A DNA stretch of 64,000 nucleotides from Zanthoxylum bungeanum (lineage: Eukaryota > Streptophyta > Magnoliopsida > Sapindales > Rutaceae): NCBI GenBank assembly GCA_019454045.1, contig SKCR01006517.1:1-64000 (forward strand). Reading direction: 5' to 3'. The notes under the pieces were generated by a model, which worked only from the letters and a program-made list of their open reading frames with translations, was not told the DNA's origin and made no database searches. Shown here piece after piece: positions 1-64,000 of the stretch (position 1 is the stretch's first letter; every line of letters starts with the position of its first letter). A program made the position numbers and the translations under genes.

Positions 1-2928
1 AATAATTTCAAGATGGTCTTGGAAATTAATAAGTTATTTTATTGATAAAATAATGAATTATGCCTAAAGCCCAGAGTTAAGCGAATAATAAGTGGAATAT
101 GAAATTTTGAATATCATATAATGATAAACTTTAGCGCTTAATCCATTAAGCTTGTCGTAGTAGACTCCTGATTTCTGAATCAGAATTAAGGATTAGGTCT
201 TCTAGGAAGATAATAGGACAAATCCAAAAAGGAATTGAAGACGAGCAAGACTCTTACTTCAAATATGTTTGTCATAATTATGTTCACAACTAGTATTGAA
301 ATTGGATTTTAAATACTTAGTGTGATACATAAATATATACTGTTGTGCAGAATCTGTTTTGAACAGGATACTGACTTCAGACGAGATTTCTCTGCGAATT
401 GAAAACGGGACGATAGTCGCTGTTTTTAACCGTAGATACCTAAGTTTAGGAACTGCCCTTCGGGTGTGTACTTAAATTAGGAAACTGTTAAAATGTAACT
501 ATTTTAACTAGAAACATTATCTCTATATAGCGTATAACCCGCTGCGGGGTGTACCTTTATATTCTAGAACACTGAAGTGTTTTATTATATAAAGATGTTA
601 TTGAGATAAACACATTAGATGTGAATAACAGCATTTATATTTTGAATATAAATAATATCTCAAATACATAACATGACAAATAAATAGCTCAAACTGATTT
701 GATCAGTTAAGAAACTAATTGTGGCATTGTTGTTTGGGACACAATCAATAAGACTCGTATATTCCACACTTTCGAAGAGTGGGTACTTGGACTGTTTTGA
801 TTCCATTCAAATAAAGTCTACGAATCTAGTTTATTAAGCAAAGTGCCTTAAAACACTTTACTCGGTAAAAGTGGAAATGCCACCGATCTGTTAGCCCTAG
901 TTCATAGTGAAGCAAGTGGGCCCGTGTCTAGCTAGGCTAGAGGTGGATAGAATATTACGTGACCTATACGGATGTGGCATCGCGTAATGGTTTTGTGTTT
1001 CTTTTGAAGAACACAAATCGAAAACTTTTATAGTTTCGACACGGAATAGACAAACAGATCGGTTATAGTATTACACCATCACGGTAAGACCGTAATGAAA
1101 ATACTTAAGCAGTAAGTTTCTCGTATACTTGAAAGAGTATAGTATTCTTTCAATGAGGACTCCTCCCCGGAACACGTCATTTTGACGTGTGCGTCCGAAC
1201 AGGATTAACCGAATTTTGTTAGACATAATAAGGTTAATCACGAGTCGCTTTGAGCTACCATTTCCTTCAACGGATAAGCTTTAACAGTGCTGCAAGAACG
1301 TTGAATAAGGTTCCATAATAATCTGTTTGACAGAACTCATATTAGATATTAACGGGAAAGAAACCGGATTTCTCATTCCTGACTATTTGGGAATGCTTGG
1401 CATATGTTTGGATGATACCAAACTAAAACCCAAATATGATAAGTGCCAATTGTAGGTCATCCTAGGGATACCATAAGTATTGTACTTATACACCTCACAA
1501 GAGAACAATTAGATTGTTGCTCACCATGCGGTTTTCTAAGAGGAATACCGATATGCAGTGGTAGGTGGGAGGATAGTATAACTCGATGAAAATCGGAGTA
1601 GGAGTAATATTGTTCAAGGCATCGAATCATAATGGAACATAAATATTCATCAAGGATGATGAAACTATACCATTAATCTTCGAATACACAAGAAATGCGT
1701 AGAACAGAGAGAATTAGAAAACAACCTGGGGTATGGGTTTCTGATCTCATCTCACAAAAGATGTTATCTTATTGAGTAATACCAACTGGCTACGTATAAG
1801 GAAGTGATACTAGTATCAACTCCCTTATTATGGCAAAGTGCCATATAATGAAATGGATTCCATGTATATCAACCAGTTTGGATACTAGTTGATGTACCAC
1901 ATGGCATTGTGCCTACTTGTACTATATAAGTCTTCAAGGAAGACGTACATGGATGGCAACATATCAACGTATAGAGCTAGGCTTTTAACGGAAAGGTATC
2001 GTTATCGACATTGTGTTGATTACGATTCAACTTTTACCTATTGCCACGGTAGATCCATTTGGATGATGCTTGCTAACGCGAGTATAAGTTCTTGGAATTA
2101 TCATTTTGATGCAATCATAATGGTGTATGATTTAATTCAAAATGAAAAGTAATTCTTGTGTATATAAGGAGGTTAGTGGGAGCGCACTGACAGTGACTGT
2201 CCTATAAAATAATGATAATATGTCATTTCTTGGAAATGATATTCCCATAAAATAAATGTCGGCGAAAGCTTGGCTTTCGAAATACTCTTCGTGGAACCGT
2301 ACATTGAAAAATGTACAAGACCTGATGTATCATACGCTTTGAGCATATGGATTCACAAACAGGCTAATCCGAGTGATAGTCACTGGATTGATGTTAGGAA
2401 CATACGTTAGTATCTTAGAGAACTAAGGATGCTGTCTTGTCTATGGAGAAGGAGAACTTGAAGTGACTGGGATCACTGTAGCAAGTTCCTATAACCGATA
2501 TAAAGACGACTAAAAGTCTCAAACGGTACTATACAGTTTGAATAAGGTGGAGTGAGTGAGCTGGAAATCTTCCAAGCAAGATACAGTTACCGAATAAACA
2601 ACAACATGCGGGTTAATTGCAGCCGTGAGGAGGGAAACAATAGAAGTCATTTGGGTCGATACATATCTAATTAGATTAGATATAGTTCTGTTAGCAGCTG
2701 AGCTAGGCATCAGCACAGGCTAAAGAATTAATGGTCTCATCAACGACCCAGATACATACTTACATATTCATCTGATTCATTCGGATCATACATCGTGGCG
2801 ATGTGATGATCAAATAAATCGCATCAAGATGATAATCATGCAAATCCGCTGACGAAAGCTTTTCTCAGCAATTTGAGCGAACCGTACATAGTTCGGGTGT
2901 GGGACACTTGAGTGACTGGCTATGTGCC
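1..2928 (+). pseudogene. gag-pol: copia gag-pol remnant (family A)
   Basis: No long open frame remains, but copia order can be followed in mixed frames. The gag/protease border is near 180-320. Integrase lies around 840-1300, where the region at 1085-1200 matches the DRGGEYLS...TPPGT...SER stretch. Reverse transcriptase is around 1700-2200: residues translated at 2089-2151 read SWNYHFDAIIMVYDLIQNEK, the typical copia block after YGLKQA. RNase H is around 2250-2900 and ends with an ADPLTKAF-like motif near 2842-2866. Stops and frameshifts are frequent, so it cannot be functional. The copia assignment is firm; the lineage is not. Confidence 0.75.
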
Positions 2929-2939
2929 AAGTGGGAGAT
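2929..2939 (+). other. Polypurine tract of family A
   Basis: The purine run aagtgggagat lies directly before the LTR start tgttggaca. This is the usual copia plus-strand priming site and fixes the orientation of the element. The same sequence is found reverse-complemented beside the LTR at 21870-21880. Confidence 0.8.
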
Positions 2940-5095
2940 TGTTGGACAAAATGACCCATAGCGTCACTATTTGCACAGATCATTGTGTTGTTGTAGCAAA
3001 TTAACTATGTGACAAGGAAATTGCACTCTCATCATTTGTGATTAGATCACCATAGATGTATAAATGAAGAGAGGTCCCTATGATTAGTTCCTGGATTGAG
3101 AATGATATGAGACAGTATCAATCCCCGAAGGATTAATCATTAAATATCCCTAGCCGGAGTATTATCGAGACTGGACATCGATAATGCGGAATAGGCTAGT
3201 ATTGCACTTGTGCGCGTTGTGAGGGCACAACGACATAGTTCTCAAATATATAAGTATCGGATACTTATGCAAGTGCGATAGGAGGTCGTGTTTCACGATG
3301 GTACGGGAAACAGCTTCGCTCTGGATAGACCCCCGGAATCCCATTGGTATTATGACTATGTGTCTATGGGAGGCCGAAATCAAGGTAGGTGTGTATAGTC
3401 TTAACCTGAGACTTACATCGCTAATACTTGCGATAATCGGTTAGACTTTGGTCTTGGTGGTACATGGCTTTAACCAGTTCTGAGTACACCACTTCTGGGT
3501 TTATTAGAGAGTCATAGTGTATTGGGTGTGATGTCAAGACGGAAGTATCACTTCAGTCATAGTGGAGATGATGTCACGCAGGATACGGTACTAGTGCTCT
3601 TGAGTGTTGCGCAACCAATCGGGATATGTGACCAGGTCATGAATATCCAATTATAGAGACTGTGTTACTAGACATCCGATATGTGTTTCGGACGAGACAG
3701 ACACTAATCCAGCCCCAGCCCTAGCACGTGACTATCCGATACTGGACCGATATGCACAATACTTAGTATACTACGTTGATACAGATCTATGTATTCTATA
3801 AGAATCTTTCTGGAGAATTGGGTAGGCATGGCGCTTTGCTAGAAGCCAACCTTGTCTTAAATCGGTTATAAACGTAGCACGAGGGGTACTTACGTGTTCG
3901 GATAGTCCGACGACCGTATTTACTGCCAACATATCCGGAGATCTCATGGGTCGCTTCCCAAAGATTCACCGATGATGTATGACTCGCACTTTAATTAATC
4001 TGGGATTAATTAGAAGAGAGAGAAAATAATTTAGAATTAATTCGATGAGAGAGAAAATTAATCTGGGATTAATTACGAAGATATTTTATCTCGGATAAAA
4101 TATTAATTAAAGAGAGAGAACGATTAATTTAGAATTAATCGAAAAATAATATATCCGATATATTATATGAAATTGGATTTCGACGCGGAATTAAAATTGG
4201 ATTTTAATTCGGGGCGAACGAATTAATTTGGAATTAATTCGTTAGCGACGTGAATATTGATTTCGCTAGGCGTAATTATTTAATTACGACGCGACGGAAA
4301 ATTTGTTAATTTGGAATTAGCGAACCCGAGCCCGAGAGTGATTGCGAGCGCATTCGTATTTTGAATCCGAGCGTGGCACGCAAGTCATATCAAGCGTCAA
4401 ATCACTAGTCGCATCAATCGTCAAATCAATTGTCACTTTGAGTGATGTGACTTGACAACATGTCACTTTATTAAGGTGATGTGACTTAAAGTGTAGAGAT
4501 GTGATGTGAAGTGATTGAAAACCACTTTATTGCTTTTGACTTTTTGGTTTTTTGAAAAGGTGTTGTATATATGTTTTTTTATTTTTGGAAAATGAATATA
4601 ATAACAAATATTTACAACTTTTTCTCTCCCCTCACTTAACCAAAAATTCGGCCTTCTCTCTCATTGGAAGATCATTCACGGTTTTGGCCTTTTTGGAGCC
4701 AAAATCTTCTCCTCTTCTCTCACTGTCTTGAACGATTTCTTCACTCTTTTGTTTGGTTTGATCAATCAATATGGAGAAGAAGAAGTGCTAGCACACACAT
4801 GGGTTTTACATAGGTGATAGGGAAACGAATTTGTGAGCTTGGAATCTCAAAGCTTGGAGCTTTAATGGAGGACATCCATGGCCGAATTTGGAGGAGACCA
4901 CCACCATCAAAACCGACCACTCTACTCCCTTGGAAGTGCCTTGGCCGAACCTCCAACAAAGAAGAAAAGGACTTGTGTTCTTTGATGCATCAAATCCATT
5001 CAATGTGAGTTATGTTTCCGCCTTACTCCTTTGATGTATTCATGCGTTTTTCTTGCTTGATTTGTTGATTTTGGGACCTAAATTAGAACTCAACA
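2940..5095 (+). repeat. 3' LTR of family A copia
   Basis: Starts tgttggaca and ends ctcaaca, 2156 bp. It is recognised by the PPT just upstream and by similarity to the two LTRs at 19769-21869 and 27728-29752 (opposite strand). It contains a run of AT-rich short hairpins (about 3990-4330) and short repeats of the type tgatgtgact (4385-4520). Short open frames at 4762-5008 lie within the LTR and show no recognisable protein, so they are not called as genes. Confidence 0.85.
3990..4330. repeat. Cluster of short AT-rich hairpins in family A LTR
   Basis: A series of small inverted repeats with 5-8-bp stems and 3-6-bp loops follow one another, such as attaatctgggattaat, attttatctcggataaaat and gaattaatttggaattaattc. 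The same layout is present in the LTR copies at about 20510-20830 and 28480-28790, so it is a family trait and not random decay. Confidence 0.7.
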
Positions 5096-7150
5096 GGTCA
5101 GTGGGTGTGATCGAATCTTATATGATTTGAATCGTTGATATTGAGTGTTACCGAATTGGTTTTCAATACTCTTGGGGTTATGCTCCAATTACACTAATTC
5201 ATCTATTTAATTAAGGTTTCATTAGTTTCTACAGTTACGTATATAATATGTATAATAGAAAATTCGAATCTTGAAAGGTTTAAGATTTGAAACTTTCTTT
5301 TGTTTAATTGTTATATAATTGAAAGTACTTGCGCCTTGGAGGTACAAGTAAAGTTTATTATATTGTATTCTATTTGATAAAATATATTTTCTAAGATCCT
5401 GAGTAATGAAATTGTTTTGTTACTTGGTGGTTGACATTGGATGTTGACGTTTGTAGAAAAGATTTGACTTATTGAAGTCAAATGTGAGAGTGATAAACTG
5501 TAATGGACCTACATAATCAATAAGATGAAAAGACCCTTAGACAACTTCCGTATAAGTACAATAGGATGTCAGAATCCTTTGCAAAGTATTTGATATTTAA
5601 TGATTCTGTTGTTTTCTTATCGAAGAAAATTATCCTATAACTTATGGTGGGAGCGATATTTGATATCGATTTTGGAAATCAACATTGAATCATAGATATA
5701 AGATTATTCATAGCTTACTACGATAGAGTTTTAAACTTGATTAGGCTTTTGTTATGAATAGTTCATAAAGTGTGTAAATTGTTTACGCAGCAAAAGCACA
5801 ATGAGCTTGATAAAGATTTGACCTATTTTAGATTCTGAGAATACTTGTCTCTAGTCCCACTAATTGAACAGTTAAAGATCTAATGGTTAATGTTTATATT
5901 AAACGTTATATTTTGGCTAAAGAATACAAAATGGTGTTCTTGAGTGATTTCTTCGAATGAGAAATCCGTTGTGGTTTCTTTGTTTGAAGGGTTCATTCTA
6001 GAATGGCCATAGAGTTTGTATTCCGCTAAGATCACAGTTTGATATACTAGATTATAGAGCCTATCGTAGACTCAGGTACGTTTTTCGAAAATCCATGTTC
6101 TCTGATTTTGATATCAGCCAGATTGTCTAGTTTTATCGAAGTATAGAGAATACGTATTTGTCAAGAGGGTCAGTGGGAGCGTACAATTTCTTTCTAGTAT
6201 TATATATCATAAGTCTTCTTTTCTCTATGGAAGTAGTGGGAGTGGTCTATGATATATTTGATATATAAAGTTTTATATATGATATAAAAACAATAGACTT
6301 GTGAGATACTCCCATTAGTCACGTATTAAATATGATCTAATAAAGGACACAATAAGACTATCTATATGACAGTTAGTATAACTATTTGACAGTTAATATG
6401 TCTTATATATATATAGTATTCATCTTTCGTAAAGGATGATACCTTTGTCGAAACAGAGATTAATTAGAATGTCTAGTTAATCTTATGCATCATAAGATGA
6501 TGGATTATGAATATTTTATTATATATGATTAAAGATATCAATTTAATCGTAACTGTTACGAGTTATTTTGATATGCAGTAGACCATAAGATGGTTCTAGA
6601 AACATATTCTTTGTGATCTTTGAAATATTAAGAATGAGTTTCTAGTTCATGGAGAATTTAGTCAGCAACCATAAAGTCAGATTAGTTTTGATTCTAATTA
6701 AGACATTAGATGGTCTATGTCATATAAATTCAAAAATGATGCAGTAGGAGTGTCACCGTTGATTCCACTAAACTAATAGAATCGGTTGTAACTTATGAAT
6801 TATTGACTTATGAAGTTATATAGTGACCTCAAAGATTAGAAGTCTTCATATTCATGTAGTGATTGCAGTTGTTTGTAAAGTATTTGGATTTGATCTCTAA
6901 ATATATGGACAACTCAGTAGCTATAGCACAATACTAATATTGCATCTGAGTCATATTGATATGTAATTTGGATTCTACAAAATATGAATGATGTTGGATA
7001 AGGAAAACGGTTGGGTTTGTTTTACAGACTCGATTTGTTAAAGCAGGCTTACTTGTTCTTGCCTACCCCTTGAGTGCTGGTGAGCTCTTGAGGGCCATGA
7101 GTATGCGATACACATTAAGATGTGTATAGGATACCATGGATTGGCACTGG
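5096..7150 (+). pseudogene. pol: copia RT/RNase H remnant (family B)
   Basis: Heavily decayed coding sequence. The best landmark is the RNase H stretch near 6915-6945, which reads YMDNSVAIAQ, matching the conserved YCDNSGAIAQA block of copia polyproteins. Upstream, near 6748-6775, VTVDSTK matches the (T)VDSTTEAEY block. Between 5100 and 6700 only weak pol-like traces are visible, with phrases such as gtcagtgggagcg. It is interrupted at its left by the family A LTR. Not functional. Confidence 0.6.
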
Positions 7151-7166
7151 AGTAAGTGAGATAAAT

Positions 7167-9660
7167 TGTTAGGGTTGGTGCTCGGAGTGCTAATCCAGAT
7201 CGTATTTATTTCCAATTTATGAATACGAGTAATTATATTTTTCATAATATTACAAATTTAATGGCAGCATCATTGTCTTTTATACACTTATTCGATCTAA
7301 TTACGATTAGATATCTAATTATGATTAGATCGAAGCTAAATCTGGTGCCCTAGGATTTACAATATAGTGCGCAGTTACAACGTAGTTTGTAATTGACAAT
7401 AGGAAACGCACTATAAGATGTATATCCTTAAATAAAGTTTCTGGTCAAGATTTGCTAACGCGGGGCGGTTAGTAAAATCCTCTGAGACCAGTACATGTTG
7501 TATATCATGACTTGGTCGGATGGTTTATCCTAATGAACCATGAGTCTCGGGAGAGACTCGTATAGACATGTAGGTGTTTATTTAATAAGGCACTGAACGT
7601 CTCACTGAAGGTTTCCTAATAGATGTTACACCAATGTCAATAGGAATCTTCACAAGTTGAGTGAGCATAGTCATCCTCCGACTGGAGATACCACAGTGGG
7701 ATATATGAGTTATCATCCACACTTTGATGGAAGTCACGTCAACGATCTATTCATGATCAGTCCTCCGCCTATTCGTTAGGCGTGGACTGATGCTTATGAT
7801 ATCCAGTGCGTATCAAGACAGGATCAGTCAGTCCTGTGTACAGGGCATATGCATCTTCACGTGTTTATGATCTAGTAAATTTTTGGCCGTCGTATAACTT
7901 TGGAAACTAGTTTTGAGTGTTATTTAGAGATCGTAAATTGAAAGTCGATTGTATTATACCGAATGGATTTGACGTTTTCATCTATATCCCAGGTATAATA
8001 CGGATAGCCTGTGATAGAGGGATTATAAATATGCAATGACCTCAACTTGCATAGTTTAGCGAGATTATCTGTGGTCGTCATAAACTATGAGTTTGTGGAT
8101 TATAGACACGAAATTGGATTTCATGACGGATAACCTAAACTTAGAGTCTCATAGTATGAAGTGTCCTCATTGAGCACTTGGATAACATGATATAAATAAT
8201 ACGGATTATTCATAATACTTCACCGGTTTAAGTGCGTTAATTGGGATCGTTTAATCGATTAAACGATAATACATATATTATGAGATTTTTTCCGATAATA
8301 ATTATTATGTATTTATATTTAATACATAATACGATTAGATATACATTAATTATTCGTCAAATGAGATTTTGACACATGCCATAAATATATGTATTTGTTA
8401 ATTACTGTAAATAAAAATACTTATATGATTATAATTTTATTAATTGATTATTTAAATATTTAAATGATTAATTAATAAACTTTTTCATAAATATTATGAA
8501 ATTTGTCCAATTATGATTGATTCAAATGGCATGACTTTATTAGGCTTATGTGTACAAATTGATTTGATTGACATAAAGCTTATCTTTTTATCATTTTAAT
8601 TTAATGAAATTAAAATGGAAAAATGACGTAATTACCCCTACAAAGTCGGTAACCTTCTCTTTAAAATAAAAAATTTGTTTTCTCTCTCATTTGGAACATC
8701 CATTGCCATGAGCATCATAAAAAAAATTGGGTTTCAACTTTTCTTGAAGAATCCATGAAGAATCAAAGGAAAATTCAAGAAAAAAGGCTAAGGGATTGGA
8801 GGATTAAAAGTAATCTACCATAACCCTAAGGTTGTAAATTTAGTTTCTTGTTTCTTGAGTTGTTACAAGGGTTCTAACATTCTTTTGATTCGAAATTTTT
8901 GGGGCTTTTGTCTGTGGATGATTGAGATGGAAGTGAAATGTATGTGTGGGGTAGTATTGGATGAAATTAGTGTAATTAGTATCCAATTTAGTCATTTGAT
9001 AAATATTTTCCATTCTTGAGTATTATTAACACTCTTTTGATTCCTAGAATTGTTCTTGGGTTGTTCATATGTGGTGACTTTGGTTGGTGTTATGATTAAT
9101 TAGATTAATCTTGAAAATTTGGATTTAAAGCATGAAAAATATTAATTTTTGGTTCTGGATCAGATCTGATGAAAATGAACATTTTATGATGAATTTGATT
9201 TCATATGAATGTATTGGATGCGTTTTGGGAGTTGGAACAATTGCCGGAAATTGTTTCCTAGTTGAAATAAGTGAAAACGGCCAAAACGGCGTTATCGAGT
9301 GAATTTTGAGCCATCCGGGTGATGGCTGTCCAAACAGTGCGTTTGTCACTGTTCAGGTAGCCCTAGAACTACCCTAACACTATTGGGATTGACCTGGGTA
9401 GTCTCCATAAGTTTCGAGTGGTCGGTTCAGTAAAAAACACTTTTTGCGTCATTTTACGGAAAAACATTTTTTGTAAACGTTTCGCGACATTTAAACCTTA
9501 TTTATGTTGATATTTGATATTGAATAAATAGGTTTAGGTGAAATATAAATAAATTATTCATATTAGATATTGAATAATTTATTCGATATTTTGAAAAATT
9601 TTAAATTACGATTTCACCTGAACCGCGCTTCCGCTGCGCCCATCGCCCAAGACCCCAACA
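7167..9660 (+). repeat. 3' LTR of family B copia
   Basis: Starts tgttagggttgg and ends accccaaca, 2494 bp. A weak purine-rich tract (about 7150-7166) precedes it. The overall plan (TGTTAGGG start, AATGGCA block about 90 bp in) resembles the LTR of the Angela-like element at 13386-31395 read on the minus strand. Nothing coding is evident. A microsatellite-like AT-rich stretch fills 8240-8500. Confidence 0.7.
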
Positions 9661-10546
9661 ATCGGTTGGTAATATAATGTAAATTTATGTATTATAATAA
9701 GAGAGATTTCTAGATTTTAAATAATAAAAGTGGATCCCCTAACCCCGATATTTTATTTCATAGTTGTAATTTTTACTTTTTTTAGTTTTCAATTAGTTGC
9801 ATGATGTTTTCTTTATTTATGTCTTTAGTTGTCCTAGATATGTATCGTAACTAAATACATTATCTAGGGTTGTGATGAAACCGAGTATCAGTAATTTAAT
9901 AAGTTGACTTTTCTTATGTCTTGTGTGATGTATTGGTTTATTTATTAAGTCTAGTTCTTAATGTTTCTTGTTAATTGGCCACTAATAAGATTGATTAGGT
10001 AAACTTAAATGAACTTAGAAAAGGGATTTTAGGTTTCAGCTCTAGAATCAATAGCTCACGATCTTACATTCACAGTAGAGATTTCCCTGCAGGATAGACA
10101 TATACCTGTCGGGCGTGGGTAGCTATAATTGGAACTTAATCCTAATGAATTCAGAGTTTCTTAATTAACATAAGAATATAGTTAATTGGGTTACTTTGGG
10201 TGTTTGCATCTGACTAGAGGCTTTTCCAAATTTTCATGTTTCAGGTTAATAAACCAACATATTACAGAAACATAAGATAATCACTCCATCTTTAAAAGAA
10301 TATTGGAAGTATTCACAACCCTAAATAGTTTTATAATATTGATTTCTTTTAATTTACTTTTGTATTGTTTTATTTACTAGTTTCTAGTTAAAATCACCAT
10401 CCAAACAACAATCAATTTTTAGATAATTGTAGAAATTTAACTTCAATGAATTACTAGCTTAGGTATTAAGTCCTTGTGTGATCGATACATTTTATACTAC
10501 TTGAACAATACGTGCACTTGTGTAACATGAGTGATTTCACCGATAA
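9661..10546 (+). repeat. Athila-1 5' LTR, 3' fragment
   Basis: Starts abruptly after the copia LTR with atcggttggtaat, which matches the interior of the Athila LTRs at 47036-48964 (opposite strand) and 48965-50117. It runs to the LTR end (…accgataa), just before the Asp-tRNA-type primer-binding site. The first part of the LTR must lie left of the family B insertion, outside this window. Confidence 0.8.
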
Positions 10547-10552
10547 AGTTTT

Positions 10553-10570
10553 TGACATCGTTGCCGGGGA
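10553..10570 (+). other. Primer-binding site of Athila-1 (tRNA-Asp type)
   Basis: The sequence tgacatcgttgccgggga resembles tggcgccgttgccgggga, the complement of a plant tRNA-Asp 3' end used by Athila-type gypsy elements. It lies 6 bp after the LTR end and has a few changes. Confidence 0.75.
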
Positions 10571-10636
10571 CTTATTTTCTTGCGTTATTAATTTTGACGT
10601 TAGAGACGTTACTTGTGTCTTATTTATTTTTACTTA

Positions 10637-10679
10637 TTATTTTTGTTTTCTTGTATTTCAGGTTCTCAGACACTACATG
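10637..10679 (+). promoter_or_regulatory. Conserved acceptor-like leader before Athila gag
   Basis: A T-rich run followed by gtatttcag|gttctcagacactacatg lies immediately before the gag start codon at 10677. The same block occurs at the same place in element C (minus strand, about 46940-46900). This could be a 3' splice site in the Athila leader; that is inference from the motif and its conservation. Confidence 0.4.
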
Positions 10680-12000
10680 AGAAAAAGTAGAAGTTTTTAA
10701 ATCCATCTGTTTGACCTTGAAATTGAAAAAACTATCAGATAGTTGAGAAGAGAGAGAAGATCAAAAAGCACTGATCAATAAGAATAATCAAGAACCTAAA
10801 CCTTTGGAAGTTGCACCACCATTTCCCATTCGAGACAGAACAATTTCGGTGGTTGACGGCTTTATATCATGTATTGTACTTCCTCTATTACCTACAAATG
10901 TGTGTGACATCAAAACATGCATTTAAATGATACAATAATCAGCTCAGGGGAAGTGCAACTGAAGATCCCAATGCCCTTATCAGCAACTTCCTGGAAGTTT
11001 GTGGCACATTCAATTACAACCGAGTGCCAGAGGAAGCAATGCATCTGCGTGTGTTCCCATATTCCTTGAAAGACAGAGCTAAAGCTTGGCTCCATTCACT
11101 ACCAGTTGGTTCCATCACAACTTGGTACACTATTGCCACCAAATTCCTTTCAAAATACTTTCCACCAGCCAGAACAACAAAATTCAGAAATGACATCACA
11201 TCATTTGTTCAACATAACTCAGAATCCCTCTACGAAGCATGGGAAAGATTCAAAGAATTGCTCAGAAAATGCCTTCACCGTGAGATTGTAAAGTGGCTAT
11301 AAGTCCAAACCTTCTACAATGGTCTTTCTGGACTAATGATAACCACAATAGATGCTACTGCTGGAGGAGCATTAATGGAAAAAATCAGGTGATCAGACCT
11401 GGGACTTAATTGAAGAAATGGCTAACAACTATTCCTTGTGGCCAACAGAGAGAAGCGTGATCCACCGAATATCAGGAATCCACGAAGTAGGGGCCAACAC
11501 AGTTGTGAATGCCAAGCTGGATCAAATATGAAAATGCCTGGAAACTCTTTGCATGCATGATAATACTGGATCTACAAGTTCACCATATGGAGGAGTACTA
11601 GAGGCATAATCTTACAACCAACATGATGTGACTGTGAACTATGTCAGCATCTTCAACAGTCAGGGAAACAATCCAAATTCTAATACCTACAACCTAGGGA
11701 GCAACATTTCAGAGTAAAGAGACAATCCACCACCCGAATTTCAACAGTAAAATAAATGCCAACAGTATGAAAAAGAATCAGGAATAACAGATTTGATTGC
11801 CAATATGAAAAAGCAAGAAGCTAAATACGACGCTTTAGCAGATGTGGTTCAAAATCAATCAGTATCTTTAAAGGCACTGGAGAATCAAAAGGGATAACTG
11901 GCTAATGCTCAGAGTTACAGGCCACAAGGTACCCTTCCTAACAATACTGAACCAAATCCAAGGACCAGAGGGAATGAGCAATGCCAAGCCATCACTTTGA
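10677..12000 (+). pseudogene. gag: Athila-1 gag remnant
   Basis: Gag of an Athila-type Ty3/gypsy element, the capsid precursor. The start ATG at 10677 is stopped after seven codons. The capsid core is best preserved in the frame at 11024-11302: FPYSLKDRAKAWLHSLP...SITTWYTIATKFLSKYFPPART, the standard plant gypsy gag motif. Other parts read in other frames; later parts (11340-11960) show the Q/N-rich gag C-terminal region. Stops at 10921-10923 and elsewhere exclude function. The counterpart in element C is at 45614-46902. Confidence 0.85.
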
Positions 12001-12377
12001 AAAACGGCACTGAAATCAACAAAGATGTTGGAGTGCAGACATCTACTGAGGAAATTCCAAAAGAAAGCAATGAAGTAGATCCACAGATGGAGGAAAAAAG
12101 GGAAAAAGAAGATGATCAAGAAAGATTTACTCCATCTCCATATTTTTCACAACATCTTTTCAAACACAAACTAGACAAACAATTTGCTCGATTCTTGGAG
12201 ATATTGAAAAAGCTACATATCAATATTCTATTTGCAGAAGCATTAGAGCAGATCACCGGTTATGTCAAATTCATGAAAGATATTCTGTCCCGAAAGTTAA
12301 GATTGGGAGATTACGAGACTGTAGCATTAAAGAAAGAATACAGTGTCATCATTCAAAGGAAGCTCCCCCAAAGATGA
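11997..12377 (+). pseudogene. gag-pol: Athila-1 gag/protease linker region
   Basis: An open stretch of 126 codons, with an acidic hinge rich in E and K followed by FTPSPYFSQHLFKHKLDKQFARFLEILKKLHINI. This is the conserved Athila segment before the protease (FxxxFKKLxINIPFxEALEQ). It overlaps the next open segment by 4 bp in another frame, so a frameshift separates them. It is part of one ancestral polyprotein and not a separate gene. Confidence 0.75.
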
Positions 12378-12790
12378 AGGATCCTTGTAGTTTTACCATC
12401 TCTAGAACCATAAGAGAACATTACTTCGGTAAGGTTTTGTGTGATTTAAGTGCTAGTATTAACTTGATGCCTTTTTCTTTTTATAGGAAACTGTCGATTG
12501 AAGAAGCAAAGCCCGCCTCAATCACTTTACAACTTGCTGATAGATCACTCACATTTCCGAGAGGTGTAGTGGAAGATGTACTGGTCAAAGTCGACAAATT
12601 CATTTTCCCAATAGTTTTCATTATCCTTGAGATGGAGGAAGACAAAGAAGTACACATCATCCTCGGGAGACCATTCTTGGCTACAGGTCGAACCATTATT
12701 GATGTACAAAAAGGTGAAATAACCTTGAGGGTGCATGACCAAGAAGTAACATTCAATGTTTTCAAAGCCGTGAAATTCCTGAATGAATAA
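12374..12790 (+). pseudogene. pol: Athila-1 aspartic protease domain
   Basis: A 138-codon open segment with the retropepsin region of Athila elements. LCDLSASINLMPFSFYRKL holds the active-site position (usually DLGASIN; here G is replaced by S, probably inactivating). ITLQLADRSLTFPRGVVEDVLVKV and the flap and C-terminal IILGRPFLATGRTIIDVQKGE blocks follow. It ends at TAA before the reverse transcriptase part. Strong family match; decayed. Confidence 0.85.
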
Positions 12791-12879
12791 AAGGAGGAGG
12801 AATATTTCAAACTTGATGTAATAGATAGTATCATCCACAACACAAATGCAATGCAACTTCCACTGACAAACTTGAAGCA

Positions 12880-13385
12880 TGCATCACCAACAAGACTGAC
12901 AGAGAATTAGATGATGAGATTCTCGAATGTGTCAACTATCTTGACGGAGCCTCTCGTTTCAAATCGACAGCACATGTAGAAAGCTTGTAACTATTGAAAT
13001 AGAAGCGAATCAAGTCCTCGATTGAATAACCACCGTAGTTGAAACTAAATTCAATTTCGAGCCATCTCAGGTATGCATACTTGGAAAAATCTTCTAATTT
13101 ACAGGTGATTATTTCTTCATCGCTAACAGAGGTGTAGAAAGATAAGTTGTTGAGAGTGCTACATGAGCACAAGAGAGTTATTGGCTGGACTATAGCAGAC
13201 ATTTGAAGCATCAGTCCATCATTTTCCATGCATAAAATCCTGATGAATGACGAGTACAAAGCCACAATGGACATAAATTGAGACTGAATCTAATCATGAA
13301 AGAAGTTGTAAAGAAAGAAATCATCAAATGGTTGGGCGCAGACATTATCTACCCCATCTCTGCCAGCTCTTGGGTGAGTCCTATG
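12880..13385 (+). pseudogene. pol: Athila-1 reverse transcriptase, N-terminal piece
   Basis: This remnant leads into reverse transcriptase. Near 13290-13385 it reads IMKEVVKKEIIKWLGADIIYPIS...WVSPM in slightly shifted frames, the conserved start of Athila RT. It is cut exactly after cctatg by the copia LTR at 13386. The reading resumes at 31396 on the far side of the 18-kb insertion. Confidence 0.85.
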
Positions 13386-15320
13386 TGTTGGGAAGTGGCA
13401 CGCCAGTGCACAGCGGAAAAATAAAAATTATGATGCCACTTTCCCTTTACCCAAGATCCATTTGTTTTGATTATTCTACAAGTGTAGGCATGTTACTATA
13501 TATTCTAAGCATAAAAATCATAAAAGATGCAAATAACATAAACCTAAACATACTAAACTATCATAAGAACTCTAATTAAAATAAAGAGAGAAAAAGACTT
13601 ACTTGAACCGAAGACTCCTCCAGTCCTCCCTCCAATCTACAAACTTTTCGCGAACTCAGCAAGTTCTTCCACGTTCCAAAGAGCCACCCAATTTTGTGGC
13701 CTCCACAGATGCACACACCAAAGCCAAAACTCAACGGCAAGACTACGCCTTGAGTGCACGGGTATTTTGCCCTTGGAGCTAGCCCAGGCAAATACCTCAA
13801 AACTTATAACTCGAGGTTCCTCTAGTCAATTAAAATTAAGGATCCTCAAAATCAGTGGCTTACTCTTAAACTTTAGAGTTTCTCACTTATATAAACCCAA
13901 GATATGAAAGGTTTGGTGCAAAAATTTGTGAAGAATTCTTTGGGTTTATATAGTGCTCCAAAGACAACAAAATTAATTAAGATTCCGATGTAGGATAAAA
14001 GCCAATTTAATCTTAGCTGTCGGATCTTAATTTAGTGGTTTAATAAGATTATAAAACCCTAATAAGAGTTTGGGCCGAATTAGAATTCAAAATAAATAAC
14101 AAAATTTTTGCCTTACTATTCAAGTGAATAGTAATTTTTTGTCTATTAAATCCAATTCCCAAAGTGCCCCTATCGTCATTCACCAATCCTAAAGCCACTA
14201 TGGAACCTCATAAATGATCTGTTCAATAATTAAACACATTGAAACATTTATGAACAATTCATACAGCAATCATATATGTTGTTAAATATATACTGTGCAC
14301 TATTTACCATTGATTTCAACTTTGTTGTGTGTGACCTTTTGGGTCCCCCTTAAGTTGGACATGAAATAAATCGTGGTAATTTAATCGAACATAGATTATC
14401 CTCCGATCAGATGGTCGTTCGATTTCAATGACCAAGGTTGACATCTAGCAACATGCCTAAATGAGAAGGAAAGATATATATATACCCATTCTGTACGCGA
14501 TTACATATGATACGTTCCATCGCCTCACTGTATCCCCATATATTGACATAGGGTACGAACAGTGTCTATCCATATGGTCAAAGGTATATTATTGATAGCG
14601 TCATCAATCGTGCTAACCCAAGAATCTCACATGATTCTTCCCATGTGGCCACAGTCTCAAACATTGATCACACATATCAACACGCTAACTGGAATACTAC
14701 TCTTATAAGAAGATATTATCTAAGAGAGTGGTGATTCTCTGTTGTATCTTCACAAACTTCATGTCTTTCAACAAATGACCCAATCATACCATTGTAACCA
14801 GATCTTTTGAACCGGGGAAGGAGAATGTCAAAGTTATTTGATCTACACATAAGATTGTAAAGACCTCAAGTCTAATTACTAGTCATATAATCAATACATG
14901 AAAGTTATCACAGACACATGGGATAAACACTCCATGTGAAAACTTTCAGCGGTTAGTTTGATGGACACGAGCAACTCATACATCCATGTGATACACCAAG
15001 CGGACGGATCTCCGCTAGTAGCCTATGAGATCGGCTACCCCACTTAAGGGCAGTTCATATCATCATGCTAGTCTCTCCGCTTTATGAACGCATAGATTAT
15101 TCATAAAACTATGACTAGAAATATTTAAGAGTAATGATTCTCATAAGGCGTGGACATCATCGTCTTATTACTCCAAGGGCTTTATTACAGTGTTGATGAT
15201 TCATTTAAGTTATGTAAGACATGTATAATAAAGATTGCCATTTTTTTAATTAATGAAAATATTATAAATACATGTATATATAGCCCATCCACAAGCTGGG
15301 TATAGGGCATATCCCTAATA
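13386..15320 (-). repeat. 3' LTR of Angela-like copia (left copy)
   Basis: On the + strand it starts tgttgggaag and ends ccctaata (the other copy ends ccctaaca), 1935 bp. Its partner is 19448-19768 joined to 29753-31395. It contains a conserved 13-bp inverted repeat with TATA boxes (13888-13952). Short open frames at 13328-13800 have no recognisable product. Confidence 0.9.
13888..13952. promoter_or_regulatory. TATA-box inverted repeat in LTR
   Basis: Perfect 13-bp arms tatataaacccaa (13888-13900) and ttgggtttatata (13940-13952) are separated by 39 bp. The right arm gives TATATAAA on the minus strand, the transcribed strand of this element, and is the probable LTR promoter TATA box. The left arm gives the same box on the + strand. 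Both arms and the spacer are kept in the other LTR (29937-30001). Confidence 0.6.
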
Positions 15321-15331
15321 ATCTACCATTT
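15321..15331 (-). other. Decayed polypurine tract of Angela-like element
   Basis: On the minus strand aaatggtagat directly precedes the LTR, matching the copia PPT aagtgggagat with a few changes. It marks the 3' end of the internal region. Confidence 0.5.
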
Positions 15332-15639
15332 GCACTATAGCCAACTAGTATGAATCTGGACACCATACTCTCGGGTGTGCCTATCATGCTTTTGTTGAGT
15401 CAGCCCTTTAGTCAGAGAATCTACAAGATTATCTTATGTGGGTATTTTCTCTATAATAACTTCTTTTCTCTCAATAATCTCCCTGATGAGATGAAATCGC
15501 CTGAGTACATGCTTGGATTTCTTGTGGGACCTTGGTTTCTTTGATTGAGCAATGGCGCCCGTGTTGTCACAGTATATTGTGACACCATTCTTTATCGCGG
15601 GAAACACTTCCAGCTCCGTGATGAACTTCTTTATCCAGA

Positions 15640-16677
15640 CTACATCTTTATCCAGACTGCTTCTTTAGCTGCCTCAGATGCTGTAATATACTCGGCTTCA
15701 GAGGTGGAGTCCACTTTAGTTGACTGCTTTGAGCATTTCCACCTGACAACACCGCCATTCAAAGTAAACAGATATCCTATTTGTGATCTACTGTCATCCT
15801 TATCGGTCTGAAAGCTCGCATCACAGTAACCAATGACATTCATCTTAGAACAGTCTCCGTTTGTTAAAAACACTTCCTTAGTTATTCTTAGATACTTAAG
15901 GATTATTTTGACAACTGCCCAGTGTTGCTCACCAGGATTTGTCTGATACCTACTCGTTATGCTAAGAGCATAAGAGACATCAGGTCTTGTATATAGCATG
16001 ATGTACATGATCGATCCTAATGCTAAAGCATAAGGAATCCTACTCATACGCTCTCTATCTGAAGGAGTATGTGGACATTTCTTCTTAGATAATTTGATTC
16101 CATGACAAGTAGGTAAATGACCTCTTTTGGAAACTTCATTTTTGAATCTTTTAAAAACTTTATCTATGTACATAAATTGAGAAAGTCCTAACAACCTGTG
16201 GCCGTTTAGTAGTAATGTTGCAGTTTCTAAAGCAAGACCCCAAAATGAAAGAGGTAGATCCGTGTGTGGCATCATTGATCGGACCATATCTAATAATGTT
16301 CGATTTCTCCTTTCGGAGACCCCATTATACTGTGGAGTTCCCGGAGGAGTCCACTGGGAAACAATGCCATTTTCTCTCAAGTAATCATGAAATTCGTTGC
16401 TTAAGTATTCACCACCTCGGTCAGACCTTAGTGACTTAATACTTTTATTAAGCTGGTTTTCTACTTCAGCTTTGAAGTCTTTGAATTTCTCAAAGGCTTC
16501 ATATTTGTACCGCATAAGGTACACATACATATATCGCGAGTGATCATCGATAAAGGTAATGAAGTAGGAGGATCCACCTCTAGCAGTGGCTGATATTGGT
16601 CTGCATACATCAGAGTGTATGAGTTCTAATGTCTCCACTGCACGCTTTCCTTTACCTTTGAAGGGTAATTTGGTCAT
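15640..16677 (-). pseudogene. pol: Fused integrase core and RNase H (copia pol with RT deleted)
   Basis: An intact 345-codon frame. The first ~165 residues are copia integrase: HSDVC, FITFIDDHSRYMYVY, LRSDRGGEYLSNEF and TPPGTPQYNGVSERRNR, keeping D, D and the downstream E region. After FWGLALETATLLLNG it passes in frame to QFMYIDKVFKRFKNEVSKRG and on through RIPYALALGSIMYIMLYTRPDVSYA to RNase H (NVIGYCDASFQTDKDDSRSQ, VDSTSEAEYITASEAAKEAVW). So about 500 residues including the whole RT palm are missing, without a frameshift. The upstream frame is open to a pre-integrase domain (16690-16870). The residues after KEAVWIKM are lost to a stop. Not autonomous without RT. Confidence 0.85.
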
Positions 16678-16689
16678 TTTACCAAGTAA

Positions 16690-16875
16690 ACAAGACTCAG
16701 AAGTTCCATAAGGTTCATATTTGAAGGGTCTGAAATACCTATCCTTATGTAGCTTAGTTAATCTTGTTTCATTGATATGACCTAAGCGACTGTGCCATAG
16801 AAGTGATTCATTGAGATTATTCTAGTTAACATGGTATATATTAGAGGTTGAACATTCTTTGTTAGTTTATAAGAC
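16690..16875 (-). pseudogene. pol: copia pre-integrase (GAG_pre-integrs) zinc-binding segment
   Basis: Minus-strand translation gives NNLNESLLWHSRLGHINETRLTKLHKDRYF... followed by the ESCLLGKMTK junction. This is the HHCC zinc-binding domain in front of copia integrase (WHxRLGH...C..C). It continues in frame into the segment at 15640-16677. An in-frame stop lies near its N-terminal end. Confidence 0.75.
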
Positions 16876-17061
16876 ATAGATATCATTATTCAAAATACCA
16901 TCTCCATATTTTATTTCATTGAAATAAATAGAACATTCATTACAACTTATTAGGCATGAAAAGACTTTATTACATAAAAAAGAAATTGAGATGATGTTCT
17001 TTAGTTGAAAAGGTATATAAACAAAATCTTCTAAGTCTAAAAACTAAACCATTCGGAAAAA

Positions 17062-18071
17062 CTAATGAATAAGTCCCCATGCATAATGCAGCCAGTTTGC
17101 TCCATTACCCATGCGTAAGTCAACCTCCCCATGACAGAGTCTCCTACTGTTTCTCAGGCCCTGCACATTGTTACACAAATGAGTCCCACAATCGGTGTCA
17201 AGCACCCAAGTAGAAGGTTCAGAGTTTTGAGAATATAGTTCAATCATATACAACATACCTGAAGCATTGGGCTTTCCAGCTTTCTTGGCTTTCAAGGATC
17301 TGCAGTCTTTCTTCCAATGTCTCTTCTTTCCACAAAAGAAATATTTCTCCTTTCCCTTTTTCTTCTCCACCTTCCTATTGGGCTTTAGGTGATCTGGAGC
17401 CATGGCATTGCCCTTGTTTTTCTTTAGGCCTCGTGGCTTCAGATTCGTACCCGTAAGCATGACGGAGGTTTTAAGCTCCAGTTTCAAGTCCTTATGTGCT
17501 TGCTTTATCAGATTATGCAATTCTGCTAAAGTAGTTTCTTTATCAGATAGATGAAACTGCATATTAAAGTTAGAGAATTCTTTTGGTAAGGACTGAAGAA
17601 TTAGATCCTGAAATATCTGATGATCCATGATGAACCCGAGGTTGGCCAATTTTTCAATATGGCCAAATCATCTTAAGTAATGTCCACTAAAAGATCATTT
17701 CTTATACATTGTTTGGAATAAGGCACATGACATTTGGAATCTCATGGTATGAACGGAAGTTGCATACAACTCTTTCAAGTGAAAGATGATGGTTTGACCA
17801 TCTATATCTTCGTGAGCTTTCTGAAGTTCGTCCGACAAAGAGGTAAGCATTATGCAAACTGCTCGCTCATCATCATCGACATGTTTCTTCCAAGCATCAA
17901 ATGTATTTTGGTCAGCATCTTCTGTGGGTTCAGAGGGAAATGGTCTTTCAAGAACATATAAAATCTTTTCTTGTAGTAAAATAATTTTATGATTTCTAAA
18001 CCAGTCATTGTAGTTGTCCCATTTGAGCTTATGCTCATCAAGGATGGAATGAAGTGATACTCTGTTTGCAT
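17062..18071 (-). pseudogene. gag: copia gag with zinc knuckle and protease start
   Basis: Copia gag (UBN2/Retrotran_gag type). A 73-codon N-terminal piece (17850-18071) and a 195-codon C-terminal piece (17062-17649) are in different frames. The C-terminal piece contains ILQSLPKEFSNFNMQFHLSD, a Lys-rich stretch, the knuckle FFCGKKRHWKKDC (first Cys of the CCHC changed to Phe, Gly before His also changed) and the protease start STWVLDTDCGTHLC, where the DTG/DSG active site reads DTD. Both changes suggest loss of function even where the frame is open. Confidence 0.8.
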
Positions 18072-19447
18072 TTGAATGTTTGTGAAATATTTTAACCCAC
18101 CTGTTAAGAGAGAATATTAAAATAGGAATATATTTTCATTAATGTTTCATAATAACATAGGCTTTTAATATTATGAAGTTACTCTCACTCAATTATTTTA
18201 AAATTTTAGGCAATTCGCATTAACCCCATTATGATGGATTTCTTTTGGGCAAGGATCCCATTATCATCATTTCATAACTCCGATTAAGGCTTGTAGTTAT
18301 AAAATATGATAATTAGGTAGATTCCCAACTAATTTATGATATAAATCACAATTCCTTGATCATTGGGTTGGGCAATCAAACATATCATAGCTTATGCTAG
18401 TCCTTGTGGACAACCAATCTTTGCCACTAAGTTATAAGACCATGCCAAAGGGTCACTGCGTCTTATGACTCAGAAAAGTCAAACCATTGTCAATAGTATG
18501 ATTTAGGGACAAATTGGTATTGGTCAGTCTGGTAAAGCCTAGTCCAGCCAATACAGTTTAAGCCCTTTGGGTCTATACTTTACAATGGAGGTAAATTTTA
18601 GACTTAAATTATTATTGAGGATTTTAGCAAGTTTAAGTGAATAACTATCAAATGGATTCCTCCATTGAAAATTCCCCAGAGGGAGGGTGGAGCGAACTCT
18701 CTTAAATACCCTTATCTCTTAAGCTCTTATCGCCTTAGTGACAGTAATAAACAATAGATCTTCCAAATTAGTCCAACACTTTAAATATTCTTTAAGGTAA
18801 GCTTTGAGTAAATTATTATCTAGATGTCTTCACAGCTTTTTCTTTTGGCTATAAAAAGGTAGTGAGTGAAGAAAGACACCAAATCATTATCTAACTCTAG
18901 TAATAACTTTCGTTAAATTAACTTTAGTTTGGAAAGTTTTATTAACGCCTTGGTCCTACCCCACTTGTATCTTTTATAATGTCTTTTATTATAAACAAGT
19001 GATTTATATTTATTAGCCTTAAAGGTTATAAATCTCTAAGTTCATCACAGAATAATTACTTAGCTAATGGATAAGCAATACACTCTCTATTTCTTAGAAA
19101 GTCTCTAGATGCTTGCACCCTAAAATAATCATGACAATTCTAATCATACATAGAATCATCAAGCATATGAGTTTTAATATGTTGGAATTATTTTTGGCAT
19201 TAAATAACTTTGATTAATATTTAATTATGATATTTCATTTTATTTTATTCAAATAAATTTACTATTCACATCTGCAGATGCGTGAACTTTAAATGCAATT
19301 TCAGAATTCAAATCCTAACCAAATAATGTAAAACTTGTGCCTAAAATTAATTTCAGGGTGTTAGCTTTCCAACGAGCTTTTAAACACCCAATTTCGAGTT
19401 CAAATGAGTGACAACTAATCAAAACATAAACGGTGCGCTGGTACTGC
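18072..19447 (-). other. Leader / untranslated region of Angela-like element
   Basis: AT-rich stretch between gag and the 5' LTR. No protein-like frame is seen. A short pyrimidine run lies at 18660-18720 and direct repeats are weak. The sequence next to the LTR (19430-19447) does not show a clean initiator-Met primer-binding site, unlike the other copia elements here. Confidence 0.5.
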
Positions 19448-19768
19448 TGTTGGGAAGCGGCGGTGAGTGCGCAGCGGAAAAATAAAAATTATGATGCCGC
19501 TGTCCCTTTGCCCAAAACCCATTTGTTTTTATTATTCTACAAGCCTAAGTATGTTATTATATATTCTAAGCATAAAACTCATAAAACATGCAAAGAACAT
19601 GAACCTAAACATGTTAACTATCATAAGAACTCTAATTAAAATAAAGAAAGAAAAAGACTTACTTGAACCGAAGACTCCTCTAGTCCTCCCTCCAATCTAC
19701 AAGCTTTTCTCGAACTCAGCAAGCTCTTCCATGTTCCAAAGAGCCACCCAAGTGTGTGGCCTCCAAAG
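19448..19768 (-). repeat. 5' LTR of Angela-like copia, first part
   Basis: Starts tgttgggaagcgg and matches 13386-13700. It is interrupted at 19769 by the nested copia element. The last five bases, caaag, are the target duplication. Confidence 0.9.
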
Positions 19769-21869
19769 TGTTGGGTTTCTATTAAGTACCAAGGATCATT
19801 TATAAGCAATGAAACACATGTGAATACACAAAGGAGAATGGCAGAATCATACTCACTTTGATCAGATTGGATGCTACGAAGAACAAAACTTTTTATGCCC
19901 TTTGAGTGAAGCTCACGCCATGTTGTTCTTTGTCCTCCATCTTCATCTTCAAGCTCCAAGCTTTATCAATGGTGATTCCAAGCTCAAAGGTGGGTTTCCC
20001 TATCACCTTTTATGCCTCTAATATGTGTTAGCACATTGAAGACTTGCCAAAAATCTTCATCTTTCTTCTAATGGTTCTCGGCCAAGCCTTGAAATGGTGA
20101 AGAAATTGGTTTCAAAAACCAAAAGGGTAGAGGGAGTATTTGGCCTCTATGGCCGAATAACAAAGAGGGGGAGAGAGAGATAATGGTTTCATTTTGTGTA
20201 TTTGTTAATTGATTTCAAAAAAAAATTAAAACAAATACCAAATTCAACTTTCAAAAAGTTAAAAAGCAAAAAGTATTAAAGCTTTCCATCATCACACATC
20301 ACTATTCATATCACATCTATTACTATTCATGACAAGTTGTCAAGTCACTCAAAGTGAATAGACATCACATCAATCAAGTTGTTAAGTCACATCACTCAAA
20401 GTGACAAGTGATTTGACGCTTGAAGTGACTAGCGATTTGACGTTTGATTTGACTTGCGTGCCGTACTCGAATTCGAAATGCGAATGCGCTCATAAATAAT
20501 CCCAGGCTCAGATTCGCTAATTCCAAATTAATGAATTTCCGGCGTGACGTAATTAAATCTAATTTAATTAAATAATCATGCCAAGCATAATTACTATTCA
20601 CGTCGCTAATGAATTAATTCGTTCGCCCGGATTAAAATCTAATTTTAATTCCGCGTCGAAATCCAATTTCATTTAATATATCGAATATATTAATTTACCG
20701 ATTAATTCCGAATTAATCATTCTCTCTCTTTAAATGATATTTTATCCTAGATAAAATACCTCAGTAATTAATCCCAGGTTAATTTTCTCTGTCTTCAAAT
20801 TAATCCCAGATTAATTGAAGTGCGAGTCATACATCATCGGTGAATCTTCGGGAAGTGACCCATGAGATCCCCGGATATGTTGGTAGTAAATACGATTATC
20901 GGACTATCCGAATACGTACGTACCAAGTACTACGTTTTACCAATTTACAAGACAAGGTTGGCTTCTAGCAAAGCGCCATGCCTACCCAATTCTCCAGAAA
21001 CATGCTTACAGGAATAAGCGATCTATATCAGGCGTAGTATACATAGTATTGTGCATGTCGATCCAGTATCGGACTGTCACGTGCTAGGTCTGGGGTTGGA
21101 GCTGTGTCTGCCCCGTACGAAGCACATGTCGGATGTCTGGTAACTAGTCTCTATAATCGGATATACATGACCTAGTCATAATATCCCGATAGCTACAACA
21201 TTTAAGAGCACCAGTTCCATATCCTACGTGACATCATCTCCACTATGACTGGAGTGATACTTCCGTCTTGACATCACACCCAACATACTATGATTCTCAA
21301 TATACCCAGCAGAGGCATACACAGAACCAGTTAAAGCCCTGGACGACCAAAACCAAAGTAAATTAATAGTCGTAAGTATTAGCGGTGCATGTCTCAAGTT
21401 AAGACCAAATACACCTACCCTGATGTCGGACTTCCATAGACACATATTCATACTACCAATGGAATTCCGAATGGGTCTATCCAGAGCGAAGCGATTTTCA
21501 GTACCATCGGTAAAACACAACCTCCTATTACACTTGCATGAGTATCCAATACCTAAATATATGAGAACTATGCTGTTATGATCTCACATAACACGCACAA
21601 GTATAATACAAGTCTTTTACGCATTTATCGATGTCCAATCTCGATAATACTCTGACTAGGGATATTTAATGATTTATCCTTCGTGGACTGATACTGTCTC
21701 ATATCATTCTTAATCCAGGAACAAATCATAAAGACCTCCTATCATTTATACATCTTGGTGATCTAATCACAAATGATAAGAGAGCAATCTCGTTTGTCAT
21801 ATAGTTAATTTGTACAACAACACCATGATCTGTAAAAATAATGACGTTATGGGTCATAACTGTCCAACA
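19769..21869 (-). repeat. 3' LTR of nested copia
   Basis: On the + strand it starts tgttgggtttct and ends ctgtccaaca. It matches 27728-29752. It holds the family's short-hairpin cluster (about 20510-20830) and a repeat of the type gatttgacg(c/t)ttga (20405-20450). Small open frames at 20392-20601 and 21224-21520 lie in the LTR and recur in the other copy; no protein family is recognised. Confidence 0.95.
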
Positions 21870-21880
21870 ATCTCCCACTT
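21870..21880 (-). other. Polypurine tract of nested copia
   Basis: Minus strand aagtgggagat directly before the LTR, identical to the tract at 2929-2939. Confidence 0.85.
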
Positions 21881-24790
21881 GGCCTAGCTAGTCACTCGAG
21901 TGTCTAACACCTGAACTATGTACGGTTCGCTCAAACTACTGAGGAAAAGGTTTCGTCAGCGGATTTGCATGATTATACTCTGACGTGATTTATGCGATCA
22001 TCACATCGCCACGATGTATGATCCGAACGAATCAGAAGAATAGTCGAAGTATATATCTGGATCGTTGATGAGACCATTAATTCTTTAGCCTGTGCTGACG
22101 CTTAGCTCAGCTGCTAATAGAACTATATATAATCTTATTAGATTTATTATCGACCCAGATGGCTTCCATTACTGCCTCAGCTTCAGTAATAACCCGCATT
22201 TGTTGTTTATATAGTAGCAGTATCTTGCATGAAAGATTTCCAGCTCACTGTACCGTTATTCAAACTGTATAGTACCATTTGCGACATATAGTCGTTTTTA
22301 TCGGTTAGGAAACTTGCAGCAGTGATCCCAGTCACTTCAAGTTCTACTTCTCCATGGTTTAAGACAACATCCTTAGTTCTCTAAGATACTAACGGATGTT
22401 CTTAATATCAATCCAGTGACTATCACTTGGATTGTCTTGTTTGTGAATCCATATGCTCAAAGCGTATGAGACACCAGGTTACGTACATTTCTTCAATGTA
22501 CGAATTTCTCGGAGAGTTTTAACAACTTTAAATCTATCCCAGTAGATTTTTATTCCTAGAATAAAGGTTGTTTCTCCCAAGAATTCTACGGAGAATTTTC
22601 TCGAGAAAGCCAATCTTTCACCGATTGTTTTATGGGAATATCATTTCCAAGAAATGACATATTATCATTAATTAATAGGATAGCCACTGTCAGTGCCCTC
22701 CCACTAACCCTCTTCTAAACATAAGAATCATTTTCGTTTTGAATCAAATCATACACCATTATGATTACATTAAAACGATAATTCCAAGAACCTAATGCTT
22801 ACTCCAATCCAAACATAGATCGAATAACCTGAAAACATTATTTGCTAGTTATTAGTATGAAAAAACCGTCAAGATATTGTAAAAATCCTCCAAAAGGTTT
22901 CCTTTTCAGGAAGGCGATTTTCCCGTTCAGTTGCCATAATTCATAAATGAAACATGCAACATCAGCAAGCAATTTCCAAATGGATTTAACATGGCAACAG
23001 ATAAAAGGTTTCATCGTAATCAACACAATGTTGATAGCGATACCTTTCCGCTACAAGCCTAGCTTAGTGCGTTGGTACGTTGCCATCCATGTATGTCTTC
23101 CTTGAAGACTTATATAGTACCAATAGGCACAATGCCTTGCGGTACATCAACTAGTATTCTAAACATAGTTGATATACATGGAATCCATTTCGGATTTTAT
23201 ATGGCACTTTGCCATAATATGGAGTCGATACCTTGTATCACTTCCTCATACGTAGTCAATTGGCATTCCTCAATAAGATAGACATCTTTATGAGATGAGA
23301 TCAGAAATGCATACCCCAGGTTGTTTTCTGACTCTCTCCGACAAACACGGTTCTTATGTATTGAAGATTACTGGTACAGTTTCATCCTTGATGAACTGTT
23401 TGTGTTCCATTAAGGACTCGGTGCCTTGAACAGTATTACTCTGATTTTCATTGAGTTTTACTATCCTCCACTTTCCACTGCATACCGGTATTCCTTTTAG
23501 GAAAACCACATGGCGAGCAACAATCTAATTGTTCTCTTAGTGAGTTGTACAAGCAATATGCTTATGGTTTCCCAAGGATAACCTACAATTGGCACTTATC
23601 CAATTCGGGTTCTAGTCTGGTATCATCCAAACTTATGCCTAGCATACCCAAATCATCAGGAATGAGAAACCCGGTTTCTTTCCTGTTCATATCTAATATG
23701 AATTCTGTCAAACAGATTATTATGGAACCTTATTCAAAATAAGTATTGCACTGTTAATGATTATCCTTTGAATGAAATGGTAACTCATAGCGACTCATGA
23801 TTAACCTTATCATGTCTAACAAAATTTGGTTTCTCCGTTCGGACACACCGTCAAATTGACGTGTTCCGGGAGGAGTCCTCATTTGAAAGAATACTATACT
23901 CTTTCAAGTATTTAAGAAACTTATTGCTTAAGTATTTTCTATTACGGTCTCACCGTGAGAGTTTAATACTTTAGCCGATCTGTTTGTCTATTTCGTGTCG
24001 AAACTTTAAAAGTTTCCGATTCGTGTTTTAAAAGATACACATAACCATAACGTGATGCCACATCCGTAAGGCCACAAAATATTCATATCCACCTCTAGCC
24101 TAGCTAGACATGGGCCCACTTGTTTCACTATGAACTAGGGCTAACAGATCGGTGGCATTTACACTTTTACCAAGTAAATAGTATTTTAGGCACTTTGCCC
24201 AATAAACCAGATTCGTAGACTTTATTTGATTGGAATCAAATCAGTCCGAGTACCCACTCTTCAAAAGTGTGGATATACGAGTCTTGTTTCATTGTGTCCC
24301 AGACAACAATGCCACAATATGTTTCTTCTGATCAAATCAGTTTGAGCTATTTGTTCGTCATATTATATGTTTGAGATTTATCTATATTCAAAATATAAAT
24401 ACTGTCATTCACATCTAATGTGTTTATCTCAATATCATCTTTATATAATAAAACACTTTAATGTTTTAGAATATAAAGGTAAATCCTCAACGGATTAAAC
24501 ACTGATATAAAGATAATGTTTCTAGTCAAACTAGTTACATTATAACAGTTTCCTAATTTAAGTACACACCCAAGGGTAGTTCCTATAATTAGGTATCTAT
24601 GGTTAAAACAACGATTGTCATCCCGTTTCCTATTCGCAGATTAATCTCATCTGAAGTCAGTATCCTGCTCATAGCAGATTCTGCACATCAGTACATATAT
24701 TTATGTACCACACTAAGTATTTAAAATCCAATTTCAATACTAGTAGTGAACATCCTAATGATAAACATATTTAGAGTCAGAGCCTTGCCC
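21881..24790 (-). pseudogene. pol: copia pol remnant of nested element
   Basis: Minus-strand counterpart of 150-2928. RNase H lies near 21900-22400, RT around 22700-23350 (the SWNYRF...MVYDLIQNE block near 22735-22795) and integrase around 23800-24200 (the TPPGT..FD..SER region near 23840-23890). Stops and small indels are spread throughout and no frame exceeds about 75 codons. Domain order is as expected for copia (integrase before RT in the polyprotein). Confidence 0.7.
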
Positions 24791-26220
24791 TTTCTTCAAT
24801 TCCTTCTTGTCTGCCTTGTCCAAACGGTAGTCACGCTTCCGCGATTTCGTTGGCACAATTTAGGCAGACATTTTGGGATATGTCCTTTATCTTCCCAGAA
24901 GATTATAATGATTTTTCCTTTGCCCTTTTTCTACATTCTAGAAGCCTTTGGCCAAGCCTTGGCTATCTAGAATATCGAAGTAAGGTGCGCCTTGCGCTAC
25001 TTGCCTCATTGCAAACTTTGACTTTGTCTCCTTGACAATAGTCATTAACTCTCCAAGAGTTATTATTGCAATTTAATACTTCTTAAGATTTAAATATAAA
25101 TCCATGAAGATACTTCAATTCCAACATTATACTTTAAGGATCTAATAATTAGTTCTGATTAAGAAATTAAGGAGTCTTTTTGACAAGTTTAATGGATTAA
25201 GCACTAAAGTTATCATTACATGAACCTTCCAAAGATCATGCTCTACTTATTTGCTTAATTCCGGGCTTAGGCCTAAGTTGTTATTTTATCAAATAAAGTA
25301 ACTTCTTAGTTTTCAGGACTATCTTGAAATATTATTCCTAATTTGAAAAATAAAGTCGTTTAAGCACATTTTCCCTATGATTATGTTTTAAACACCAATC
25401 TTTCAATATTATCTTGATTCTAATAGTCCATCTATTTAATCAACGATTTTAGGTACTATTAATTATAATGATTAAAATAGTCCAACTATTTAATCAACTA
25501 TAATTTTAATTGGTTAAACTCATTATATTGATTACTATAATCCAATTATAAAATCAACTATTTATTGAATTAGTTTGAATACAGTCCAACTGTTTTATCA
25601 AAATAACAATTTAAATATTAGTCCAACTAACATTTAATTTATTTGACGAATGATATTTGTTGGAGCACGTATGGCAAGTTATTAAACGAATATTGCAAAT
25701 CTAAAACTTACCTCCCACTATTTTTCGGTGAGCCTCTAACCCTCTATCGAGTTCTCAGGAAACCGTGTTTCCTAGTGGGCTAGGATCCCGTTAAATATCA
25801 CACAATCTTGACTTTGGCCAACAAATTGTATGATAATTAACTAGGTAGATCTCTAAGATTAATTGGATCTAATCCAATTCCTAGATCTGGTAGGGGGACA
25901 TCCAAGTCCGAAACATATATCTCATATATGCCAATATATCCAATATATTACATAACCTTTTTCCTCAGAATCAACTAAGCCTTGGCTTTGGCACAACAAA
26001 CTTAGTGATCCCAGTTAAGCGCGACCCATTGACCATGGAAAGCTTCGTAATCAATGTCGATGGACAAGAAGTGGTCTTGACTTTGGCCAACAAACCACAA
26101 CTTGGACAAGACATCAATATGGAACAAAGCTCTCGTGATTCAAACACATCCTCGACGGACAAAGGCCTTGACTTTGTCCAACAAGCCAATGCCAGTCTCG
26201 GATCTTGAGTGAGAATCACT
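24791..26220 (-). pseudogene. gag: copia gag remnant of nested element
   Basis: Decayed gag. Minus-strand translation near 24800-24960 is Lys/Arg-rich with a trace of a zinc knuckle (KGHIPKC). An 82-codon piece at 25971-26219 is Leu/Ser-rich and near the likely N-terminus. The region carries several copies of cttgactttggccaacaa (25807, about 25981, 26076, 26167). No long frame is left. The assignment rests mainly on position between the leader and pol. Confidence 0.5.
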
Positions 26221-27711
26221 CAATGGAAGGAAAAACGCTTAATATTTTGCGAGGGTTTTTCAAGTGCAAATTGGCAACCAATTTATTATCTTTGTTAAGG
26301 TCTCATCATCATACACCCTTAAACATGCATTCTAAACACATAATAAAACGCGTATAATAAAATAATAATGATATGCGGATGGATATTTAAACATTGTTCC
26401 TAGAAAAAATCTCTTCATTTCCTCTCTCCCGTTAGCATAAGTATTTACTTCTCCCCGTTACACTACACTTCTAAAGAAACCTCATTGACATTGAGGGAAT
26501 AGGTGAGAAGAGAAATACAAAGAGTATGAAGGTAATAGGCTGGACATGCAGGTCAGATTAATAAATTCTAAATTTATTACAATAATTTCTAAAATTACCC
26601 CACCCATCTAATATCCATCCGATATACATTATTCATGCATCACAATCATGTATTCACACAAGCATGTTATCAATCAATCTAATCCAATTAATTAATCTGA
26701 ATGTTAATGACCATCCAATGCTCAAACAACGATTTGATTTTGCGCGAGTCAAACTCGTTTTGCGAATAAGTACTCAAAGTACGAATTCATGAATTAAATT
26801 AAACTACAACATTAAATCTAATTTAACTTGTATTTAATACTAATTCATTATTTAATTCCAAATTAAATATTACACTTTATTAACGAACCTTTACGACTTA
26901 AATTTCAAATTTAATCGTTATGGGTCTCAAAGCCATATTAGCATCCAATGTCAATAATTAAATTCTAATGGGCTTTCAATTAATTTCTTAAGGCGTGAGC
27001 TTCGGCAACCAAAGCCCAATCAAGGAATAACCCCTTAAGCCTGGAAATCAATTTCAGCCCATTAGGCCCAATTAAACTTTAAAGGCCCATTAGTCATAAT
27101 TGGACTTTATGGTTATGGTTTTGGGCCCAATTGGATCCAACCAATTTGCCTAAACCAAACTTGGCCCAACCAAGCCCATTTAGCCCAATTACAACTTTAC
27201 AAGACCAAATCTAATTTAAGCCCAATTAATTAAATTACCAAATTCCAAATTTCATAATCTAATTAACCTAAGTGTAATGCCATAATTAATTAATCAATTT
27301 AACATTTCCGAAACATCAATTAACCTAATTAATTATGCTCATTATAATCAAAATATGTCCAACACATTTTAATCAAAAATCAACATCATTTCATGCTCTC
27401 TTTGTCACGGCCATTTAGGGTTATTAATGTCCAATTCGATTTCAATCCAATTGAATCCACAATCAACATTACCCTAATGATTCCAACTCATCCAATTATC
27501 AAAATCAAAAAATTCACCATGACATATAGGGTCCTCTACATTCGGCCAAGCTAAATGATTTGGGGAAAATTTTTCCAAATCAATTTTCATGAAATTGATC
27601 ACATATAACTTCAATTAAACATCATTCAAGCATACTCAATCGAACAATTTCATCAAATCATGATCAAATCGATCTTACCCAATTTTAACCCTAAAAAGTT
27701 TCATGCTCAAA
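26221..27711 (-). other. Leader of nested copia
   Basis: A non-coding stretch between the primer-binding site and gag, about 1.5 kb and AT-rich. On the + strand it has many copies of short phrases built on gcccaatt/agcccatt (26960-27240). No protein-like frame. Confidence 0.55.
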
Positions 27712-27726
27712 ATGGCTCTGATACCA
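27712..27726 (-). other. Primer-binding site of nested copia (tRNA-iMet)
   Basis: Minus strand TGGTATCAGAGCCAT, perfect over the usual 12-14 bases complementary to plant initiator-Met tRNA, one base from the LTR end. Confidence 0.95.
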
Positions 27727-27727
27727 T

Positions 27728-29752
27728 TGTTGGGTTTCTATTAAGTCCCAAGGATCATTTATAAGCAATGAAACACATGTGAATAAACAAAGGAGAATGG
27801 CGGAATCATACTCACTTTGATCGGATTGGATGCTACGAATAACAAAACTTTTTATGCCCTTTGAGTGAAGCTCACGGCCATGTTGTTCTTTGTCCTCCAT
27901 CTTCATCTTCAAGCTCCAAGCTTTATCAATGGTGATTCCAAGCTCAAAAGTGGGTTTCCCTATCACCTTTTATGCCTCTAATGTGTACTAGCAGCTTGAA
28001 GACTTGCCACAAATCTTCATCTTTCTTCTAATGGTTCTCGGCCAAGCCTTGAAATGGTGAAGAAATTGGTTTCAAAAACCAAAAGGGGAGAGAAGTATTT
28101 GGCCTCCATGGCCGAATACCAAAGAGGGGGAGAGAGAGATAATGGTTTCATTTTATGTATTTGTTAATTGATTTCAAAAAAAATTTAAAACAAATACCAA
28201 ATTCAACTTTCAAAAAGTCAAAAAGCAAAAAGTATTAAAGCTTTCCATCATCACACATCACTATTCATATCACATCTATTACTATTCATGACAAGTTGTC
28301 AAGTCACTCAAAGTGATTAGACATCACATCAATCAAGTTGTCAAGTCACATCACTCAAAGTGACAAGTGATTTGACGCTTGAAGTTACTAGCGATTTGAT
28401 GTTTGATTTGACTTGCGTGTCGTATTCGAATTCGAAATGCGAATGCACTCGTAAATAATCCCGCGCTCGGGTTCGCTAATTCCAAATTAACGAATTTCTG
28501 TCGTGACGTAATTAAATATAATTTAATTAAATAATCATGCCAATCATAATTACTATTCACGTCGCTAACGAATTAATTCTTAATTAATTCGTTCGCCCGA
28601 ATTAAAATCAAATTTTAATTTCGCGTCGAAATCCAATTTCGTTTAATATATCGAATATATTAATTTACCAATTAATTCTAAATTAATCTTTCTCTATCTT
28701 TAAATGATATTTTATCCTAGATAAAATTTCTCCGTAATTAATCCTAGATTAATTTTCCCTGTCTTCAAATTAATCCCAGATTAATTAAAATGTGAGTCAT
28801 ACGTCATCGGTGAATCTTGGGGAAGCGGCCAATGAAAATGTTGGCTTCTAGCAAAACGTCATGCCTACCCAATTCTCTAGAAACATGCTTACAGGAAAAG
28901 CGATCTATATCAGGCGTAGTATACATAGTATTGTGCATGTCGATCCAGTATCAGACTGTCACGTGCTATGCTAGGGGCTGGAGCTGTGTTTGCCCCGTAC
29001 GAAGCATATGTCGGATGTCTGGTAACTAGTCTCTATAATCGGATATACATGACCTACTCATAATATCCCGATAGCTGCAGCATTTAAGAGCACCAGTTCC
29101 GTATCCTACGTGACATCATCTCCACTATGACTGGAGTGATACTTCCGTCTTGACATCACACCCAACACACTACAATTCTCAATATACCCAACAGAGGCGT
29201 ACAAAGAACTGGTTAAAGCCCTGGACGACCAAAACCAAAGTATATTAATAGTCGTAAGTATTAGCGGTGCAAGTCTCATGTTAAGACCAAATACACCTGC
29301 CCTGATGTCGAATTTCCATAGACACATAGTCATACTACCAATGGAATTCTGAAGTGGTCTATCCAAAGCGAAGCGATTTTCCGTACCATAGGTAAAACAC
29401 AACCTCCTATTACACTTGCATGAGTATCCAATACCCAAATATATGAGAACTATGTTGTTATGATCTCACATAACACGCATAAGTGTAATACTAGTCTTTT
29501 ACGTATTTATCGATGTCCAATCTCGATAATACTCTGACTATGGATATTTAATGATTTATCCTTCGTAGACTGATACTGTCTCATATCATTCTTAATCCAG
29601 GAACAAATCATAAAGACCTCTTATCATTTACACATCTTGGTGATCTAATCACAAATGATAAAGGGAGGAATCTCCTTTGTCACATAGTTAATTTGTACAA
29701 CAACACCATGATCTGTATAAATAGTGATACTATGGGTCATAACTGTCCAACA
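27728..29752 (-). repeat. 5' LTR of nested copia
   Basis: Matches 19769-21869 but lacks about 80 bp after 28832 (the segment at about 20868-20950 of the partner). The hairpin cluster is at about 28480-28790. It ends tccaaca at 29752, followed by the duplication caaag. Confidence 0.95.
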
Positions 29753-31395
29753 CAAAGATGCACACACCAAAGCCAAAACTCAACGGCAAGACTACGCCTT
29801 GAGTGCACGAGTATTTTGCCCTTGGAGCTAGCCTAGACAAATACCTCAAAACTTTTAACTCGAGGTTCCTCTAGTCAATTAAAATTAAGGATCCTCAAAA
29901 TCAGTGGCTTACTCTTAAACTTTAGAGTTTCTCACTTATATAAACCCAAGATATGAAAGGTTTGGTGCAAAAATTTGTGAAGAATTCTTTGGGTTTATAT
30001 AGTGCTCCAAAGACAACAAAATTAATTAAGAATCCGATGTGGGATAAAAGCTAATTTAATCTTAGCCGTCAGATCTTAATTTAGTGGTTTAATGAGATTA
30101 TAAAATCCTAATAGGAGTTTGGGCCGATTTGGAATTCAAAACAAATAACAAAATAAGAAAATTTTTTACTATTCACACATTACTATTCACGTCAATAATA
30201 ATTTTTTTTGGTCTATTTATTCCAATTCCCAAAGTACCCCTATCATCATTCACCAATCCCTAAGCCACTATGGAACCTCATAAATGATCTGTTCAATAAC
30301 TAAACACATTGAACCATTTATGAATAATTCCTACGGTAATCATATATGCTGTTAAATACGTACTGTGCACTGTTAACCATTGATTTCGACTTTGTTATGT
30401 GTGACCTTTTGGGTTCCCCTCAAGTTGGACATGAAATGAATCGTGATAATTTAATCGAACATAAATTATCCTCTGATCAGATGGTCGTTCGATTTCAATG
30501 ACCAAGGTTGACATCTAGCAACATGCCAAGGCCCCCAAATGAGAAGGAAAGATATATATACCCATTCTGTATACGATTTACATATGATATGGTCTCTCAC
30601 CTCACTGTATCCCCACCTATTGACCTAGGGTATGGAAAGTGTCTACCCATATGGTCAAAGGTATGTTGTTGATAGTGTCATGAATAGTGTTAACCCAAGA
30701 ATCTCACATGATTCTTCCGCTGTGACCACAGTCTCAAGCACTGATCACACATATCAACTCGCGAACTGGAATACTACTCTTATAAGAAAATATTATCCGA
30801 GAGAGTGGCGATTCTCTATTGTATCTTTACAAACTTCATGTGTTTCAACAAATGACCCAATCATACCCTTATGACCGGATCTTTTGAACTGGGGAATGAG
30901 AATGTCAAAGTTATTTGATCCACATATAAGATTGTAAAGACCTCAAGTCTAAGGACCAGTCATATAATCGATACATGAAAGTTCTCACATTCACGTGGAT
31001 AAACACTCCATATGAAAACCTTCGGCGGTCAGTTCGATGTACACGAGCAACTCATGCGTCTATGCGATACACCAAGCGGCCGGATCTCCGCTAGTAGCCT
31101 ATGAGATCAGCTACCCCACTTAAGGGCGGATAATATCATCATGCTAGTCTCTCCGCTTTGTGAACGCCCAGATTATTCACAAAACTATGACTAAGAAATT
31201 TAAGAGTAATGATTCTCATATGGCGTGGAAGCCATCGTCTTATTACTCCAAGGGCTTTACTACAGTGTTGATGATTCATATAAGCTATGTAAGACACGTA
31301 CAATAAAGATTGCCATTTTATTAATTAATGAAAATATTACAAATACATGTACATTTAGCCCATCCACAAGTTTGGTATAGGGCATATCCCTAACA
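29753..31395 (-). repeat. 5' LTR of Angela-like copia, second part
   Basis: Resumes after the nested element with caaagatgcacacacc, matching 13692 onward. It ends ccctaaca at 31395. It carries the same inverted TATA pair at 29937-30001. The short frame at 30632-30874 lies in the LTR with no recognised product. Confidence 0.9.
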
Positions 31396-31622
31396 CTATA
31401 CAATATATACCCAATAGAGGAGGAATGACTGTAGTTATAATTTAAACAAACGAGCTGATTCCAACAAGGACAATGACAAGATGGAGAGTATGCATAGAGT
31501 TAAGGAAACTGAACAAAGAAACACAGAAGGATCATTTCCCGCTATCATTCATTGATCAGATGCTAGACAGACTGGTAGGGCATGGATACTATTTCCTAGA
31601 TGGATACTCGGGCTACAATCAG
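31396..31622 (+). pseudogene. pol: Athila-1 reverse transcriptase, continuation
   Basis: Continues the RT begun at 12880-13385 directly after the insertion: PxxxIPNRGGMTVV, NELIPTRTMTRWRVC, RKLNKETQKDHFP, SFIDQMLDRLVGHGYYFLDGYSGYNQ. The D of FLDGYSGYNQ is the first catalytic Asp of RT. Immediately after tacaatcaga the sequence leaves RT and jumps to gag-like sequence, so the RT palm is cut. Confidence 0.85.
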
Positions 31623-32480
31623 ACCGTAAGGTAACCTTTCTAGCAACACATAATGAAATCTAAGGAATCGAGGGAATGAGCAATATCAAGCCATTATCTT
31701 GAAAAGCAGTACTGAAATCAACAAAGATGTTGGAGTCAAGGCATCCACTGAGGATGTTCCAAAAGAAAGCAGCCAAGCAGATCCACAGATGGTGGAAAAA
31801 GAGGCAAAAGAAAATGTTCGAGATCGATTTACTCCATCTCCACCATTTCCACAACGTCTCTAGAAACATAAACTAGACAAGTAGTTTGCTTGATTCCTAG
31901 AGATTTTCAAAAAGCTACATATTAATATTCCATTTGCAGAAGCATTGGAACAAATGCTCAGCTATTTGAAATTCATAAAGATATTCTATCATGAAAATGA
32001 AGATTAGGAGATTACGAGAAAACAACATTGACAAAAGAATGTAGCGCCATCATTCGGGGGAAGCTTCCCCCCAAAGTTGAAGATCTTGGCAGTTTAACCA
32101 TCCCTTGCACCATCGAAGAACATTACTTCGATAAGGCTTTGTGTGATTTAGGTGCGAGTATTAACTTGATGTCTTTGTCTATTTATAGGAAACTAGAGAT
32201 TGGAGAAGTAAAGCCTACCTCAGTTACTCTGCAGCTGGCTGATAGATCACTCACCTTTCCTAGAGGCGTAGTGGAAAATGTTTTGGTCAAAGTCATCAAA
32301 TTCATTTTCTCTGCAGATTTCATAGTATGTACCTATCATCATCGGGAGACTATTCTTGGCTACATGATGAACTGTTATTGATGTACAAAAAGGAGAACTA
32401 ACCATAAAGGTGCAAGACCAAAAAGTAACATTCAGTGTTTTCAAATCCATGAAATTACCAAATGACGAAAAAGAGGATGA
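31623..32480 (+). pseudogene. gag-pol: Athila-2 gag end and protease
   Basis: Gag hinge and linker (31660-32000) followed by a frame at 32028-32381 with KECSAIIRGKLPPK, the retropepsin site LCDLGASINLMSLSIYRKL (D-x-G-A-S intact) and VTLQLADRSLTFPRGVVENVLVKV. The remainder of protease (IIG.LFLAT..VIDVQKGELTIKVQDQKVTF) is in another frame up to about 32470. Frameshifts break it. Confidence 0.85.
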
Positions 32481-32559
32481 ATGTTTCAGAATTGATGTTA
32501 TAGATAGTATCATCCAAAATACTAATGCACGTAAATTTCCACGGACAAACTTGAAGCTT

Positions 32560-33720
32560 GAATCACCAACATGGCTGACAGTGAACTAGATGATTAAATT
32601 ATGGAATGTTTTGACTATCTTGATGGAGCAACTCGCTTCAGCACAACACCACATGTGGAAAGTTTGGAACTAGCGAAAGAGGAGTGAATCAAACCCTCGA
32701 TTGGAGAACCACCACAGCTGGAACTACACAGCCACTTCCGAACCATCTCAGGTATGCATTATTAGAAAACTCTTCTAATTTACCTGTGATTATTTCTTTG
32801 ATATTAACATTGGTGTAGGAAGATAAGTTACTAAGAGTACTAAGCGAGCATAAGAAAACCATTGGCTGGACTATAACATACATTCGAGGCATTAGTCCAT
32901 AATTTTGTATGCACAAAATTTTGATGAATGTTGAGTACAAAGCAACAGTGGAGCATCAACAGAGACTAAATCCAATCATGAAGGAGGTCGTAAAGAAAGA
33001 AATCATTAAATGGTTGGATGCTGTCATCATCTACCCCATCTCTAACATCACGTGTGTGAGTTCTATACAAAGTATGCCAAAGGAAGGACGAATAATTGTA
33101 GTCACAAATGAAAAGAACGAGCTAATTCCAACAAGAACAATGAATGGATGGCGAGTATGTATGGACTATAGAAAGTTGAACATAGCAATAAGGAATTATC
33201 ATTTTTTCGTTGCCATTCATTGACACAATGCTAAACAGATTGGCGGGACATGAATTCTACTGTTTTCTGGATGGATACTCAGGATAAAATCAGATTGCCA
33301 TCGCCCTAGAAGATCAGAAGGAAACCACTTTTACATGCCCGTATGAAACTTTTGCTTCCCCCAGAATGCCATTTGGACTATGTAATGCTCCTACCATATT
33401 TCAACGTTGCATGATGTCCATGTTCTTAGGCATGCTGGAACAAAGTATGAAGGTTTTCAGGGATGATTTTTCTGTATTTGGAGACTCATTTGACTACTGC
33501 TTGCAAAATCTGGAAAAAGTATTATAAAGATGCGAAGATACCAACCCGGTACTAAACTGGGAGAAATGAAAGTTCATGGTGCATGAATGCATTATTCTGG
33601 GACATCAGATCTCTCAAAAGGGAATTGAGGTAGACAAAGAAAATATTGAGACAATAAAAAACTACCTCCACCATTATCAGTCAAAAGGATTCATAGTTTT
33701 CTCAGACATGTAAGTTTTTA
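32560..33720 (+). pseudogene. pol: Athila-2 reverse transcriptase
   Basis: The frame at 32909-33223 has NPIMKEVVKKEIIKWLDAVIIYPIS, EKNELIPTRTMNGWRVCMDYRKLN. After a frameshift it runs LDTMLNRLAGHEFYCFLDGYSG, PEDQ-like and FTCPYETFASPRMPFGLCNAPTIFQRCM blocks, then VFRDDFSVFG, where the YxDD-type active site (usually FMDD) reads FRDD. Several stops are present near 33286 and 33526. A clear RT pseudogene. Confidence 0.9.
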
Positions 33721-34170
33721 CAAGAGATTTATCAAATACTTCTCCAAGGTTGCTAAACCTCTATGCAATCTGCTGAAGAAAGATGTGTTTTTCAACTTCA
33801 CCAAAGAATGCGACCAAGCTTTTGAGATCTTGAAACAAAAGCTGGTCTCTGCCTCCATCATAGTAGCATTTGCTGTATGTGTATTTTTGGAACAACGCAA
33901 AGTAAAAATTTTCCACACCATTTATTACTCCAGCAGAACTTTGAATAAAGCACAACTCAACTATTCAACTACTGAAAAAGAGTTACTCACAATTGTGTTT
34001 GCTTTTGATAAATTCTGCTCCTATTTGCTGGGTCCTAAGGTGGTGGTCTACACAGATTATTCAGCAATCAAATACATGATCGCAAAGAAAGATGCCATCC
34101 GTTGGGTGCTTCTGCTGTAAGAATTTAACGTGGAGATTCGAGACAGTAAATAGATAGAAAATCAAGTGTC
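33720..34170 (+). pseudogene. pol: Athila-2 RNase H
   Basis: A 111-codon frame at 33785-34120: FFNFTKECDQAFEILKQKL, then [57 protein letters not shown]. This is the RT-linked RNase H of gypsy elements. The segment that should carry CDAS ([16 protein letters not shown] in relatives) is shortened, so a catalytic Asp is missing. A stop ends it near 34120. Confidence 0.85.
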
Positions 34171-34870
34171 GGATCACTTATCGAGGCTCAAGAATGGAGA
34201 AACAACTATCAATGAAATGACAATCGAAGGAACTTTTCAAGATAAATAGTTGTTTACCATCAAACAATAGGATGTCCCTTGGTATGCTGACTATGTAAAC
34301 TACATAGTATCTCGAAAATGGCCATTGGAATGGACACCTTAGCAATGGAAGAAATTCTTCAAAGAAGTCAAGCATTATGTCTGGGATGAGTCGTACCTGT
34401 CCAAATGTTGTGCTGATCAATTACTGAGATGTTGTGTTCCACATGAGGAGGTCAATAGTGTTTTGTAGCATTGTCATTCATCACCATACGACATACACTT
34501 CAGCGGAGATAAAACTACAGCCAAAGTCCTACAGTTAGGTTTGTTCTGGCCCACTCTATTTAAAGTTGCTTATTTATTTTCTCTTCAAAGTGACAGGTGC
34601 CAGAAAACGGGAAATATTTTGAGGAGAAATGAAGGAGCTCTGTAAAACATTCTGGAAGTAGAGATATTTGATGTATGAGGGATTGATTTTATTGGACCCT
34701 TTGTTCCATCATTTGAAAACCTGTACATACTAGTTGGAATAGACTACGTCTCCAAATGGGTTGAAGCAATACCAATGCAATCAAATGATTCAAAAGTGGT
34801 CACAAAATTCCTTAAAAAGAATATTTTCACTCGCTTTGGAACACCTCGGGCAATTTTCAGAGATGGTGGT
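34171..34870 (+). pseudogene. pol: Athila-2 integrase, truncated
   Basis: Frames include the zinc-binding part (SSPYDIHFSGDKTTAKVLQLGLFWP...RCQ) near 34485-34600 and the core: D in GIDFIGPFVPSFENLYILVGIDYVSKWVEAI and TRFGTPRAIFRDGG near 34680-34868. It stops in the core because element C starts at 34871. Stops occur within. Confidence 0.85.
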
Positions 34871-35789
34871 TGACCGGTGCGTAATCACACGCGTATAACG
34901 CAAGCGCACGTATTGTTCAAGTAGTATAAATAGTATAGATCCCACGAGGACTTAATACATAATCTATTAATTTTATGAGGTCAATTGATTACTAGTATCT
35001 TACAGGTTGATTGATTTATTTTGAAATGGCGATGATTTTAAACTTAAAAACAAGTAATTAAAATTTGCTCGAAAATAAGTTTAAGAAAATTCAATATTTA
35101 TAAATTATCTAGGGTTGTGAATCTTTCCAATATCTTTTAAAAAAAGAAGTGATTATTTCATGTTTGTGTAATATATCGGTTTACTAACCTGAAACACGTA
35201 ATTATGCGAAAGCCTCTGTCGATGGTCAGACGTAAATATCCAGTATAACCCAATTGAACCATATGGCTATATCAACCAAATTACCTGGATTCATTAAGAT
35301 TAAGTTCCAATTAAGGTTATCCCCGCCCAACAGGTATATGTCTATCTTGTAAGGAAATCTATTAAAGGGTTATCTATCCTCAAGGAAGATCGAAAGCTAT
35401 TATGTCTAAGGCTGAAATATAAAATTCTTTTGTCAAGTATATTTTAGATTTATCATATCAATCTTATTAATGGCTAGTTAACAAGACGCATTAAGCTTAA
35501 GACTTAATAAGTAAACCTTTAAATTACCCAAACTATAAAATAACCCCTTATAAACCGATGGTATTAGAATTCATCACAATCCCAGATAACTAACTTAGTT
35601 TGGACACATAACTAGGGCTAATAAAAACTTAAAAGAAAAAGACATAAAATAAATACTGAAAAGTAAATTGCTGTAAAGTAAATACTGAAAAGTAAAATTA
35701 CAATAAAATAAAATGCTAGGGTTAAGGATCTACTTTTACCACTACTAATTTAGATATCTCCCTTAATATAATATATTAACTTGTGATAA

Positions 35790-36000
35790 CATTACCAACC
35801 AGCCATTTAGGCGGTAACCCGATAAAGTCAAATTAAGTCCAACCAGCCATTAAGGTGGTAATATTTGTCCATAAACCTGCCAAATAGACGGTAAATTACC
35901 AACCGACCAATCAGGCGGTATCCTTGCTTAGTCAAATTAAAATCAATTTAATATCAATTACCACCGGCCAATATAGAGGTATCCTCATTAAGTTAAATTT
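35790..36000. repeat. Degenerate repeats with ccaaccagcca...ggcggtaa
   Basis: About five imperfect units, each with a ccaacc(a/g)gcca-like and a ggcggta-like part, spaced 40-60 bp apart. The same array is in the LTRs at 47960-48150 (same strand) and 49080-49220 and 9661 (opposite strand), so it is a common trait of these Athila LTRs. Confidence 0.7.
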
Positions 36001-36262
36001 TAAATAGTGAATATGTTATAATTAAGGGAGATTAATCTAAATAGCAGTAATAAAAGTTTTACCTTTCACCCTAGCAGTGGGAAGTTACCTCCTCATCTTG
36101 AATAGTAAAAACGGAAAAAAGTAAAGAAAGTAAATTATTATTACAAAATGTAACTAAAATTAATTACAAACTGAAATTAAAATAAACTAGATATGAAAAC
36201 TCCCTATTTACATCAGAGAATTCAGAGAGAAAAGTGCATCTGAAATCAGAAAAATGAGCTGA

Positions 36263-36269
36263 ATTTATA
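36263..36269 (-). promoter_or_regulatory. TATA box of element C LTR
   Basis: Minus strand TATAAAT, some 65 bp downstream of the last G-box. The same box is at 48428-48434 in the other LTR. The position in the LTR suits a U3 promoter. Confidence 0.5.
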
Positions 36270-36333
36270 AGTCTCGGCAAGGAAGCCGTATTACGACGCG
36301 CATGATTAGTGGCGTGGAACGCGGAGAGCTTGA

Positions 36334-36581
36334 CACGTGGCAGTGGATAAGGTTATAAGGTGACACGTGGCACATTGTGATTGGAAGCTGAATGATTGCC
36401 TAAAGTGGCAATTATTGATGATTAACTCAATAATTGTGCTGACATGGTAGTGATGTGGCATTAACGTGGTGATGACATGGCACTGACGTGGCGTCACGTG
36501 GCGAAAGTGATTGTCGGCACCATAGGATGATGACACGTGGCACGACTCACGTTAGTAGATGGCTGTGATGTTGCACGTGGC
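36334..36581. promoter_or_regulatory. G-box/ABRE cluster in element C LTR
   Basis: Five exact CACGTGGC motifs (36334, 36364, 36495, 36534, 36574) plus several one-base variants (gacatggca, gatgtggca, aacgtggtg) within 250 bp. CACGTGGC is the core of plant G-box/ABA-response elements bound by bZIP factors. It lies upstream of the TATA box on the transcribed strand. The right LTR keeps only two exact copies (48719, 48760); others there changed CG to CA or TG. Confidence 0.55.
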
Positions 36582-36856
36582 ACAGCACATGTTGGCAAAG
36601 TGAAACTTCTCAGATTCTGACATGTGGACTCGGAGCACGTTAGCAAATTTGCAGCGTACGTTAGACGTCGCGAAGCACCAAATGACCAAAATGCCCTTTT
36701 GTCTGTTTTTCACTGTTTTGGCTCCAAATCACCTCCAGACTGTCCTGAAACTTTATTTATCTACAAAATAACACAAAACTATTCACAAAACTCAAGAAAC
36801 TATACATAATATTAGGTTAAATGAGTGAGAAATATTGATATAATTATCACTCATCA

Positions 36857-36866
36857 CACCCCCAAA
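36857..36866 (-). other. Polypurine tract of element C
   Basis: Minus strand tttgggggtg directly before the LTR start tgatgagtg, the standard Athila PPT context (…gaggactagcaaaatgttaggtttgggggtg). Confidence 0.85.
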
Positions 36867-37370
36867 CCTAACATTTTGCTAGTCCTCGAGCAAAACATAG
36901 AATAAAATAATATAAATATTTTTTTTTAAAAAAAATAAAATTTAACTAAGCCACTTTTGTAAGGATCATGGTTGCATTTAGCGTATGCAACAAGCCTTTA
37001 AACCCCTAGTGTCCCTAGTGGATGAGTTGTAGTCTCGTGAGGGTTTGCAGTAATGATACCCACAAACATCTTACAAAAGTAAAAAGATAGTAAAACTAAT
37101 GCACACAAAAGCAAAAAGACAAGATGTTTTCTTTCTTTCTAAATTACCAAATAAGTAAATTCTCCGATTATCTTTACCATTCTCCATATACACAGCCAAT
37201 AAAATATTAATCAACTCATTTTTACCCACAACAGTCACAAGTGTATTTGATAAGAGAGTAATATTTTTGTCCTAAAGTCTTATCAGAATTCACACCTTTT
37301 TGTAGTGATGGAATAATTTTTCGGAATTTTCAGATTTTTTTTCTATTTATATACAATATCTTCTGTATGT

Positions 37371-37590
37371 GTAGCGAGTGTTGGGTCGGTGGCTCCCATA
37401 CCAATTGGCTTTAGGGCACCAGGTGTTAAGACACCCCTACGAACTTAATAACTCAGACTGCAGATATATATTTTTGCAACATCCTTGATCCATGTAGCGA
37501 GTGTTGGGCTAGTGACTCATAAACCAGTTGGTTTTAGGGCACTAGGTGTTAAAACACCCCTACGGACTTAATTACTCGGATCTTAGACAT
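37371..37590. repeat. Tandem direct repeat, period 123 bp
   Basis: Two copies begin gtagcgagtgttggg(t/c) at 37371 and 37494. Each contains cca(g/a)ttgg(c/t)tttagggca(c), and ggtgttaa(g/a)acacccctacg, the latter with a small internal hairpin (ggtgtt...acacccc). Confidence 0.8.
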
Positions 37591-38017
37591 TTTTTTTTAC
37601 TCCATCACTTTTATGAGATGCTTCCTCCAATTAAACTAGAGTACTGAATATTACAAACTTTTCAATTACAGCTCATGTCCATATGTTACTATGCATATTG
37701 ATAATATCTGTCAACTAATCATATGAAGATCCATTTTATTCAATTTTATAGCAAATTTATAAATTAAATAATTCAAAATGAAATAAACAAAAATTAACTT
37801 GTTCTGAAAATAGGTTTGAAATACGTCTCAGGAGTGGAAACTACTTACACAGCTATCTCTTACCAATTTCACCTGAATAATCAAATTAAAACCACAAAAC
37901 ATAAAATATATTTTTTTTTTCTGATTTTTGTAAAATTTTTCAATTTTTTTTTTTTGTATTTTTTATAAAAATTTTGGAATAAAAATAACACAAAACAAGA
38001 TGCTATTAACTATTCCC

Positions 38018-38032
38018 CTCCTCCAAACCTAA
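38018..38032 (-). other. Second PPT-like tract in element C
   Basis: Minus strand tttggaggaggggaa is preceded by cattgaggacaatgtcttatt (38054-38034 region), the same context that precedes the real PPT of Athila-type elements. It lies between the LOG-like gene and the 3' non-coding region. Confidence 0.5.
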
Positions 38033-38199
38033 ATAAGACATTGTCCTCAATGTCTTCAACAATAGAAAAAGAGTTTAGAAGTTAGTACCTGGTTAGCTGG
38101 AAATCTACATGAAAATTAAAGGTTAAGATCCAGATTAATCCGACGCTTCTTACTACGATCATCCTCAGACCATTTAATCTTGGAAATGATAGGGTCAAT

Positions 38200-38769
38200 T
38201 TATGGTTCAAAGGCTAAGATTTGGTCAATTAGATCCGAGGTAGTTCTGGTAGTAAAAAAGAGTTCTTTCATAGGTTTTGTCACGAACCCATTTCTCCGGG
38301 CATCATGAAGAAATACACAAAGAAAATCATAAAATCCTTCAATGTTGTACAACCCAATCGGTTTCTGGAATATGTTCAGGTTCGCCGAAGATAGAACTAT
38401 AAAAATTTCCTCCAATGTACCCAAGCCACCTGATAAAGTAATAAAAGCATCAGCACAATTAGTCATTTCTACCAGTAGTTCAGACATATCTGGCATAATT
38501 AGTTCTTCTCCGTTTGATGGTCCGATAAGATTTACCTCCACCAAGGGTTTTGGGATGATTCCTAAGACTTGACTGCCTCCTTCTTGTACAGTCTTTGAAA
38601 TGATCCTTATAAGTCCAAGATTACCTCCGCCATATACTAAGTGCATATTTCTTTCAGCTATGTTTCGACCTGATTCCTGTGCTGTTTCTATGTATTGTGG
38701 TTTAATACCAACACCAGTACCGTAAAACACACAAATATTTTCAACTCATCTTCTTGAAGTGACTTCCAT
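38200..38769 (-). pseudogene. LOG-type (TIGR00730/'lysine decarboxylase'-fold) homologue in retroelement
   Basis: LOG proteins release active cytokinin bases from riboside monophosphates. From ATG 38769 the frame is 189 codons with one in-frame TGA at codon 8 (38748-38746); the 176 codons from GTG 38730 are uninterrupted. It starts ENICVFYGTGVG, with the Rossmann motif LVYGGGNLGL (about residues 44-53), GIIPK, DMSELLVEMTNCADAFIT and SGGLGTLEE (113-121). The last matches the family signature PGGxGTxxE except P to S. The Arg expected shortly before DAFI is Asn here, so activity is doubtful. Length fits a slightly short LOG (usually ~200-230). It sits between the viral-like ORF (39102-39569) and the LTR, on the coding strand of element C. 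A splice-acceptor-like cactcttttcag is at about 38833-38822. Homology is firm; capture by the element is inferred from position. Confidence 0.85.
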
Positions 38770-38810
38770 GTCTTACTCTAGATGTCTTAAAAAGTGCAAT
38801 GATGAGTTGA

Positions 38811-38835
38811 ATTTATAACTTCTGAAAAGAGTGAG
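38811..38835 (-). promoter_or_regulatory. Splice-acceptor-like site and TATA-like box before LOG ORF
   Basis: Minus strand reads ttttactcactcttttcag followed by aagttataaattc. The pyrimidine tract plus CAG looks like a 3' splice site about 50 nt before the ATG at 38769; TATAAAT (38817-38811) is an alternative promoter reading. Both are inferences from motif only. Confidence 0.3.
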
Positions 38836-39101
38836 TAAAATAATAGCACTAGTACCTGCCAAATGACAATTATTAGTTAAACAGTAAAATAAATCGTGAT
38901 AGTCAAAAAGGTTTGGATCCTGTCGGAGAAAATAAAAGAAAACACTAAAAAAAAATCACAATTATTAGGAAAAGACAAAGAGATATAATATGTACAAGAA
39001 AAGTAGCGGCTTGATTGACGTCTATGCATCATGGACAAGCTTCCCATCCAATTTTCTTATAAATTGGCAAACAGGGTTTTTTGGAGTTAGATTCCCAAGA
39101 C

Positions 39102-39569
39102 TTAACTGTTGTCTTTTTTTTGGAATTGTGTATATAACACACGAATTTCATGATACACATATCCACTGGGATACATCTCAAGAGTTTTAGATATGTCATC
39201 CAAAGACTCCCTACTCAAGCCATCCCTAATGAAATTAATCTTATCTTCGCGGTTATCAGACACAATTCCTAAATAACGACAACGAGTATCACAAAACAAG
39301 TGAGCACATTTATAGCATACACCCATTCTTTTGGCTCTTCTCTTTTTATCATAGGTACTTCTTCCTAAACCAGGCAAATGTGAAATAAAAATGTTAGAAG
39401 ACTCACCCGCCAATCAAACCCGTGCTTCAATAGTCCAACAAATGTCAGTAGGAATAACTTTGATCATCAGTAGTCTCATCCGTTCTAAGCGAGCTTTGTA
39501 GATTTTCATCAGAGATTTTTGAGGGAGATTAGGAAAATATTTGTGAAGAATTGTGAGAGTTTCTTCCAT
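39102..39569 (-). pseudogene. Carlavirus-type cysteine-rich nucleic-acid-binding protein-like ORF
   Basis: From ATG 39569 there are 51 codons, one in-frame TGA (39416-39414), then 103 codons in the same frame to 39102. Just after the stop lies GRSTYDKKRRAKR, then a Cys cluster C-x2-C-x4-C-x3-C (codons at about 39317-39279) and a segment GIVSDN...INFIRDG. A 'TDIC' phrase comes before the stop. This order (DIC segment, GRS-Y plus basic Arg/Lys block, Cys cluster) is what I know from carlavirus cysteine-rich proteins (Pfam Carla_C4), which bind nucleic acid and act in silencing suppression. The Cys spacing differs from the viral one and both ends are longer, so the domain may be altered or inactive. 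It lies directly after integrase, in env position, preceded by a splice-acceptor-like site. What else it could be: an unrelated small zinc-finger protein. Confidence 0.5.
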
Positions 39570-39585
39570 CTTGAAATGACTTAAC

Positions 39586-39602
39586 CTGCAAAAATTAAAC
39601 AC
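39586..39602 (-). promoter_or_regulatory. Splice-acceptor-like site before viral-like ORF
   Basis: Minus strand gtttaatttttgcag|gttaag, a T-rich tract with GCAG, 17 nt before the ATG at 39569. It would allow a spliced subgenomic mRNA like that of env genes. Motif-based only. Confidence 0.35.
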
Positions 39603-39619
39603 ACCAAATTAAATCACAC

Positions 39620-40297
39620 CAAATCACAATATATACATAAATTGCATGGGTTGCCTCCCAACTAGCGCTAAGTTTAATCGTCGTCAGCTAGACGTGACTG
39701 CCCGAACGTTTTGCTGGATATAAAAATGTGACACTTTCTTTTTTTCACTCAAATGATTCTCCCCAGTATTACTTGACACACTGACTATTAACCTTGAATG
39801 TTTCATTGGTGTTGGGATCCAGTAACTCAACAGCTCCATATGGTAAAACCTGAGTGATCACAAATGGACCTGACCACCTTGATTTCATCTCTCTAGGGAA
39901 AAGTTTCAATCTCGATTTGTACAACAACACCTACTGCCTTGGTTCCAACTATTTGCACACTATTTTTTGGTCATGCCATTTTTTGGTCTTTTCTTTATAC
40001 AATCTGGCATTCTCATAAGCCTGTAGGTGAAATTCCTCCAATTCATTGAGTTGGTGAAGTCTTTTCTCTCCTGCAGCTTGTGGATCAAGATTCAACTTCT
40101 TTAGTGCCCAGTACGCCTTGTGTTCAAGCTCAACTGGCAGATGGCATGCTTTCCCAAACACCAATTGATATGGGGACATACCAATGGGTGTCTTTTAAGC
40201 TGTTCGGTAGGCCCATAATGCATCATCGAGTTTTATAGAACATTCCCTCCTTATATATCCAACAGTTCTCTCCAATTTTCTTTTGATTTCCCTGTTT
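39620..40297 (-). pseudogene. pol: Element C integrase, C-terminal part
   Basis: Minus strand reads [12 protein letters not shown]...[19 protein letters not shown] then an open 76-codon segment (39949-40179) [32 protein letters not shown]...[14 protein letters not shown], followed in shifted frames by SRLKLFPREMKSRWSGPF and YGAVELLDPNTNETFKVN. These are the end of the Athila integrase core and its C-terminal domain. Separated from the core by the solo LTR at 40303-42206. Stops at about 40197 and further down. Confidence 0.9.
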
Positions 40298-40763
40298 GAA
40301 ACTGTAGGCACTGCATTTTTACATAAGACCCAATGATGAGCCTCATATGGAGGCACTACCCTTTAAGTTGCGGAAGCCATGGGAAACGGACGTCGGAAGG
40401 GAAAAATCAATATCTTGTTGGACTTAATTCGTTGCTTAGCCTCGGGTTCACTCGTTGGACCTCTGTTTTAAAATTTATCCTTGGCCCAAAACCCTCGTAA
40501 TCTACACCAAGCCCACACACCACCAAGCCACATGCCCAAGGCCATTCAATCCTATCCAAAAAATATCAACACATTAAACACATGTTAAAATCTAAATAAA
40601 TTGCCTTCATAATTCAATCAAATCCCATAAATCCCTTTCCTAAATTAAATCAAATCATCTTCCTAATTGAATGGATCTTTTCCTTATGACACACTAATTA
40701 AAAGATATCCTCTATAATTGCATGATTTTTCCTTCCCGTACGAGGAAAGCCCTAACCCTCTCC

Positions 40764-40770
40764 TATAAAA
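40764..40770 (+). promoter_or_regulatory. TATA box of solo LTR
   Basis: tcctataaaaagaga is a good plant TATA context, placed 461 bp into the LTR. It suggests the LTR's transcription direction is +, opposite to element C. Confidence 0.5.
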
Positions 40771-41860
40771 AGAGACAGAAACCCAACCTTGAGACCGCTA
40801 GACATTCACGCCCAAAGCAACGAAGGGTAGCCTCCCCATTGCCGTGAAAAGAGATCCCCATTAGCCATCCCCTGTCGTGAAAACACCCATCCAACAGCCC
40901 TCATTCACACCAAACAGCAACCAAGCCCTATCCCTAATTGACACAAAACCAACCCATAAACTCACCCTCAATCACTGAAACATTCCACCCCAAAAACCCC
41001 CATTAATCGCAAAAACTACAGCCCTATATAACCCATTTATTACTATGAAATATAGCCAAAACACCATCCCTATATTGCCACAAAATACTACCAAAAACCC
41101 CCTTCAAGACCGCACAAACTGCATCCCGAAACCCACAAACTACCCTGCAAAACTGCACTCAAAATCGTAAACCAGTCCCCCCAAAAAACTATACCCAAAA
41201 CCGCAAGCCAATCTACCAAAAACTACAGCCAAAACCGCAAAACAGTCACCAAAACAACGACCAGAAAACCACAGCAAAACAGAGAGAACAGCAGCCCAAA
41301 ACAGTGAAACAGTGAAGGAAAATGTTGAACCAGCGAATCGGAGGAGTTGTGGAGCATTAACCCTTCCGACGGCAGCATAAGACACTTCCAAGAGGCGACT
41401 TAAAAGGTAAAACCTGAGGGCACCTTTTTATTTATTTTCATTCATCTTTTCAGTTATTATTATTTCTTCGTATGCTTCTTGTTGGGTTGTGTATGCTTGT
41501 TGTGTGGATGAATGATCTTGTGCTATCTCTCATGGTATATTGGATGGAAACCCAGACGTAAATTTCGTAGCCGAATTCGAATGGATGGTAGTGCGGTCTG
41601 TACTTAGGAAACAACTCCACGTACTACTTAAGAAACGCACATATTTCATTTTGTCTAATCTTTTGTTTATCTATTATTTACTAGAAATATCACGTTATTT
41701 CCATGCATGATTTAGTTATTTCCTTCACGTTAGAAATTTGATTATCTCTCTTTAATATTTATGGGTAGACAATTATTTATTTATATTTTTGTGATTTATC
41801 GATTTAAAGTATTCGTGAGATTGTGTGCTTACCGTTATTCCGACTTACTTTTATGTATGA

Positions 41861-41952
41861 AAACTTAGATATAGGTTGTATGCAAACATAAATATAGGTT
41901 GTATGCTAACTTAGATATAGGTTGTATGCAAACTTAGATATATGTTATTCTT
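41861..41952. repeat. Four tandem 23-bp repeats
   Basis: The unit (a/t)aacttagatataggttgtatgc is repeated at 41861, 41884, 41907 and 41930 (last copy diverging), inside the solo LTR. Confidence 0.85.
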
Positions 41953-42206
41953 GTGTATGTATGTTGCGTAGACTTGGTTATATTATTGCATAAATCCGTT
42001 CATTACAAGTGGCATAAGTAAGGGACCATTATGAACCCAACGATTTGAGGTCTTCCCTTACGAGGGGTGAGTGCGGCCTTAAATCATTTCCCAGTTCACA
42101 CTGGGTGGTGACTACATTATTCTCCGGTTTAGTCCCCCGCGGGCTACTCCATACTCCTAACCGGGCCGATAGCCTAGAACAGCGTCGCTGATTTCTGTGT
42201 CCTACA

Positions 42207-42740
42207 GAAACTTCAACCCGTCCATTTGACTGTGGATGGAAAGTAGTGGCAACCTTGTGAGTAACTTCGTATTTGGATAGAAGTGCATCAAAATATCTAT
42301 TGCAGAAATGTGTGCCACCATCACTGATAATTGCACGAGGTGTTCCGAATCGAGTGAAAATGTGCTTTTTAAGGAATTTGATCACCACTTTTGAATCATT
42401 GGATGGTAGTGCAATTGCTTCAACCCATTTGGAGACGTAGTCTAAGCAACCAGGATGTACAGGTTTGGAAATGATGGCACAAAGGGTCCCATAAAATCAA
42501 TACCCCACACATCGAATATCTCCACTTCCAAAATATTTTACAGTGGTCCTTCATTTCTCTTCGAAATATTTCCCGTTCTCTGGCACCTGTCACATTGAAG
42601 AACAAAAAAATAAGCATCTTTAAAATGAGTGGGCCAGAACAAACCTGACTGTAGGACTTTTGCTACAGTTTTGTTTCTGCTGAAGTGTCCGTTATATGGT
42701 GATGAATGACAGTGCTACAAAACACTGTTGACCTCCTCTT
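42207..42740 (-). pseudogene. pol: Element C integrase, zinc-binding and core part
   Basis: Minus strand core: VIKFLKKHIFTRFGTPRAIISDGGTHFCN...LLSKYEVTHKVATTFHPQSNGRVEVS (second catalytic Asp in SDGG; the Glu position would be the E of VEVS/SNGRVE). It is cut by the solo LTR. Upstream, frames at 42420-42740 hold the KNVWDIDFMGPF-type first Asp region and the CxxC zinc part. Stops break the frame near 42470 and 42600. Confidence 0.85.
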
Positions 42741-43400
42741 GTGGAACGCACCGTCTCAGTAATTGATCAGCACATCGTTTGAACAGATATGGTTCATCCC
42801 AAACATAATACTTGACTTCTTTGAAGAACTTCTTTTGTTGCTGAGTTGTCCATTCCAACGACCATTTTCCAGACACAATGTAGTTGACATAGTCAGCATA
42901 TCAAGGGACTTCCTATTGTTTTATGGCAAACAACTGTTCATCTGGAAAAGTTTCTTTAATTGACAGTTCTTTGCCTACTGTTTCTCCATTCTCGAGCCTC
43001 GATAGATGATCTACCACTTGGTTTTCTGTCTCTTTCCTATCTCAAATATCCACATCGAATTCTTGTAGAAAAAGTATCTAACGGATCAATCTAGGTTTAG
43101 CATCTTTCTTCATGATCAGATATTTGATTACTGAATGATCTGTGTAGACCACCACTTTGGGACCTAGCAGATAAGAGCGTAATTTTTCAAAAGCGAACAC
43201 AACTGCTTGCAACTCTTTTTCAGTGGTTTTGTAGTTGAGTTGAGCTTCATTCAAAGTTCTGCTGGAATAATAAATTGTGTTGAAAATTTTTACTTTGCAT
43301 TGTCCTAAAACCGTACCTACAGTAAAATCACTAGCATCACACATCACCTCAAATAGAATGGTCCAGTCTGGTGATACTATGATAGGGGCAGAGACCAACT
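42741..43400 (-). pseudogene. pol: Element C RNase H
   Basis: A 106-codon frame at 43078-43398: [96 protein letters not shown]. The CDAS and TEKEL catalytic regions are intact here, the best preserved RNase H in the window. It then loses frame towards integrase. Confidence 0.9.
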
Positions 43401-43401
43401 T

Positions 43402-44721
43402 CTATTTTAAGATATCAAAAGCTTCTTGGAATTCTTTGGTGAAGTCGAAAGGAACATCCTTCTCCAGAAGATTGCAAAGAGGTTTTGCAATCTTGGAAAA
43501 GCCTTTGATAAATCTCCTGTAAAATCCTACGTGTCCAAGAAAACTCTGAATCCCTTTGACAGATGTAGGTGGAGGTAAATTTTCAATTGTCTCGATCTTT
43601 GCTTTATCTACCTTGATTCCTTTTGTGAGATTCGATGTCCAAGAACAATTCCTTCTTGCACCATGAAGTGGCATTTCTCCCAGTTGAGTACCAGGTTTGT
43701 ATCTTCGCACCTTTGTAACACCTGTTCCAGATTTTACAGGCAGTGGCCAAAAGAGTCTCCAAACACAGAGAAGTCATCCATGAATACCTCCATACTCTGT
43801 TCCAATATATCTGATATGATGGCCATCATACAACTCTGAAATTTGGCTGGGGCATTACATAATCCAATGGCATCCTGCGGAAAGCAAAAGTACCATAGAG
43901 ACATGTAAATGTCATTTTCTCCTGATCTTTTGGGGTGTTAGCAATATGATTATACCCTGAATATCCGTCCAAAAAGTAATAGTAATCATGTCCCGCTAGT
44001 CTGTCCAGCATTTGATCAATGAAAGGAAGCGGAAAATAGTCATTCCTTGTTGCTTTGTTCAGCTTCCGATAGTCCATACATACTCTCCATCTAGTCACCG
44101 TTCTTGTTGGAATCAGTTCGTTTTTTTCATTGCTGACCACAGTAATTCCTCCTTTCTTCGGCATACACTGCATAGGACTCACCCAACTGCAATATGAGAT
44201 GGGGTAAATGATGCCAGTATCCAACCATTTGATGATTCTTCTTCTTTACGACTTACTTTATGATTGGATTGAGTCTCTGTTGATGCAGGCATACACTGCA
44301 TAGGACTCACCCAACTACAATATGAGATGGGGTAAATGATGCCAGTATCCAACCATTTGATGATTTCTTTCTTTACGACTTTCTTACAAAATGATGGACT
44401 AATACCTCGAATGTCTGTCATAGTCCAGCCAATGGCTTTTTTATGTTCTCCTAACACTCTTAGTAACTTTTCTTCATGCTCCAATGTTAGAGATGAAGAA
44501 ATAATAAGAGGTAATTCAGAAGAGTTTCCAAGAAATGCATACCTAAGATGACTCGGAAGTAATTTCAGCTCCAATTGCGGTGCTTCTTCTATCGAAGGCT
44601 TGATTTGATCTTTCTTCGGGTGTTCCAGATATTCAACTGGTGTTTTCGTTTTGAAACGAAATGGCTTGTCAATATAGTTGATACATTCCATAATTTCAGC
44701 ATCTAACTCGCTATTTGTCAT
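43402..44721 (-). pseudogene. pol: Element C reverse transcriptase
   Basis: RT in several frames. The N-terminal part at 44179-44721 includes AIGWTMTDIRGISPSFCKK and VVKKEIIKWLDTGIIYPISYCSWVSPMQCMP. The frame at 43826-44224 has GGITVVSNEKNELIPTRTVTRWRVCMDYRKLNKATRNDYFPLPFIDQMLDRLAGHDYYYFLDGYSGYNHIA. The active site FMDD is intact at 43784-43773, and the thumb/connection GHVGFYRRFIKGFSKIAKPLCNLLEKD is at 43402-43710. A tandem duplication with period 128 (44161-44375) repeats the start of RT and breaks the protein. Confidence 0.9.
44161..44375. repeat. Tandem duplication in RT, period 128 bp
   Basis: The block gcatacactgcataggactcacccaact...ccaaccatttgatgatt occurs at 44161 and again at 44289, nearly identical. 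It duplicates codons of the RT N-terminus, so it arose after insertion of element C. Confidence 0.85.
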
Positions 44722-45410
44722 GTTGGTGATGCAAGCTTCAAGTTTGTCCGTGGGAATTGTATTAGTATCCAGGATGATACTATCAACAATATCAATTCTG
44801 AAACATTCTTCCTCCTTTTTTCACTCAGGAATTTCATGGCTTTGAAAACATTGAAAGTAACTTCTTGGTCCTGAACTATAATGGTTAATTCTCCTTTTTG
44901 TACATCAATCACAGTTTGACCTGTTGCCAAGAATGGTCTCCCAAGGATGATAGACACATCTTTGTCTTCTTCCATGTCAAGGATAATGAAATCTGCTGGG
45001 AGAATGAGTTTGACAACTTTGACCAGCACATCTTCAACGACTCCTCTCGGAAATGCGAGCGTTCGATTAATAAGTTGTAGTGAGACTGAGTATGTATTGC
45101 TTCTCCAATTTACAGTTTCCTGTAATTAGAAAAAGGAATTAAATTAACACTTACACCTAAATCACATAAAACCTTACCGATGTAATGTTCTCCAATAGTG
45201 CACAGGACTGTGAAACTGCCAGGATCTTTCAATTTTGGGGGAAGTTTCCTCTGAATGATGGCGCTGCATTCTTCTGATAATGCTACTGTTTCGTAATCTC
45301 CCAATCTCCATTTTTGTGAAAGAATCTCTTTTATGAATTTGACATAGCTGGGTATTTCTTCTAACGCTTCTGCGAATGAGATGTTGATATGCAGCTTTTT
45401 GAACACCTCT
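44718..45410 (-). pseudogene. pol: Element C protease
   Basis: Frames at 45110-45406 (LHINISFAEALEEIPSYVKFIKEIL, SAIIQRKLPPKLKDPGSFTVLCTIG, KVLCDLGVSVNLIPFSNYRKL) and 44718-45029 (LVKVVKLILPADFIILDMEEDKDVSIILGRPFLATGQTVIDVQKGELTI). This is the Athila retropepsin; the catalytic D-x-G is kept (CDLG). A deletion or frameshift lies between 45030 and 45110, where the QLADRSL... block should be. Confidence 0.9.
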
Positions 45411-46902
45411 ATGAATCGAGCAAATTGTTTGTCCAGTTTGTTTTTCTAAATACGTTGTGGAAAAGGTGGAGGTGGAGTGATCTGTTCTTTTTATTTTTCC
45501 TTTGCTTCTTTTTCTTCCATCTGTGGAACTTCTTCAATAGTTGCCTTGATTCCAACATCTTTGTTGATTTCAGTACTGCTTTTCAAGGTTATGGCTTTAC
45601 ATTGCTCATTCCCTCAGTTCCTTGGATTTGACTCTATGTTGCTGGGAAGATTTCCTGGTGGTCTGTAACTCTGAGCAATGGCTAGTTGTCCAATCTGATT
45701 CTCCAGTGCTTTGATAGAAGCTGATTGGTTTTGAAACATAGCTTTATATTTTTTTAACTGAGCTAGCACTTCTGCCATTACTTGTTCTTTTCCATGCTCC
45801 TGGCCTTTTTTCTGTTGCTGGAATCCAGGTGGTGGATAGTTCTTTTGCCCTGAATTGTTGCTCCACGAAAAATTGGGATGATTCCTACACCTTGGGTTGT
45901 AGGTGTTTGAATATGGATTGTTCCCCCGTCTATTGAAATTATTGACAAAATTCACTGTCTCTTCAAGTTGGTTTGGCTCTGATGCTCCTCCAAAAGATGA
46001 ACTTGTGGCTCTAATATTGTATTGCGTGCTGAGAGTCTCCATGTATTTGCATATCTGATCTAACTTGGCATTAACTGCTGTATTTGCTCCAATTTCATAA
46101 ATTCCTGTAATTCTTTGAATCATGCTCCTTTTGTTGGCCACAAGGAATTGTTGTTGGCCATTTCTTCTATTAGATCCCAGGCTTGATCTTCTCATTTTGC
46201 CATCAAAGTTCCTCCATCAGCAGCATCAATTGTGGTTCTCATCAATCCAGAAAGTCCATTATAGAAAGTTTGGATTTGAAGCTATTTTGGAATCTCATGG
46301 TGTGGATATTTCTGGAGCAAATCTTTATACCTTTCCCAAGCTTCATAAAGAGTTTCTGAATCTTGTTGTATAAAGGATGTGATGTCATTCCTCAGTTTTG
46401 CAGTTCTGGCAGGTGGAAAGTACTTTGCAATGAATTTGGTGGCTAGAGTGTTCCAAGTGGTGATGGAACCTGCTAGTAGTGAATGTAGCCAAGCCTTTGC
46501 TCTATCTTTCAAGGAATATGGAAAAACTCACAATCTCATTGCTTCTTCAGGTCCTTGGTTGTAATTGAAAGTGCCTCAAACTTCCAGGAAGTTGCTGATG
46601 TGGGCATTAGGATCTTCAATTGCATTTCCTCCAAACTTAACTAACTGTTGAATCATTCGAATGTAAGTTTTGATGTCACCCGTATTTACTGGTAAGGGAG
46701 GAACTACAATATAGGAAATGAGGCCATCTACCACCAGAATGGTTCTGTCTCGAATAAGAATTGGTGGTGCAACCTCCAAAGGTTCACGTTCCATCTTAAC
46801 AATTACTTCTTGGCCTTATCGCCTTTCCCTTCTTAACTGTCTGATAGTTCTTTCAATCTTTAGGTCAAACGGATGGATTTCAAAGCTTCTGGTTCGTCTC
46901 AT
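45411..46902 (-). pseudogene. gag: Element C gag
   Basis: The start ATG at 46902 is in the same context as in Athila-1 (gttctcagacactacatgag). The pieces are 46576-46794 (REPLEVAPPILIRDRTI...FGGNAIEDPNAHISNFLEV), 46282-46512 (MKDRAKAWLHSLLAGSITTWNTLATKFIAKYFPPARTAKLRNDITSF) and 45614-46195 (gag C-terminal, Asn/Gln-rich, NYPPPGFQQQKKG). It has the capsid core motif of plant gypsy gag. Frames are broken by a few stops and indels, so it is the least decayed gag here but not functional. Confidence 0.9.
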
Positions 46903-47011
46903 GTAGTGTCTGAGAACCTGAAACACAAGAAAATAAAAACAAAAAGTAAAAAGAAAATTAGATACATGTAAAGGTATCTAACCCCAAAATTAATAGCGAA
47001 AGATAAATAAA

Positions 47012-47029
47012 TCCCTGGCAACTGCGCCA
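47012..47029 (-). other. Primer-binding site of element C (tRNA-Asp type)
   Basis: Minus strand tggcgcagttgccaggga has two changes from tggcgccgttgccgggga. It lies 6 bp from the LTR end, as in Athila-1. Confidence 0.85.
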
Positions 47030-47035
47030 AAAACT

Positions 47036-48964
47036 TGATCGGTGCGTAATCACACACATATAACGTAAGCGCACGTATCGTTCAAGTAGTATAAAAAGTA
47101 TGGATCCCATGAGGACTTAATACCTAATCTATTAATTTTAATAGGTCAAATGATTACTATTATCCAACAGATTGATTGATTTATTTTGAAATGGTAATGA
47201 TTTTAAACTTAAAAACAAGTAATTAAAATTTGCTCGAAAATAAGTTTAAGAAAATTCAATATTTATGAACTATCTAGGGTTGTGAATCATTCCAATATCT
47301 TTTAAAAAATGAAGTGATTATTTCATGTTTGTGTAATATATCAGTTTACAAACCTGGAACACGTTATTATGCGAAAGCCTCTGTCGATGGTCGGACGTAA
47401 ATACCCAGTATAACCCAATTGAACTATATGTCTATGTCAACCAAATTACCTGGATTCATTAAGATTAAATTCCAATTAAGGTTACTCCCGCCCGACAGGT
47501 ATATTTCCATCCTATAAGGAAATCTATTAAAGGGTTATCTATCCACAAGGAAGATCGAAAGCTATTAAGTCTAAGGTTGAAACCTAAAATTCCTTTGTCA
47601 AGTATATTTTAGATTTACCATATCAATCTTATTGATGGCCAGATAACAAGACGTATTAAGCTTAAGACTTAATAAGTAAACCTTTAAATTACTCAAACTA
47701 TAAAATAACCCCTTATAAACTGGTGATATTAGAATTCATCACAACCCCAGATAACTAACTTAGTTACTATACATAATTAGGGCTAATAAAAACTTAAAAT
47801 AAAAAGACATAAAATAAATACTGAAAAGTAAACTGCGTTAAAGTAAATACTGAAAAGTAAAATTACAATAAAATAAAATGCTAGGGTTAAATGATATACT
47901 TTTACCACTACTAATTTAGATATCTCCCTTAATATAATATATTAACTTGTGATAACATTACCAGCCAGCCATATAGGCGGTAACCTGATTAAGTCAAATT
48001 AAGTCCAACCAGCCATTAAGGCGGTAATATTTGTCCATAAACCTACCATATAGGCGATAAATTACCAACCGACCAACCAGGCGGTATCCTAACTTAGTCA
48101 AATTAAAATAAATTTAATATCAATTACCAACCGGCTAATGTAGTGGTATCCTCATTAAGTCAAATTTTAAATGGTGAATATGTTATAATTAAGGGAGATT
48201 AATCCAAATAGCTGTAATAAAAGTTTTACCTTTCACCCTAGCAGTGGGAAGTTACCTCCTCATGTTGAATAGTAAAAATTGAAAAAGTAAAGAAAGTAAA
48301 TTATTATTGCAGAACGTAATTAAAATTAATTACAAACTGAAATTAAATAAACTAGATATGAAAACTTCTTATTTACATCAAAGAATTCAGAGAGAAAAGT
48401 ATATCTGAAATTAGAAAAATGAGATGAATTTATAGGCCTCGGTGAGGTAGCCACATCGCGACGTGCAGCTCGCGTCACGACGCTCGTGATTATCGGAGTG
48501 GAACATAGAGAGCTTGACACATGGCAGTGGATAAGGTGATAAGCTGATATGTGGCACGTTGTGATTGGAAGCTGAATAATTATGCTTGCGTGGCAATTAT
48601 GGATGATTAACTCAATAATTGTGCTGACGTGGTAGTGATGTGGCGCTGACGTGGTGATAATGTGGCACTGACATGGCGACATGTGGCGAAAGTGATTGTC
48701 GACACCATATGATGATGACACGTGGCACGGCGCACGTTAGTAGATTGTTGTGATATTGACACGTGGCACGATGCATGTTAGCAAAGTCAAACTTCTCATA
48801 TTCTGGTATGTGGACCCGGCGCATGTTAGATGTCGTGATGCGAGCTGCGCGTCGTGACGCACCCAATGACCAAAATGCCATTTTGTCTGTTTTTCACTAT
48901 TTTGGCTCCAAATCACCTCCAGATTGTCATGAAACTTTATTTATCTACAAAATAACATAAAACA
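47036..48964 (-). repeat. 5' LTR of element C, truncated at outer end
   Basis: Starts tgatcggtgcg. It matches 34871-36776, then breaks at aaaataacataaaac, so the last ~80 bp are lost. It carries a TATA box (48428-48434), a decayed G-box cluster (about 48510-48770) and the ~60-bp repeats (47960-48150). Small frames at 48326-48881 follow the G-box repeats and are not genes. Confidence 0.9.
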
Positions 48965-50117
48965 CTTTAAATCTGAGGTAACTCCTCTCCACTGGGGTGA
49001 AAGGTAAAGCTTTTATTACCAATATTTAGATTAATCTCCCTTAGTTATAATATATAAACTACTTTAAATCTGACTTAATGGGATACCACCTTTATGGTTG
49101 GTTGGACTTAATTAAATTGATTTTAACCTGAATAAACTGGATACCGCCTTTATGGTCGGTTGGAATTAATCATGAATTTGACTTAATCAAGATACCGCGT
49201 ATATGGTTGGTTGGTAATGTCATGCAAGTATATATATTATAATAAGGGAGATATCTAAATTAGAAGTAATAAAAGTGGACCCTATTTCCCCAGAATTTTA
49301 TTTATTGTTAATTTATCTTTTTAATTTCCATCTTTATTTATGTCTTTTACTTTATTTATGTCTTTTACTTTATTTATGTCTTTAATAATTCTAGATATAT
49401 GTTGTAACTAAATATCATATCTGGGGTTGTGATGAATTCCTAAATCGCCAATTTATAAGTGGTAATTTTAGGTTCTGGGTAATATAAAGGTTTATTTATT
49501 GAGACTTAGTCTTAATGCTTCTTGTTAACTGCTATTAATAAGATTGATTTGGTAAACTTAAAATGAACATGGAACAGGAATTTTAGGTTTAGCCTTAGAC
49601 TCAATAGCTCACAATCTAACCTTGGGGAAATAGACTCTTAGGTAGATTTCCTTACATGATAGGAATATACCTGTTTGGCTGGGGTAGCCAGAATTGGAAC
49701 TTAATCTTAATGAATTTAGGTAACTTGGTTAACATAGGAATATAGTTAATTGGGTTACTCTAGGTGTTTGCATCTGACCATCGGAAGAGGCCTTTGCATA
49801 TTTTCATGTCCAGGTTAATAAACCGAGATATTAAACAAGCATGAGATAATCACTTCATATTTAAAAGATATTAGAAGGATTCACAACCTTAGATAGTTTT
49901 ATAATATTGAATTTTCCCTTAATTTACTTTTACACTACTTTATTTACTTGTTTTCAGACAAAAATCACCATCCAAACAACAATCAATCTATTAGATACTC
50001 TTAAACATTTAACTTCGTAAATTGATAGCCTAGGTATTAAGTCCTCGTGGGATCGATATATTTTATACTACTTGAGCGATACATGCGCTTGCGTAACGTG
50101 AGTGATATCACTGATCA
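48965..50117 (+). repeat. Athila + strand 3' LTR, fragment
   Basis: LTR sequence in + orientation, matching 9661-10546 and, reversed, the element C LTRs. It starts without the first ~750 bp and ends gtgatatcactgatca. It is probably the 3' LTR of Athila-1 or -2, whose remaining integrase and LTR start were deleted together with the end of element C. Confidence 0.8.
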
Positions 50118-50902
50118 TTTAGTTATGGATTTTTAACCCAGCAGTGTTTCCCACTACTTTATATAATATCGTAACCCCAACAGAAAATTGAATCCAATAA
50201 TTAAATTGAATTCCATAGTGAGAAGTGGACCCCATGAATATATTTCGACTCACAGCTTTGGGACGTTCTAATCACAGGTAGACAATTCATTGTCAATCAC
50301 ATTTACTGTGACCCCAGGTTTTGATCCTGACCGCTTCTCGTTGTGACAGCTTTGGCACGTTCACACGAGGCATATCAAGGCTTCACTTGTGAGTGACAAA
50401 CTCAAGCTACCGATGTAGTCCTGACAACTTTGGCACGTTCAAGATTTTGATTTTCACTTGAATTTGTCTCTTATCATATAATTTCTACTGGCATAAATGA
50501 ACTACCATTAGCCATAGCTGGACACCTTTGGCACGATACAGCTATAGCATCAGGAAATCATTTGCATCCATACAGGCAAGGCAGACTAAGAAACAAGTAT
50601 TCCTAATACTAGTTACTTTAATATCTTATTTTGGAGGGGATATTCCTTAAGAGGGTTTTACTCTACATCAAATGCAGAATTTTAATTTAGATCAATTTCT
50701 CAACAGCTTAATTCTACCTGGGAAAACATAACTTATCTTAACCATTACATCTCTGTTTTGTTTTCCGTTAACGTAGAATTAAAAAAATTAAGAAACATCT
50801 AAATTACATGCATGTGGAAATATCAAAATTGGATTATATATCATATATCAAGCATGAAAAATGTAATGGATGAAGGATTAGACCTGCTCTGATACCATTT
50901 TT
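50118..50902 (-). other. copia leader fragment with repeated motif and PBS
   Basis: On the minus strand a Met-tRNA primer-binding site TGGTATCAGAGCAGG (50882-50896) lies beside an LTR stub beginning tgttggggtaagg (50903). The ~780 bp before it (by + coordinates) would be its leader. It holds four copies of gaca(g/a)ctttggcacgttc-like sequence (50255, 50347, 50427, 50521). No gag is seen; the leader is cut by the Athila LTR at 50117. Confidence 0.55.
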
Positions 50903-50931
50903 TGTTGGGGTAAGGCGTGGCGGAAACGATG
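50903..50931 (-). repeat. copia 5' LTR stub
   Basis: tgttggggtaaggcgtggcg and 9 more bases resemble the start of the LTR at 13386 (tgttgggaag...cagcggaaa). It is cut after 29 bp by the family D LTR. Confidence 0.55.
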
Positions 50932-51527
50932 TGTAATATCCCTAGACTGGGAGAAGTTACTAGCATGGGATAGCAGGATTAACCCCATAAGCCTTTGACT
51001 TTCTGACTGTATTATAATCTATTCAGATGCAATGTTATGCATAGACACCTTAACTCAATTTTAAAATACTTTTATGTCTCATGTCTGTATACTTTGAATA
51101 CTATTCTTTACAAACATTGACAGATACTCCATAATGACTTATACTACACTAATACATAAAAGAATCTTTTACTTGACACTGACTAGACTCTCATGCTATA
51201 TGACTCAAAGCTAGTGGACTCCTACCCTAGCGACTGCATCAGTATCCATCGTCTCAAGCTCATTCTCCTAGAATTCTTACAAAATAAATACTGGAAGTGG
51301 GGGGGTAGATCGTCGTACGATCTAAGTGAGAGGAACTAAAACAACAAGAAGAAAGTATATTAAAATGCATAAAATAATCAACAAAGTCTGTTTAATAAAG
51401 TCATTGAAAAGATAAGTGACAACTTAAAGAACTTAACGATATCGGACTATAAGACTATTCGTCATGAAAATACAGTAAACAATATCATGAAACTGCACCG
51501 TAAGTGTGTCAAATCATACTATAAAGA
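50932..51527 (-). repeat. Family D LTR piece 1
   Basis: Starts tgtaatatccctag and follows LTR 2 for about 600 bp, then switches at aaatcatactataaaga to internal sequence. It contains the palindromic agatcgtcgtacgatct (about 51307). Confidence 0.85.
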
Positions 51528-51826
51528 TGATTACGAAATAACTTTCTTTGGACCTTACTATCGGGTTCCCTAGCTTATACTGAACTTCGAAAAGTAATTT
51601 AAGATGATTACGGAATATTCCTTAACAAGAATGAGAAAAAAAGGATTCAAATGGCTTAGGAATACTCACTAACCTGTCTGTAAAGCTTTGAGGGCGTACT
51701 CGAGGATCGGATACTGGAGAGGTAGTGCCTCATATATGAGTATCCCGGACATACGACGTATATAAGACCCTAACACTCTACCCACTATAGTCACTGACTC
51801 CCTAGACCATGCTCTGATACCATCTT
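51528..51826 (-). other. Family D internal piece with PBS
   Basis: Matches 58688-59055 (internal region next to the 5' LTR) without the 67-bp duplication seen there. It ends with the Met primer-binding site (minus TGGTATCAGAGCATGG, 51807-51822) directly before LTR 2. Confidence 0.85.
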
Positions 51827-54800
51827 TGTAACATCCCCAAACTATGAGATGTTACCGGCATGGGATAGCAGGACTAACCCAATAAGCCTTTGACTTTCTG
51901 ACTGCATTCTAATCTATTCAAATGAAATATTATGCATAGACACCTTAACTCAATTTAAAATACTTTTATGTGTCATGTCTGTGTACTTTGAATACTTTTC
52001 TTTACAAACATTGACAGATACTCAATAATGACTCATAATACACTAATGCATACATGAATCTTTTACTTGACACTGACTGGACTCTCATGCTATATGACTC
52101 AAAGCTGGTGGACTCCCACCCTATCGACTGCATTAGTATCCATTCTTCCAAGCTCGTCCTCCTAGAATTCCTACAAAACAAATACTGGTAGTGGGGGGTT
52201 AGATCATCGTACGATCTAAGTGAGTGGAACTAAAACAACAAGAGGAAAGTAAATTAAAATGTATAAAATAATCGACAAAGTTTGTTTAATAAAATCATTG
52301 AAACAGATAAGTGACAACTTAAACAACTTCACGATATCAGACTATAAAACTTTTCGTCATGAAAATACGGTAAACAATATCATGAAACTGCACCGTAAGT
52401 GTGTCAAATCATACTGTAAAGAACAATGTAAAGTCATGCTGTAAAACATCTTAAGAAATCAGGTTCAGTTATATCACTCAACACTACTATAGAAAACCCA
52501 AGTCAAGGAATTTCCGCCCAGGAATGTCCCATCTGAGCGCAATCTCCGCCCAGGAATGTCCCATCTGAGTGCAATCTCTGTCAAGGAATGTCCCATCGGA
52601 GTGCAATCTCCTCCCAGGAATATCCCACCTGAGCACAAAAATGGATCTATTGGTGTTACGTATCACCGTCCCCCTAGCCCGGCTCGAGGATCTGATAACG
52701 TCCCTTCAGTCCTCCACATGTGCACATGCCACTATATCCGGTAATTCCAAACTGGATCACAAGTTACATACTGGGGTGATTTTTTACCTCATGCCCCGAA
52801 AACATAAATCTCAAGTTGAAAAACATTTCTTTTCCAAATCGCTATTATTTGAAAAAAAACTGTAAATAAATAAAGGCTAACGCCCTACGTGCTAGAAAAG
52901 TAAGTCTGGATTTATAAAGAACAAGTAAATCAATCAATTTAAAGAAAGGGGTGTCCACTTACTGATTTGGGCTTGACGACGTCTTTTCACAGCGTCGACG
53001 GTGGTTGTGAGTCATGGCGTTGATCTATAAGAGTAAAGGGCTTGTTAGAACAAAGAAATATTTAATGAACTTATAAGAATATATGAACCAGAATTTTCCA
53101 AGTTTTTGGGCTAGAGATTGGAATTTTATTGGGAGCAATTGGTAAGGAATTTGGACTTCAAATTTTTATGGATGAATCCCCTATAAGTATACTTTACCCC
53201 AAATTTTATGGATCCTGATTTCGATTCCCAAACTCCGTAAACAAACTGATTTCTACTAGTTGTTCAGCAAAGACAAAATCAGATTAGTCTCTGCTGATCA
53301 CTCCACTTCGAAACTCTGCCAAAAATTTCTTATTAAGTCCAATGGTTCTGAATTTTTTTTATATGTCAAACTACTATGTGTCTAGTTTATTTTGGCACTG
53401 ACCGCTCGTCGTTTGGACACCCGAAACCCATTTTAAAAATCAAAAATTGAGCCTAGGTCATCAGGTTACAGGTGCAGACTTTACTGCCGATCAGTTGACT
53501 TAGGAGATTTTTCTACATTAGCGTCTTAAGACCAAAATTTCTGATTTTTGGATATATTACTTCCAATTGTGTCTATTTTACTAAGAACTTTACCGCTTGT
53601 CAATCAGAGATTTAAAACTCAAGTTATAAATTCAAATATATGACATGTCCAAAATGCTCTGTTTTCTGAAACTTGCTGCCCATTTGCGATTTACGCCGCT
53701 CTTCCGATTTTATTTAATTTTACAGTATTCTTCGGACTTCCTAATGTCTATAAACACATATTACTTTGTTTTAAGTTTGTCCAAATAATTATTTTAGTCC
53801 ATTTGGGCAATTTGTCGAACACTTGGGTGTGCAATTAGTTACCTTATCACTATTTTCCAAATTATAGTTATATATCCCTCCATTTCCACAAACATTACAT
53901 CTCCAACAACCTAATACTTCACTAGAAAAAGTAAATCAGCCCCCCTCTCTGTCGAAAATGGCTATTATCAATGATCATATTTTTTCCATTTCTATTGTAC
54001 CACCAACAACATTTCATCTTAGCAATATTACTCATAATCCCAACCACACATTCTTTCATTTCATTACTCCATCATAGCCAACCTAGGGTTTGGATTAAAA
54101 TTAATAATACAACATAATCATCACACTAAACAACTTATTTATGCTTATTAAATTCAAATGTACTTATATTAACATAAAATTCCACCACTAATGCAAAATC
54201 ACAACTTATAACTTATAGAATATAATTTTCTTACCTTAATCAACTTGCCACCTTACTCCAATTTCTTCATAGGGCTTGTATGAATCTCTCTAATATTTCT
54301 TATGCTTGATTTCCATCACTTCTTAACTAAGAATTTTAGAAACTCCTGGAAAATTTTCTTATTTCACTTGTTTTTTTTTCATTTGGCCATCATAAAAAAT
54401 TAGGGCTTGGTGGATTTTATTTATTTCTTGGCTTGGTAAGTCTCTTCTAGAGAAATCAAGGGTCCCCTAGGTAATTCGGAGTGGGCTGTATTTGAAGAAA
54501 TAAAATGGGCTTTTAGCCTTAAATGAAATTTTTTTCACTCCTCATTTTCGTCACAGTGCAGGTCAGTGGCAAAAAAACGCACATGAAGTTTGTGCATCTA
54601 TGTTTTCCCTTCAAAATGGTATATTATTCCTCAAAATCAGAGTTAAAACAAAGTAGTTATGGCTGTTTTACTAACAGCTTTACAAAACGGAAAGTTTAGC
54701 GGAACTGCATCAAAACTTGAAAATTTATCCTGAGTCTCCAGTCGAGATTCATTGGCCATGGAAATCATTTTTATAACATATAACGATTATTAACATGCTT

Positions 54801-54851
54801 CGCACAATTATTTACTATGCTATTTATGTTGCACGTTACCGATCTGTTACA
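51827..54851 (-). repeat. Family D LTR 2 (3' LTR)
   Basis: Starts tgtaacatcc, ends gatctgttaca, 3025 bp. It is flanked left by a PBS and right by a PPT, so it is shared by two tandem elements. It has a 32-bp VNTR (52519-52640). The LTR is non-coding; the small frames at 52259-52865 show no homology I know. Confidence 0.9.
52519..52640. repeat. 32-bp VNTR in family D LTR
   Basis: Four units built on aggaatgtcccatctgagtg (unit starts 52521, 52553, 52585, 52617). LTR 3 has two units (59738-59805) and the + strand LTR piece has three (about 62915-63000). Confidence 0.85.
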
Positions 54852-54865
54852 ATTCCCTCCTTAAA
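54852..54865 (-). other. Family D polypurine tract
   Basis: Minus strand tttaaggagggaat directly before the LTR. The second copy is tttaagggggcaat (62053-62040). Confidence 0.75.
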
Positions 54866-57800
54866 TATGATTCGTCCTCGAATCCTTTTTTGTGTGTCCA
54901 ACTTGCGGTTTTCCTAGTTTCGAGAATATCTTGTGATTCTTCTATACTCATCTTCTTCACTCCAGTCTTATTTAATTTTACTTGTTCTTCCTCTTTTCTC
55001 TTTTCTAAGTTCTTAATTAATAATACTTCTACTGAGTATCTTTGACTTCTATTTATCCGAATATTTAGCTGAACTGCATACTCCTTATCTCTAATATCTC
55101 TCTCATGGTTCTTTACTAATGCTCAAATATTTTTTAATTTGATCAAATTCTTAGTGACTGGTACTTTTAACTCTTACTAAATTTGCTGATATCTTCCTAC
55201 TTGTACTTAGTATTCCTTACTCTACTTGTCCATCTTGATCTCAATATCCTTTCTTATCACTTAGCTATTAAATTCCTATACACATCTTACAATCTTCAAC
55301 AGTCTATAAACTTTTCTTCTTCAAGTTCTAAAATTTCTGCTGCCTAAGGGGTTTTGGGGTTTTCTGATTTATTGATATTTCCTAGTGGTTCCTTTGTATT
55401 TGGTTATGGTTAAAGCTTATATTCTTTCGTACTTTACTTTCATTACTCACATTCTTACCATTTCTCCATAGTTTGAAAATTCATTTTTTCCTAGGTTCTA
55501 AACCATACTATAATTTTGTCACCATTTACTTAGTATCTTCGAAGGATATCGGCTCTCATATGTCTTTGGCTATACTTAATGTTGTCGTCTTACATTCTTA
55601 TCACTGCTCAACTAGTACTCCTTCTCTTTATTGCCTTATCTAATAGCTTCTCTTTAAATCTTTGATGCCATCTTTGTTACCGATGTCGATTAAGGGTTGC
55701 GAAGGTGGGTACTTGTCTGGGGACTCTTCTGCTATGATGATTTGGTGACATATACTTTTGTCTAAGATTCTCGTGCATACCTGTCTAGTGTCTTTTCCTA
55801 CTCTAGATTTTACAGCTAAAACGTATTTGTCTTGCCTTTTCTTCATATCCTCAGACCTTAATTTCTTGAAATATCTGCTATCATTTGACTGCTACCTTAT
55901 TTTAGTACTATTCTAATTTAACAACTTCCTTTCTGACTCCCAAAGTCTCACTTGTTCATTCTCGGGCTACATCTGCAGGTTTCATCTCTTTGATCTTCCC
56001 TTTCTATTCTCTACTCACCTTCTGTACTTATTTATATGCTAGAATACATTTTCTTTGTTGATTCTCATACTGTGGTAAACTTGTTGTCTTTGTTATATAC
56101 CATACTACACTTCCTTCTATATTTACTTAGTATTTCTTCTCCTGTTTTCATTACTTCTTCACAATCTTACTTTTTAGTACTTATATCAGCTAACATTTTT
56201 ATTTACCTTTTTTTTTTCCACTTCGTTCTATGTCTAAATCTACTATGGGTCATATTTCTTGTTTCTTTACTCGAATGATACTTGTTCTAATATGTCCTTA
56301 AGGGTCATACATTTTAATCTTTTATCACTACTCTTGTACTTGCTTCTGAAGTACCTTAAGGTTACACTTCCAGTCATTTGTGTTATCAGAATCGATTCGA
56401 GGGTTGGGAGGGTGGGAGCTAGTCTTGAGGTCTCAGTGACATATATTTCGCCTAAAATTCTTGTGTATATTTGTCTGGGATCTCTTTCTATACTAAGTAC
56501 TACTGCTAAAAACTTTTCTGACTTATCTTTTCTAACTCTATTCCTAGTTCTTTTCATCAATTAATCACTTCACATCCTATACAAGTCCTCCTAGAAACAT
56601 ATTCTCTAAAAAGTTCCTTGTTCTGTCCATTTATCCTTCTTGTTAATTAACTTCATGCGGTTACTACGCTCTTTCTCAAGGTACTACTATAATCCGTTTT
56701 CTATCTTTTCTAAGGGAATCCTTATGCAATGATGGTTCCTTTCTTATCTTAGTCCTTTACTCCTTACTCGTTTTCTTTATTGAAAACTTCATTTGCTTCA
56801 ACTAATAAAATCCTTATTCTTAACTTTATGAGGTTCTTTATAAGTTGGTCACTATCTTCCTATGAATCATTTTCCATATTCTTTATACTTCAACTTTGTT
56901 TATTCCCTTGAAGGTCATTGGTTTTGTGAAGGTTTTCGGCACTTAGCTCATTCTTAAGATAATTATTTAAATCTTTTCTTTTTTAAGTTTCTAGTCTATG
57001 ACCTTTCGAATCATCAAACTAGTTGTCGAGCTATCTTGCAATTATAACAGTTACTCTTTTTTACTGGTTCTGCTCTCTTATAGGACTCCACCACTTTCAT
57101 ATTATATTTCCTTAATATAGTTCTTACAAAGGTGACTGTGAATCATTCCTCTATTTGGTTCTTAAATCTCAACTTCATGTTCCTACTATAGCTCTTGATT
57201 TGATCATTTTATCCTCACGTCCATATTGGTATTCTTATCATTTCTTAAGTATCTCCAACTTAATAGGTTTATTCTTATGGTCTTCTACAGATCTCTACTA
57301 TCTCAGCTTACCTATGGGTTCTATGATATTTGATCTAATTGTGATTTTCTATTGGTTGAGTAAACCTTACTCTGTCTTTCCTTAATCTTTGCACTACTCT
57401 GGGTTTTTTTTTCCTTTACATCCTCAAAAATTTCTTTGATCCTTCTTCTAGTTGGTTTGTTTCTCAAGGCATTTTCTTTTCTCGAATGAACTCCCGCTGA
57501 TTTGCTTATATCATACTGATAGGAACTACTTAAATCTCATTGGTCCTTTCTTTATATCTCGGGAAACTTCTTCATCCTCGTTCTAGTACTTTATGTCATG
57601 ATGGAGCCTATTACTCATGTAGGATGGTTATAAGGTAGACTCTATGAGGAATACTTCCTTAACTGATATCTCGTATGAGGGAAAATTTGGGTAAGTAGAA
57701 GTTATGTCTATTGGATGTCTTGGCTAGAGAGACCTAACACTTATTTAAATCGCCACTTATCTTGTTTGCTTACAAATTTATGTTTTGGAAGATCTAAAGT

Positions 57801-58792
57801 CTTTTTTCTTCTTTATAGCATTCTGTCATTTCTTATATGTCTCAATTTCTCTATCTCTATCTACCTTTTGCTTCTTACTCCGCTTCCTAATTCTCATTTT
57901 CTATTCTTATTATAAGTTTCGGCTATAATGATCTTTTTACGTTTCATGCTATTGCTTTAGTTACTTCTAACTCTCTTTATCGTCTCAGGTCTATTCCTGA
58001 ATACTCTCATAGATTTCTACTGACTTTGGGCTAGTCTGCCTTCCAAATTCCTAGGTGAACTTTTGTCAGATCTTTTATGGTTATCTATGTCTGTTAGGTA
58101 AGCTCTATTAGGGAAACTCTTTTGTCTGGTGTCATTTAAGAATTCGAAGACTAGATTGTCCAAGATTTTATCTCTATCGGGTTGCTAGGGGTAAGATAGT
58201 TAATCGTTCTTATTTCGTATTTGAGGATCTGGGTCAAGTTCTGAGTATATAGAATCCTTCAAATCCTTTTTGACATCTAGGTCCATTGGGTCTCTTACTA
58301 CTACTCTGGGTTTCGTACTTCTATTATTTCTCTAGCTATTCTCCGATACTCGTAGAACTCATTAGCTATGAGAGGATCTCAAAGACTATTGAATTTATTT
58401 GGAAAGATTTCATGAGTAGGAATGGAATCTTAATTTTACTAGGCAAATCAATTACTTATTGGGGCTTCCATTATTCTCGTTTACTGCTATGGGTTGTTGT
58501 GTTTTGCTAACTGCTCTGGTTCTATATCCTCTATCTTGTCTTACTTCTCTTCTAGCTTTATCTTTCTCTTTATACTCTTCTAGGTGGATATCTCTAAGCC
58601 TTTCTATTTCACTCTCTCTCTATACATCTCGATCTCTAACTGGTTCAAGCTTCCATGAATCTTTTCTTCTAGCTTCCTCTTTTCTCTTTTGCTCTCTCGA
58701 ATAACTTTCTTTGGACCTTACTATCGGGTTCCCTAGCTTATACTGAACTTCAGAAAGTAATCTAAGATGACTACGGAATGTTCCTTAACTAG

Positions 58793-58926
58793 AATGAGAA
58801 AAAAAGATTCAAATGGCTTGGGAATACTTACTAACCTATCGGTAAAGCTTTGAGGACAAAATGAGAAAAAAAGATTCAAATGGCTTGGGAATACTTACTA
58901 ACCTATCTATAAAGCTTTGAGGACAT
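58793..58926. repeat. 67-bp tandem duplication
   Basis: Two copies of aatgagaaaaaaagattcaa...gctttgaggaca at 58793 and 58860, single-copy in the related piece at 51528-51826. Confidence 0.9.
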
Positions 58927-59035
58927 ACTCGAGGATCGGATACTGGAGAGGTAGTGCCTCATATACAGGTATCATGAGCATACGACGTATACAAGACCCT
59001 AACACTCTACCCAATGTAGTCACTAACTCCCTAGA

Positions 59036-59051
59036 CCATGCTCTGATACCA
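59036..59051 (-). other. Family D primer-binding site (tRNA-iMet)
   Basis: Minus strand TGGTATCAGAGCATGG, four bases from the LTR; the first 12 bases match the initiator-Met tRNA end. Confidence 0.9.
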
Positions 59052-59055
59052 TCTT

Positions 59056-62039
59056 TGTAACATCCTCAGTCTATGAGAAGTTACCGAAAGGGGATAACAG
59101 GACTAACCCTATAAGCCTTTGACTTTCTGACTGCATTCTAATCTATTCAGATGCAATATTATGCATAGACACCTTAACTCAATTCAAAATACTTTTATGT
59201 CTCATGTCTATGTACTTTGAATACTCTTCTTTATAAATATTAACAAATACTCAGTAATGACTCATACTACTCTAATACATACAAGAATATTTTACTTGAC
59301 ACTGACTGGACTCTCATGCTATATGACACAAAGCAAGTGGACTCCCACCCTGGCAACTGCATCAATATCCGTCCTCCCAAGCTCATCCTCATGGAATTCC
59401 TACAATACAAATACTAGAAGTGGGGGGGGTAGATCGTCGTACGATCTAAGTGAGTGGAACTAAAACAATAAGAGGAAAATATATTAAAATGTATAAAATA
59501 ATCGACAAAGTCTGTTTAATAAAATCATTGAAACAGATAAGTGACAACTTAAACAACTTAACGATATCGGACTATAAAACTATTCTTCATGAAAATATGG
59601 TAAACAATTTCATGAAACTTCACCGTAAGTATGTCAAATCATACTATAAAGAACAATGTAAAGTCATGCTGTAAAACATCTTACGAAATCAGGTTCAGTT
59701 ATATCACTCGGCACTACTATAGAAAACCTAAGTCACAGAATCTCTGCCCAGGATTATCCCATCTGATCGCAATCTCCGCCGAGGAATGTCCCATCTGAGT
59801 GCAAAAAAGGATCTATGGGCATTACGTATCGTCGTCCCCCTAGCTCGGCTTGAGGATCTGAGAGCGTCCCCTCAGTCCTCCACATGTGCACATGTCATTA
59901 TATCCGTCAATTCCAAACTGGATCTCAAGTTACATACTGGGGTGAGTTTTTTCCTCATGTCCTAAAAAACATAAATCTCAAGTTTAAAAACATTTCTTTT
60001 CTAAATCGCTATCATCTGAAAAATGACTGTAAATAAATAAAGGCTAACGCCCTACTTGCTGGAAAGTAAGTCTGGATTTATAAAGAACAAGTAAATCAAT
60101 CAATTTAAAGAAAGGGGTGTCCACTCACTGATTTGGGCTTGACGGTATCTTTTCACAGCGTCAACGGTGGTTGCAAGTCCTGACATTGATCTATAAGAGT
60201 AAAGGGCTTGTTAGAACAAAGAAATATTTAATGAACTTATAAGAATATATGAACCAGAATTTTCCAAGTTTTTGGGTCATAATTTGGAATTTTGCTGGGA
60301 CTAATTGGTAAGGAATTTAAACTTGAAATTTTTATGGATGAATCCACTATGAGTCTACTTTACCTTAAATTTTACGGATCCTGATTTCGATTCCCAAACT
60401 CAGTAAAAAAATTGATTTCTACCAGCTGTTCAACAGGGACAGATTCAGATCAGTCCCTACTGATCACTCCAATTCGAAACTCCGTCAAAAATTCTTATTT
60501 TGTCTAATGGTTCTAAATTTTTTTAATATGTCGGGCTCCTATGTATCTAGTTTATTTTAGCACTGATGGCTCATCGTTTGGACACCCGAAACTCATTTTA
60601 AAAATCAAAAATTGAGCCTACGTCATCAGGATACAGGTGTAGACTTTACTACCGATCAGTTGACTTAGGAGATTTTTCTACTTTAGTATCTTAAGTCCAA
60701 AAATTATAATTTTGGATATGTTACTCACAATTGTTACTCAGAACTTTACGGCTTGTCAATCAAAGATTTAAAACTGAAGTTATAAATTCAAAATGTGACA
60801 TGTCCAGAATGCTCTGTTTTTGGAACTTGTTGCCCATTTGCGATTTACACCGCTTTCCAAATTTTATTTAATTTTGCCATATTCTTCGGACTTCTTTAAT
60901 ATCTATAACACATATTACTTTGTGTTAAATTTGTCCAAATAATTATTTTAGTCCATTGGGTCAATTTGTCGAACATTTGGTGTGCAATTAGTTACCTTAT
61001 CACTATTTTCCAAATTATAGTTATATATCCCTCCATTTCCACATTAATTACACTCCAACAACCTAATACTACACTAAAACAAAGCAAATCAGCCCCCCTC
61101 TCTGTCGAAAATGCATATTATCAATGATCGTATTTTTCCCATTTCCATTGCAACATCAACAACATTTCATCTTAGCAATATTACTCCTAATCCCAACCCC
61201 ACATTACTTTCATTTCATTAGGGTTTCTATTAAAATTAATAATACTACATAATCATCGCACTAAACAACTTATTTATGCTCATTAAATTCAAATGTACTT
61301 ATATTAACATAAAATTCCACCATTAATGCAAAATCACAACTTATAAGTTATATAATAGAATTTTCTTACCTTAATTAACCTGCCACTGTACTCCAATTGC
61401 TTCCTAGGGCTTGTATGAATCTCCCTAATCTTGCTTATTCTTGATTTCCATTACTTCCTAACTAAGGATTTTAGAAAATCCTGGAAAATTTTTATTCTTT
61501 CCCTTGTTTTCTTTCTTTCTTTTTTGTTTCATTTGGCCATCATAAAAAATAAGGGGGCTGGTGGCTTTTATTTATGTCTTGGCTTGGTAAGTCTTTTCTA
61601 GAGAAATCTAGGGTCCCCTAGGTAATTCGGAGTGGGCTGGATTTGAAGTAACGGGCTTTTGGGTTTAAATAAAAATTTCTTTTTACTCCTCATTTTCGTC
61701 ACAATGAAGGTCATTGGCAAAAAAAATTCTTTTTTGACTTAGTTTGGGTATGACTTTGTGGAAATATTCAATACGAAGTTTGTGCGTCTATGTTTTCCCT
61801 TCAATCGGTATATTATTCCTTAAAATCAGAGTTAAAACGAAGTAGTTATGGCTGTTTTACTAACAGCTATACAAAACGGAAAGTTTAGCGGAAATGCGTC
61901 AAAACTTGAAAATTTATCCCGAGTCTCCAGTCGGGATTCATTGGCCATTGAAATCATTTTTATAACATATAATGATTATTAACATGCTTCGCACAATTAT
62001 TTACTGTGCTGTGCATGTTGCACGTTACGGTCTGTTACA
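59056..62039 (-). repeat. Family D LTR 3 (5' LTR)
   Basis: Starts tgtaacatcctcag, ends gtctgttaca, 2984 bp, matching LTR 2 throughout with indels. It contains agatcgtcgtacgatct at about 59432 and two VNTR units. Confidence 0.9.
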
Positions 62040-62373
62040 ATTGCCCCCTTAAATATGATTCGTCCTTGAATCTTTTTTTTTGTGTCCAACTTGCGATTTT
62101 CCTAGTTTCGAGAATATCTTGTGATTCTTCTATACTCATCTTCTTCTCTCCAGTCTTAGTTAATTTTACTTGTTCTTCTATTTTCTCTTTTCTAAGTTCT
62201 TATTTAATAATACTTCTACTGAGATCTTTGACTTCTATCTATCTGAATCTTTAGCTGAACTTTATACTCCTTATCTCCAATATCTCTCATAGGTCTTTAC
62301 TTATGCTCAAACATTATTTAATTTGATCAAATTCTTAGTGACTGGTACTTTTAACTCTTACTAAATTTTTTGA
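62040..62373 (-). other. Family D internal fragment after LTR 3
   Basis: PPT and the first ~330 bp of internal sequence, matching 54852-55185, then a switch to LTR sequence in a T-rich stretch (aaattttttgatttccc). Confidence 0.85.
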
Positions 62374-62869
62374 TTTCCCTTGTTTTCTTTCTTTTTTTAT
62401 TATTTTTTTTGTTTCATTTGGCTCTCATCAAAAATAAGGGGCTTGGTGGCTATTATTTATGTCTTGGCTTGGTAAGTCTTTTCTAGAGAAATCTAGGGTC
62501 CCCTAGGTAATTCGGAGTCGGCTAGATTTGAAGAAACAAAATGGAATTTTGGGCTTAAATGAAAATTTCTTTTTACTTCTCGTTTTCGTCACAATGCATG
62601 TCAATGGCAAAAAAAATGCATTTTTGACTTATCTCAGATCCGTATTTAAGGAATTGTTCAACACGAAGTTTGTGTATCTATGTTTTCCCTTCGAAACGGT
62701 ATATTATTCCTCAAAATCGGAGTTAGTTAAACGAAGAAGAAGATATAGCTATTTTACTAATAGCTACACAAAACAAAAAGTTTAGCGGAAATGCGCGTCA
62801 AAACTTGAAAATTTATTCTGAGTCTCCAGTCGGGATTCATAGGTCATGGAAATCATTTTTATAACATAT
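62374..62869 (-). repeat. Family D LTR piece 4
   Basis: Matches 61495-61975 of LTR 3 in the same orientation and stops at ataacatat. The open frame at 62528-62785 is LTR sequence with no recognised product. Confidence 0.85.
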
Positions 62870-63687
62870 CGGGGACGGCGATACTAACACCACTGGATCC
62901 CTTTTTGCACTCTGATGGGACATTCCTGGGTGGAGATTGCGCTCACATGGGACGTTCTTGGGTAGAGAATGTGCTCAGGTGGGACATTCCTAGGTGGAGA
63001 TTCTGTGACTTGGGTTTTCTATAATAGTGCCGAGTGATGAGTGAGTGATATAACTGAACCTGATTTCTTAAGATGTTTTACATCATGACTTTACATTGTT
63101 CTTTACATTATGATTTGACACACTTACGATGCAGTTCATGATATTATTTACCGTATTTTCATGACGAATAGTTTATAGTCCGATATCGTTAAATTGTGTT
63201 AAGTTGTCACTTATCTGTTTCAATGATTTTATTAAATAGACTTTGTCGATTATTTTATACAGTTAAATATACATTCTCCTTATTTTTTTAGTTCCACTCA
63301 TACGGAGATCTAACTCCCTCCCACTTTCAGTATTTATTATGCAGGAATTCTAGGAGGACGAGCTTGAGAGGACGGATAATGATGCAATCACCAAGGTGGG
63401 AGTCCACCAGCTTTGAGTCATATAGCATGGAGTCCAGTCAGTGTTAAGTAAAAGATTCTTGTATGCATTAGTGTAGTATGAGTCATTATTGAGTATCTGT
63501 CAATGTTTGTAAACAAGAGTATTCAAAGTACACAAACATGAGATATAAATGTATTTTAAATTGAGTTAAGGTGTCTAAGCATAACATTGCATCTGAATGG
63601 ATTAGAATACAGTCAGAAAGTCAAAGGCTTATTAGGTTAGTCCTGCTATCTCTTGCCAGTAACATCTCCCAGTCTGGGGATGTTACA
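62870..63687 (+). repeat. Family D LTR piece 5, inverted
   Basis: Opposite orientation to the others (starts cggggacggcgatac; reverse of 59830 backward to 59056). It ends ggggatgttaca at 63687 with the correct LTR terminus, then copia gag begins. The fold-back junction at 62869/62870 joins two different LTR positions. Confidence 0.85.
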
Positions 63688-64000
63688 GATGCCTACCTGA
63701 AATGGGTCGCAGGTAATGAGAAGGCCTGCTGCTACTTGGTAGTAGGGATGTTCAAGGTTCTTGCTACAGAACATGATCATATGGCTTATGTATCTCAGAT
63801 GATGGAGTCATTGCAGGGCATGTTTGGGAAACCTTTAGAGCATCAAAGTCATGAGGCTATGGTCTCAACGATGACTGCTAGGATGAAGGATGAGATATTA
63901 GTTCGAGAGCACGTTTTGAGGATGACGACCTATCTCAACACTGTCGAAACCCATGATGCTCTTATTGATGAGTGAAGCCAGGTGATGTGGTTATGAAAAC
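63688..64000 (+). pseudogene. gag: copia gag fragment
   Basis: Copia gag (UBN2-type) in + orientation: AYLKWVAGNEKACCYLVVGMFKVLATEHDHM, MESLQGMFGK, HEAMVSTMTARMKDEILVREHVLRM, VETHDALIDE. This matches the ARCYIL...MESLxxMFG...RMKEGxSVREHVL...IDE pattern of Angela-like gag. A TGA stop (63973-63975) interrupts it where the family usually continues with SQV, which is present after the stop. Its start was removed by the family D LTR; the end lies beyond the window. Confidence 0.8.

Follow-up and report, generated by a model that had tools for sequence, protein, structure and literature searches.

Extra open reading frames (aORFs) are common in plant LTR retrotransposons, and most are of unknown origin. 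Sense aORFs have been described as env-like, while antisense aORFs are described, in the accessible portion of the same article, as having no similarity to other transposable elements or viruses (PMC7264820). The presence of LOG (cytokinin riboside 5'-monophosphate phosphoribohydrolase) genes in plant gypsy elements has already been published (PMC9289625, citing Steinbauerova et al. 2011). The available part of that article reports that the LOG family controls cytokinin activity, and that a YgdH domain occurs in Citrus elements and, with a looser filter, in Populus elements (PMC9289625).

A second group of relevant systems is found in RNA viruses. According to the available sections of three articles that deal with the functions of viral cysteine-rich proteins (CRPs), these proteins suppress RNA silencing (PMC7588395, PMC12172455, PMC3689765). 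The CRP of potato virus H has a finger of the form C-X2-C-X9-C-X4-C and a mass of 10.87 kDa, as given in the accessible text (PMC3689765). Related CRPs are described, again in the part available, from Alphaflexiviridae and Betaflexiviridae alike (PMC12172455), which suggests that the domain is old in viruses. Viral sequence can also be integrated in plant genomes, an example from the accessible text of one study being a betaflexivirus replicase-like sequence in cucumber (PMC3136472). A literature search of titles and the opening parts of abstracts, with most subscription papers outside its scope, found no earlier description of an NABP gene in a plant retrotransposon. We think it probable, with some reservation, that the NABP-like ORF described here is the decayed remnant of a virus-derived accessory gene that an abundant Athila-type Ty3/gypsy family carries as a standing component.

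The NABP-like ORF and its host element

The window, a 64,000-nucleotide stretch of Zanthoxylum bungeanum DNA, contains an NABP-like ORF (39569-39102, minus strand) between the integrase and the 3' LTR of a Ty3/gypsy element. The features of the element are listed in element orientation; L003 is a contig from the database search described below.

47035..48963, minus strand: 5' LTR, a direct repeat with its ends compared
47009..47030, minus strand: putative primer binding site just inside the 5' LTR, from the sequence
46282..46527, minus strand: gag piece (Pfam Retrotrans_gag, 1.5e-18)
43826..44245, minus strand: reverse transcriptase piece (Pfam RVT_1, 8.5e-06, 26 bits, under the 29.6 cut-off)
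43078..43401, minus strand: RNase H (Pfam RT_RNaseH, 3.1e-27)
42029..42496, minus strand: integrase core (Pfam rve, 5e-11)
39778..40302, minus strand: C-terminal part of the integrase, found in pieces by phmmer (query: L003 integrase)
39417..39569, minus strand: NABP-like ORF, first piece, from the ATG to an in-frame TGA (family profile positions 1-51, E 1.5e-19)
39102..39413, minus strand: second piece of the NABP-like ORF, carrying the basic block and the four cysteines (matches positions 53-153 of the family profile, E 3.6e-48)
39028..39123, minus strand: C-terminal piece of the NABP-like ORF, out of frame with the other two (matches positions 150-181 of the family profile, E 1.5e-11)
38203..38745, minus strand: LOG, main piece (Pfam Lysine_decarbox, 3e-27)
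38119..38199, minus strand: LOG, C-terminal piece beyond an in-frame stop (LOG profile positions 191-217, E 1.8e-06)
34870..36856, minus strand: 3' LTR (the repeat match covers 34870-36779; judged by eye, the LTR probably starts near 36856, following a purine-rich tract)

The LTRs are two direct repeats of ~1.9 kb each that are 89.3% identical, and together with gag, reverse transcriptase, RNase H and integrase in gypsy order on one strand they identify a Ty3/gypsy element, the reverse transcriptase match being under the Pfam cut-off. The divergence of the LTR pair (K80 0.1015 over 1892 columns) corresponds to 3.9-7.3 My at assumed substitution rates of 1.3e-8 and 7e-9. At 48963, the 5' LTR is missing its first ~75 bases relative to the 3' LTR. 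The element appears to be Athila-type, a name taken from the original prediction, the putative primer site and the look of the integrase end. The primer binding site may resemble the Athila-type tRNA-Asp site, and the LOG-carrying elements of Steinbauerova et al. 2011 are reportedly Athila-like. About 1.7 kb (about 40303-42028) lies between the integrase core and the C-terminal part, possibly as a later insertion or rearrangement within the element. The Rfam family snoR71 (RF00097) scores above its gathering score at 46292-46398 (plus strand), antisense to the gag piece, and at 11180-11286 (minus strand); the two stretches lie in mutually inverted copy regions, and the Rfam family may overlap retroelement sequence.

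The original prediction, made from the letters and their translations, had pointed to an ORF after the integrase with a GRS-Y motif, a basic block, four close cysteines, a GIVSDN...INFIRDG segment and an in-frame TGA (39416-39414), all of which are present. A family profile built from 64 full-length public relatives matches the ORF on both sides of the TGA, and the next-best stretch of the window reaches an E value of 0.16. The C-terminal ~30 residues are matched in another frame, indicating that the window copy is also frameshifted near its 3' end. A search of both halves with the Pfam Carla_C4 family had been proposed as a check, and its outcome is divided between them. The second piece matches Carla_C4 at 1.1e-05 (25.8 bits; gathering cut-off 20.9) and Viral_NABP at 3.7e-07 (30.8 bits; gathering cut-off 23), whereas the first piece alone matches no viral Pfam family.

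A captured, intronless LOG ORF, overlooked in the original prediction, lies downstream of NABP on the same strand. Its Lysine_decarbox domain and LOG-like sequence, with a match to PDB 2a33 (Arabidopsis At2g37210) at 2.2e-40, identify it as a LOG phosphoribohydrolase. The window LOG has two stops, one of them a few codons past the likely ATG, ahead of the main piece; NABP, LOG and pol are all broken in this copy. The motif PGGxGTxxE is present in 94 of the 109 listed LOG relatives of at least 170 aa. Among 16 open-frame LOG copies from the same genome it is present in just 5, suggesting that many LOG copies are probably inactive, and in the window copy SGG replaces PGG. A quick tree of 65 LOG proteins, rooted on two Arabidopsis LOGs, places the window copy and these 16 copies within a 24-row group (SH-aLRT 99). 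Outside this group lie the named proteins from Populus, Xanthoceras, Diplodiscus and Reevesia, which may be element-encoded or host genes. A scan of a viral-contig collection with LOG returned two loci, at 38% identity over 47 residues, which were not taken as viral relatives at the sensitivity of the scan.

Copies in the same genome and relatives in other plants

The original prediction described a gene acquired in the env position. The position was borne out by the sequence, but the ORF is a standing gene of a widespread family and not a single acquisition by the window copy. The genome (3.96 Gb in 51,709 contigs) yielded at least 150 scored matches to the NABP piece, window copy included, the weakest at E 3.5e-52; 138 of the 150 have no internal stop and 12 have one. 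Only the best candidates were scored, and ranking by NABP score favours intact ones; the number of first-look candidates, 35,522, should not be taken as the number of copies. Sharing of the ORF by other copies had been proposed as a check, and it extends to relatives in other plants.

Sixty of the 150 matches, picked by hand and exclusively from those free of internal stops, were examined. Integrase lies upstream of NABP in 58 of the 60 fetched copies, and LOG lies downstream in 58 of 60. Every single-unit copy with all three genes (55/55) has the order integrase-NABP-LOG on one strand, with median gaps of 178 bases (integrase-NABP) and 259 bases (NABP-LOG); this count omits L013, which holds two units, as well as two copies lacking an integrase match (L031, L054) and two lacking a LOG match (L058, L069). 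The ends of the gene are equally regular: each of the 46 NABP pieces extending to profile position 1 starts with ATG, and each of the 56 extending to profile position 181 stops within three codons. NABP is intact in 31 of the 60 fetched copies and LOG in 16, figures that are not genome-wide rates because the copies were picked from NABP-ranked rows without a stop. In L013 (G000:C23952:427200-431600), NABP-LOG units stand in tandem with a period of ~1.86 kb; tandem-unit matches on this contig lie at 422010, 425722, 427580 and 429437, and matching 300-base stretches of two units are 99% identical.

Relatives in other plants were found by a first protein search, which returned 15, and by a profile search, which returned 1011, of which 120 were listed. 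The named relatives among those listed come from Populus, Xanthoceras, Acer and Rhamnella, which represent three rosid orders (Populus; Xanthoceras with Acer; Rhamnella). Across the 129 relatives in hand, the commonest length is exactly 182 aa (54/129). In the Rhamnella gene model P0216, an integrase end that by eye is like that of L003 is fused to NABP, and in L003 itself (DAIEQH010000041.1) an open integrase frame precedes an intact NABP. No LOG match was found in the ~1 kb beyond the L003 NABP, so the NABP-LOG pair may not be obligatory. The L003 contig is assigned to a Candidatus Nomurabacteria MAG, but its sequence looks like that of a plant retrotransposon, and it is likely a contaminant. 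In a quick NABP tree, separate groups are formed by four Rhamnella rows (99), a Populus-holding set (94) and Xanthoceras-Acer (87), with 59 of the 125 inner forks open.

These data bear on the simplest viral explanation, that carlavirus RNA integrated by chance into or near a retrotransposon and gave rise to an ordinary endogenous viral element. Under this explanation one would expect a plant genome to contain a domain of viral type, and such integrations are known, as in cucumber (PMC3136472, in the portion available). However, the same place and order recur in 55 of 55 counted copies, NABP follows integrase in L003 and in P0216 also, and the ORF is under purifying selection (see below). Moreover, the ~210 bases in the window from the last integrase match to the NABP start are too short for a coat-protein gene. 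We regard an ordinary endogenous viral element as extremely improbable, and a single endogenous-virus insertion was rejected on the shared position and order across copies.

Some copies have lost much of pol. In 21 of the 60 (e.g., L014, L021, L026, L041, L045, L068), the integrase match starts only at residue 345-352. The ~950 bases ahead of the truncated integrase align mutually in 19 of these 21 (the reference L014 and 18 others), while L064 aligns with L014 over ~560 bases and L070 over only ~150. The aligned bases resemble the gag-protease region of the window element (45720-44732). This shared alignment suggests that most of the 21 share one pol deletion, and the copies with a truncated integrase are likely non-autonomous deletion derivatives that keep NABP and LOG. 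Both genes are matched in all 21, with NABP intact in 11 and LOG in 6. The 3' block travels with the deletion derivatives; that it benefits them is an unproven reading.

Purifying selection on NABP

A test for purifying selection had been proposed with the original prediction, and the outcome agrees with it. Among 31 open NABP copies the median dN/dS is 0.35, against 0.94 and 0.77 in the wrong frames, and the ratio of sums is likewise 0.35, against 0.90 and 0.79. The integrase C-terminal part (20 copies) gives a median of 0.35 (wrong frames 0.79 and 1.34) and a ratio of sums of 0.35 (0.79 and 1.33). LOG (16 copies) gives a median of 0.39 (wrong frames 0.60 and 1.05) and a ratio of sums of 0.38 (0.60 and 1.03); with one wrong-frame control as low as 0.60, the case for selection on LOG is weaker. 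Pairs with dS <=0.02 were excluded, leaving 464 of 465 in-frame pairs for NABP, 119 of 120 for LOG and 190 of 190 for integrase. Bootstrapping over codons and random disjoint pairs gave ranges of 0.25-0.49 for NABP, 0.29-0.56 for LOG and 0.29-0.50 for integrase. Selecting open frames can lower dN/dS slightly; the wrong-frame controls were taken from the identical copies. NABP is under purifying selection.

Two comparisons within these sets add detail. The NABP dN/dS drops as dS rises, from 0.53 in the closest quarter of pairs to 0.26 in the most distant, a trend that drift in dead copies and constraint on an active lineage would produce. Deletion derivatives and fuller copies, which are small sets, give dN/dS of 0.40 (11 copies) and 0.37 (13 copies) for NABP, 0.53 and 0.29 for integrase, and 0.39 and 0.56 (5 fuller copies) for LOG.

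The NABP-LOG stretch could instead be a passenger block that hitch-hikes without being of use to the element. The broken state of the window copy and many others is consistent with this idea, as are the carriage of the block by deletion derivatives too (21/60) and the loss of PGGxGTxxE in 11 of the 16 open LOG copies. Nevertheless, a passenger gene is difficult to reconcile with an in-frame NABP dN/dS that is far under its wrong-frame controls and equal to that of integrase, or with an identical length of 182 aa in so many of the relatives in hand, and we consider the passenger explanation improbable.

Viral affinity, possible function and known systems

The similarity of NABP to viral proteins is consistent across the family. 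Carla_C4 is matched by 34 of 35 full-length relatives and Viral_NABP by 33 of 35 (E <= 0.1), and among 17 rows that include short fragments each of the two families is matched by 10 (E <= 1). The similarity spans about residues 38-125 and is strongest in a core of 30-40 residues. In the three proteins tested (P0142, P0153 and P0189), a 40-residue core alone matches a viral Pfam family, while neither the first 66 nor the last 85 residues match one by themselves. Adding the flanks to the core increases the Viral_NABP score. For P0142, the core scores 15.5 bits, the core with the N-terminal flank 22.8, the core with the C-terminal flank 23.6 and the whole protein 28.5; the corresponding values are 24.1, 27.6, 29.3 and 31.7 for P0153, and 20.4, 25.1, 31.4 and 33.8 for P0189. 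In all three the extended match stays in register, from about profile position 116 to 207. We interpret the pattern as remote homology to the broader Viral_NABP family, extending over about 85 collinear residues.

The evidence for a specifically carlavirus protein, as the original prediction had it, is mixed. The matches to Viral_NABP and Carla_C4 support such a protein, but the Carla_C4 profile match stops near the first two cysteines, whole P0153 falls below the Carla_C4 cut-off (18.3 vs 20.9), and adding the flanks brings no gain in Carla_C4 score in any of the three proteins tested. The finger C-X2-C-X4-C-X3-C is present in 116 of the 129 relatives in hand and the published carlavirus finger C-X2-C-X9-C-X4-C in none; among the 31 open copies of the same genome, 28 have the basic block and 29 the C-X2-C-X4-C-X3-C finger. 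This difference in cysteine spacing counts against close kinship with carlaviruses, and the length of 182 aa also departs from the 10.87 kDa given for the potato virus H protein in the accessible text of PMC3689765.

Structure and further database searches contributed little. The AlphaFold model of P0142 is poor (pLDDT 57.5) and too weak for use, and a BFVD fold search with it produced 0 of 28 hits at E <= 0.001. The top-ranked, non-significant hit was the silencing suppressor of the carlavirus chrysanthemum virus B (E 2.3), and the sixth-ranked, also non-significant, was a vitivirus NABP (Grapevine virus H; E 5.9). At the sensitivity of the search, the viral-contig collection contained no match to the NABP piece or to the NABP alignment A3, and a phage collection contained no match. 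PHROGs searched with three NABP relatives gave just weak matches to families of no helpful function, and PDB searched with A3 gave nothing up to E 10. A host zinc-finger family had been suggested as a possible better match, and none was seen in Pfam scans of the window piece and the relatives.

The most serious alternative to a viral origin is that NABP arose long ago in plants or in retroelements, as a small basic zinc protein belonging to Athila, and that flexiviruses took their CRP from it or that the core is convergent. The concentration of similarity in the basic block and CX2C fits such an origin, as do the finger spacing, the indifference of the Carla_C4 score to the flanks and the size of the plant family. 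Its named members come from three rosid orders. On the other hand, in the three proteins tested, each flank adds collinear score to Viral_NABP. For the window piece, the viral families outscore every cellular Pfam family; among the scanned relatives, no cellular family is matched by more than a few, except for DUF4637, which recurs weakly. The occurrence of CRPs in both Alphaflexiviridae and Betaflexiviridae, as described in the available part of PMC12172455, also argues against a plant or retroelement source. We consider such a source a doubtful but serious candidate. The NABP domain is likely derived from a carla-, viti- or allexivirus-like RNA virus, and transfer from virus to element appears the likelier direction. 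Its entry probably took place through reverse transcription or through template switching, well ahead of the copies now present. The ORF is real and more widespread than the original prediction claimed, and it is less firmly viral: a conserved, selected aORF next to LOG.

By analogy with viral CRPs, NABP is probably an accessory gene of the element that acts on silencing or transcription. It is possible that NABP helps the element as CRPs help viruses, by weakening small-RNA silencing, by entering the nucleus as a transcriptional activator, or both. LOG would raise active cytokinin, and together the two proteins would favour cells that divide, in which a new insertion has access to the germ line; the element would gain from reduced small-RNA control and from cell division. 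A tentative extension of this model is that an element lineage in several rosid orders kept a gene from a flexivirus-like virus, a silencing suppressor and transcription activator, in some lineages paired with the host-derived LOG, as a two-gene host-manipulation module that blunts small-RNA control and promotes division, and that was retained even by derivatives without most of pol.

An aORF that is both conserved and under selection and that encodes a viral CRP domain would make gene flow between RNA viruses and retrotransposons traceable, and would point to counter-defence of the viral type in retrotransposons. The adjoining LOG makes a joint function in silencing and cytokinin directly testable. 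A PF01623 or PF05515 annotation in a plant genome need not mean viral infection or recent viral integration.

There are clear parallels with the flexivirus NABP/CRP proteins (PF05515 Viral_NABP, PF01623 Carla_C4; chrysanthemum virus B p12, potato virus H CRP): profile matches exceed the gathering scores, and the element protein has a basic block followed by CX2C and two more cysteines. Unlike the potato virus H CRP, as described in the accessible text, the element NABP is typically 182 aa with the finger C-X2-C-X4-C-X3-C; and unlike the carlavirus CRP gene, which overlaps the 3' end of the coat-protein gene, it follows integrase (58/60 copies). The LOG-carrying gypsy elements of PMC9289625 likewise have LOG within a Ty3/gypsy element, but here NABP lies between integrase and LOG, and the main text of that article contains neither "carlavirus" nor "nucleic acid binding". 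The AlkB-carrying Ty3/gypsy elements of orchids in the accessible part of the same article provide another parallel, since the captured domain is also found in flexiviruses and AlkB was proposed to matter in host control of transposable elements; the domain, host and element all differ (PMC9289625). Finally, the ORF resembles the aORFs of PMC7264820, as presented in the available text, in being a sense ORF between pol and the 3' LTR with many family copies. One important difference from those aORFs is that the element ORF matches a viral nucleic-acid-binding domain.
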